Shown here one piece after another: positions 1-61,230 of a stretch of 61,230 bases of DNA. The DNA comes from Dinochytrium kinnereticum. Taxonomy: Eukaryota; Chytridiomycota; Chytridiomycetes; Chytridiales; Chytridiaceae. Location: contig JADGJT010000108.1 of the NCBI GenBank assembly GCA_027604005.1, positions 1,530 through 62,759 on the forward strand. The letters run 5' to 3'. Every line of letters starts with the position of its first letter. The first letter of the stretch is position 1. The notes below the pieces were generated by a model, which worked only from the letters and a program-made list of their open reading frames with translations, searched no databases and was not told the DNA's origin. The position numbers were made by a program, and so were the translations under genes.

Positions 1-271
1 CCCGCCCCCCCGCCCCCGCCCCCCCTCCCCCGTATCGGTCCAAGAACACGGTGAGGGTTTAATGTCGCAAGATTAAAAACAAAAACAAAATCATTAGAAA
101 AAAGTCATAAAAAACAGGAAGAAAATTATATTGGAGTTAGAGGTGGGATCGGAGTGAAGGGTTTTATGGGGTTAGTCGTCGAAGCAAGGTGACATTTCTG
201 AAATGAGCGGCGATGAGTGGGCGGGGGGTGTTTGGTAAATTCGATTTGTTCTCTTCATCGTTCACACCATC
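1..271. other. Window edge, 3' flank of EF-hand gene
   Basis: The first 30 or so bases are almost pure C, followed by A-rich sequence. I see no gene. The rest is probably the 3' untranslated and downstream region of the minus-strand EF-hand gene that ends at 272. The C-rich edge could be natural low-complexity sequence or an assembly-end artefact. Confidence 0.5.
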
Positions 272-1376
272 TCACTGCTTAGGCTCAGCAGCGACGATCA
301 GGAATTGTTCGAGAAAGTCAATGATCATGGGTTCTTTTAACGCCATCAGTTTATACTCGTGGAGAGACTTGAAATCGGAGGTTAGAACATTGGGGCGAGA
401 TGTTTTGGAGTTACCAAGCTTCCGTCACCGTTGATGTCGAGGTCATCAAATAATCTTGTCACCACTTCTCTGATACGATCTGACTGGTCTTCGTTGTAGA
501 ATGCAGAGTACTGGAATAGACGTTAAGATTCTTACATTGGGGGGGAGGGCTGATTGAAGTTACCATCTGTCCCATGATTTTGATCAATTCTTTGGGTTCA
601 ATTGACCCGCTCTTGTCGATATCGTAAAGCCGGAACGATACTGGAATGAGAATCAGATGATTGATGGAAATAAAAAGAAAAATCAAGATGGCATTGGATA
701 CTTTACATTCAAGTTTCTCCTCCGGCGTTCCTTTCATGAAAGCACTGAGCCCTTGAATGAATTCACGAAAATCAATCATCTGGTTCCCATCCAAATCGAA
801 GGCGTCAAAGAGTCGTTCTAGAAAGAGGTATTGGGCACCAGCTGACCAGCAGTGGACATGATTCTGAAGAGTCTAAAAGATGGCGAAGGGGGGTAAAGGG
901 TGTTAAAATGCTTGCTTACGAAGAAAAAAAAAAGCGTTTTGGTTTTTTTTGCAGGGGAGTAAGGGGTTTAGTACCTGCTTGAACTGCTGTTTGGATATGG
1001 TGACATTATCTTTGGATTGCTTTTCGAATTCGTGCTTGAGACGCTTGATCTCGTTCAGAGTGACTGGGGGTTGGTGGTGCAGTTGTGTAAGGAGAAGGGA
1101 AGAGCTTTAAATCAGCGATCATCCCGTAAAAAGAGAGGCGCGTGCCCCTTCCACAGCAGAATCATCATTCAACCCAGTATCAAGCATCCTCTTTGCCTTC
1201 GCAGGCCACCGTGAGCCCTCTTCCTCCCAGACGAAACCGCCTAGTTGATAACAGGCTTTTCTTCCCAAACCCCCCCCCCCACGCCCTCCCCCCCAACCGG
1301 AACCTCCACGAAAGGAGAACTCACAATGCGTCTCGTCTTTCAAACCCTCGTCCTCTCGTGAGACGTGTTGCCCCAT
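272..1376 (-). CDS. N-myristoylated EF-hand calcium sensor (calcineurin B-like/NCS type)
   Basis: Six exons joined by eye. The protein begins MGQHVS, a good N-myristoylation signal. A helix EIKRLKHEFEKQ follows, and then three canonical 12-residue EF loops: DLDGNQMIDFRE, DIDKSGSIEPKE and DINGDGSLSLHE. All have acidic residues at positions 1, 3 and 12. The tail is FLIVAAEPKQ. Proteins of this kind (calcineurin B, CBL, neuronal calcium sensors) sit on membranes and pass calcium signals to a partner enzyme. Intron 1 (about 1324-1064) is large and the others are roughly 50-100 bases. The last one (near 383-430) carries a CTAAC branch-like site and restores the third EF hand. I cannot separate calcineurin B, CBL and NCS by eye. 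The 'LERLFDAFD' and 'EEKLELSFRLYD' stretches look most CBL/calcineurin B-like. Confidence 0.8.
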
Positions 1377-1845
1377 CGCGAAGTGAAGATGCTGAAGGTT
1401 GGTTGTCGAGTTGGTTGGTGGCTCTTCTCCAACAAATCTGCCTTTGGGAGAAAAAATTGTTGGCAGAACGAACTTGAGCTCATGGCTTATGATTGGGGAA
1501 GGAAAGGGTTAGACCCTAAAAATAGTTTCTGGGCGGACGCGATGTTTATGTTGCGTTTGCTTTTGTGCAGTCTGGATGGTGGTGGTTGTTGGCGTGGGGG
1601 CTTTGGATTGCCAAACCATCATCGGAAGAAGTTCACCAGACAGGAAACTGGTCGATGAACTTGAATCGGTCATTTCGCTAACCCATCCCATTTTCGTTTG
1701 GAAGCAATGTTTCAATTTTCATGTATCATCGCGTCCGTTACAAGAACTTCATGTATTCAGTCCGTACCGCAATGAACTACAAAAGCGCTCTTTCTGACAT
1801 TTATATAACAGCCTCATTTGGTCACCTCGTATGAAGATGGAGGCC
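1377..1845. promoter_or_regulatory. Intergenic, upstream of EF-hand gene and downstream of membrane-protein gene
   Basis: No gene is visible. It must hold the EF-hand promoter and leader and the 3' end of the minus-strand gene that stops at 1846. No defined regulatory motif is claimed. Confidence 0.4.
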
Positions 1846-3929
1846 TTACTTATTCACTGCATCCCTCCCCTCCATCGTCAGAACCTCAATCAGCCCAACC
1901 AAAAACCAGACACATCCCGTGGCAACCCCAACAACCCCCGAAGTCGTCGCCTTAATGCAGACGCTTTCAAAATTAACTCCAAAAGTCTTCTCAACACCTC
2001 CTCCATTTCTTCGTTCACAAGCCTGCCCTCTCAAATCCTTATCATCACCTTGCCCCACAAACACCATCACGCTGATCACAACCATCACAACCGCGTAACA
2101 CCATGACGTCGCTATACCCATGATCCGACAACTCTTGGCAGGGCGACCTGTTCGTGATCGCATTGTTGCGCAGATGAGCACCGCAAACCCCGTAGCGTAG
2201 CCGACACCGGCGGTTTGAATCGCTGTCATCGTGTTTTGCCATCTTGTATCTATGATGCCTTTGAACGGATCAACAGGAAGCCCGGCTTCGGTTTCGTCCG
2301 TCACGCCTTTGGAAGGTTTTATATAATCGTTGTATGCAGCAACGGAGAGAAGTGCAGCGGTTCCGTGGAGGATTATTTGGAGGAGAAGGAGACGGAAGAC
2401 CCAGGTTCGGTGGATGGGAAGTGTTTGGCGGATTGGGGTTTGACGGTAGAAATCGGGAAGGCGGGGTGGGGGAAGGGGATACTTTGGGTCGGTTTTGGCT
2501 TCGATTGTGCGGGTTTCGCCTGAAGAGACAGTTAGGACCGTGATGGGGGGTTCGGATTCGATTTGGTCGTATATAGGGTAGATAGGCTGGACTAGCGGTG
2601 TTTGGTGGAAGCTGCTGGTGGATTTGAATTCTTCTCTGGTCTCTCGGGGCAGGTTCAGCGTTGTCGCTCTGTCTAGGGTAAATGTGTTGCTATTTAGCGT
2701 CGTTTCATCTGTCGTTAGCTGATCGTGGATTTCAAAGGGATCGCCCTTCTGAGGTCCAAGTTTGGGAGTAACCGGTTCGGGATGAGCCTCTCTCCACCTT
2801 AGGGGGGCTCTAGACTGATCCAAATGCTCGACCTTTCCAGCCATCTCATGCTTTGTCAAAAATTCAGCCAGACTACTCCTTCTCACAAGTGTCTCAGAAG
2901 ACAAAGAAGCCTGCAGGGATGGTTCTGACATCTTTGTCGCGGATGAGCTAGTCAGCGCGACATCACCGTGAATATCCGCCCACCGGACTGATCCTTTTCT
3001 TCCAATAATGGGGGGACCGTTGCGGATGTCCTCAGAACCAAATGTAGAGGATATTTCTGCCGCGGTGCTTGATGTCTCGAGGTGAGTTGAAGCGGTCATC
3101 TCTGAGGCGGCGCTGCTCGTCACGTTCAGTAAATGCGCTGTCGTCACCAACCGCGTGACTGGGCCTGCTTGGGTCAGAAGATGGGCAGCGGATGGGTGCA
3201 GATATTGAGGGCTTGGGCTTGGAATTGGAGATGTTGCGAGTGAATTAAAACTTGAAACTGAGGGGGCTCGAGATGTCGCCCATCCTGATTCGTTCATCCC
3301 GCATGAGTGAATCTGCTGTGTTGCTCTCTGGCGACAGGCTAATGTAGTGTAGGGGCCTTTGGTGGTCTTGTAAGGGCTCGTTGAAAAGGTGTACTCGGAT
3401 GAAACTGTTGGCGCAACTTCGGAGACGTCTTTAATGGAGGCCTCAAGGAGGCGACGGGGTCCTTTAGGCTTTCCTGTGCTTGTGAGGTTTCGTCGAACCG
3501 TGGGTGCCTTCCTTAATTCAATATCTAATAAAAGTTGAGGGCTGAAATGAAAGAGACACTCTTACCCTTCGTACTGCGATGGATGGTTGAAAACTCTGGT
3601 GCTTGCGTATCCTCCCTCTTCAGAGCACTCACATCTCCACCTAAAGTAGCGGATCGAGCAGTTGGCATCCTTGAATGACGTATAGAAGAAGACGGTTTCG
3701 CCTTCTTCAACGTGTGCGGATTCGGCAACGCTGCCTCCGAGGTTGCCATGGGCGGTAGTGCGTTTCTCACCAGCCTCCCGCTGAAAGGTGCAGCGTTCTC
3801 TTGGATTGCTCTCTGATCCACAGCATCTCTTTTCGACGGGGATCGTGGGGACGCTACGATCGCGGCTGTTGCGTCGCCTGCTGTTGAGGGGGGCTGCGCA
3901 TCGGTGGAGCGTCTGGCGATGGTCCACAT
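1846..3929 (-). CDS. Unrecognised four-helix membrane protein with long disordered N-terminus
   Basis: Two exons: 3929 to about 3570 and about 3528 to 1846, joined through a 40-odd-base intron that keeps the frame (RSTK-DIELRKAPTV). The ATG at 3929 has an in-frame stop just upstream. Of roughly 690 residues, the first 500 are Ser/Thr/Pro-rich and charged. The last 190 hold four hydrophobic segments, for example VFRLLLLQIILHGTAALLSV, AGVGYATGFAVLICAT, CYAVVMVVISVMVFVG and GVVGVATGCVWFLVGLIEV. The final exon is long and unbroken. I do not recognise the family. It is probably a fungal membrane protein with a large cytosolic, phosphorylatable N-terminus, but no function can be assigned. Confidence 0.7.
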
Positions 3930-4345
3930 TTGTTTTGACTCTTCTGGATGAAATTGTCACAAACTCTTGAAAAAGGAGAAACCAACCCATCATGCAACAG
4001 GTGAAATGGCACATGCACAGACTGTGATGGCAAGAGTATGCGCAGCAGGCCATTGGGAGAGGGAACCTTTTAAAAGCAAGAAGACATTTGAATAAACCGC
4101 GCAGGTAGCTTTGTTGTTGGATGGCTCATCCATTGCATCGACGAAAGTGTACAAAGAATAAAAAAAAGAACAAGTCCGTGAAGTCGAAGAGAAGAATTCA
4201 ATTGCCCGGTACAGGTTCTCTCGTAGTGGGAGTAAAGAATAAGGGGTGCGACTTCATTGCATCGATATTCCCGGAAACCCCACCAGCTTTCTGTGAGCGC
4301 ACTGATTGCCAGCTCGGACAGGAGGTTGAAGTGGTCGAGACGCCT
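3930..4345. promoter_or_regulatory. Intergenic between membrane-protein gene and TOM7
   Basis: No gene is visible. It lies upstream of the minus-strand membrane-protein gene and downstream of TOM7. It is A/G-rich in places. No specific motif is claimed. Confidence 0.4.
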
Positions 4346-4625
4346 TTATGCGGCCAGAGGGGAGATGAGACGGAGGAGCGAAGGTCTTGGCACGGAACGG
4401 GTGAATCCTGCGTCAACGAGGGGGGGAGGAAAGGACAGCATTTCATGGTTAAGCAAAGAAGGAAAGGCCAGCAGCCGCAGCAGCGTGCGCATAAGATGGG
4501 AAGCGGGGCAAGTGTCAGCATGCGTGCTTACCGATGTAGAGGATGAGGGGGATGAATCCAATGTGGACGATCCTCCTGCCCCAGTCAATGACCTTGAGGA
4601 TCCTGTCTCTGGTCTCTTCGTTCAT
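4346..4625 (-). CDS. TOM7: TOM7, small subunit of mitochondrial outer-membrane translocase
   Basis: Two tiny exons, 4625-4532 and 4407-4346. Together they give a protein of about 51 residues that begins MNEETRDRILKVIDWGRR, continues VHIGFIPLILYIGFTRS and ends PRPSLLRLISPLAA. This matches Tom7: a short charged N-terminus, one membrane helix containing the conserved GFIPL core, and a C-terminal P-R-P-x-L-x-R-L-x-SPL tail. The splice (ATCG, GTAAGC ... ACGCAG, GATTC) keeps the frame and rebuilds a glycine codon. Tom7 modulates assembly and stability of the TOM protein-import complex. Length is normal for the family. The gene is easily missed because neither exon exceeds 100 bases. Confidence 0.9.
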
Positions 4626-5237
4626 TGTGATTTGTGGTGGTTGCAAATTTTGTTTTCTCTTTTCTCCAAGACCAAAGTAGCCGTCACTACGCCAATGACA
4701 GACGACATTCTCTCTGCTGCGTATCTGAAATGAATAGCGCAGGTCGCTACCTCTACTGCTGGCTGATCTGTTCAATCGCCGTGGTGGATGTTGGGACGGT
4801 TTACTTTGTTGCAGCCATTCGTATAAAATGCCCGTCCCAGCAGCAAGTACAGCGCGTGGTAGTCGCCAATGCAGCGCGTCGTGGTGAGCATGATGGCGTT
4901 GTGAAATGCGGGATAATCGTAGTTAACATGATGGTGTTGTGAAAAGCAGGATCAATCGTAGAAGGGACCCTCCAGCCCTGTCCATTACTTTTTTATTGAT
5001 TGTTGAGGGATTGTCACCTGGCTCAAAAGGCTGACATGGAATTTTGGCCTCCGGTTTGTTTTGGTTTGAAAGGCAACAACTCCCTCCATCCTGCCATCCC
5101 CACCAAACGTCCTCCTTGACGTGACGGCCATCAACCCGCATCTGCACACCATCCCCACGCATCCACAGACCCATCGCCTCCCCCGCGACACTCATCCCCC
5201 CCTACCGCGAAGTTTGCGAGAGGAGAGAGGCGCCGAC
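4626..5237. promoter_or_regulatory. Divergent promoter region, TOM7 / BRO1 gene
   Basis: 612 bases between two divergent starts. The stretch just before 5238 is C-rich. An open frame continues upstream of 5238 to a GTG at 5121, but the first ATG is at 5238. No motif is claimed. Confidence 0.45.
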
Positions 5238-8200
5238 ATGATCTACTACCCTCCTTCCCTCCACCGTTTTTACGAGACAGAGTCTCCCCAGAGGATCCCG
5301 TTCAATGCGGGTCCAGAGGCATTCACGAACCTCGAGGCTCCAAAATTCATTGCTCTGCCGATCAAGAGGAACTGTCTTCAGGCCCAGAATGAAGGCCAGC
5401 CATCTGTTGGAGATGTCATGAAACTCCTTACCATTGCCACCCAAAGGGTCATGAGAAAGGCCGCCGGGGTCGATCCTTCCATGAATAACAGCAACATCTC
5501 TCTGGAATCAACCAAGAGTGCCGCATCTGGTCCGTCTGCAGGTCCTCAGCCGAATGAGCTTGTGGACTTCGAAATGCTCTTGAGCGAGCATATCGCGTTG
5601 CTTGTTGGGAGGCGTAATGAGACAAAGGGGTCTCCGCGAGCTTCCTCTGTTTCAGCTAGACTCTCAGCCGTTGATTCCAAACCCCCAGCTGATGGCTCAT
5701 GGAGACAAAGTCGCGAAAGGGTCCCTGGAGCCCCTGCTTTTCGAACCGTTTCACTCTTTGACGCTATTCAGATGGGGGATATGGATCTTGAACAGCCGCG
5801 AACTACTTTCCGCGAATCTGAAGAGGCAGCGAGGAGCGGTGAAGTGCAGAACGTTGAGACGGATATGGCGAGGGATGAGGAGAGTGCGAAATCTTGGAAT
5901 CAGTTGATGCATACGACCATGTCGTTTCTTCCGACAAAGTATGAATGGGGGTCTCTAAACCAACTTCGGGTGTTTGCAGGGGCTCCTGAGAAGTCTGAGA
6001 GAGGGGTTGAAAAGCTTTCATAGTATGTGATTTTGGTACTTTCGCCCAATATTCATTTTCCTTAGCTATTTTTCTATTCTGACGAGTATGGAGGAGAAGC
6101 TTCACATGGATTTGAATATTGTGGGTCTTGACTGATATCAACTTATTAGCTAATGGATTGAAGATAAAGATTCCCTTCACTTGGTATGAAGCTTTTCACA
6201 CAGACAAAAAGGGTAAGCTCTCTTAGCTTTTGATAAACGTTAATTCTTCTTTCTTGTAGTTATCACAACCTGTATCCATTACGAAAAGGCTGCAGTTCTC
6301 TTCAACATTGCCGCGATATACTCTCAACTAGGAAGCTCACAAAGACTATGGAATAAAGACGGAAAGAAGCTCGCAGCGTCTTTCTTCCAGGTAACCTTCG
6401 ATTTTCCCAACTCATTCTAATTGATTTATTTTACCCGGACGCAGAAAGCTGCTGGTGTTTTGACCCATTTGCGCGATACCCTGTGGCATCGGTTCCAGAT
6501 TCGTTTGGACCACACATCCGATCTTTCGGAGGAAACTCTCACTGCCGCGTCGCACCTTCTCTTGGCTCAGGCTATGGAGTGTTATTACGACAAAGCGACT
6601 GAAGGTTTGTTGGCGTATGTGTTTCAGAATATTTAGAATATCTAGATCGAGTCAAGAGCGCGGTTACATCTATGATCGCTGCCCAAACTTCAGACTACTA
6701 CGAGGTGGCTCTCCGTTCTTCCCGTTTAAACGTTGCTCTTATAAGCCGTGGTAGATTTCCAAAGGTTTAGTTGAACCACTTTATTTTATAAATTAACCAA
6801 CTACATTGCTATCCAGGAATGGACAACCCTAATGAATATTAAGTTTAACTTTTTTGGTTCCGTCGCGCACTTTCACGCTCCTCTTTCTCTGACCGCAGAG
6901 CAAGCTGTTGGAGAAAGAATTGCGCGGCTTTCAATGGCACGCAACCTGGCGTTAAAGTCGTTTAAAATAAGTAAAGATGTTGGAGGAGCCGTTCAGGATT
7001 TGCTTAACGTATTACCATTAGAAACAACCTTTCAAACTAACATCTATTTATTTAATCTTAAGGCTTACCTGAGCGTTGTGACGTCAGCCCATCTCCTAGC
7101 CGATGCCGCAAATTTCGAAAGATACCACCACCCATCTGTTGATACAAAAGTTCTTCAGCCACTTAAGAGACCATTGGAGGCGCTTGTGATGCCTTGGCCT
7201 TTTGAAGCTACTGTTGGAGATATCAATCGGTTTCCGGATATGTTTAGCGCTGTCATCTCGGTGGCTTTTCAATCTGATGCGGCATCACTATTTTCGACCC
7301 ATTTGAAGTTGATTCGGGCGGGAAGTGCTGACTTAAGGTCATCCTTGTTTACGATCGAAAGGTATGAGGGTTTAATATAATAATTGTTTGCTTTTTTGTG
7401 TGTCAATATCGTTTACTATTTTCTTTTCGTTTTTTTTTTCTCTCGCATAAAGAGCTTTGCAAGATCTTGAGCCCGAGCTTGTAGTTTCTGGAACGAGCGA
7501 GGAGAACGATATCATGATGAGGAGCAAGATCGTTGAACGGGCAAATTATGTGAAAGATAGGCTGGAGACATTACGGAAGGATGAGGTTGTAAAGAAAATT
7601 GAGGAATCAATCGCAGCTCTTTCTCAGGTTCATGAATTCATATCAAGTAATCTCCAAAAAGTGTGTGCCCTAACTCGATAAATGCTATTTATGCTAACAA
7701 ATTACTATTGAAAAAAAAGGCTATGGAACAGCTCGACGAGATAACAGTCAGAGGACGCATATCCGATTCTTCGCTTGTCGAAAGGTCACGCCACCTGCGC
7801 ATTGAAATAGTTCACCTCAGTGAGCAACTCATCGTCGCAAGGATGGCCAAAAAAACTCTAACGGAGCAATACTCTTCTGAAAAGTCTCAATTTGACCCGG
7901 AGGAATGGACGGCGGATAAGCTTGAACAACTTTTCCCTCTTACTGACAGTCATGCCACTTTTGAGTTTGAGAAGAAGAGGAACGACGAACTTTGTGCTTT
8001 GTTTGGGGAGATGCAGAGTGTCAAAGAGTTGATTGAGGGGAAGATTAGGGAGCTTGAGGAGTTGGAGAGGAGGGCAGGGGAAGGTATATATTATTTCTTT
8101 CGACGACGTTTTTTTTGGTTGTTAATGATCTTATTTTGTTCCTTCAGATTTGAATGAAAATGCATTGGATAGGGACACCTTAAAAAGAATGCAAAATCGG

Positions 8201-11200
8201 CGTGTGGAGTTAAAAGTACTTGAGACAAGTATTTCAGAAATTCGTGCAAAGAAGGATAACGAGTTGATGCGGTTCAAGGTACTTTCAACTCATTCCAAAA
8301 TATATATTCACAAGACAAAAAGCAACTTAAAGATAGTGTTCATTCTGGCCCCGCTTCGGAATACGATGAGGCGATGGAAATTATTCAGAGTTTTGAAAAA
8401 AGCGTTGAGTGTTTGCTGCGAATTCGGGACAACCTAAAATCTGATCTCGAGGTATTACTTCTTCGACTTCAACGAAAAACAAGAAATCTTAACTCGTACC
8501 TCTCTTTTTAAAGGAAATTGCCAAAACCAGAGAGCAATCCATCCATCTTCTGGCTGCTTGCTATCTTCTTCAAGATAATCGCGATGAGTCCTCTGGCGAT
8601 GATTCTTCCTCACCACCTGATCTATCTGAGCGACAAAACGCTGACCCACTCTCCGCACAAAAAACCGACCCTATTGTTCAGCAATTCCTCGAAATAGGTC
8701 AAAGTGAAAACACCGCCCACCCACTTACCACTCCTAAAGCCGACCCGATCGTGCAACAATTCCTCGAGACATCTCGCACCGAGTCCTCCAAAAAAGACGT
8801 CCAGTCCCATAAAAGTATTATCAAGCGTCCCTCTCTATCCTTCTCTAACGAGACCGACTCTATCAGCCAAGTTGATATTGATGGGTACTTGAAAAGCATT
8901 GCTGGGTTTCAGCGAGATGAGATTGCTAGGCTGAGCATAAAGTACAAAATTCTTGAGAGGGAGACTTTGAATGCTGCAGATGCGGAGAAGGCGCAGAGAA
9001 TGGAAACGGAGAGGATTGGAAACGTTGCGCAGAGATTATTTGAGGATGCTAGTAGGATGTCGACGGCTGATTTGATTTCAGAGGCGATGTTATCGCCGAG
9101 AGTGGTAATGCCGGTCAAACCTCCTCCTAGAGTTGAGGAAGGAAGAGATAGAATGGAAGTTTTGGAGGCCCTTAAACGTCGACAGAGGGATTTATTGGTT
9201 CGTCAGGGAGAAGAAAAGGCTGCATTAGCTGCTAAGCAAGTTGCTGAGCACGCAGAGTTGATGAAACAGCACCAAACTTTGGTTCAGAAGAATATTCCCA
9301 CGAGGCGGCCTTCTTCGAGACCTGTTCGATTCATGGGGCTGGATGAACCTTCTTCCGAGTCGAGTGTTATTGAGCGAGTAGCAAAACAAGAGGCAGCTGC
9401 GGTTAGTCAAAATCCGTTTCCGGAGGTTGGTAGAACGACGGCTGCTCAAATGTCTTTGCCGGATGTTGAGAGAACAGCCCCACCCACGCAGTCGTCAGGA
9501 TGGAATCTTTCATCGGATAAAATCAAAAAGGGGCTTTTTAAACTTGTTGGGATGAACCAGCAGCAACTATCGATACAAGAACCACTAAAAGATCATTCAG
9601 CGACCCTTACAGCCGAGCATCCTTTTGGTCATAATGTCAGCCGAAAGACCAGCTACGCAGCAAACATTGAGCTTCTGGAATCCAAAACCCCAAACCCGCC
9701 ATCCCGTCAACACCCCCGGTACGCCCCCGAACGGAACATCAGCACCTCCTCCGCCTACGACACCTACTTTGACGCCGCCGAGCAACTTGAGCCCAAACCC
9801 ACGATTGACCTGAAAAAAGACGCATCGGTCCAGGCTAATCTCCGAGATGTCACCGCCAAACGCATCAGCGAAGTCTCATTCGAAATCTCTGACGATAGTT
9901 TCAACGTCTCTCCGTTATCGAGTCGAGAATCGCAGATGGATAGAGAGATTGTGGAGGCTGTTGGGGAGTTTGGACAGAGAGTCGCGCAGGGGATGGCCGG
10001 GTTTGCCGGGCACCGTGGTGAGGGGTTTGTAGGGTTGGTCCAGCAGGGGGTCGAGGGGTTCGCTCAGCAGTTTCAACAGGGTGCGGGGGGGTTTGCGCAG
10101 CAGTTGCAGCAGGGTGCCGGGGCTTTTGTTCAGCAGGTTCAACAAGGGGCTCTTGGGCACCAGCAAGCCTTTGGGTTAATTTCTGGTCAACATCAGCAGA
10201 AAGGTGGATCTTTTATTGTACAGCAACAGAAACCAAGTTTGGTCGCCACTACCCAACATCAACAGCAAGGCGGAGGAATGTTCCTTCAAACCGCCTACCA
10301 AACCCTCCCCCAAAGCTCCTTTACCTTCCAGCAGCAACCTCAAGAGACCATCAAACCCAGCCAAATTAAACGCGAAAAATCTCGTTTCGCGGTCAAGGCC
10401 CAAGCACCCGAAGCATTCCTGTTTGACGACCAACAAATACAGGCACCTGCCATCTTAAACCTCAACGACTGGCAAGTCAACTTTATGTATCCCTCTCCTG
10501 CTGAATTCTCTCCAAATCCCTTTGGAGATGGGGCGCAGTACACTTCTGAGGATGTCGCGTTTAAGCCTAAACAGCAGGGACTATCGACCTGGGTTGAGGA
10601 GCAAAGGCGGTTGTCGGAGACAAGGGCGACCGCTAAGCCACGAAAGGCCTCGATGAAAAAGACCACCACCGGTTCTATTCCTTTTACCGCGTCTCCCGTC
10701 GAAGAGCTTTCCGCCGCCGACAAGGTCGAAGCAAGGAAGTTTCCTCCATCGCCTCAACGCCAAACTTCCAACCTGTCAAATATGTCTGGAGGTATGGTGT
10801 CCGCTACATCACCGAAAAGGAAACCTGTTGACACCTCATTCTTGAACTCGTCGTTTAAGTTTGTGGAGTCCGCGCAGACTGCGGACGATCGGGTGGCCGT
10901 GAACGGTGCTGGTGGGACGGCTGGGAAGAAGTCAAAGGGGGCTAAAGATGTGAGACAGGATAGTGGGATTGGAAATTGTGGCAATGAGAGTGGGGAGGAG
11001 GGTAGGGGCTTGAGAAGGATGAGTGGTGGTGAGTTCTCTTCTCTCATGCATATTAGCTCTGATGGTTTGATGTATAGCCGAATCCTCACTTTTCTTTCAA
11101 GCAACAGAGCACCCAATGCAGCCCACCACCGTTCGCGAAACGATGGCAAGAATGAAGATGGATAATGACGCGTTGGTGAAACAATTGGGATCGCTTCACT

Positions 11201-11259
11201 CTCCAGTCAGTGGAGGATCTTCGAACAATACCTACGTTTCGAGCAGCCGAAAGAGTTGA
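5238..11259 (+). CDS. BRO1-domain protein, ALIX/Bro1 family, with long C-terminal extension
   Basis: A many-exon gene, about 1,600 residues. The BRO1 core is clear: KLSYYFSIL, then IPFTWYEAF and IHYEKAAVLFNIAAIYSQLG, then AASHLLLAQAMECYYDKAT, ending near 'FPDMFSAVIS' (about 7240). A V-domain-like coiled coil follows (about 7450-9100). The last large exon (to about 11030) is charged, then Gln/Pro-rich, and a short final exon ends VSSSRKS. BRO1 proteins bind ESCRT-III (Snf7/CHMP4) in endosomal sorting, or act as Rim20 in pH signalling. Two oddities: about 170 low-complexity residues separate a plausible domain start (FIALPIKR) from the rest of BRO1, and a tandem G-F-A-Q-Q repeat lies near 10024-10170. 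I start at ATG 5238. Whether it is Bro1 or Rim20 by function cannot be told. Confidence 0.85.
10024..10170 (+). repeat. Tandem Gly-Phe-Ala-Gln-Gln coding repeats
   Basis: Within the BRO1 gene, roughly 11-residue units recur: VEGFAQQFQQG, AGGFAQQLQQG and AGAFVQQVQQG. Degenerate copies lie just before (GEGFVGLVQQG) and after. The codons vary between units, so the repeat is conserved better as protein than as DNA. Confidence 0.75.
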
Positions 11260-12138
11260 TAATTATGTGGTCTTGGAATCATTCTCGTGTTTGTCGAGGT
11301 AAAGGCTAGTCACGGCCTTGCTCTTCAAGACCTTTCTCTCTCCTTTTTTTTCTTCTTTTTTGTTCTTTTGATGCTCTTCCTTTCCAAAAAGAACTGTTAT
11401 TCCAATCATGTCGGAGATCCCTTCCTTTTTTTTATCACCTTAATTATTTGTTAACACTAAAATAATATAATTAGAAAAAGAAAACCCGAAATAACATGAT
11501 TTTGGCAAGACGGTGCTTGATTAGGACTCAATTTCAAACAAAGGACTCCAGCTCAAGCCAAACAAGCCATTTCCAAGGGTCAAAAAAGAAGAGGATGTCT
11601 TAACTCAATCTTTCAAAAAAAAACAAAAAAAAAAAAAAAAAAGGAAGCGGCAAAAAAAGAAGAAAAGACAAGAGTTCCACCGACTCCATAGAAAAGTCAA
11701 ACAGAGATAGGAATAAGTCATCCCACCCGCATTGCAAAGCAAAGCCGAAAAGTGAATTGAATAGAAAAAGAATTACAAAACTTGTCTATGTATGATGAAG
11801 AGTCGAAGAAACATTTTCGTGTAAAATCAGGGCAGTGAAGAAAAAGAAAAAGAAAAAGGAAGAATAGAATCAAAAAGCGCGATAGAAGAGGGCATTGACA
11901 GAGCGAAAACACCGGTAATTTCGTACTCAGGTACAAGCATTGGCCAATAAGGAACCATAACAAAAGATAGAAAGCCAGAGTCGCGAGCAAAGGCTTCCCA
12001 GAAAAAGAGACCGCCAGAGGCAAAAAAACCAAAAAAACCAACAAAAACAAAAAGAAATGATGCGCCAAACCAAACGTTAAAACGAAATCAGAAAAATCGG
12101 AAAAAGACAAAGGGATGCCGTATCAGGGCATTCCCTTC
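11260..12138. other. Convergent 3' regions, A-rich
   Basis: This stretch lies between the converging BRO1 (plus) and TRPV-like (minus) genes. It is strongly A-rich on the plus strand, with a run of about 18 A near 11625-11642. No gene, hairpin or RNA gene is recognised. It probably contains both 3' untranslated regions. Confidence 0.5.
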
Positions 12139-15100
12139 TTATTCATCACCACGACGGTTCTTCACCTTGCCTTTCTTAAACGTTGCAACGCTGGTCTCAC
12201 CATAAAGTGGTGAAGTTTCGTCAAAGGAGGCGAACATACGAACTGGCCTGTCAACGCCTTTCTTGAATTCAAGCACGAAATCCTATGAAAGAAAAGAGGC
12301 CCGATGTTAGCATCATTCAACTCAACACAATTAAAAAACACTAATCAACTAAAATCAAATGTCTCACATAAATGTATCCATTCCACTCGCTAGACCCCTT
12401 CTTTTCCTCCTTTGGCGCAGTAGTAGAAGCAGCCGTCGTGGCAGTGTGCCCAGACAAATCTTGGGCCTTAGAGTTATCCTCATCAATACGTTTCTGAGGT
12501 TTAACGACCGTAGCCACTCTAGGAATACCGATGCGGGTGATAGGTTGGATGGTTCCCTTATTATTGTCACGTGAAGGGGCAGCACCACCTTTACGGGTTT
12601 GGTAACGGAGGCGGTAGCTTGCAAGAATCTTTTCGTCCATCTCCATAATCAAGTTCGCCCAGGTCATGCGCCATTGTTTTTCGGATTCATTGAAGATCTA
12701 TAGAGTTGAAGAGCGTTTTTTAGTTTTGGGTCTTTCGCTGAAGATATAGAATGAGAGGAGAGGTAGCTCACCATTGCGAAGGTATTGTTCAGCATGGCGA
12801 TGAAGACGTTGAGAAGGAGAATTGTGATAGACAGAACAGAGATCTAATATAGAGAAAAGAACAGTCTTTAGCCTTTGAAAGAAATGATAACAAAGCAAAG
12901 AACATACCAGGAAAAGGATCAAGGTGAACGGGGCGATTTCGGAATTTCGGAGGTCATCTACAAACAGGAAGACAAAAAAAATAATTTAAATCAACTAAGG
13001 TCGAACTCGGAAGAAACAAAAACAAACAAAAATAAAGAAACATACCGTAGCTGCCCTGTCCGAAGATATACCTAACACCCCAAACAAAACCTCCTCCAAG
13101 CCACCTCCAATCCTCAAGTCCAGCGTTTTCTCCCTTAGCAGTCACCCTAAGGTAGTCCGCATAGGGAGCCATCTGAAGGTAAAGAGCCTCTGAGAATCCA
13201 ATAACAAAGACAGCAATCAGCAGCGAGAACCAAATCAAATCAGTCGTAATGATCTTAAAGAAGATAACGACGAGCGGTCCAAGATTTCGATCACCCTTTG
13301 AGAAATAAAGTAGTGAGATCCAGCCAAAAATCGCAGCGATTCCAAGAAGGGTATTTTCAACCACATAATTCCACTCGTAAGGCAAGAATCTGAAGATGAC
13401 GACCGAGAAGAAGACGGAGATGTTCACCCATTGGAACATGTTCTCAAGGGCACCAAAACCTCTAAAGTACTTCATCTTCGACGACGTAATCTCTATAAAC
13501 TCTCGGATTACAGCCATAATGTTCGCCAAGACAAGGAAAACTTCAACAAAAAACCGAATCAAAGGCACTATCGAGTAATTGCACGTAACGATGGATGTCA
13601 CCTTCTCAGCAGCACCTTGAGCCATTTGGGTCGCAAGACCTTCAATGGTTGAGTTTTCGGCTAGCGCAGCAGGGGGGGTTGGGACGGCTTCAGGGATAGG
13701 CGAATCAACGAGGCTAGTTCTACACTCTTTGAGATCAAAGTAATTGAGCCTTGAGGGGCGGCCAGCAGGGTTTAGTTGGTTCCCAGGGACGTTGTAAAAC
13801 GTGAGATCGTTGGGAAGGAGGCCAATAGCTACGGAGAGGAGCAAGAGATAAAATAGAGAGACGCAGAATCTTGAGAAGAAAATGGTCTTGCCATAGAGCT
13901 TCCATTTGGCTTCAAGAAGCTTCAGGAAGATGGGAAGGTTGATCATCTTGATGTCGTTGTTCTCAATAGCAACCTCCAATGCACCCTTTAAATGGTTCAT
14001 GGTCTCTTTCTCCACAAATGTATCGATCTCCGAGAGACAGTGACGCTCCTGACGGATCGGGCCGTATTCCCAGTTAAGTATAGCTTTAAACTTGAGAAGG
14101 GCCTGAACCATTTCCACCTTCCTGTTCTGAACAGCAACGATGAACGGAGTAAGACCCTCGTTGTTGAACAAACTGTCGTCGGCCTTAAGTTTCAGGTCAT
14201 TTAGGTACTGCTTCCTGTCATCATGGGAGAGGGCCTTAAACTCCTCCTGGGATCGAACCTCATGCTTCATCTTGGCAAGATAGTGGTACATTTGGGTGAC
14301 ATACGTGTCCCTCTTTTCATCATCATCATCTGCAGGAGCTGCCGATTCATCGTCGTATTGATTGATAGAGGAGGGAATCACCTCCGGCGCATCCTTAAAA
14401 ATCCTTTCCAGGAGGTTTTTCTCTTCGATGGTCGAGATCTCAGGATCCACTTTGTAATCGGACCCCATCTCCTCCTTGGCTTTCTCGATATCTTCCCTCC
14501 TCAGATCCTCTATCGTTTTTGGGGGCGCTTCGCTGTAGCCTCCCCACCAGGCAAGAACATGGAGAACGTTGTTGCCATAGTGATCGGTGATATTCGGGTC
14601 CATTCCCACATCGTTAATGAGGTAACTCACGATCTTGTGGTGGTTGAGGCAGGCGGCGAACGCAAGAACAGTTTCTCCCATCTAGACAGAAGTAAATTCT
14701 TGATTTAGAGAGGTAAAATAGGAAACATAATGGCAAGAGCAGGACAAGAAAAGCGTAGATGAACTGAGTATACGGGAGGGATCTGGTTAAAGATAGGGGG
14801 ACCTACGTAAAGAGGACCAGTCTTGCTAAAGAAGGATCCGACGGATCTGGGAGTGTGGACATCGGCCCCAACCTGGATGAGACGCTGAATCCATGTCGGG
14901 TCATCACCAAAAACAACGGCAGCAATGTGCGCAGCGTGCTCTCCCCAGTAGCGCTTACCCTCGTAAACGAGGTTGACTATAAATACCGAAGAAAAGGTTA
15001 TTTTTGGCCAATCATGATTCTCGATTTTGAGAAAAAAGAAAGGACTCTGCCAAAAAAAAATAAAAAAATAATAAACCAAATAGTGTCTGTAGGCAGGGAG

Positions 15101-15822
15101 ACAGGGCCATGCAACGAACGGGTGCAGGGGAGGCAGAATGAATGCATACCTAGGTGATGAATAATGTCCTTCTGCTCAAGGAGGTAGAGCACAATATCCT
15201 CCTGCTTACGGAGGAGGGCGTAGTGAAGGATGGTCTCACCCTCCGAGGCCCGCTCCAAGAGAATATGATGGCCATATCGCTTCCCGAAGGCCGCACTGTT
15301 CTTCTTGACATGCTCCTCCAGCTCCTCCCTGGATGGGGATGACTTCGACATGATTTTCCAGATGGACAGAGGGTTCTTCGACTTTTCACGCATGATGCTC
15401 TCTTCTTCCCTCTGCTGAACAGAGGGATCAGCACTATCAATGCCTACGCGGCTACCATCAGAGGTGACGATGGTGAGGAAGGATCGGACGAAACCGAACG
15501 CTTTGCTCCAGGCCGATGGCTTAGGCTTGCTGAGCTTATGCTCCCAGTTGTCATGAAGGGCGGCGACGGTGCTAGTGGATTGGAGGGGTTGCCCAATCGA
15601 CCTCAAGCCGGTGGAATAAGGGGTTACTCCATGCATGGCCTCATAGGATCGCCTGATGGCCTCATTTGACCTTGACTTCTGTGGCACCTTCTCGACAACG
15701 ATGCTGATGCTAGAAGTAGGAGGGGGCGGTGGCGAGGGGGATGGAGCGTTGGAGGGACGGTATCTAACCTGCTGCTGAGGCTGCCCAGACGGCATTGGGG
15801 GTGTGGGGTGTGATGCCTCCAT
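12139..15822 (-). CDS. TRPV-like ion channel with ankyrin repeats
   Basis: About 1,000 residues in seven exons. A Pro/Ser-rich N-terminus is followed by ankyrin-type repeats: GETILHYALLRKQEDIVLYL, EHAAHIAAVVFGDD, PLYMGETVLAFAACLNHHKI and TPFIVAVQNRKVEMVQALL. PLY-x-GE-x-x-LxFAACLN is typical of TRPV channels. LLEAKWKLYGKTIFFSRF leads into six membrane segments. A pore-loop region lies before DDLRNSEIAPF, and S6 is ITILLLNVFIAMLNNTF. A TRP-box-like helix (QWRMTWANLIMEMDEKIL) follows S6. These proteins are tetrameric cation channels, often sensory and calcium-permeable. I use the ATG at 15822, because the open frame further upstream begins only at TTG. An Asp-rich insert (ADDDDEKRD) lies between ankyrin repeats. 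The exact ion selectivity cannot be inferred. Confidence 0.9.
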
Positions 15823-19503
<3,681 letters not shown>

Positions 19504-20052
19504 TGATATGGTTTATAGTGATTGGAGGAGGATTGGGGGGGAGGGGTTAAGCTTTTTTGCTAGTTACCATGCCGATATTATTTATTTTTTTCGCGCACTT
19601 ATTCGACTGTTCTTCTTCTATTTTCATCGTACGCTTCGCTTTTGTCCTTTTATTACTCATGGTCTTGTTTCATCTTTTAATTTTCCGTTCAACCCCTTTC
19701 TTTGCTGTTAAGGGCTTGCCGTGGTTGTTCTAGCCTTTCCTTTTGCCCCACATGGTCAAAGCACCTCTTTCTTGATTCTGCTTTCGATGCCTTTGGTTGA
19801 TGGCTCAAAGTTTGTCCTCTGCCACCCTGCCCTTTTTTCTTTTGTTTAGAGAAGCCAAGGTCGATATCCCTCACCGTCTACATTATCCGCTCGACATGTT
19901 CCACACTATTTCCGCCCATAGATTCTGAAAAGTACACATGAATACATAAACTGACTCTCGCTTGCCCTCACAGCTTGACACACACAGTGGTCACATGACC
20001 TCTGTCCGAGTCGTTTCGGAATCCTTTTTTTCTCAAAGTCAAAAACCTGCAG
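19504..20052. promoter_or_regulatory. Intergenic, CDKL / ERT1-like
   Basis: No gene seen. The first part is T-rich, consistent with a 3' untranslated region. The second part is the ERT1-like promoter. No motif is claimed. Confidence 0.4.
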
Positions 20053-22414
20053 ATGGACAAATCCATCAACCACAGGCCTGAAGCTTCCATGTCTGAGGAC
20101 ACTCAGCCCTCGCCTCCCGCACCACAACCACACCACGGCCATCACCGCCAGCAGCAGCGATTCAGCGACGGTGGCGGTGATGCGCAGTCGCCTTCATCAT
20201 CCCAGGACGACGACCTCGACGACGACGACGACCACTCACACTCTGGCTCCTCATCACCCCCTTCTCCCAATGATTACTCTCACCAGCAACAGCAGCATCA
20301 CCAATCGCAGCATTTTCGACAACAGCATCATTTGGATGCGTCCTCTTCATCATCACTGCCAGGATCTTCTTCCTCGTCGTCAGCTTCTCTTCGAAAGAGC
20401 ATTTATGATCCCGTCCCTGTCTTTCCTGCAAACTCTTCAGCTTCTTTGCAAGGGAATATCGATACGATGAGCTTGCCGCACCCTTTAGTAAATACTGGTC
20501 ATGCTATGTCTTTTGAGGATGTGAGGGGGAGTGGGAAGGGATCGCATCAGCAAGTACATTTTGCTCATACGCAGCATCAGCAGCCGCAGCTTCAGCATCA
20601 GCATCAGCAGCCGCAGCTTCAGCATCAGCAACAACAGACTCAAGCTTCACCTGCTTCTTCTGCGGCTTCAGCTGCAAAGTCGAAGAAGCCGGCGCCAAAG
20701 AGAAGAAAGGTGTCCCAGGCCTGCGTTTACTGCCGTAGAAGCCATATGACTTGCGGTATGAATTCTGACCGCTCACTTTCTTATTGTTTCTGGTGCATTC
20801 TCCATCTTTCGTTATCTAAGTTTCCATTCACTCTCTTTTGACGCCGTTGTTGTACGTTTCCATATCCTTGCTGCTCCAGACGAAGGACGACCTTGTCAGA
20901 GGTGTATCAAGAGAAAGATTGCTCACCTCTGCCACGACGAATCAAAGGGACCATCGGGCGGCGGGCCAACATCAGGATCAGTGGGATCTCTTGGGGACTC
21001 TTTTGGTGGTTTCGATGGGATGGGGGACTCCTCAGATATCACTGTCGGACCGTCAACCGCTGCCACGGCTGCATCAGAAATGGTCGCTGCGGCCGCCGCA
21101 GCTGTCGCTTCTGGCGCCACACTTCCTCCTGCTGTCGTTGCGGCCGTAGCCAATGCCTTACCCGCTCTTGCGGGACCAATGATGGACCCTTCAACCAACG
21201 GAGCTGTCGGTATGGCAAATACAACTCGAGCAGATGGGTCAGTAGGGTATACCTTCCCAGCGCTCTCGGCCTTCCCGCCTCTCTTTGCAAGCGAGCATAT
21301 GGGAAACGAGTTCACCATTCTCACTGACTTTTTGGCCTCCCTCGATGAGATGAATGGAGGAAAGTCTCATCGTGGGAGCTCTGGACATTCTAATGGTGCT
21401 TTGGCTCTAAGGGATGTTGCGTCTGGGGATATGCATGATCGGCCTGCTACCGCTATACCGGCTTCTACCAATGGGCTTGGCATCACTGATCCAACATCAC
21501 AACTGTCTTCGACGGAGAAGTTTGTTCTTACCGCTGCAGATCCTGGAGATGGAACTTACGATGATCGATTGAATCAGGTTATCACAGCAAAGTTTGAGGC
21601 TGGATTGCTTAAGCCGTATAACTATGTTAACTCGTACGCCCGCCTTCAGAAGTGGATGGAGACTCATATGTCGCCAAGCTCACGGGCAAGGATTCTGAAC
21701 GTCATGGGAATTTTTCGACCCAAGTTTCGATGGATAGCCCAGTCACTCACCGATATCGACCTTGTGCTGGTTGAGGAAGCGTTTGAGAGACTACTGCTTG
21801 AGTATGATCGGGTTTTCTCGTCCATGGGTATCCCGTCTTGCCTTTGGAGAAGAACAGGGGAAATATGTAAATGTAACAAGGAATTTGCGTCACTTGTTGG
21901 TCTGCCCATGGAGAAGTTGAGGGATGGGAAGGTGCATATTTATGAGTTGATGAGTGAGGAGAGTGCGGTAAATTATTGGGAGAAGTATGGGAACATAGCA
22001 TTTGACGCAGGACAGAAGGCCGTGCTCACCAGCTGTGTTCTGAAGGGGTTAGAGGGAAATCGGAATGTGAATTGTTGCTTTAGTTTCACGATAAGAAGGG
22101 ATCGATACAACATTCCGTTGATGGTGAGTCGGTCGATCCCTTGATTTCTTCCACTTCACCTCTGTCAACAGTGTTTTCACCTGTTTTTCGCTGTCGCCTT
22201 GCTCACCGTTTTGCCTGGATTGGGACTAGTGCCATGTTGGCTGACGCCCCTTTGGATTTTCATTTTTTGTTGTCTGGTGTACCCTCCAATCTTTCTCTCC
22301 CAACTCCCACCGCTTCCTCGAGGGATTTTCACTTGGCTCTCACATCTCTTACTCTATACTAATACCGAATTCTCTCAGATTGCTGGGAATTTCCTCCTTG
22401 CTGCTGATGAGTGA
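20053..22414 (+). CDS. ERT1: Zn2Cys6-PAS transcription factor, ERT1/AcuK family
   Basis: Three exons, about 650 residues. A His/Gln/Ser-rich N-terminus leads to a basic stretch and the zinc cluster CVYCRRSHMTC plus DEGRPCQRCIKRKIAHLC; intron 1 splits the cluster between the second and third Cys pairs. The sequence CxYCxRSHMTCDEGRPCQRC is characteristic of ERT1/AcuK/RDS2 proteins. An Ala-rich region follows, then a PAS-like domain (SCLWRRTGEICKCNKEFASL ... VHIYELMSEESAVNYWEKY). The last exon adds IAGNFLLAADE, matching the family's C-terminal I-x-GNFL. Members activate gluconeogenesis and non-fermentable carbon use in the nucleus. The poly-Gln/His tracts (about 20560-20640) are compositionally biased. 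The final intron (about 22122-22378) is long for this window. Confidence 0.92.
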
Positions 22415-23420
22415 TTAGCCAGCGCGTGTTCGACCTTTGAGGCCGTGTTTAGCGTTTCAATCCTTTTTTTTTCTCGAGTGACTCCAAGTATCGCCATTCT
22501 GGAGTTATGAACAAATGAATAGACGACGTCAGCCTTTGCTGAAGGAGATTGAACTCCTTTCTTCTATTGATCTCGGCAAGTTTTGGGCTTGACGCTAAAG
22601 CAATGTGGACTTCAGTATTTCCTAAAAGGTCGTCCAATTCCAGATCCCATCGTTGGTGTTAGGCATCATCTTCCTATCTCCCATTTCTGGAACGATGTCT
22701 CAGCGATTCAAATATCATTGTGCTATTCTCATCCTCGTAAGCAGGGATGTCCCCATAGAGCGTTCCAAAATACAACTTAATTTTACGCCGTTTTGGAGCA
22801 CATGAATTCGAGAAATCCTCACTGATCCACTGGTTCTTGTTCAAGTCCTTGTTCGTTATGGCCTTTGTTTGGGCTGTCTCTGTTCTTTCTGGATTTACCC
22901 AGTTTTTGTTTGCTTCAGCGCGTGCATTGGGTTTGTTAATCTCTTGAAAGCACATCTTGGCTTCCGCGAATCTGATACTCGTGATTCAACATTGGGTGAT
23001 TGACGGATTGACACCAATTACCTTTCTAGACACTTTGGCACAGGTTGATTTTCAGCGGTGTTCTATTTAGAGTAGTTGGGCGGAGAGGGTGGACGATAAA
23101 GATTGTCCTGGGAGGATCATGGACCCGCGATTGGGTTGTGAGCTGTTAACAACCTCAAATGAGAAGAGTGGCGCCAACCTGTTCCACCCTCTGCCGAAGA
23201 GCCACGACTTGGCCTTTTTTTAGTTTTCTCAACCAAAAGAGTTACTTGGAAGAAACTCAAAAGGACAGAAACAGGACAACAGCAGTGGTTTCTCTTCTGG
23301 GTTTCTCGCGTACTTGATCCCGTCCACTTTATTTCTTGATTGTCCCGTCTGCTCACATAAAATCACTTGGTCGTCGTCGTCAGCTTGCTTTTGTTGAGCG
23401 CACCATCACCTACTTGGCAG
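22415..23420. promoter_or_regulatory. Intergenic, ERT1-like / bZIP
   Basis: About 1 kb with no recognisable gene or RNA. Both flanking genes are on the plus strand, so it should contain the ERT1-like 3' end and a long bZIP upstream region, as is common for stress regulators. No specific site is claimed. Confidence 0.4.
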
Positions 23421-25065
23421 ATGTTGGAATTCGACCATGATAAACGTGAACCTGGTTCATATTCAGGTTTGTCATTGCTACTGTTGGATATACTGTTGGA
23501 ATGGCAATCCACTGACATGGTCTCCTACAGAGTCATTTAATAGCAGCAACCAGCTGCACGACGGCCAATCTCACATGAATGGAGGCTTGAAGCGATCAGC
23601 TCCTCATGACGATGACGATAAATCACAGCATCATCAAAAACAGCATCACTGCTCGAAAGGATCGACGTCGAATGAATCTTCATCTTCTTCCGAACATGGC
23701 CAAGGTAAGCTGCCTCACTTGCGGCATCTTTTCATATTCAGAAGTTCTAATGTATTCCTATTTTGAGTAGAAGGCGAAGAACGAAGAGATAAATGTAAAG
23801 ACTCTGATCTGACTGCCATCGACCGCAGAGTCCTCCAAAACCGGGCTGCTCAAAGAGCTTTCCGCCAACGAAAAGAGCGATACGTCAGGGAGCTCGAAGA
23901 AAAGGTTTCAAATCTCATGGATCAGCTGAGATCCTATGAGCAGATGACGGAGCTCCCCTCACGCCATCGATATCCATCCTGGCCAAACCCTTCCAATACT
24001 GCTTGGGGTGATCCTCACATTGAATCGGGTTCGTACCCGCCTCATCGTGCAAATGGGAAACATAGGTTCACAGACTTAAAAGATTACGGGGTGTCGAATG
24101 CACAGTTAAAGGAGATGCAGGCTGAGATTCAAAGGCTTAGAAACGAGTCGCAGGAACTGAGAACTAGGGAGGCCAAATTGAAGGAGGCTATCGCGGCGAG
24201 GGACTTGCGCAACTCTCCTTCTCAGCAAACTTCCCACAATCAACAATCTTCCGGCTATGAGACCAGGAAATTCCCGTTGGAGAAAATAACTTCTGCAACA
24301 TCCGTTTCAAACAACGACCATTCCAACACTCCCAAGTCAATCGGGCGTGGAGACTGCTCACAGAGACGTACTGACTGGAAGCCTACTCCTGGCGGGTCGT
24401 CACCATCATCATATAGACCAAGTTACCCACCTTATGGCATTTACCCGGCCGCGTCAACCTCGATTGAGAAATTCAACCCCCTTTATCCGGCCGCATCACA
24501 TGAGGCTTTTAAATCTGTTTACCCCTACAACTCAAAAGATGCACTCAAAAATCCCTACCCACCCACATCAAATGAGACTTATAAAAATCCTTATCCCGCC
24601 CCATCTCACTACTACACCTGCCCGCCTCGCCCAATTGACCCATTAGCAGAGCGTAGACCTACAGATGGAAGCCCCCCGAGGATGGAGAATGGTACATCTT
24701 GGGGAAGAGACTCGCAGCATTTGAATGGAAGGTACTCAACTCATCCTCGTTCGGCGGATTGTTACCAGGTTGATGGGCCTAGGTATCCTCATGTTCGACC
24801 GCCTCAACATTTAAATCAGACTGCGGCCCCCGCTTTGATGCCTTTGAGCTCATTAGGTCGGTCGATTGGGACGGCTTACCCTGCTCAGTCTGCTGGAACT
24901 GCTGATGCTGGACGGACGAATAGCGGAGTAGGGAATTCGGCCCACAAGCCGCAGGATAGTCGGTATCCCTATGCTTACTATCCTGGCTATCCCTACCACC
25001 GACATGATGTTGGTGGCCGTCAGTATATGCAGCCTTATCCCTCCCCTTACACTGCCCCAGCATAA
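23421..25065 (+). CDS. bZIP transcription factor, Yap/AP-1-like
   Basis: Three exons: 23421-23466, about 23531-23704, and about 23769-25065. The basic region is RRVLQNRAAQRAFRQRKERY followed by VRELEEKVSNL. NRAAQRAFRxRK is the fungal Yap1/Pap1-type DNA-contact signature. The leucine zipper is interrupted: after about 15 residues an insert of about 45 residues separates it from a second helix (LKEMQAEIQRLRNESQEL). The C-terminal half has imperfect repeats around a Y-P core (NPYPPTSNETYKNPYPAP). No Yap1-type Cys-rich redox domain was seen, so oxidative-stress sensing cannot be assumed. It probably acts in the nucleus as a dimer at AP-1-like sites. Confidence 0.88.
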
Positions 25066-25254
25066 TATTTCGTTTCCTATGTTTTACTACTTAAGTCTTG
25101 AGGGTCGGTGCGTCGAGTGGGTTTTATGAATATGTTAATTTGGCTCTTCACGTAAATATCATTCAATAGAAGATGCATAATCCATGTGTGTAATGACTTC
25201 ATAAGTTATGGCAGTGTTAAATCGCATTGAAGTCCGATATTTCAATGTTTTTTC

Positions 25255-26838
25255 ATGTCAGCACTTCCCCAAAAAATGTTGTCATGCAGAAGACGTAAGC
25301 CTCAGTGGCTTCCCTTGCTCCGCTTTGTGAGCACGGCAGCGGACAAGCCAAAATCTAAAGTCAAGGAGGTGGTTCAGGTTGTTAGAAGGGGAGAGTCTTC
25401 AATCTTGACTAGGCTCACGCTAGCCGATCCCAGTCCTCAACGCGAAAGGCTGAAGAATAACGTTTGGATTGTCTTGAGAACAGTCAACGATGGCACTAAG
25501 CCTGTTATTCTGGAGCCTATTTCCCGACAGCTTCCTTCCACTGAGCATAGGGCGGGAGAGTTCTTGACTCATAAAGCTCGATCGGCCTTCCTTGCTGTCA
25601 AGAACACTCTCATCATGACCTTTCTCCCGAAATCTTACCCCGAGTCCGTCACCCCCGATTACCTTCCTTACACTCTTTGGCATTTTGCGCACTCTGTCTC
25701 AGGGACCATCACTGGAACGCTATCGACTCAAGCCCTTCTTCAGGCTTTGGGCATGGGGGTCAGCGCATCCATTGGAATTGCCGCCACCACCAATTGGATC
25801 ATCAAGGATGGGTTTGGACTTCTCGGTGGAGTTCTCTATGCTGCTTTCTTTGGATCGAGATTTGATTCTCAGGCGAGACGGTATCGATTTCTCGCAGCTA
25901 TCTCTATCCAGCTTGCCACCATTTCCGAGCTTTTGACCCCGCTGGTACCTCACCTTTTTTTACCCATGGCGTCGCTTTCAAATGTCGGCAAAAATGTTGG
26001 ATGGCTGGCTGCATCTGCCACAAAGGCTTCCATGCACAAGGGGTTTGCAAAAGGGGATAACCTGGGAGATATTACGGCTAAATCTGGCGCTCAGGCCACC
26101 CTCGCCGGGTTGGTGGGGACGACTGGAGGAATCGCTATTTCGTGGTTTATGGCGACTGTCTCAGGAGGGACTGTGATTTCACCATGGACTATGCTTTGGG
26201 TGTTCGCGCCCATTTCGGCGTTCAATCTTTGGTCTGCTTACCGGGCGAATTTGGCCGTCGTCACGCGATCCATTAATGTAGAGAGGGGGGAGCTGGCTCT
26301 TTATGAATGCATCAGTAAGCTTTGCGCGGCAGGGACTTGGGATCAGGCGAATATCGCCATGGCTCTCAATGCCATGCCGTGTCCCAAGGCAATAGGGGAA
26401 AAAGAAGCCTTTGTCATGCCGTTTCGATCGGCGTTCCGCGTGCCCCTTGACGTTGAGCCCCCTATTGACTGGGCTTTGGGCCAGATGGATGTTCAATCCG
26501 CTGAGACGTTCCTTGAAGGGACTCTTCAAAGTGAAGGACAGGACAGAGCACGGAATTATCGCATCTTTGTGTCGTTTCCCTTGGGGACACCTAGGGTTTC
26601 GTTGTGGTTTTTGGAGGGTTCCACGCCGGAGGACCACATAAGAGGCTTTTATCATGCTTGCGTTATGAGGAATCTTCTTGAGATGAAGGGAAACTCTGCT
26701 TCCGCGAATGTAACGGAAATGGCTGCTAGGTTGGTGGATCTATCATTTGATTCTATTTTGGAGAGATTCAAGAGGTTGGGATGGATGACAGAGTATACAC
26801 ATCTTGCGGATCGGAATGCCCGCATTACTATAGGCTGA
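25255..26838 (+). CDS. RUS (root UV-B sensitive)/DUF647 family protein
   Basis: A single exon of 527 residues with ATG at 25255. The N-terminus (RRRKPQWLPLLRFVSTAADK) looks like a mitochondrial presequence. The family core is clear: FLPKSYPESVTPDYLPYTLW, LSTQALLQALGMG, ATTNWIIKDGFGLLGG, SRFDSQARRYRFLA, and LSNVGKNVGWLAASATKASM with KGDNLGDITAKSGAQ. RUS proteins are conserved from plants to fungi and animals (human RUSF1) and are linked in plants to UV-B sensing and vitamin B6 homeostasis; the biochemical activity is unclear. Several hydrophobic segments suggest membrane association. Length is normal. It converges on the CYSTM gene with only 61 bases between stop codons. Confidence 0.92.
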   Translation: MSALPQKMLSCRRRKPQWLPLLRFVSTAADKPKSKVKEVVQVVRRGESSILTRLTLADPSPQRERLKNNVWIVLRTVNDGTKPVILEPISRQLPSTEHRAGEFLTHKARSAFLAVKNTLIMTFLPKSYPESVTPDYLPYTLWHFAHSVSGTITGTLSTQALLQALGMGVSASIGIAATTNWIIKDGFGLLGGVLYAAFFGSRFDSQARRYRFLAAISIQLATISELLTPLVPHLFLPMASLSNVGKNVGWLAASATKASMHKGFAKGDNLGDITAKSGAQATLAGLVGTTGGIAISWFMATVSGGTVISPWTMLWVFAPISAFNLWSAYRANLAVVTRSINVERGELALYECISKLCAAGTWDQANIAMALNAMPCPKAIGEKEAFVMPFRSAFRVPLDVEPPIDWALGQMDVQSAETFLEGTLQSEGQDRARNYRIFVSFPLGTPRVSLWFLEGSTPEDHIRGFYHACVMRNLLEMKGNSASANVTEMAARLVDLSFDSILERFKRLGWMTEYTHLADRNARITIG

Positions 26839-26899
26839 CAAAACGGTCGTGTGCTTGTGGCATCTGTTAACAACACATATCTATAGTGATAAAGATATT

Positions 26900-27306
26900 T
26901 TAGTAATTAAGAAAAAAACTCTCAGGGTGCATACTTAAGCAGCAGCAGATATCGTCGATGACGCAGCAGAAGAAGACAGCTGCGCAGCAGGCCAGACAAC
27001 AGCCTGTGAAAGTGGGACGTTTTGATCATTTAGAAAGCTGGGAAATGAACTGCGATCAACCAAACCTCTGTCATCGTCTCTCCTGTCGACCACGACCACT
27101 TGCGGCTGCTGATGGACGATGATGGTCTGTGGCGGCTGCTGGACGTAGTATGCTTGCTGTGGCTGCTGGACGTACATGGGTTGTCCTGTTTGCTGCATGT
27201 ACCTGTTGATGCATCAAGTGGTAGTAGATGGTAAGGATCGCTTGCATGAGCATTGCAATGCGGTTGATGCCTACACTGGCTGAGGTTGCGCGTAGTACTG
27301 GGCCAT
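26900..27306 (-). CDS. Small CYSTM (cysteine-rich transmembrane) protein
   Basis: Three short exons, 27306-27275, 27202-27066 and 27003-26900, about 90 residues. The start is MAQYYAQPQPV. A Gln/Pro/Tyr-rich middle follows (YVQQPQQAYYVQQPPQ, then VHQQPQVVVVDRRDDDRG). The last exon gives CCLACCAAVFFCCVIDDICC, a short Cys-rich hydrophobic C-terminus as in the CYSTM family of small stress-related tail-anchored proteins. The third exon is in the right frame only if the intron 27065-27004 (GTTTGG...CACAG) is removed; reading through gives a Ser/Ala tail with no cysteines. The join rests on family resemblance, and the first donor is weak. Further 5' exons cannot be excluded. Confidence 0.75.
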
Positions 27307-27998
27307 GCTTTGGGATGGGATTGTATGAGCTTGATGATGGGGGAAGTGACAACACCAAATGTTTGTTTTCGAGGGAATAATAATAAGCAAGTAAACAAAT
27401 ATGTGATTGTCAAAAAAAAGCTTTGGCACGTATCAAAGCAAAAGAGCAGCATTTCTTGCAAGTGCACGATATTGTGGTGGGAAAGGCTTGCAGGGAGCAC
27501 ATGCTGAGAGGGAGGACATCACCATCTTGACCAATTCGCTTTCATTGACCAAATGCCTGGGCCATCAAGAGCACTCCGTCTCTCTTTCATTATCATGACT
27601 CCTCATCGAGCTTTGTATGCATGCATGCATTGTTGCCTTTAATACGCATCCATACTTTCTCCGCGTTATTGTAAGCATGCGGTGGTAGTGAAAGCAAACA
27701 ACTCCGCGCCAGTGTAAGCATGCGGTGATGGTGAAAGCATACAATAAACAACGAATCGTCAAACGGAATCCAATCGAAAGGTATCATAAACCTCCTAAGC
27801 CATGCCTCGAATGCTTCGCGAGCAGTGGTAGCCTCTTCTGCCTGTCGTTAGACCAGTTCAGAATGCGTTCAGAAGCATCGCCTGAGTTTTGGTTCACATC
27901 GCCTCGGAGAATTTTCTACAGGGATCGAGCAAAAAATTCCACAGTGCAGAAAAAAGAAAACTCTTTCCCATTCAAAGCACTGACTGCTCTTTCGGACA
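27307..27998. promoter_or_regulatory. Divergent promoter region, CYSTM / SR factor
   Basis: 692 bases between divergent starts, including the 26-base direct repeat described separately. No gene recognised. Confidence 0.5.
27671..27739. repeat. Pair of 26-base direct repeats in divergent promoter
   Basis: The two copies, 27671-27696 and 27714-27739, begin GTAAGCATGCGGTG and end GTGAAAGCA, with two mismatches between them. The spacing is 43 bases. Another GCATGCATGC stretch lies just upstream, near 27617. They lie between the CYSTM and SR-factor starts and could be paired protein-binding sites or remnants of a local duplication. Confidence 0.7.
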
Positions 27999-29094
27999 AT
28001 GGGCGGAAAGACTACGCTGTTCGTCGCTGGCATCAGCTCGCGCACTCGCGCAAAGGACCTCGCCTACGAGTTCGAAAGGTATGCGCCCAATCGGATTCTT
28101 ACCCCACATCGACGGGCAACGGTCGGTTGGTCGAACGGCGAGATGAAATACATGCCTCCTTCGTCGGCTACTGCACCGCAACCTCCCCTTTCCTCCCCCC
28201 TCGCTTTCAATCGGCGAACTGTCGACGTCATCCCCGTTTTCAAACCCTCGTATCCGCAAAAAACTTGCCCAGCCACATGTCCTCGTTATTTCAACCACGC
28301 GGGGGCTTTCACCCACTTTTGTCTGGCATTCGGGGCTCTCTCTTTGAAATGCTTGCTCGTTTACGTTTGAGGCACACTTGGCTAAACAATCAATCCTGTC
28401 AGGTATGGGCGTCTGGTGCGCTGTGATATCCCTGCCCCTAGGTCTTCTGCTGCCAAAGCGTGAGTTTATGCGTGAGCGGATTTTTTATTGACATTTCAGT
28501 TATGCTTTTGTGGAGTTTGAAGATCCTCGTGATGCCGATGATGCTTACTATGAAATGCAAAACCGTCGCTTCGAAGGCTACCCTTTGACTCTTCAGGTTT
28601 GTCACATTACCTTTTGGTTGATATCGGCTGAAAGTATACTTTTGTAGTGGGCCAAGAATGCTCCCAGCCGAAGCTGGCGTTACGATGGTGGCCGTGGTAA
28701 CTCCAGGTCCCGTTCTCCCCCTCGTCGTCGCTCACGCTCCCCTCGTGCTGAGCGCAGGCGCTCGCCGTCTCCTTACAGGGGTGGTAGGGACCGTTCACCG
28801 AGGGACAGGTCCCCCCGAAGGGATAGGGACGAGCGTGACGACAGAGGAGCTGACCGTGAAGACAGGGACCGCGATGACAGGGATAGGCTGTCTGAGGATC
28901 ACAAGAAAATTGATGACCTCGACCGCCGTGACGTAGACAAGGATAGGAACGGCGACTTGGGGGATGACAGGAATGGAGCGGAGGAGAGGAGGGATGACAG
29001 ATCTCCTGACAGAAATGGCAGGGACAGGTCTCCGGAGAGGAATGGCAGGGACGATGATGATGAGCGCTCCAGGGATGGAAGCCGATCCGATTAA
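27999..29094 (+). CDS. SR-type RNA-binding splicing factor (RRM plus RS domain)
   Basis: Four exons. The RRM is TTLFVAGISSRTRAKDLAYE (RNP2 region), RYGRLVRCDIP, then AYAFVEFEDPRDADDAYYEM (RNP1 region) and GYPLTLQWAKN. An RS-rich part follows (SRSRSPPRRRSRSP) and then an acidic Arg/Asp-rich tail with RDRD-type repeats, ending DGSRSD. One RRM plus an RS tail is the layout of SR splicing factors such as Srsf/Npl3-type and U1-70K-related proteins. It acts in nuclear pre-mRNA splicing. Intron 1 (28079-28402, 324 bases) splits the RRM and is long for the window, a pattern often tied to self-regulated splicing of SR genes; that is inference only. Confidence 0.9.
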
Positions 29095-29728
29095 GGGCAT
29101 AGGATAATCAGAAAGTTGAATGGGAACATGGCTTTGAGCACCAATGTTTCCCCATCTCCCTATATCGAGACTCTAGTAGCTTTCCTGCCTATTACCTTAT
29201 CTGTCTAAGTTTTTGTATTTTGACTCGCTTGCTGTCATTGGTGCGCTGTTTACTTTTTTTTCTTTGCCTGGTGTTCTGTTTGGTTGCAGATCTCAAAGGC
29301 GCACGGGCGCAGCAGGGCACGTATTGATTGATCAAGTCCTGGTCTTAGTCGTCTGTTGATGCACTCCCAATTCCTTTTTTTTTTTTTGTTTGTTTCTCTT
29401 GTTGCATGTTGGACGATCAGCTCGTTCGATGCTTTCGCAGTTGGGGACCTCAGCACCTTCGATTCATTCAAACCAAAAGTAAATAAATTTTGTTTGAAGT
29501 TGCATTTGGTTAATGGCTTTTGGACGACCTCTCGTGGTCCTCCTCGTGGGAATGGCATTCATAATAGGTGAGGGGCAGCGATGCAACGCTCATACATTCA
29601 CCAAATGCTTTTGCACGGGCCTGTTGGTGTCTCTGGTAGCTGATGCGGTACTCACTGTATAGTTTTGATATCGAATAGGCCTCATATGTCTACACTCCCC
29701 GACATTTCCCATCCCATCACTCTTGTCC
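29095..29728. other. Intergenic, SR factor / unknown gene
   Basis: T-rich 3' flank of the SR gene, then the upstream region of the next plus-strand gene. No gene or RNA recognised. Confidence 0.4.
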
Positions 29729-32192
29729 ATGTCTAGCCTTCACTTTCCAAATTCCGCCAGATCCTCCTCTGGGACCGAAGACACCGATGTCAATGTCATC
29801 TTTTTCCCTACAGACGATCGACAGGTCATCCACGTTGCCCGCCTATTTAAGAATCCTGCGCAGGAGACGTCATTGACACGGTTTGATCCGATTGACGACG
29901 ATGCAGGAACGCCAAGTACGTCGAGGGATAGCCCACAACCCGTGAGAGGTGTGACTTGCTTGTTAGATGTGGAATCTTCTAACCATGCCATAGCGATTTG
30001 TCAATTATATAGTTTACCCCTGAACGCGATCATTGCTGGATCGTCAGCATTGTCGACGATCACGCAGGCCAAGCAATCCATAAAGGCAAACCATTTGTCA
30101 TCGTATAGGATGGATGGTCGCGTGCACCTTTTTTCTATTTCGAGACATAGTGTGCCGGCGCCGCAGATTTCGTTTGTGAGGTATCGCGTTGAGGGAGAAC
30201 ATGTAAAGTATTTTGGGGATATTATTGATGTTGGGGTTGGAAGTGATGTGGTGGTTGGTGTTGATGAAGGAGTGGAAAGTAATCTGACTGGAGTGTGCCA
30301 GCATGATTCTGGTAAGTAAGGGCGTATGTCTTGGGGATGCACTGATGCTTAATTGTTATTTTTGGGGGACGGGCAGGGTGTGGATGCTTCTTAGGGAAGG
30401 ATGATACGAATGGTCCTGGTTATTGGTTTTGCTCGCAGACCGAGGAAAAGAAATCGTCTTATTCCAGTTGGGAAATGCCAGGGAATATGTGGATTCATAG
30501 ATATAATTATGGATACTCTGGAAATATTTTGTATTCAAGGTAAGAGGATCCTACGAAAACACTGTTTTTTTTTCCTTCGTTTTTTACCCTGCTATGTAAT
30601 TAAATGCTTCTTCCTTCATGTGTTCTTACTTAGGCAACTGGACTCGCACCCATTTCGGATAATAAAGAAGGAGTCTCGACTGATTGCGAGTGAAAGTAAC
30701 GATTCGAAATTGGAATCAAAGGATACGATTATAGGCCCGCAATACCGTAGGCTTTCAGTTTTTACTTTTTCTTTTACATCATGAAGCGCTAGCCCAACAG
30801 CTGACATCCGTTTTTCAGCGAAAGGGGTGATGGGTTCAACAATTGCTCTTATGGAGCTCTATGCAGAGTAAGTGTTTCCTACACTTTTCATCCTTTGTAT
30901 TGAAAATTGTTTTCGGTGGACTTAAATCAATTAGGAATGGGGATTTGGCCGTCCTTGATCTGAGATATAGGTCAATTGATGACGATACGCTGCACTTTTT
31001 CGGGTATATCCTACATATGAAAGCGGGTAATCACTTAAACGCCTCTTATCATAAAATAATTTTTGGTCAAGAAACTGGCGAATGGACCATGATGAAGGTT
31101 TTCTCTGTGAGTCGTTTGCTTCGGCAGCACCTTACATTTTAGGAGCGAGCATCGCTGAAGGCGGAAGGTGATGAAGAGCCCCCGCATGTGGATGAGTTTC
31201 ACTTCCTTACAAATCCAGTATTAGGTAAAGAGTTTATAGGAAAAGTCATGCTAAAATTTTCAGCTACGAGCAATGGCACAAAAACAGTTGCGTTCGTGTA
31301 TAGGTCGACAATGCATACCTTAGATTTTGATCCTAGACATGTATCAACCCAGAATCCATCTGGATACGTTCGGTCCCTGCGAAAAATTCGTGGCCTTACA
31401 CCAACACAACTTCGTGTTCGGGGTGCAACAATGGATGCTTCAGGCGAGACCGTCACCTTTGTCACCGACGTGGGTCGCACCTGATATTCCCTCTCACCTT
31501 CGTTCTAACAAAATTTTATTACAGGGCGATAGCATCATCTCGATGAAGCGAACACGATTCATGAATGATTACCTCTTTACCACCCAAGATCCTTTTGCGA
31601 TCGCTCCAGAGGTAGCGGCGTATTTTGATGGAATTACCGTTCCGCCGAAGATAAGAAAGGCGGGGGAGGGTGAGAAGCCGCCTTTGTTTTCACCTTGGAA
31701 GGTTGAGACGCTTTGGAATGCTGAACTTGCTGGGCTTAGTGATGCTTTTGGAAATGCGCGGGTCGTGTCTCTTACTGTCGTTCCTAAGCTTGTTAGCGAT
31801 AACAGTGATAGGAGTATTCCTAATGGAGCTGTTGGTATGTCTAGCTTTTGGGTGTGGGAGTTGTTTTTGGTTTTTTTTTTGGGGAGTGGCCTTTAATTTG
31901 GCGCTTTCTGTTTTTTTAAAGCCCAAGAGTCATTGCTTATGCTTTTCTTTTTTAAGGTGTACTTTACGATTCTGGCCTTTTTATTCTCCTCGACCCCTCT
32001 AGGCCTCGTAACGCCTTCTTCCTCCTAAACTTTTTATCCAGCCGGCTTGAAATGGTCATCGCGATGCTTGCTGTCGTGTTTTTCTTTGTCGGAACTGAGA
32101 CTAGGTCAGTTTGCTTGCAGCCCTCGAATCTTTCTGAACCTTCCTCTGTTTTTTCTTATTACTACTCTCGGTCTTCGTTCCACCGTTTATGA
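29729..32192 (+). CDS. Unrecognised protein of about 650-700 residues
   Basis: About eight exons with an ATG at 29729; the codon just upstream in frame is TTG. Joined pieces include VNVIFFPTDDRQVIHVARLF, CLLDVESSNHAIAICQLYSL, ISFVRYRVEGEHVKYFGDII, HTLDFDPRHVSTQNPSGYV, SLTVVPKLVSDNSDRS, then VLYDSGLFILLDPSRPRNAF and a hydrophobic EMVIAMLAVVFFFVGTE near the C-terminus. Codon use and clean splice sites support a real gene. Alternating hydrophobic/polar residues suggest a beta-rich fold. One donor (near 30748) needs the phase-1 choice to stay open. I recognise no domain. It converges with the DUF1769 gene, whose stop lies 234 bases away. Confidence 0.65.
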
Positions 32193-32426
32193 CTCAAAGG
32201 CGATAAAAGGTGGTTCCTTCTTTAAACGTACGACTTTGCTTATACAAGCATTGCTAATGGAATAGAGCTTTGGCACTGGTTTCAGGACTGTATATTATTA
32301 CTACGAGATATTTTTACTGCTTTGGCGGCTGCAATCACCCTTTCCTTACTAATGATGTATGCAAATGGTGGCAATGTGGATTCAGGGGTATACTCTTAAA
32401 TGGTGACAGTTTCTTTAGAAAGGGCC

Positions 32427-33566
32427 CTATGATGGAGTCACCAATTCGTCGGAAAGGACTTCGGGAGGGGGGAGAAGTTCTGGAGGAAACTCATTATTCC
32501 CACAAACACCCTCAGCAACCTCAGAAAAGCTTTGGGTCTCATCTGATTTCATCCCAAGCGACTCTCGTTCCAGCAACTCGAAATGCACTGCAAAAAAGGT
32601 GGTGCTCCGATCCCTGCTCCTGCAAACAAATCTGAATGGTTGCCCATCAAAGTATCGCATTGCGTTTAAACTGAATCCGGGAAGTCTCAGACTTATCGTG
32701 TTGAAATCAAAATAGCAGTCGAAAAAGTCCATGCAGTAGACGTAATCAGGGCTAAGCGTCACGCTTTTTCTGGCTGCCTCGTCTGCAAAGTATTGTTTGC
32801 GTTTCTCGTACGTGGTGAGGGGGTTCGGTGGAGGCGATTCGAAGAGGAGCTTGCTGTCCTCCGGAATGAGACGGGAGTGATAAGACCAGATGCCGATTTG
32901 GTTGGCGGGGTATGGTGCGTCTTGAGGCTTTATCCTAATCTTTGCGCCTGCGCAGTTGTTTAGCGAGTCTTGGGAGAGTGCCGAAGGGGGGTGGATCAAG
33001 TTCTTCTTTTTCGTAAATGGCAGTAGAGGCTTTTTGGTTTCCACATTCGCTGGAATCGGTTCGGTTTGTTTCTCCTGTGCCATGTCCCAGATCTCTGGAT
33101 CATCAACACGGTAGATTGCTAAAGAGTTCATGGCAGACACGAATGCCGAATAAATCCAAGGCTCGTTTGCCGTGAGGTCTGCGTCAAGGCCAGGGTCCAG
33201 CCACTTGGCTATCTTCACTGCAAGCCCGACGCCAGGTGGAGTGCGTATCTTGGATGGACAGTCCAGACCAAATATGACATCTTGACCACTCCATGCTTTC
33301 TTCCATCTTCCTTGAAGCATGATGGAGTAACGGCGATGTCGACCTTGAAAGTAGGAGGATTGGGGGTTTTGAATGGGGGGAGCATGGTCGTCTGGAACCA
33401 CTCCGTGAAAGTTAAGCATCCTTACGACGAGGTAGCCCGTGAAGTGCTCGGAATCGATTAGGAGGGGATTCTTTTCATCATTCACGTTAACGACTTTGAG
33501 GGCTTGAGGATCGTAGCCAGGACCCGCCCTGATGCGTAGAATGTAATCAGAGGCCGTCTTGCCCAT
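32427..33566 (-). CDS. DUF1769 family protein
   Basis: A single exon of 379 residues with ATG at 33566. Matching family features are LRIRAGPGYDPQALKVVNVN near the N-terminus, GYLVVRMLNF, YFQGRHRRYSIMLQGRWKK, GQDVIFGLDC and PPGVGLAVKIAKWLDPGLDA with EPWIYSAFVSAMN. These resemble the fungal DUF1769 domain, in which the WxDPGL-x-x-D core and P-x-x-Y stand out. The function of this family is unknown to me. A His/Phe-rich C-terminal part follows and the protein ends LSDELVTPS. It lies downstream of the small gene at 33720-34051 on the same strand, about 150 bases away. Confidence 0.8.
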   Translation of the reverse strand: MGKTASDYILRIRAGPGYDPQALKVVNVNDEKNPLLIDSEHFTGYLVVRMLNFHGVVPDDHAPPIQNPQSSYFQGRHRRYSIMLQGRWKKAWSGQDVIFGLDCPSKIRTPPGVGLAVKIAKWLDPGLDADLTANEPWIYSAFVSAMNSLAIYRVDDPEIWDMAQEKQTEPIPANVETKKPLLPFTKKKNLIHPPSALSQDSLNNCAGAKIRIKPQDAPYPANQIGIWSYHSRLIPEDSKLLFESPPPNPLTTYEKRKQYFADEAARKSVTLSPDYVYCMDFFDCYFDFNTISLRLPGFSLNAMRYFDGQPFRFVCRSRDRSTTFFAVHFELLERESLGMKSDETQSFSEVAEGVCGNNEFPPELLPPPEVLSDELVTPS

Positions 33567-33719
33567 CGGTGGTAAGAGAGCTCAGCAGCAATGTTTAGGT
33601 AACGGACGAACGGGAAATGTACTGATTGGGGTTTTCGTCATCAATGTGGTTTTATTTGGGGAACACTTTCATGAGGGTCTGGTATCATTCCATTTGGAAT
33701 CGAAGGTGCCGGTTCGCCA

Positions 33720-34051
33720 CTACTTGCGAGCCTTACGCTTTTGAGACTTGGTTTTGCCACCACCCGTTGCGGTGGACGCTGCCGACGTTGGGCGGACGGC
33801 TGGGGCAGGTTGAGGGATCACTTGGATCTTGGTGCTAGGACTGGTGGGGGACCTTGCTGGCTCGCGAAAATCAATGTCCATCAACTCTTCCCCTTCGACA
33901 CCCCAGTTGCCGTGTCCGTGGCCGTTCTTCTTGACCCCAAACTTGCCGTTGTTTCTGTTGCATTGAAGCGCGTCAATTACAAGGGGAGCAAAACTTTCAC
34001 CAACCCAGGAGTCTTGATGTTCCTTCCCTCGAACTTGCGGGAGCGAGTCAT
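33720..34051 (-). CDS. Small basic protein with HABP4/Stm1-like GNWG motif
   Basis: Two exons, 34051-34001 and about 33941-33720, roughly 90 residues. It begins MTRSRKFEGRNIKTPG, then VKKNGHGHGNWGVEGEE and MDIDF, a Pro/Ser-rich linker, and the basic end KTKSQKRKARK. The G-x-G-x-x-NWG core before an acidic stretch resembles the hyaluronan/mRNA-binding HABP4/SERBP1 family, whose members bind ribosomes and RNA. The best acceptor giving an open frame is CGGCAAG, near 33942; another at CAACAG is possible with a different donor. Intron position and family call are both tentative. Confidence 0.6.
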
Positions 34052-34214
34052 TTTGTTTCTGGTGGTGGTAGTTGCTGAAGTTGTTGCTTGGTGGTTTGGC
34101 TGTTCAAGCTGAAGTTACGAAAGAGACGGGGTCATCGCCTTTTATATGCTCAATGTGGCATTTTGTGCCTTTTAGTTAAAATTAAGCATTGCATCTTTAT
34201 TTTTAGAACATGAT

Positions 34215-35455
34215 TCAGCAACCCACGGACCACATCAACTCCACCTTCATTTCAGATGGATATATTTTCGGTGGCGCTCGATCCAATTCGCGGCATGCAA
34301 ATGTGGCTGATTGTCCATCGTTTGGCATTTCGGCATGTCCATTTCCAGCTGCAATGAAGAAGGTGTTAGCCCAAAGCTGGAACAGTCTTTTTTTTCGTGA
34401 ATAGAATATGATTCGAAAGTCCCCGCGCAATGTTGTTTTTGCTGTTATCGATATTGAGTCTCCTGTTGATGATAAGACCTTTTTCGGAGTCAAATGCTTA
34501 TTCTCTAATGGATGGTGCAATGTACCCACCCCTACAGTGGATTCCCAAAGTCGCTCACTGTTGCCTAGATCGGTAGTTGACCAAATCTCGGCCTTTACAT
34601 CTATAAACTTATTACGTATCTGGCAGATAATCGCTGGTCGCTACCTGCAAACTTGGTTGGCAATGACCAGATCCTTATGGAGGTTAATCCAATCTCCGCC
34701 GGCTCATAAGTCAGGCTTTTCGCTATCAGTATCTCAAAGTACTTCAGGTATCTCAGTTGACTGGGTATGGTCAACCCCTTTATGAACTGTGAGTTCGATA
34801 CTGAGGTCATTCCAAGGATGCAAACCTTGCCATCTGATGTCCTTACCGCTCCATACATTTCCATGGCCTCCTCTGCAGTCCGGCACACGCCACTGAAAAG
34901 CAGATACGAACAAACCATCAATCCTGTTCTTCCTTTGCCCGCTTTGCAATGAATGACGGCAATGTTGGACTGATGAGCTGAGAGCCATCTTGAAATCTCT
35001 TCGCAGAGTGACTGGATAAAAGGAAAGGCAGGGGCTTGATGATCATCAAAAGGGTATCTGGAAACTGGACATCGCTGATTGTCAATGTCGGTCCAACAAT
35101 TATACTACCCACCTCGGTTGTTGAAGAGATCGTGACAGTAGCTTCTTTCTGAGCAGAGGTTATAAATGTAGTAGTGATCTCTATGTCGTCCCTCCAGAAA
35201 CCTGATAACCTTTAAAGTAAGGACTGGATGTTGGTCAAAGTCAAGAAACATGATCAATATGGTTCCTGTAAAGTCCTTCGAAGTTTTGAGCTGGGTAGCC
35301 CATAGCTATGATGTTCGGGGTGATGTCTGGGTCTTGGTTACTGGTAACATTGCCACTAATTGCCCACATGTTAAGTCAAGGTCTACCCTTAACTCCTTAT
35401 CGATATGGCGTCTGCGGTTTTGAGAGACTAAGTGGCGGAGTGGATTCTTTAACAT
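34215..35455 (-). CDS. PTEN: PTEN, phosphatidylinositol 3,4,5-trisphosphate 3-phosphatase
   Basis: Six exons, about 330 residues. The N-terminus is [14 protein letters not shown], equivalent to the PIP2-binding motif of PTEN, then VDLDLTY and [31 protein letters not shown] and [12 protein letters not shown] follow, and the signature loop [10 protein letters not shown] has the catalytic Cys and Arg. Then come GAVRTSDGK and [17 protein letters not shown]. The C2 domain ends with [11 protein letters not shown] and [11 protein letters not shown]. Each intron, including the short one splitting the TY codon, restores the PTEN consensus. Human PTEN's extra C-terminal tail is missing. PTEN removes the 3-phosphate from PIP3 at the inner plasma membrane and opposes PI3-kinase signalling. 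It lies about 100 bases downstream of CDC50 on the same strand. Confidence 0.95.
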
Positions 35456-35553
35456 TTTTTCTGAATAATTAATTATTACAGTACACATAAGTAAAAAAAT
35501 ACAGGTAAAGGGAGAGTAGATTGCAGACTAATCAACGGTTCCAAGAAAGATAT

Positions 35554-37019
35554 TTACGACTTCCAGTTCGGCTGAAGAAAAAGAGAGTAAGTGATTATCT
35601 CATGCTATGAATTATACCTTTCAAACACCCATAAGTGACAAAGGAAGCATATCGCAAACGTCCCAGAACAGCTCCCAACAATCAAGAATCCCAGCGCCAA
35701 AAATGTGCTTTTTGATCCTATAGTAGATGCCGTGGCAATCACGAGGGCCTTGGTTCCTTTGTACCGTAAGGTTTCAAAACCTACAATATTGTTGTTAGAT
35801 AAAGACCATGTCGCCAAATCGACTTACGATCGACAACCTTTACCTCCCATACACCCTTCTCAAGAGCCGCATTGTCATTCCGTCCCCACAATTTCCGAAA
35901 CGTAGGTAGACCAGCTGGTTTCATCCAAACATGGAATCTTTCCATTTGATCAAGGTCAGGCAAATTGGTTAAGTTGTATCCATTTCCGTATAGTTCCGGC
36001 CAAGCTTTCCTCCATGCTGGTGGAGGGATCAATCTTATGTTAACCTGGTCTCTAATATCCGAAGTTGTGGTCGCCCAGCTAGTTTTGTACATAGATGACT
36101 TCACGACTATGTTTTTTTCGGAGAATGAGAAGGTAGAACTTAATGAGCATAAGGAGGGCTCCAAAGAACTTGAAGATATTGCTGGTCCAGAGCATTGCAG
36201 GCTAGATATGCCATCTATTTGTTTGTTGCTTTTACGTTACTTTAAGGTATGTGAATTTAGGGGATTTACCTGAGAAAAAAGAGTTAGCAATGAGTCCGCA
36301 TGGATAATATTGTGCCAATCTATCGGCTCGATTAATTAAATCATCTCTTTCATGTTTTGGAGGGATGCAGTCAACATTCTTGCTTGCAGTTGACCCAGCA
36401 GCATCACAGTTTGCGTACTGAAGCCAACCGCAAAACTTTTCCGGTGGTCCAATATCTCCAGCCTTGATGAGATTAGGTTAAGTGATGTCAAGGGAAGAAA
36501 GAATTCACTCACTGCCAAGATAAGTTTTCCCTGTAGTGGACTAATTAGTAACACGTAAAGGTTTTGCAGCAAACGAACCTTAAGCTGGTCATCCGATTTT
36601 GACTTAACGTAAAGTCGGTGATTCTGATAAAAACGAGTCAACCGTATATACAGAAATACTGGCGATGGGATCGTGTCAAACACTCTAAACCGGATGTAGC
36701 AAATCCGTGTCAGTGGATCGTATCTCCAAGACTCTATCGTTGAGAATTGATTTTCGCTGTGAGGCGAAGTGAATAAGGGCGTGGCACTTGATGAGCAGTT
36801 CGTGTAGTCGATGAGGACCTCGTCTGCCATTCGGCTGCCAGAGGACAGAAGGATCGCACCGATGGCAATGAATATCGTGGCCAGGACGCATAGAGAGGGT
36901 AGCACGAGTCGTGGGGTGAGGAGGAATGTGCTGTATGCGAGTGACTGCTGCTTGAAGGCCTGCAGTGCTGGCTTGTTGATGGACGCCGACGACGCCGACC
37001 TGACGATGGCCTTTTTCAT
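35554..37019 (-). CDS. CDC50: CDC50/LEM3 family, beta subunit of P4-ATPase lipid flippase
   Basis: About six exons. The first membrane segment is LVLPSLCVLATIFIAIGAIL, followed by DEVLIDYTNC. The ectodomain has FLYIRLTRFYQNHRLYVKSK, GPPEKFCGWLQYANCDAAGS and the diagnostic YYPCGLIANSFFS, then ERFHVWMKPAGLPTFRKLWG. A C-terminal membrane segment (FLALGFLIVGSCSGTFAICF) completes the two-pass topology. Conserved ectodomain cysteines are visible. CDC50 proteins chaperone P4-ATPases and are needed for them to flip phosphatidylserine and phosphatidylethanolamine. Most introns keep the family consensus. The end is uncertain: a strong acceptor (TTCTTCAG) gives PNWKS ending at 35554, while reading through gives VFERYNS ending at 35605. 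Confidence 0.92.
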
Positions 37020-37125
37020 AGCAACTTGTCAAAATCCAGCTGTTGGACAATCCCTCCATTTTCGGTACAAACAAAGATACGGTTAAGTGGGCTACAAGGT
37101 TGGAATGCTTTTATTCATCTGCCGG

Positions 37126-38553
37126 CTACAAAGAATATGGCCGCATACTCGTCAGCTTGGCCTGTCGCCTTCTATTACGACTCGCCTCCATCACGCTCTC
37201 ATACTCCTTCAGGTAGGCGACAACGCTGGCCGCGCTCTTCGCAATCACGTCAATGTCCTCTGGATTTGAAAACGATAGCCAATGCAAGACAACTGTGGAT
37301 TCAAAATTAGAATATCAAATAAGGATGAGCAGTATAGGCTTACCATCAAAAGTCCAATATGATGGTGTCCAAGGCAATCCTGCCTCTTTTGCCTTCTCAC
37401 GCAGCATCCGAATCTTTTCAGCAGGAAATACAGAGACCCTCAGCTCTTCACGAATGGGAACCGTCTTGAGTGGTTCTTTTGGCCAAAAAGCAGCTCTAGC
37501 GGTTTGAACCGGGAAGGGCAGAGAAGGAGTCGCCCTAAACTTTACCGTGTGATCCACGCCCTTTGCTGAAGCCATGCACATGGATGCAAAAAGGTAAGAG
37601 TATGAGATCTTTATCCGGTCCACCGAAACGTGAAGATTCGAAGTCAACGCAGGAAAATCGCTTTGCTCAAGTGCGACGTGGTTGCCAAAGAACGGTGCCA
37701 TGGAGTTGTTATAGCCCTCATCCTGAAAGGAAAACTCGCTGATCATCTCAAATGTTGTGAGTGTTGACTTTGTTGTCGGTAGAGGTAGCTTGGATACTGA
37801 GGATGTGGATGGGCCTTCAGCTCCAGACAGGTCTGTATCCGCCGTGATCAGGGTGAAAAGGCCAGATGACATGAACGGGTCAACAGCCTTGCATCCAGTG
37901 CAATCCAAGTCAGGATTAAACCGTAGCACTGCTTTAAGAATCCATTCGTTTCTGCTCAAGTTAGAGTTCCTCGTCATCGTGGTATGAGGGACAAACTCCG
38001 GCATGAACTTTGCTGCATGGGTGGATGCCGCGCACTTCTCGTTTGGATCTCGAATGGCTATGAGCTCCAACGTCTGATTTTGAAGATCGACATCTCCACA
38101 GTATAGCTGAATGACCTTAACGTCTTCGATACCCTCATCGCTTCGCCTTGACAAAGAATTCCCAAGAAGATGTGAAAAATAAAACCGCCTGGGCACATGA
38201 AACCACGGACCCCCACGAGCAGACAGCAGGACAATATGTAAGGTAAAGAGCGGCTGAGGAGGATGGTTCTCCTTTCCGCGGAAAGCTGGCCTATGTGATT
38301 TCAACCCATGCCCAAACACTGACTCTGCCAGAGCCTTCACCAATAATTGATAATTAGTGGACGAAAAAGTTGCGAAGAAAAAATTGCAAGCTGGAGGAGA
38401 GCAGCTGTTCACCTTCCACTCCCTCGACACTGCCCGAATCTTCCAAATCTGTGGCAATGAAAGCTTGAGAAGCACCCCCTGAAAGACCTCGGATGGCAAC
38501 GCCTCCCAGGAACAGGGCTCCGCATGCATCACACCTGCGATTGCCGAAGCCAT
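37126..38553 (-). CDS. F-box protein
   Basis: Two or three exons, about 440 residues. The N-terminal F-box is SWEALPSEVFQGVLLKLSLP plus QIWKIRAVSREWK, the usual L-P-x-E-[VI] opening and late Trp. The rest (LFTLHIVLLSARGGPWFHV, LQNQTLELIAIRDPNEK, YLFASMCMASAKGVDHTV) has no repeat type I know. The last exon continues as VVLHWLSFSNPEDIDVIAKS and ends SMRPYSL. F-box proteins bring substrates to SCF ubiquitin ligases through Skp1. An optional extra intron may remove a short piece right after SREWK, where a GTGAAC donor sits, but the frame is open without it. It is upstream of CDC50 by about 100 bases on the same strand. Confidence 0.8.
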
Positions 38554-38920
38554 CCTGATCCTTGTCCGTGCAGAGTCTGCGTCGTGGTCGACCTCGATGG
38601 GGAGGAGTGAAGTCGATCAAAGGTTCGAAACAGTAAAGAGACGGGGTGATGTCCATCGGACATTTACAAAAGTACGTGTTGAGCCTGAAACGCGATGGTC
38701 GCACCGAGTGTCTGGGAAAAAACAACAAATTTTTACGATGGAGTCTCCTCAATGAACTGTGTACTGTACTGTAAAATAATATTATTACATATCACAAAAA
38801 TAAATGAATCGTCCAGATACTGCTGAGGGCGCTTTAAAGCTGAGATATCATTACTGTCTGCTGATGTGCCAATGAATACAGCTTGACACTGCTCGCCCCT
38901 CTCAAGCTTCCCCACCGCTT

Positions 38921-45398
<6,478 letters not shown>

Positions 45399-45572
45399 TT
45401 GCTTGTGTTCGCCTTTATTCTGTAGTATCCGCTGTCTGATTTTGGCGTTCTTGGTGATGGACCGAGGGGTTTGATGATGTTGGCTCGCGAGAGAGGGCTT
45501 TAGAGACAAAAACCGACAAGACAAAAATTGTAGGGAGCGTCTTTGGCAAGTGGGAGAAGCTTTGAGGCAGAA
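45399..45572. promoter_or_regulatory. Compact divergent promoter, CHD remodeler / CD225 protein
   Basis: Only 174 bases separate the two start codons, so both promoters must overlap. No TATA-like element is obvious. Confidence 0.6.
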
Positions 45573-46949
45573 ATGTTCCGTTCAGAGCCTGGCGACGACG
45601 ACGACAATATCATCCTCCTCGGAGGAGGTACTTTGAGACCCGGGAGCTCATCAAATCCTTTCCCGCCTCTGCGTCTGCAAGACGATGACGACCTCCATCC
45701 CCCCAACAGCGGTATCCCCGACCTTGACTCTGATCCATGGGAGCGGACCGGGAATCCCTTCCCTGCGCCACAGCGATACGACTTCGGGTCCGCCGCGAGC
45801 GCATGGAACCAAGTGGCCTCTGTGAACAATAGCAGCGCGCCATTCAACAGCATCAACAACTTTAGCAACAGCAACACACGGGTGGGTGGGTTGGGAAGCA
45901 ACCCACACTTTGACGGGAAACCGAAACCTTCGGGTTTTGAGGAGGATGATTCATCATTGGAACCTTCGTTTGGGGCGGGTCAGCCGAATATATCCATGCC
46001 CCAGACAGCGCCAAGGCCATCCAACGACTCCGCTGCGTCTTCTCCGCCCTTGCCAACGACTGGGAGTGCCATAACTCACAAGCAGCAGCAGCCGGTACCA
46101 ACAGTTCCGTTCAAATTACCAAGCCCAAAGAATTCTTCCCGTACTTCATCCACCTCCGCGACAGGGCAGTCCACATCTTCCGCTACTGGGAAGGTGAAAC
46201 CCACCGTGCATTTCTCAAGAGTCGCTTCCAACACTTTTGCGGCAGTTTCGAACTTTATGAATACCTCCAAGACGTCTGGAACGAGTGGTGGAAGGCGTGG
46301 GTCAACTTCGTCGAATTCCAGTAGCAGCGGTGCTGCGGGGAGGGTTTTTGGAGCTGATCAAATGCGGACGCCGTTACTGGATGATGACGATTTAGAAGAA
46401 GATGAGGTTGGCCCAAGTATGCGAAGGAGGCAGCAGGAGAATCAGGCTTTGCGGGAAGTAGGCGATAGAGAAGTGGACACATCTGAGGCACCTGACATGG
46501 TTGCGACCTGGTTAGGGCCATCTATCATCGCGTCTATATTATCTACGTTTTGTTTGGTAAGTGCTGCATCTCTGAAGGATGCTTATTTTCCCACCCCTTC
46601 ATTACATTATGATTTGGAGAACGGAAGCTACCTGAAATGTATCCAGTTACGCTTCTAATGCTCTTTATATACAAAAAAAAGTGCACATTACCAATTGGAC
46701 TTATCGCAGTCTACTATGCATCAAGGGTGAGTTCTTTTCCATCTTTGAATTCCAGTGAATCTAACGACATCTCAACCTCGCAATAAAAAAACTAAACTAA
46801 AGGTGGACGGCTTCGCAGTCCGCGGCAGGATCTCAACAGCCCGTCACTACGCGTCCGTTGCGCGCATTCTGACGATTATTGCACTGGTGGGCACGTTCTT
46901 GGGATGGGCCGTGTTTCTGCTTCTGTTTCTGCAACTGCTGCGGCCCTGA
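45573..46949 (+). CDS. CD225/dispanin-family membrane protein
   Basis: Three exons, about 400 residues. The true ATG is at 45573 (MFRSEPGDDDDN); upstream codons in frame include only a TTG. A long Pro/Ser/Asn-rich cytosolic part precedes a C-terminal CD225 domain: ATWLGPSIIASILSTFCL, then CTLPIGLIAVYYASRVDGF, ARHYASVARILTIIALVG and a final hydrophobic WAVFLLLFLQLL. The core (SILSTxxCxxPxGxxAxxYASRVD) is that of dispanins, which include animal IFITM and PRRT proteins. Dispanins insert in membranes by a re-entrant and a full helix and affect membrane fusion and trafficking. The two introns sit within the CD225 domain. An AATAAA lies at 46956-46961, just past the stop. Confidence 0.88.
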
Positions 46950-47193
46950 GCAGTCAATAAAAATTGACTTGGTTTGAAACGGTTACACAACCATCCAGCC
47001 AGCCTTGTCCACCCTCATTCATACACCACCACCAGCAAAGGAGCATCCGAGACTGTGCTGGGGGATAGACAGACAGAGCGGATTAGAACAGCATCTGCCA
47101 GGGAAGCAGAATAGAGCTCGCCTCCGATTCTATTGACGGATACCTGCGTCTGCGTCTTTCTTCTGCACACCTGCTACACTCAACACCGCTGCA

Positions 47194-47601
47194 ATGGCCG
47201 ACGTTACCGCTTCATCCGAGCCACTGCCAACAGATTCGCCTGTGGAGGAGTCAACCTCCGTCACAGAGGAAGAATCTATTCCAACCCTCACAGAAACAAC
47301 TTCTTTATTTGAATTACAAACCACATCCTCATTGACAACGGAAACAACCACCACCTTTCTCACCACCACAACATCATCGATCCTTCCGGAAACTATCACC
47401 TCAAGGACAACAACAGCAACATTCAAACCTTCACCATCGAATCCGAGGTTCAATGCTGATTCTGTGGTGGGCTCGCCGGCAACCGCAGTTTATGCTGCCT
47501 TTGGGATCGTTGGGTTCCTTGTGATTGTGGCGGGGATCGCTTACATTGGGTTCAGGAGGTACTATTTGAAGTTGAAGAACACAAAATCGGGGGTTCCTTG
47601 A
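47194..47601 (+). CDS. Small Ser/Thr-rich single-pass membrane protein
   Basis: A single exon of 135 residues with ATG at 47194. The first 85 residues are very rich in Thr, Ser and Glu (for example TTETTTTFLTTTTSS) and look suited to O-glycosylation. One membrane helix (AVYAAFGIVGFLVIVAGIAY) follows, then a short basic tail (RRYYLKLKNTKSG). No signal peptide is visible, so the topology could be type III (N-out, C-in), or an upstream exon is missing. It resembles fungal cell-wall sensor (WSC/Mid2-like) architecture in layout only; no cysteine-rich domain is present. Family unknown. Confidence 0.6.
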   Translation: MADVTASSEPLPTDSPVEESTSVTEEESIPTLTETTSLFELQTTSSLTTETTTTFLTTTTSSILPETITSRTTTATFKPSPSNPRFNADSVVGSPATAVYAAFGIVGFLVIVAGIAYIGFRRYYLKLKNTKSGVP

Positions 47602-47952
47602 GCTCCTGCTCCCTGTGTGATTCTTACCTTTCTGCTCTCTTGCTACTTTCTATGCATGTGGATGTGGTCTTTATAAGGCGCTCTGAATTCAGAGCTTGAT
47701 TGTTGTCCTTCTGTTTGCTTTTAAACCCTGAATGTCGCTGATCACCATCCTGCTTTTTTTGCAACTCTGTGGCCTTTTTTTATAATCTCTCTGCAATCCT
47801 TTTATAATCATTCCCTCTGAATTACCTCCAACTCTTGCGAACCTTTCCTCGCATCCGCACAGTGTCGCTGCCCTTGAGCTACTTTTCAATAAACTTCTTG
47901 TCTTTGTGCGACGACGTCCAGCCCAAGCCTCCATCGTCAACACTGACGGAGA
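47602..47952. other. Intergenic, mucin-like gene / xylulokinase
   Basis: T-rich 3' flank, then the xylulokinase upstream region. No gene recognised. Confidence 0.4.
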
Positions 47953-50641
47953 ATGTATCTCGGATTCGATCTCAGGCAACTGCACTCTGGCACAAGGCCT
48001 CCCGTCTGACTCTAGTGCCTTCTATTCCTACTTCAACAGCACGCAGCAGATCAAATGCGTTGGTCTCGATTCCTCGAAAGCCATTCTGTTTGAAGACTCG
48101 GTCCACTTTGACTCTGAGCTCCCCCATTACAAGTATATAAAATCTGGCCTCTCTTTCCTCTATTAACTAATCTTTTTCATTGTTTTCGATTTTTCATGCG
48201 ATAAACTTACAGGACCAATGGAGGTACTGTTGCGAATGGTTTAGAGGTCCATTCTTCTCCGATAATGTGGGTCGAGGCGCTTGAGCTGCTTTTGGGGAAG
48301 ATGGAGAAGAGAGGCGTGAATTTTGGAGAAGTTCAAGGGATTGGAGGCTGCGCGCAGGTTTAGTCTAATTTTCTTTTTCTTTTTTTTCTTTTTCTTTTTT
48401 TGTCATGTACACGCTAGTTGCTGTTGTTTCATTTGTATTGTTTTTACTAAAGATTCTGTGGATAGCCTATCTATCAGATTATTTAGCCCATGTATAATAC
48501 CTGTGTACCTGTGAATAAGTTGTTTTATTCTCTTAATTCTTTCCCCAAAACAAATAGCAACATGCAAGTGTGTTTTGGAATGCAAAGGGTGTTTCTGCGC
48601 TCAAAATCCTATCAACCGAAAAGACTCTAAAAGATCAGCTTGAGGGTGGATTCTCATTACCCTACTCTCCAAACTGGCAGGATATGAGGTATTCCTTCGG
48701 TTTCTTGGTTCGGGGGAAGCTATACTGATTTCATATTATTTGGCTCATACAGCACAACTACCCAATGCCGAATCCTAGAATCATCTATGGGTGATCCCTC
48801 CATCCTTGCAAAAATCACTGGCTCAATTGCTCACGAACGGTTCACAGCTAGTCAGGTAAGTCCCTTTGCTTTCGTCCCACAGCCTCACCCCACCCTAATT
48901 TTCATCATTTAAATCAGATTTTAAAACACTCCAACATCCTCCCAACCACAACTCGAATCAGCCTCGCTTCTTCCTTTTTGTGCTCGCTATTCATTCAAAA
49001 CATAGCTCCAATTGACCCTGCGGATGCTTCTGGAATGAATTTGTTGGATTTAGAGTGTGGGGATTGGTCTGATGAGTTGCTTGAAACTATTGGGAAGGGA
49101 TTTCTCGTCCGAGAAATGCTTGGAGAGGTTGGTACGTGCGGGATGAAAGTTGGGACGGTCGGTGGGTGGTGGATAAAGAGGTGGGGATTCAGTGAAGGTA
49201 GGGTTGCATATATCCTTTATATTGAGCTATTTTGTTTTCATATTCATGTTCTCTATTAGCTTGTATTTTTAATTTCCGGACTCTCACATTTCCATCCCTC
49301 TCAAATTTAAACTTTCTTTTCGTTTTTTACTCTTTTGCTCAATCTGCCCTCTCTCACAACTTAAGCCTGCTATATTCGAATATTTACTGGAGACAATCCC
49401 TCGACCCTCATTGGCATTGAGTCTCTTCTCCCTTCGTTAACTCCTCGTGACCTGCTAATAAGCCTTGGGACAAGTGATACAGTGTTCGCGATGATACCGA
49501 CTAATGGAAGTGAGAGAAGGAGATTTGATTGGGGACACGTGTTTTTGGATCCGCGACCGGAGAGAAGCGGGATGAGGTTTGGGTTGGTTTGCTTTCGGAA
49601 CGGTAGGTTTTGTTGGTGTTCCCCTCCCCCTCAAACTTCTTTTTTTTTTCTTTCTTCTACGCATGTTGTCTTTTTTGGGGGGAAGGAATGGGGCGAAAGA
49701 GGGGAAGACGCTTGATAGTTGTGCTTTTTAGGGTTTGAAACTATGATGTAGTTTCCTCCCGGTTTTTATTTTGTTTTTGCTTTTTTTTTCAAAAAGAAAA
49801 GATTGACTAACCGTTGTGTCTTGAGTGGTCATATCGAAGGACCATTGCTTACTTTAACAATACGTTCCCATATTATCTCCTCACCCGTCTCTTCCTTGCA
49901 AAAAAAAAAAAACAAAAACAACAGGCTCACTCACCCGAGAGGCAATCCGAAATGCTTACGCAGATGGCAGCTGGGAAACTTTTGACTCCCACTTTACCGC
50001 CTCGTCTAGCGAACTCTTTCCTTCTCCGGACGACGATATCAGCGGATTCCAGAAATATGGCGTTTACTTTCTTGTTCCAGAGGTACTAATAAACAAACAC
50101 TCTTTAAATAGATCTGATGAGCAATCCTTCACGCTGTTAACTCAAAAATCAGATAACACCCTTAATCGCCAACCCCCAAACCCATCTCTTCACAACCACT
50201 CCCCTAACATCCTCCTCATCGCCCTCGGTCACGGCCTCACTTTATCCAACCAAAGCCTTCCAAGATTCCCGCATCAACATCCCAGCCCTCCTCTATTCCC
50301 AATGCATTCTTCACCGTGTCGCGGTCGCCGCAGGGTTAGGTGTTGAGAATCCTGATCGTGTGTTTGCGGTTGGGGGTGGAGCAAAGTCACGAGCGGTTTG
50401 TGAGGCTTTGGCGGATGTGTTTGGTGTGCCTGTTGGGAGAGCTATTATAGGCGTTGGGGGGGTTGCGGCTTTCGGGGCGGGGATTATGGCTGGGGATGAG
50501 TGGGAGGAGGAGGGGAAGGAAGGTGGAGAGGAGAAGGTGGAGTGGTTTTTGCCGAGAATGCAGAGAGCGCGGGTTGTTGAGAGGTTTTTGAGGGGTAGGG
50601 GTTTGGTGGGGTTAGGGGTTGAGGGGCTAGAAAGCATATGA
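47953..50641 (+). CDS. D-xylulose kinase (FGGY family)
   Basis: About nine exons. The start MYLGFDLSTQQIKCVGLDSS carries the first phosphate loop, split after LS by a GC-AG intron (47976-48039). FEDSVHFDSELPHYK, QGIGGCAQQHASVFW, TTTQCRILESS and HERFTASQI follow. ASGMNLLDL carries the likely catalytic-base Asp, and then come CYIRIFTGDNPSTLIGIES and LISLGTSDTVFAM (second phosphate loop). The C-terminal domain has VFAVGGGAKSRAVCEALADV and AFGAGIMAG. It phosphorylates D-xylulose with ATP to give xylulose 5-phosphate for the pentose phosphate pathway, in the cytosol. An in-frame stop just upstream supports the ATG at 47953. An acidic/Glu-rich insert sits near 50500. The intron at about 49604-49922 is long. 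Confidence 0.92.
47976..48039 (+). other. GC-AG intron in xylulokinase
   Basis: The donor is CTCAG/GCAACT and the acceptor is CAACAG. Only this GC donor joins GFDLS to TQQIK, the conserved phosphate-loop sequence. No GT donor nearby gives the motif. Confidence 0.75.
48375..48402 (+). repeat. Poly-pyrimidine tract in intron
   Basis: A T-rich run with scattered C, about 28 bases, inside a xylulokinase intron. A simple low-complexity tract. Confidence 0.6.
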
Positions 50642-51097
50642 TACGTGGACATGGTTGGTTTAAGCATCTCCTTCTTGGCTTCCAAATACCTGCATGCCTG
50701 ACTAGCCTTCTTTATCATTCTTTACTTCATTGTGATATTACAACTGAATGTTGGCAGTCGATATCCCTCGAAGCTCCCAATTCAAAAAAATGGGCAGCGA
50801 ATGATATCAGATGTTCAGTGGCAAATTCGCAAGTCCTCTCAATAGCCCGCCATGCTAAGTGTATGGTCCCGTAGTCACTTTACTTCTGCAGCCCCCGTCC
50901 TGGTTCTGAGCCTAGCTCGTCGGGTCCCGGTCGTGACAAAGTGTGGCAAAGTGGTCAAGGCATATAAATAAAGAAGGAAGGGAGTTTGTATTTGATAAAC
51001 TACTGGTATCCCAGCTATCAGGGAAATGCGAACATTAGAATAAATGTGGACCTGTGCCACTTCGTTGACATTGCTGAACTAGTAAGGCTAATTCGAC
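50642..51097. other. Convergent 3' region
   Basis: Lies between the converging xylulokinase and membrane-protein genes. No gene, terminator hairpin or RNA recognised. Confidence 0.4.
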
Positions 51098-52586
51098 CTA
51101 ATCTTTCTTTTCTTTTCTCCCAAAATACTTAAAAAACCATACGTCAAGAAGGTCAGCCAACTTCTTCGCAACTGAATCTGTCGGTAACATTGTCGTAGCA
51201 GCAGACCGATTATCCGGCCCCTCTCCTCCACCAGCTTGCCGCCGAATCTCCCGTGGTCCACCTTCAGCAACATCAGTCTCATCAAATAGCTCTAGACAGA
51301 CTCGCGCTGCTGATGCCTGTGAGAGTCCAAAGAATAAAGCAGGGCCGAGAATGGGAATTTCAAGAAGAAGGTAGAATGGAATCGTGAATCCAGCCAGGAC
51401 GGGCTCATGTTTGAAGAACCAGGCGCGTTTCTACATTCGTTTTTTAGTGGAATAATACGTTAAAAATCAATGGGTAGGATTATGAGAATTCACCTGGAAC
51501 ATATCCATCTTAGACCGGCAGATATAGGGCTCCATAAGCTCACGACCGAGGGCTCTAAAAGCAAGCAAATTGCGAAGGAGCCTTCTCTGCACAAATCTTC
51601 CCCATGGAGGACTCACGAGGCCCAGCCCACAGATCCAAAGCGATGGCTTCCATCCAATATGAAAGCTTAAGTAAAGGAAAGTAGCCAGCGGCCATGCCTT
51701 TTTTACCAATTTTAGATACGACCAACTACCCTCAATTTCAAAACTCACCATCCCACCGAAACCTGGCACCTTGCTCACAATCCAAACGCACCCCAAGATA
51801 GCTAGCCTCTTGGAGTAACGCCGCAAGTATGAGATAACCCTAGCATAGTACGCGACACGCCCGCTCGGGATGGTCTCGAGGGACCTGGCAAAGCGGAGGC
51901 AAAATCTGGCCCTTGAGCCTGGTAATGCGATCTCGCCGGTGAAGGTCTTGAGGGATTCAAAGAATACGAGGTCTACAGGGTTTGGATATATGTATCTATT
52001 ATGGAAAGAATAGGTCGATCAAATACGCGCTTTGCTTTGCACACCACAGCAGTCTGGCGACTTTGTCCAAAGAAAAACGATAGGAAAAACATCCCATGAG
52101 AAAATGAAAGGAAACCTAACCTTACCTAAAAAAATAAAGTCCCGCATTCGGCATCATGACCAAGAACCAAAACATCACAGAGTCCGCAACAGAAACAGCC
52201 CAATCCAAGACCCATAGGGCGTTCTTCCCCCCCACCAATCGCCGCAGTAACCTCAATGGCCAGGTAATTCCATGCCCAACCCCAAGGAGTGCCAGCGATG
52301 TGATAGCAATGTATCCCAGCGCCATGACCAACGGTCGCCTCGACTTGGCAGATCTAATAGCACGAAGAACACCATCTTGTGCAAGGTACATGCCGAGGAT
52401 AACAGCAGAAGGAGTCCATCTGCTCGGCTTGGTTGAGTCAGAAGATGGCACGGCAGTGGTCAACAACGGATCGATGGGTGCGGATGAGGCTAGAGGATCT
52501 GAATGAGACGGAGATGATGAAGGAGGATGCGCTGGTGACGGGGCAGGGTGTGCTGATGTTGGGGTGGAAGAGGACAGTTGTGGCAT
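51098..52586 (-). CDS. Multi-pass membrane protein (possibly UsgS-like)
   Basis: Three exons: 52586 to about 52127, about 51996-51494, and about 51430-51098; about 430 residues. A Ser/Pro-rich N-terminus leads to hydrophobic segments: PLVMALGYIAITSLALLGVG, VLDWAVSVADSVMFWFLVMM, FLYLSFHIGWKPSLWICGLG and EPVLAGFTIPFYLLLEIPIL. Then come GPALFFGLSQASAARVCLEL and the end FFKYFGRKEKRKD. The layout and the PFYLLLxxPxLGPxLFGLxQASAA core recall fungal 'transmembrane protein UsgS'-type proteins, but I hold this loosely. No enzymatic motif is visible. The stop at 51098 is reached in the frame that follows DETDVAEGG; a different frame would end at 51088. Confidence 0.65.
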
Positions 52587-52705
52587 GGTTGACAGTCCCC
52601 ACTTACAGGGTCGAAGTGAGACTAAACCAAAAAACCGTGCATGAGTATAAAGTTAATACCCACATTTGTACACTTGGTCCAAGTCTACAAATGCATGAGA
52701 TTTAT

Positions 52706-55700
52706 TTACAGTGTGATTATAATCTCAGCAGGATAGTTCATGTCGCGTAGGAGGTCGCCAACAAAGATATTCAGCATCGTGGGTCTTCATGAGATCGAGA
52801 GAAGAGCAGACATTAGAATGGCTATCCACGCATCAACTGCATTCAACATTCCAAATATGGTCACTCACCCGCAAACCACTATCAACATGTTCTGGAACAT
52901 CTCCATATCCAAATCAAACTCAGGTTGGTGGCTCAACGAATGCAACCTTCCATCACTAGCCCCATATCCTATTCTCTGCCCATCGTGGGATCCAGCAGTG
53001 ATTGTCCTGGATCTCCCAAGAATAGTTTTGTCCTCGATGCTCCTACGTCGCATTGAGTCATCCCTGGCACCGCTTGAGGAAAGATTATGTGCCCCTACGC
53101 TGTCACGGGCCTGATGGCGCTGAAAGTTAACCACAGCATCATCCCTTGTCGGAGTACGGTGCTGGTAAGGTTTGTTGGTAACATTGAAAAGCTCTCCGGA
53201 TCTGCTTCCACTTTCTCCAGCCTCTACAATTATGTCTAGGGAGCCCAAAGCCACTTATTAATTACTGGAAAACCACGCAGAGGTCGTAGAACAGGCATGG
53301 GCAATAACAACGAAGAGGTTACGTACTCTTACCATTCTTGTCCAGAGGAGGGCTAAGGGTATAGCTTCTTCGGTGCGCCATAATGGTGTTTATATGGCTT
53401 GGAACTGGCGCTACAGTTGACGAAGGTATCCAAGACGAAACCTTATGCTCCCATGGGGGTTTGGGCATCGTGGCAGAGATAACCTCCTGAGAAAGCTTCC
53501 CAACAATGTAGTTCTCATTGGCTCCCAAACTTTGCGTTGTGACTAGGTAGTTGACCATGAGGGCACCATCCGCGGCTTTTTCTAGCTCATCAACGGCGGC
53601 CGCTGCAAAGACGTCGAGCTCAGAGTGGTTCACGATGAGGAGGTAGATTTTACACAAGGGTTTGTTCGTGTGAGGATCTCGTGGGCCATGTCTGATGTGG
53701 TAGTCGATCATTAAAAATATTGGACTTAAGCCTGATTATATCAAAATGCTTTAGAGGATGCTAGAATTAAATTGATCGAGCTGTAGATACCTGTTCCACC
53801 AGCGATTAGACCAAGAACTTTCCAGCATCCATTTTCTGAGTATCGATTTAACAATTCTGGGCCTGGCATGGGTCCCCTTATTCGAATTGACCGGCAATTT
53901 ATAAGATGCCTTGTCATCTCGCCTCCATAAACCTTTATGAAAAAATCAATCCCACCCTCATTTTCACACCTAATAGGAGTGTACGACCTTGTGATAACCT
54001 TCCCGTCCTCGTCCACAAACTGAAACAAGACGCTCTGCCCAGGTTTGACCTTAAGCCGATCATCAGGTTTGCTAAATTCAAATCTAAAGTGGTAGACGGG
54101 GAATTTTGCTCCTGCCGGCGTCAGCAGGGTTTTAAACGCGAGCTGGTAGTTCTGAAAATGATCTGGAGTAATTGCAGGCCTCTTCCATCTCGATAGGCTG
54201 ACATTTGCCAGCTCCTCCATTTCTTTCGGGCTCATTGCACCGCTTCCAATAATGTGGGCATGCCGCTGAAGAGTATTGGTCTTTGACTTGCTGCTATTTC
54301 GTGACGATAGAAAGTCGCGGTTGGTAGATACATCGTCTTCGTCGTCCTTTCTTAATCGACCGACAGCCATCCCCGACAAAAGATATTTTGCAAATCGGGA
54401 ATGCTTGTGAATCAAAGCAATGGCCCCGACTTGGTCCGCCTCCCTTGCAGCTTTGGTTGTTATTTTGAGTCGATCTAAGGTTCGTCTGTTGGATCCAAAG
54501 AATAGCTTGGTTACGTCTAGGCCTACTGTATTCCTCAGCACGGAGGGCCCTCCGGGATGCTTGTCAATGAACCCCTCAATATCGTCTGTGTGTATCAGAA
54601 ATGAAGAAGCAAATATAAGAGAACAAAAAGTCAATATCCACTATCAATCTTTCTAAAAGGAAACAACAAAAAACAAGCACACTTACATATAGTATTATCA
54701 ATGATGATCCACTTGGCGCCCAAAGACACCCTCTGATTTACGTCTTCCCAATGAAATAACGGCAATTTTTCCGCCTGCCCTCTCCCTAGGGTTCCTCCTT
54801 CCATCTCAAGATTTTTTGAGGACTCAAACTTATGATACTCTCCATAAATCACCAAGAAGACAGGCATCACTCCAATTAACCCCACGTACGCCCACTGAAT
54901 CCATACCCTCGATTCATCCCCGTATTGAATATCAACAGATCCATAATACCCCGTGACAATCCCCAAAAAGTATGTGACGAAACCAAGAACGCGATGAGAC
55001 GAACGTATATAGGAGAGGTATGGTTGTATAAATTTCCAAGAGACTTTTGAGGACAGGTAGCCCGTTGCGGTGGTGGTAACCACAAGGCCCACGACGCTGA
55101 GCCCGAGACGGACGTGAGTCATGTCTACTTCACCGAACTTTCCGATAATGGCTGTGATGGCCGTGATCAAGACCTGTTGGTAATTTTATGATTGAAAAAG
55201 TCACTAGATGCCAGAGAAAGAAGGGAAAAGCAAATAGTTGAAGAAGCAAGGCAAGGCGTTTAGGAATGATAGAGACGAGAATAGAAAACAACATACATTC
55301 GACGTTACGGTTGTCATAAGCGTCGCATGAATCTCTACCCACTTATTCATGTCCGTATAATACCTCGCCACAAATATTCCTAAAGGATAGATGAATGCAA
55401 ACGCCAAAAACATTGAAAATCCATGCAGAATTTTCAGGCTCATTGATAAAGACGATAGGGTTGCCGTAATAGACACACCCTGCATGTATAAGTTGACCTT
55501 TACAGATCCCCTATTTCCTTCATGATATCGCATCTCATGAGAGCTTGGGTGGAATGCGAATATCATATCGGTGATACCGTTGATAATGTCTGTATCGCGG
55601 GAGTCTCCAGTTATGAGTTTTCGGGAGAATGAAACGGCTTGCTTTGAATTATGGCTAGAAGTAACATCTTTGACGTCAAAGACATTGCTCCGACCATCAG

Positions 55701-58240
55701 ATGATGTGTCGGCGGCTGGTATCCCAGGCGAAAAACTTTTTGAAAATGGTTAGTTGGACATTAAGGTGGATAGCTCAGTGTTAAGGACATAGGAAGGTAT
55801 CATGAAACTGCAAAATCAATTCGGAAAAATAAAATGAAGTTCTGTTACCTCCAACTATCCGTTACCCCTAAAACCCCACTTGAATTTTTCGCAGCAAAGT
55901 ATATATCCGCATTCACCATGTTACTGCCGATTCCAAACGCAAACCACCCGCTTGAATTGCTTTCGAATACAAAATTAATTACGCCCTCAGAGCTCCTCAG
56001 ATCCCATCGCAGCCTCAAAGCCCCAAATATTTCAATGGATGAAAACACAGTGTTGGTGGACGTAGGGGTTAGAGGAGCTGTCCCATCCAAACCAGACTGG
56101 CTAGCAGAAAATACGGACGTGCGGAATGGGTTGGTGGGGTATTTAATGATCTTCGTATTCTGCTTAATAAGCTCGCCGAGGAAGATCTGTGAAAGATCCC
56201 TTTTTTCATCTTCATCAAGAACACCTGGGTTTTCAAACCAGAAGCTTTTACATGTGATAGTGTCGATTAGATAAGTGGATGTACAAAGCATTTGAACTAT
56301 GCCAACTGGGATTTAAAAATATTTACCGATCCCCATCTCTTATCCTCAAAAACTGATCCTTAATAGATACAGCAAACAAAGGTCCTACGAGCGCAGACCC
56401 CGTATGATCCTCGGCCATAGCACCTGGAATTGAAAAAAGTATTTAATTGGCTTAAAGAAGTTGAACAACGCCGAAAAACGACACCCACCAACGATGGGAT
56501 CCACATTGCTGATATTGTTATTATATAATTCTCGTAGCCGGGCTTGAACATCAATATCTGCAGTGATCTCTGACCAAGCAAAATGGCGTGGAAGTCCTAA
56601 GTCCTCTCTGCATGTATTATAGTCTGGAAGACCAACGTCTCTTCCCCTAATCACAAGAATATTAAAAAAAAAAGGCAAAACATACAAAATGAGAATCGAG
56701 TGAGTTTACCTTTGCACATCCGTCGCGGGCATGTCATTCATTCTCCCACTCATAGCAAAAAAGTCTCTCATATCATCTACAACACTCACATCCACTGCCT
56801 GTTCCCTTTGTAAAGCCATCCCTCTCAAAACGCTCTCAATGCCGTGGGTCTGAAACTCCCGAATATTTGGATCAAAAATGCATCCACGCACAAGCATATG
56901 TCCAGCATCAGAAACCTGCCCGTTCTCCTCAAACCGCATGACAAGTTGGTTGATGGCGCTATGGCCGTATCGAAAAGCCACATTGGAGAAGAATAGGTCA
57001 ATCTGAGGGTTTATAGCTTCCTTGTAGCCCGCGTATGCGGGCATAGCCTCGCCAAGGAGAACTGGAAGGTACTGAGTTTGGAAGTTAAATTCTTGTCGAG
57101 CAATAGTGATCCCAACCTGATAGTATGTTATCTTCTGCAAAATTGCAATCAGCCATTTTCTCGCTTTTTGGTAGATCTCCTCGTCACTCCAAGTTGGATG
57201 TACGGCCTTGATTTGTCGAGCCTTCCTATTATGCTCTCTCAGGAAAACAACATAGCCAGCCAGAATTTGCTACAAGGATTTTTAAGTACATCAGTATTCT
57301 TATATAAAGGGGCAGGTACAGAAAGCAACTATAAATAACTAAACTCGAAAATTTCAAGGAAAGAATGACATGTAAAATGACTACGGAACATCATGCAAAA
57401 CCATACCGGACTGATGTTGACCTCTACATTTGGAAAGGCAAACAGCCCGTCAGAAGCCTTTACCGGAAACTCCCCTGTAGAGTAATTCTGAGACTTGAGA
57501 AGCCCGTCTTTGAAACTCCTCATGGAAGCAGCTGTCTCTTCCGTATGACCGTATAAACCACTTCCATCCAGAAAGCTCGTGAGCGCATTGATGAGAATCC
57601 TGCTGTTTTTAGCCGTGTCAACCGAAGCATAGGAGCTTCGAAAAAAGTCAAAAGACGCGTTCGGCGTAGCCATAGGATTCAACGCCTCATCGGTGACATC
57701 AACCGTGACATGCCATGGTTCAGCTAAACCGCGGAATAAAAACAAACGTGGAGAACGTGTTAAAAGTGCCAGAGCCCCTAAACACTCACATTTATTTCGA
57801 GGGGTGATAAGCAGGTCTAGATGCAAGATAAGCCCCCAGCTTGCCAAAAAATCAGTCACGTTCTTCGGTGAGAAGAGGAAAGGGCTCTTTGAAAACAACT
57901 GCCTTGAGATCCGCCGTGGAGCCGGCCTTGTTGCCCCCGCGGGTGCTGAAAATGGGTGTATTAACAGATTGCACAAGTGCGAACATAAGGTTGCAAACAA
58001 ATAGCTTTCTCCTGGTGGGTAACGGTTCCAGGGCTTTGGGAGACGAAAGTGCAAAAGGTTTAGCTCACCCTGGTTAGTGCCATATCCCGACCTGATCCCC
58101 CTCAAGTAAGGCGTTCCCGACGACCCCCACAGAGGATTATTGACATTGTTACCGTAGCCTGTGACTCTCCGCACCTCGGAGGCGACCTCGCCACAGCAGC
58201 AGAGCAACGACAGCAGCAGGAGGGGAAGCAGCAGCCTCAT
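52706..58240 (-). CDS. Fusion: haem peroxidase-DOMON-cytochrome b561-cytochrome b5-FAD/NAD reductase
   Basis: About 14 exons, roughly 1,460 residues. In order: signal peptide (MRLLLPLLLLSLLCCCGEVA); animal-type peroxidase (NSRILINALTSFLDGSGLYG, NVAFRYGHSAINQL with the proximal His, DMPATDVQRGRDVGLPDYNT, GPLFAVSIKDQFLRIRDGDR); DOMON (GALRLRWDLRSS, SSGWFAFGIGSNMVNADIYF, SFSRKLITGD); b561 with all four haem His (KILHGFS, VEIHAT, MTHVRLG, SSHRVLG); b5 (FIDKHPGGPS and a second His in KHSRFA); reductase (RSYTPI for FAD, GGTGLSPIF and VVCGP for NAD(P)). Exons 56244-55849 (peroxidase/DOMON), 55173-54687 (b561/b5) and 54585-53791 (b5/FAD) each span a junction. It most likely moves electrons from cytosolic NAD(P)H across the plasma membrane or an endomembrane. 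The distal peroxidase site is altered, and the NAD domain carries an insert of about 170 residues. Confidence 0.92.
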
Positions 58241-59193
58241 ATTGCACTCAAGATTGTCAGTGTTTGTCCCATGCAGAGCCTTCAGCCTTGAAGCTCAGAG
58301 CAGCACTTGGCTCAAGCGAGGGGTGGAAGGGAGTTGGGAGAATTTCAAACGTCGATCCGCGGTGAACGAAGCGGCTCCCGGTAGGGCCACTGCTAAATTG
58401 GGAGCAGTAAACGAAAAGATAACACCAAGAAAGCAAGATCACGAAAGTTATACTAATAATGCTGGAAACTTAGTTGAGACTACCAATGCTGATCCCGACC
58501 CCTGAATCTATCCATCCAGCAACTGACATATCATGCAAATCTCCTTTGTGCATAGGGCTCGATGGTAAATCGCACGGCTTAAGTTTATTTCGCACAGGAA
58601 ACTGATACCAGCTCCATCCCCTGCATCCACATCGCCTAACCAAAGAATGGAACGCGCTACGCGGCTACGCGATCAGGGCAAACCGCGGAAGAGGCACCGC
58701 TTAATGTATCCGTGCGAAGCGCTTGGAAGGCAGTGCGCCCCATAATACAACCAACCGCCATGCCTCATCTCATAGCCAATGCAGCTTATCTGCTGTGTTT
58801 TGACTTTTTGATGCAAGACCCTAAGCGGCAGTGCTTGTGCTGCTCGTGTGGTGCTGGTTCCAGCGCACAACGCAGCCGAAAATGGTCAAACGGAACAAAC
58901 GCTGGGCCGCGAGTCGACCACAACCAAGGCCTGACAAGCCAGCCAGCCTTGGTTGGCGCGCAATTGGTTGGCAGCCCAGCCGACGTGCTGGAATAATGGA
59001 AGCCATCGTTCCTGCTTGACACTGCTGCTGAAGGCTGCACGTTTGTGTAGAGGCGCCTGCTATATTGTTTTCTTGCGGACGCGCTTCCATCTGTTCATCC
59101 CCCAAACCCCATCACGCTGACCGTTTGGTGAAAGCTCCTGCTGCCACAACATCCTTCTGTCCCCTCAGCTTCACGATACCTTCCAGAGCTCAA
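58241..59193. promoter_or_regulatory. Divergent intergenic region, peroxidase fusion / PH protein
   Basis: About 950 bases with no gene, tRNA or RNA recognised on either strand. Holds both promoters. Confidence 0.45.
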
Positions 59194-60319
59194 ATGCCTG
59201 CTGTTCTCATCATGGATCACTACGCAGGCAAAGCCTCAAAGTCGTCCGATGTAAGCATCAATCACATCCTTCACTCTCCATCCCCACTGCACTGCACATC
59301 TTGGCTGACCTTGAAATCCTCTGCTTCTATCCATCCAGCTTTCCAACAATCGTGTGCCCGCGTCCGCAGCCGTTACAACCCCCCTCTCTGCCAAGATCGA
59401 GTACGAGGACCTCCTCCTCGAACTTGATGAGCTCACCACCACAACATCGCTCTCCCCAGTACAAACCCAACCACATCAGCCACCTTCACCAACCTCTCCA
59501 GTCCCATCTCCCGAAAAGCTTCACCAAAACCCGACCCCCCGTGCAGCGCCTCAAGCCCCCACAGTGGCGGCGGCGCCCATCGCGCCCCATCATGTCGGAA
59601 GCTCTCTCTCTCAAATCCCTCCCCAGACCATCGTCTTTGCCGGGCCATTGATGAAACTCACCCCCCAAGAAACTTCCTGGCGACGCCTTCACTGCGTTCT
59701 GACCGACAAGGGCCACCTCCTCATGTTCAGCTCCAACTTCCCCACCGACCCTTGCTTGGAATCAATGGATCTTTCCTCTCCTTTTGCTCAAGTCGATGAC
59801 GTCCTGGCTGTTCAAGAAGGAACCGAAGCATACCTCCTCTCCGTTTCCGCTGACGTCGCCGTCACGATCGCTGGTCAAAGAGCCATGGCAGCATCCATCT
59901 GGCGATTCAGATGTTCATCCCCAAAGGCTATCATGGGATGGCATGCCGCCCTCACTCACGCCGTGAAGACTCAGGCGAGACCCCTTCTTCAACATGTCAC
60001 CAACATCTCACCTTTGGCAAGAACGTCAAGCATGGCGCATAGAAGACCCAATCCATGTATCTTGATTCCCCAGAAACCACCCGTTTCGCAGTTTCCTACT
60101 TCACCAGTGTCTCCAGGGAGTTTGCTTCCCCCTCCGTCGGCGCCTCCTCCCAATGCGCCCCTGCCCCCCATTCCGGGTGCGTTGGGTTTTAGAGGGTCTG
60201 TTGCTTATCGCGGGGATGTGATTAGAAGAGGGATTGTGACGAGGGGATCTATGTTGCCGGGAGTGAGGGAGTATGGCCCTCCTAGGGTGATGAGGGTGCC
60301 TGGTACCGAGAGGGAATAG
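59194..60319 (+). CDS. PH-domain protein
   Basis: Two exons joined at LSNNRVPAS, about 345 residues; the ATG at 59194 (MPAVLIMDHYAGK) is the first in frame. A short acidic segment (IEYEDLLLELDE) and a Pro-rich linker precede one PH domain: VFAGPLMKLTPQETSWRRLH, CVLTDKGHLLMFSSN, SPFAQVDDVLAVQEG, FRCSSPKAIMGWHAALTHAV with the invariant late Trp. A Pro-rich tail (LLPPPSAPPPNAPLPPIPG) and Arg/Gly-rich end follow. PH domains bind phosphoinositides or proteins. With no catalytic domain it looks like an adaptor. It shares a divergent promoter region with the peroxidase fusion. Confidence 0.8.
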
Positions 60320-61230
60320 TCTCTCTGCATTCGGTCTTCTTGGGCTATTTTTCCTCTATGATTGTGTTTATGGGCGGCGGGTCTGCCCAATGTTTTGTTT
60401 TCCGGATGCTCGTTACCGCCTTTCTCGCTCGTTCTTGGCCAGTTCAAGGCTTCCGGACTGAAAAGAAACCATCACCCTCATACACGACTTCAAAAAACAA
60501 ACAAACTGGAAAACCAAAATCCCAGAGCCTCTTTCTCCATGCTAATAGATAAAAATAAACTAAAAAAAGTAGACGTATTTCGTATAAACAAAGAGCATTG
60601 GCCTCCTTAAGACCAGATATCTAATTCCTTCCATATTTGTTTGGATGTCGACAAGGACCATATATATCTGCTTTTCTTAATGGTGCTTAAAACTTCCACA
60701 CCTAAGTCCACGAACAAAAAGAAAAAATCGAAGCGGGAGAAGAGAAGAAAAAAAAAAAGAAGATGCAATCAACAAAATAACAGTTCAAGCATACCAGCTG
60801 CAAATTAATACGCAAAAAAAAGAAAGAAAGAAAAAAGCATACCAGGGCAAAAGACAATATGCCAAGAGACTGCAGTCGAGAGCAAAAAAAAAAAAAATAT
60901 ACAACGAATTGTGGGGAGGAGGAGAAGGAGGAAGGGGGGGGGTGAATACATGAAAAAAATCATACGAAGCTATAAAACAAAATAAATAATATCACATCGT
61001 CGCGCAGGCCAACGAAGGAAAAAACGAAAAAAAGAAAAGAAACAACCCCAAAGTACTTCCCTACGACTGGCACAAACCTCATCATCCACCCAAAAAAAGG
61101 ACGGAGAAAAAAAAGAAGAAGAAAAACCAAAGAAAGAAGCGCTCGTCCCCCCCAAGCCAACCCCACAAAGTAGTAGAGTGTCCGCCCATAAAAAAAAAAA
61201 ATACAAATTATACAAAATGATACCGATAAA
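60320..61230. other. A-rich tail of window, no gene seen
   Basis: The first part is the PH gene's 3' region. From about 60720 on, the plus strand is mostly A with short G/C interruptions, including several runs of 8-13 A. The open frames there encode only low-complexity Phe/Ser peptides. It may contain the 3' untranslated region of a gene beyond the window on the minus strand. Confidence 0.45.

Follow-up and report, generated by a model that had tools for sequence, protein, structure and literature searches.

A single-gene fusion in chytrids joins a pseudo-peroxidase fold to a candidate NAD(P)H-driven transmembrane electron chain

Results

Gene model and domain order

The window analysed here is a 61,230-nt stretch of contig JADGJT010000108.1 of Dinochytrium kinnereticum. 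Its minus strand carries, at 58240-52706, a coding region for which a 13-exon GT-AG model gives 4,422 nt, 1,473 aa and no internal stops. Residues 268-282 of this reading are best taken as an extra 45-nt intron within exon 4 (GTTGGG...CTCAG, 57116-57072), since more than five residues occupy these 15 columns in 0/19 chytrid relatives and eight or more do so in 0/117 others. Taking the intron out leaves a protein of 1,458 aa from 14 exons. Residue numbers below follow the 1,473-aa reading, so that 15 should be subtracted beyond residue 282.

The protein begins with a likely signal peptide (residues about 1-21, 58178..58240), read from the sequence as a hydrophobic stretch at 3-21. This is followed in order by a haem-peroxidase fold, a DOMON domain, a five-helix cytochrome b561, a cytochrome b5 and a FAD/NAD unit of the b5-reductase type. 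Pfam reports An_peroxidase (PF03098) at 23-527 (E 9.9e-112; domain at 56124..58174), DOMON (PF03351) at 562-680 (E 2.6e-12; domain at residues 562-690, 55522..56021), Cyt-b5 (PF00173) at 907-960 (E 2.2e-12; domain at residues 905-1004, 54356..54756), FAD_binding_6 (PF00970) at 1093-1166 (E 3.9e-9; domain at residues 1066-1170, 53858..54172) and NAD_binding_1 (PF00175) at 1187-1280 (E 7.7e-5; domain at residues 1184-1473, 52709..53818).

The first-pass annotation had proposed a one-gene fusion with this domain order, and had stated that three exons cross domain boundaries. The crossing holds at every junction, all of them being exon-internal, although the number of bridging exons is four (exons 7-10). 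The domain-order search of chytrid proteomes that it had suggested gave 12 more proteins with the same order from 11 species, some of them as shortened gene models. It might be argued that neighbouring genes were merged by the gene model or that the region was misassembled, and NCBI's own gene model here is wrong, running on into the downstream gene. Considering the exon-internal junctions and the repeated order in other chytrids, we rejected false joining and misassembly as extremely unlikely, and on this sequence evidence the peroxidase-DOMON-b561-b5-FAD/NAD chain is taken to be a true single-gene fusion. No published description of the architecture was found among the literature matches listed. 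As our homology searches scored the 7,984-7,995 candidates sharing most words, with one list holding the best 120 of 1,158, we do not claim that the fusion is absent outside chytrids.

A peroxidase fold with a lost catalytic pocket

The N-terminal domain is well conserved in alignment and the predicted structure of a relative (P0021) has the peroxidase fold, but the residues of the catalytic pocket are gone. The distal Gln, the Asp-His-Asp of the distal helix, the catalytic Arg and the haem-linking Glu have the roles in active animal-type haem peroxidases that are described in an excerpt of PMC3533774. In the window protein, the distal helix reads WGLILHLD (residues 94-101, 57815..57838), with His-Leu-Asp in place of Asp-His-Asp (H99 codon, 57823-57821). 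The Asp-His pair is replaced by His-(Leu/Met/Phe/Ser) in all 16 chytrid rows covering this helix, making His99 a family-specific and invariant residue, and the catalytic Arg and Glu are lost in 18/18 rows covering those positions. The distal Gln is likewise absent from every chytrid row having the position, and neither haem-linking (haem-ester) acid, Asp or Glu, is kept in any. Asp, His, catalytic Arg and Glu are all present in each of the 115 other relatives included in the comparison. That the alignment slipped by one residue in this helix is unlikely, as the preceding WG and the following Asp align without gaps and a single unbroken helix (99-111) spans the equivalent WGVMLHLD (103-110) in the P0021 prediction; a local bulge is possible.

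Several features of the haem site are nevertheless retained. The proximal His (His318 in the window protein by residue comparison, codon 56961..56963) is kept in 18/18 chytrid rows with letters and Arg402, which we take to be the propionate-side residue by myeloperoxidase numbering, in 19/19; the Ca-site positions are kept as well. The Asn that partners the proximal His survives in 1/20 rows, and a second Arg near it (315) is Ile in 6/19.

In a tree of 79 rows built by a quick method without bootstrap (18 chytrid rows, two DUOX rows and 59 others, the last being every second of the 117 remaining plus four named ones where not already in), the chytrid rows formed one clade, with P0008 and P0024 on long branches. 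At least four An_peroxidase matches were found in the D. kinnereticum genome, all of them within the 58240-52706 gene (three candidates scored).

We conclude from the residues that the domain is probably best described as a maintained pseudo-peroxidase. This speaks against the last step of the scheme in the first-pass annotation, in which electrons passed on to the peroxidase; that scheme was silent on the pocket residues. Peroxide turnover by this domain is very unlikely given the absence of the distal Gln, Asp-His pair, catalytic Arg and haem-linking Glu, and we rejected on the same grounds, together with the loss of both haem-ester acids, an active peroxidase that takes electrons from the DOMON for extracellular H2O2 reduction.

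Haem ligands and cofactor motifs of the electron chain

The presumed DOMON haem ligands are Met596, invariant in all eight rows of alignment A1, and His690, which has a His at its position or one column away in 8/8 rows (shifted in two, the window protein and P0002). For the b561 unit (residues about 716-880, 54829..55446), the Pfam family (PF03188) was not reported for the window protein with a cut-off of E <= 0.001; with E <= 0.1, 8/15 members of alignment A3 have it (best 6.5e-6). Its five helices are present, a hydropathy cut-off having also flagged four stretches inside soluble domains, and H723, H755, H785 and H825 can be read directly as two pairs. The first three are conserved in 8/8 rows and the fourth in 7/8 (P0008 is gapped). 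A phmmer search of the DOMON-b561 part against the PDB returned no match at E <= 10. The whole-core structure model (P0018; pLDDT 60, pTM 0.40) is too weak for judging haem distances, and its fold matches are limited to the C-terminal half (about 571-1095), leaving DOMON and b561 uncovered.

In the cytochrome b5 domain, H937 (in HPGG) and H989 are both invariant in alignment A1, so that the earlier statement that all four b561 and both b5 haem-ligand histidines are present agrees with the alignment. Classical b5 domains have their axial histidines 24 residues apart. Here the spacing is 52 residues in the window protein and 47-100 in 12 relatives, pointing to an inserted loop; the second ligand, H989, is assigned by motif.

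The FAD/NAD part has the RxYT (RSYT at 1127), GGTG (at 1190) and CGP (at 1447) motifs, overall similarity and FAD-domain matches to cytochrome b5 reductase, and a poorly conserved insert in its NAD domain at about 1291-1435. The ferric-reductase/NOX NAD domain (PF08030) is absent from the window protein's matches at E <= 0.001; it was found in 7/15 members of A3 at E <= 0.1 (best 1.8e-6), and the pairing with b5 reductases is thus not exclusive.

Comparison with known systems

Animal dual oxidases offer the closest outline. According to an excerpt of PMC7794343, DUOX1/2 carry an exported dead peroxidase-homology domain, beneath it a membrane domain with two haems and, in the cytosol, a FAD/NAD(P)H unit, and the peroxidase domain of human DUOX1 is without haem and key residues. 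Like DUOX, the chytrid protein has an N-terminal peroxidase-homology domain, and the two DUOX rows compared have Leu at the distal His and have lost the Arg. The details differ: these two rows lost the proximal His and kept the Glu, the opposite of the chytrid rows, and DUOX is built on a ferric-reductase/NOX membrane domain with EF hands, while the chytrid protein has b561, DOMON and cytochrome b5. Neither PF01794 nor EF-hand families gave a match in the window protein (E <= 0.001) or in the 15 A3 members (E <= 0.1). The first-pass likening to DUOX is upheld in outline, and is closer in one way than proposed since the human peroxidase domain described in that excerpt is also dead. By sequence, the arrangement appears to resemble that of dual oxidases while being made from different parts.

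The CYBDOM proteins (plant CRR and animal SDR2) have, in an excerpt of PMC10784552, a DOMON with Met/His ligands and a five-helix b561 with four histidines; iron reduction by CRR is described there as ascorbate-dependent, whereas the chytrid protein has built-in b5 and FAD/NAD donors and adds an external peroxidase fold. The Naegleria and oomycete ferric reductases excerpted in PMC3591440 place an external DOMON on a ferric-reductase superfamily member, but their membrane part is an FRD, with no b561, b5 or peroxidase fold mentioned in that excerpt. Demosponge DspNOX has added b561-like (or DUF2427) transmembrane helices in an NAD(P)H-driven membrane enzyme, but is a NOX with a PAS domain, and the excerpt of PMC9524095 does not mention a peroxidase fold.

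Irineochytrium P0013 shares the b561-b5-FAD core by Pfam, with a DOMON-like stretch seen by eye and without a Pfam report; it lacks an An_peroxidase match, and its gene model starts with a glycosyltransferase and contains SH3. Ncb5or and nitrate reductase, which hold cytosolic b5 and b5-reductase domains as part of their full make-up, are among the nearest solved structures to the b5/FAD/NAD half. They likewise have both domains in one chain, but the chytrid pair is joined to a transmembrane b561-DOMON unit.

Other loci in the genome

With the core as tblastn query, no match at E 1e-3 fell on the loci of C83, C346 or C45, and the DOMON matches on C45 lie in short, exported-looking reading frames. 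Matches to b561 were also seen on C17 and C538. FTR1 iron-permease matches and one AA9 match were found, fitting both iron and LPMO acceptors. Ferric-reductase/NOX-type loci exist as well, so iron reduction need not fall to the fusion protein.

Discussion

We favour, with a probability of roughly 0.6, the reading that this protein is a single-polypeptide exporter of electrons to the outside, driven by NAD(P)H and capped by a non-catalytic peroxidase fold. Located in the plasma membrane or another secretory membrane, it would take electrons from cytosolic NAD(P)H onto the FAD of the cytochrome-b5-reductase-type domain, pass them to the fused cytochrome b5, then to the inner and the outer b561 haem across the membrane, and on to the extracellular DOMON haem. 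This direction is the one given in the first-pass annotation up to the DOMON, and we infer it as likely. The external acceptor would most likely be ferric iron chelates, with O2 or an AA9 LPMO as alternatives. The dead cap would probably serve in partner docking, in shielding or orienting the DOMON haem, or in guiding released products, a role that we propose by analogy with what its dead counterpart in DUOX may do.

The retained half of the haem site would suit a different ending, in which chytrids invented a dual oxidase a second time: O2 would be reduced to superoxide/H2O2, and a pseudo-peroxidase with haem on His318, and His99 replacing the haem-linking Asp, would be the terminal haem or a product-steering site, with O2 or some other oxidant, and not peroxide, being reduced. 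The conserved proximal His, Arg402, Ca-site positions and His99, and a peroxidase cap that sits, in DUOX and here alike, over a membrane chain powered by NAD(P)H, are in its favour. The near-complete loss of the Asn partner, the loss of both haem-linking acids and the Ile at 315 in some rows stand against it, as do the haem-free domain of human DUOX1 (PMC7794343, excerpt) and the ferric reductase activity of the DOMON-b561 protein described in PMC10784552 (excerpt), and we regard this independent dual-oxidase-like wire as rather unlikely. We consider it improbable that the DOMON instead primes secreted copper monooxygenases (LPMOs), in the manner of a cellobiose dehydrogenase tied to the membrane, where the dead peroxidase would be the docking module: the Met/His ligands of the DOMON and the AA9 match would fit, but that match is the only one and we saw no physical or regulatory link.

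If the outward exporter is correct, the chytrid protein would unite a b561 chain with the NAD(P)H dehydrogenase that feeds it, and would not depend on ascorbate. In Dinochytrium, this architecture is concealed by the current NCBI gene model. In our judgement, the reason why dual oxidases retain a peroxidase domain that is dead has yet to be settled. The chytrid family would be an independent case, in which a peroxidase fold stripped of its distal pocket was set on another membrane electron chain, and what the two caps have in common (the fold, the cation site by position and the lost distal pocket) suggests a non-catalytic job.

Gene model and domain order

The coding region runs from window position 58240 to 52706 on the minus strand, and its 13 exons, separated by GT-AG introns of 59–137 nt, give an uninterrupted reading of 1,473 aa, to which the residue numbers of this protein refer. 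Pfam matches fall in the order An_peroxidase, DOMON, Cyt-b5, FAD_binding_6 and NAD_binding_1. There was no Pfam b561 match in this protein at E <= 0.001; the region between DOMON and b5 contains five hydrophobic stretches, with H723, H755, H785 and H825 at the b561 positions, and 8 of the 15 members of our family alignment (A3) have a b561 match at E <= 0.1. The first-pass annotation had argued from exons crossing domain borders that this is a single-gene fusion, and the gene model bears this out: exons 7, 8, 9 and 10 each span adjoining domains, and therefore every domain junction lies within an exon. Judging from relatives, a 45-nt segment (57116–57072, minus strand, GTTGGG...CTCAG) is a probable additional intron; its removal preserves the frame and deletes a 15-residue insert that is present in full in no relative examined. 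Both the NCBI model and the 13-exon model take 57072–57116 as coding.

The top database match was Dinochytrium kinnereticum HDU67_000419 (P0001; 97% identity, 69% of the query in the best local alignment), which is another model for this same gene and was left out of the chytrid row comparison. This public model is faulty at window 52706–58240: it starts inside intron 1 of the 13-exon model, omits b561 helix 1 as well as portions of both the FAD and the NAD domain, and extends into the gene downstream of the fusion gene.

Elsewhere in the window, a UVB_sens_prot-domain protein (25231–26838) and a Duc1-domain protein (32427–33581) are ordinary neighbours. The same genome also carries a NOX-like NADPH oxidase gene (L015, C203:20500–29500) and, at C45:54500–64400 (L014), a row of several short reading frames whose products look exported and have DOMON-like stretches and tails rich in Ser and Thr; PF03351 matched two places in that region.

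Relatives among chytrids

The fusion, for which a domain-order search had been proposed as a check, recurs: among the matches listed from three protein searches, 12 other chytrid proteins from 11 species (P0002–P0008 and P0014–P0018) share the order. Their sources are Phlyctochytrium, Blyttiomyces, Chytridiales JEL 0842, Obelidium, Synchytrium, Siphonaria, Lobulomyces, Chytriomyces hyalinus (two proteins), Entophlyctis, Physocladia and Nowakowskiella; the species looked up represent Synchytriales, Lobulomycetales, Cladochytriales and, with the window species, Chytridiales. By Pfam position (thresholds of E 0.001 in one run and 0.1 in others), An_peroxidase, DOMON and Cyt-b5 follow one another in 12/12, FAD_binding_6 comes next in 11/12 (P0006 had no match at E <= 0.001), and NAD_binding_1 is found in 10/12, with no match in P0007 or P0016. 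A b561 match lies between DOMON and b5 in six (P0002, P0005, P0014, P0015, P0016, P0018). Several are shortened models: N-terminal portions of the peroxidase are missing from P0002, P0007 and P0018, most of b561 is missing from the partial P0017, and P0008 has an alignment gap across the fourth b561 His.

Other chytrid proteins with the peroxidase fold end early (P0019–P0024, P0035). Two of them, P0022 and P0024 (the latter from Powellomyces, Spizellomycetales), stop after the second b561 helix and therefore appear truncated. P0013 from Irineochytrium annulatum has b561-b5-FAD without the peroxidase; its gene model joins a glycosyltransferase to these domains, with an SH3 seemingly within the NAD part, and may be either a true fusion or merged genes. 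Obelidium (P0005, P0021) and Chytriomyces hyalinus (P0014, P0016) have two family copies each. Both pairs are split between different clades of a tree built by a quick method, which suggests an old duplication.

The peroxidase-fold domain

PMC3533774 gives the peroxidase distal residues as Gln91, His95 and Arg239, with the haem-linking Asp94 in an Asp-His-Asp motif, Asp96 as a ligand, a conserved Glu, and the proximal His336 with its partner Asn421. We compared 20 chytrid rows with 115 non-chytrid, non-DUOX rows (113 from the 120 listed of 1,158 matches, plus database proteins P0009 and P0012), of which those named by organism are bacterial. At the Asp94 position, 16/16 chytrid rows with letters have His, against Asp in 115/115 others; at that of His95 they have Leu (13), Met, Phe or Ser (1 each), against His in 115/115. 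The catalytic Arg (0/18), the Glu (0/18) and the distal Gln (0/15) are absent from chytrid rows and present in 115/115 others, and the Asn partner is kept in 1/20 versus 113/115. The proximal His is retained in 18/18 chytrid rows with letters, as are Asp101 (16/16), Asp162 (18/18) and Ser164 (18/18), which by position we take to be the Ca site. The 115 rows have 109 columns with conservation of 95% or more, and in 18 of those columns no more than 10% of chytrid rows keep the residue. Ten of the 18 map to the distal helix (columns 96, 97, 99 and 100), the Arg/Glu loop (206–208, 210, 213) and the Asn (399), and the other eight lie outside them. Such a pattern of residues points to a catalytically dead domain, very unlikely to work on peroxide.

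Comparison with known systems

In two DUOX rows (Octopus, Argonauta), Leu replaces the distal His, the Arg and proximal His are lost and the Glu is kept; the chytrid rows, in contrast, keep the proximal His and lose the Glu. The protein had been called an analogue of DUOX, and in outline a DUOX-like working still fits, but it is not itself a DUOX, because Pfam finds neither the NOX membrane domain nor EF hands in the window protein or the 15 A3 members. Among the papers listed from the literature searched, mostly open-access and thus not proof of absence, none dealt with this architecture. With CYBDOM proteins the chytrid protein shares the DOMON-b561 unit; in addition it carries a dehydrogenase of its own and is capped by a peroxidase fold.
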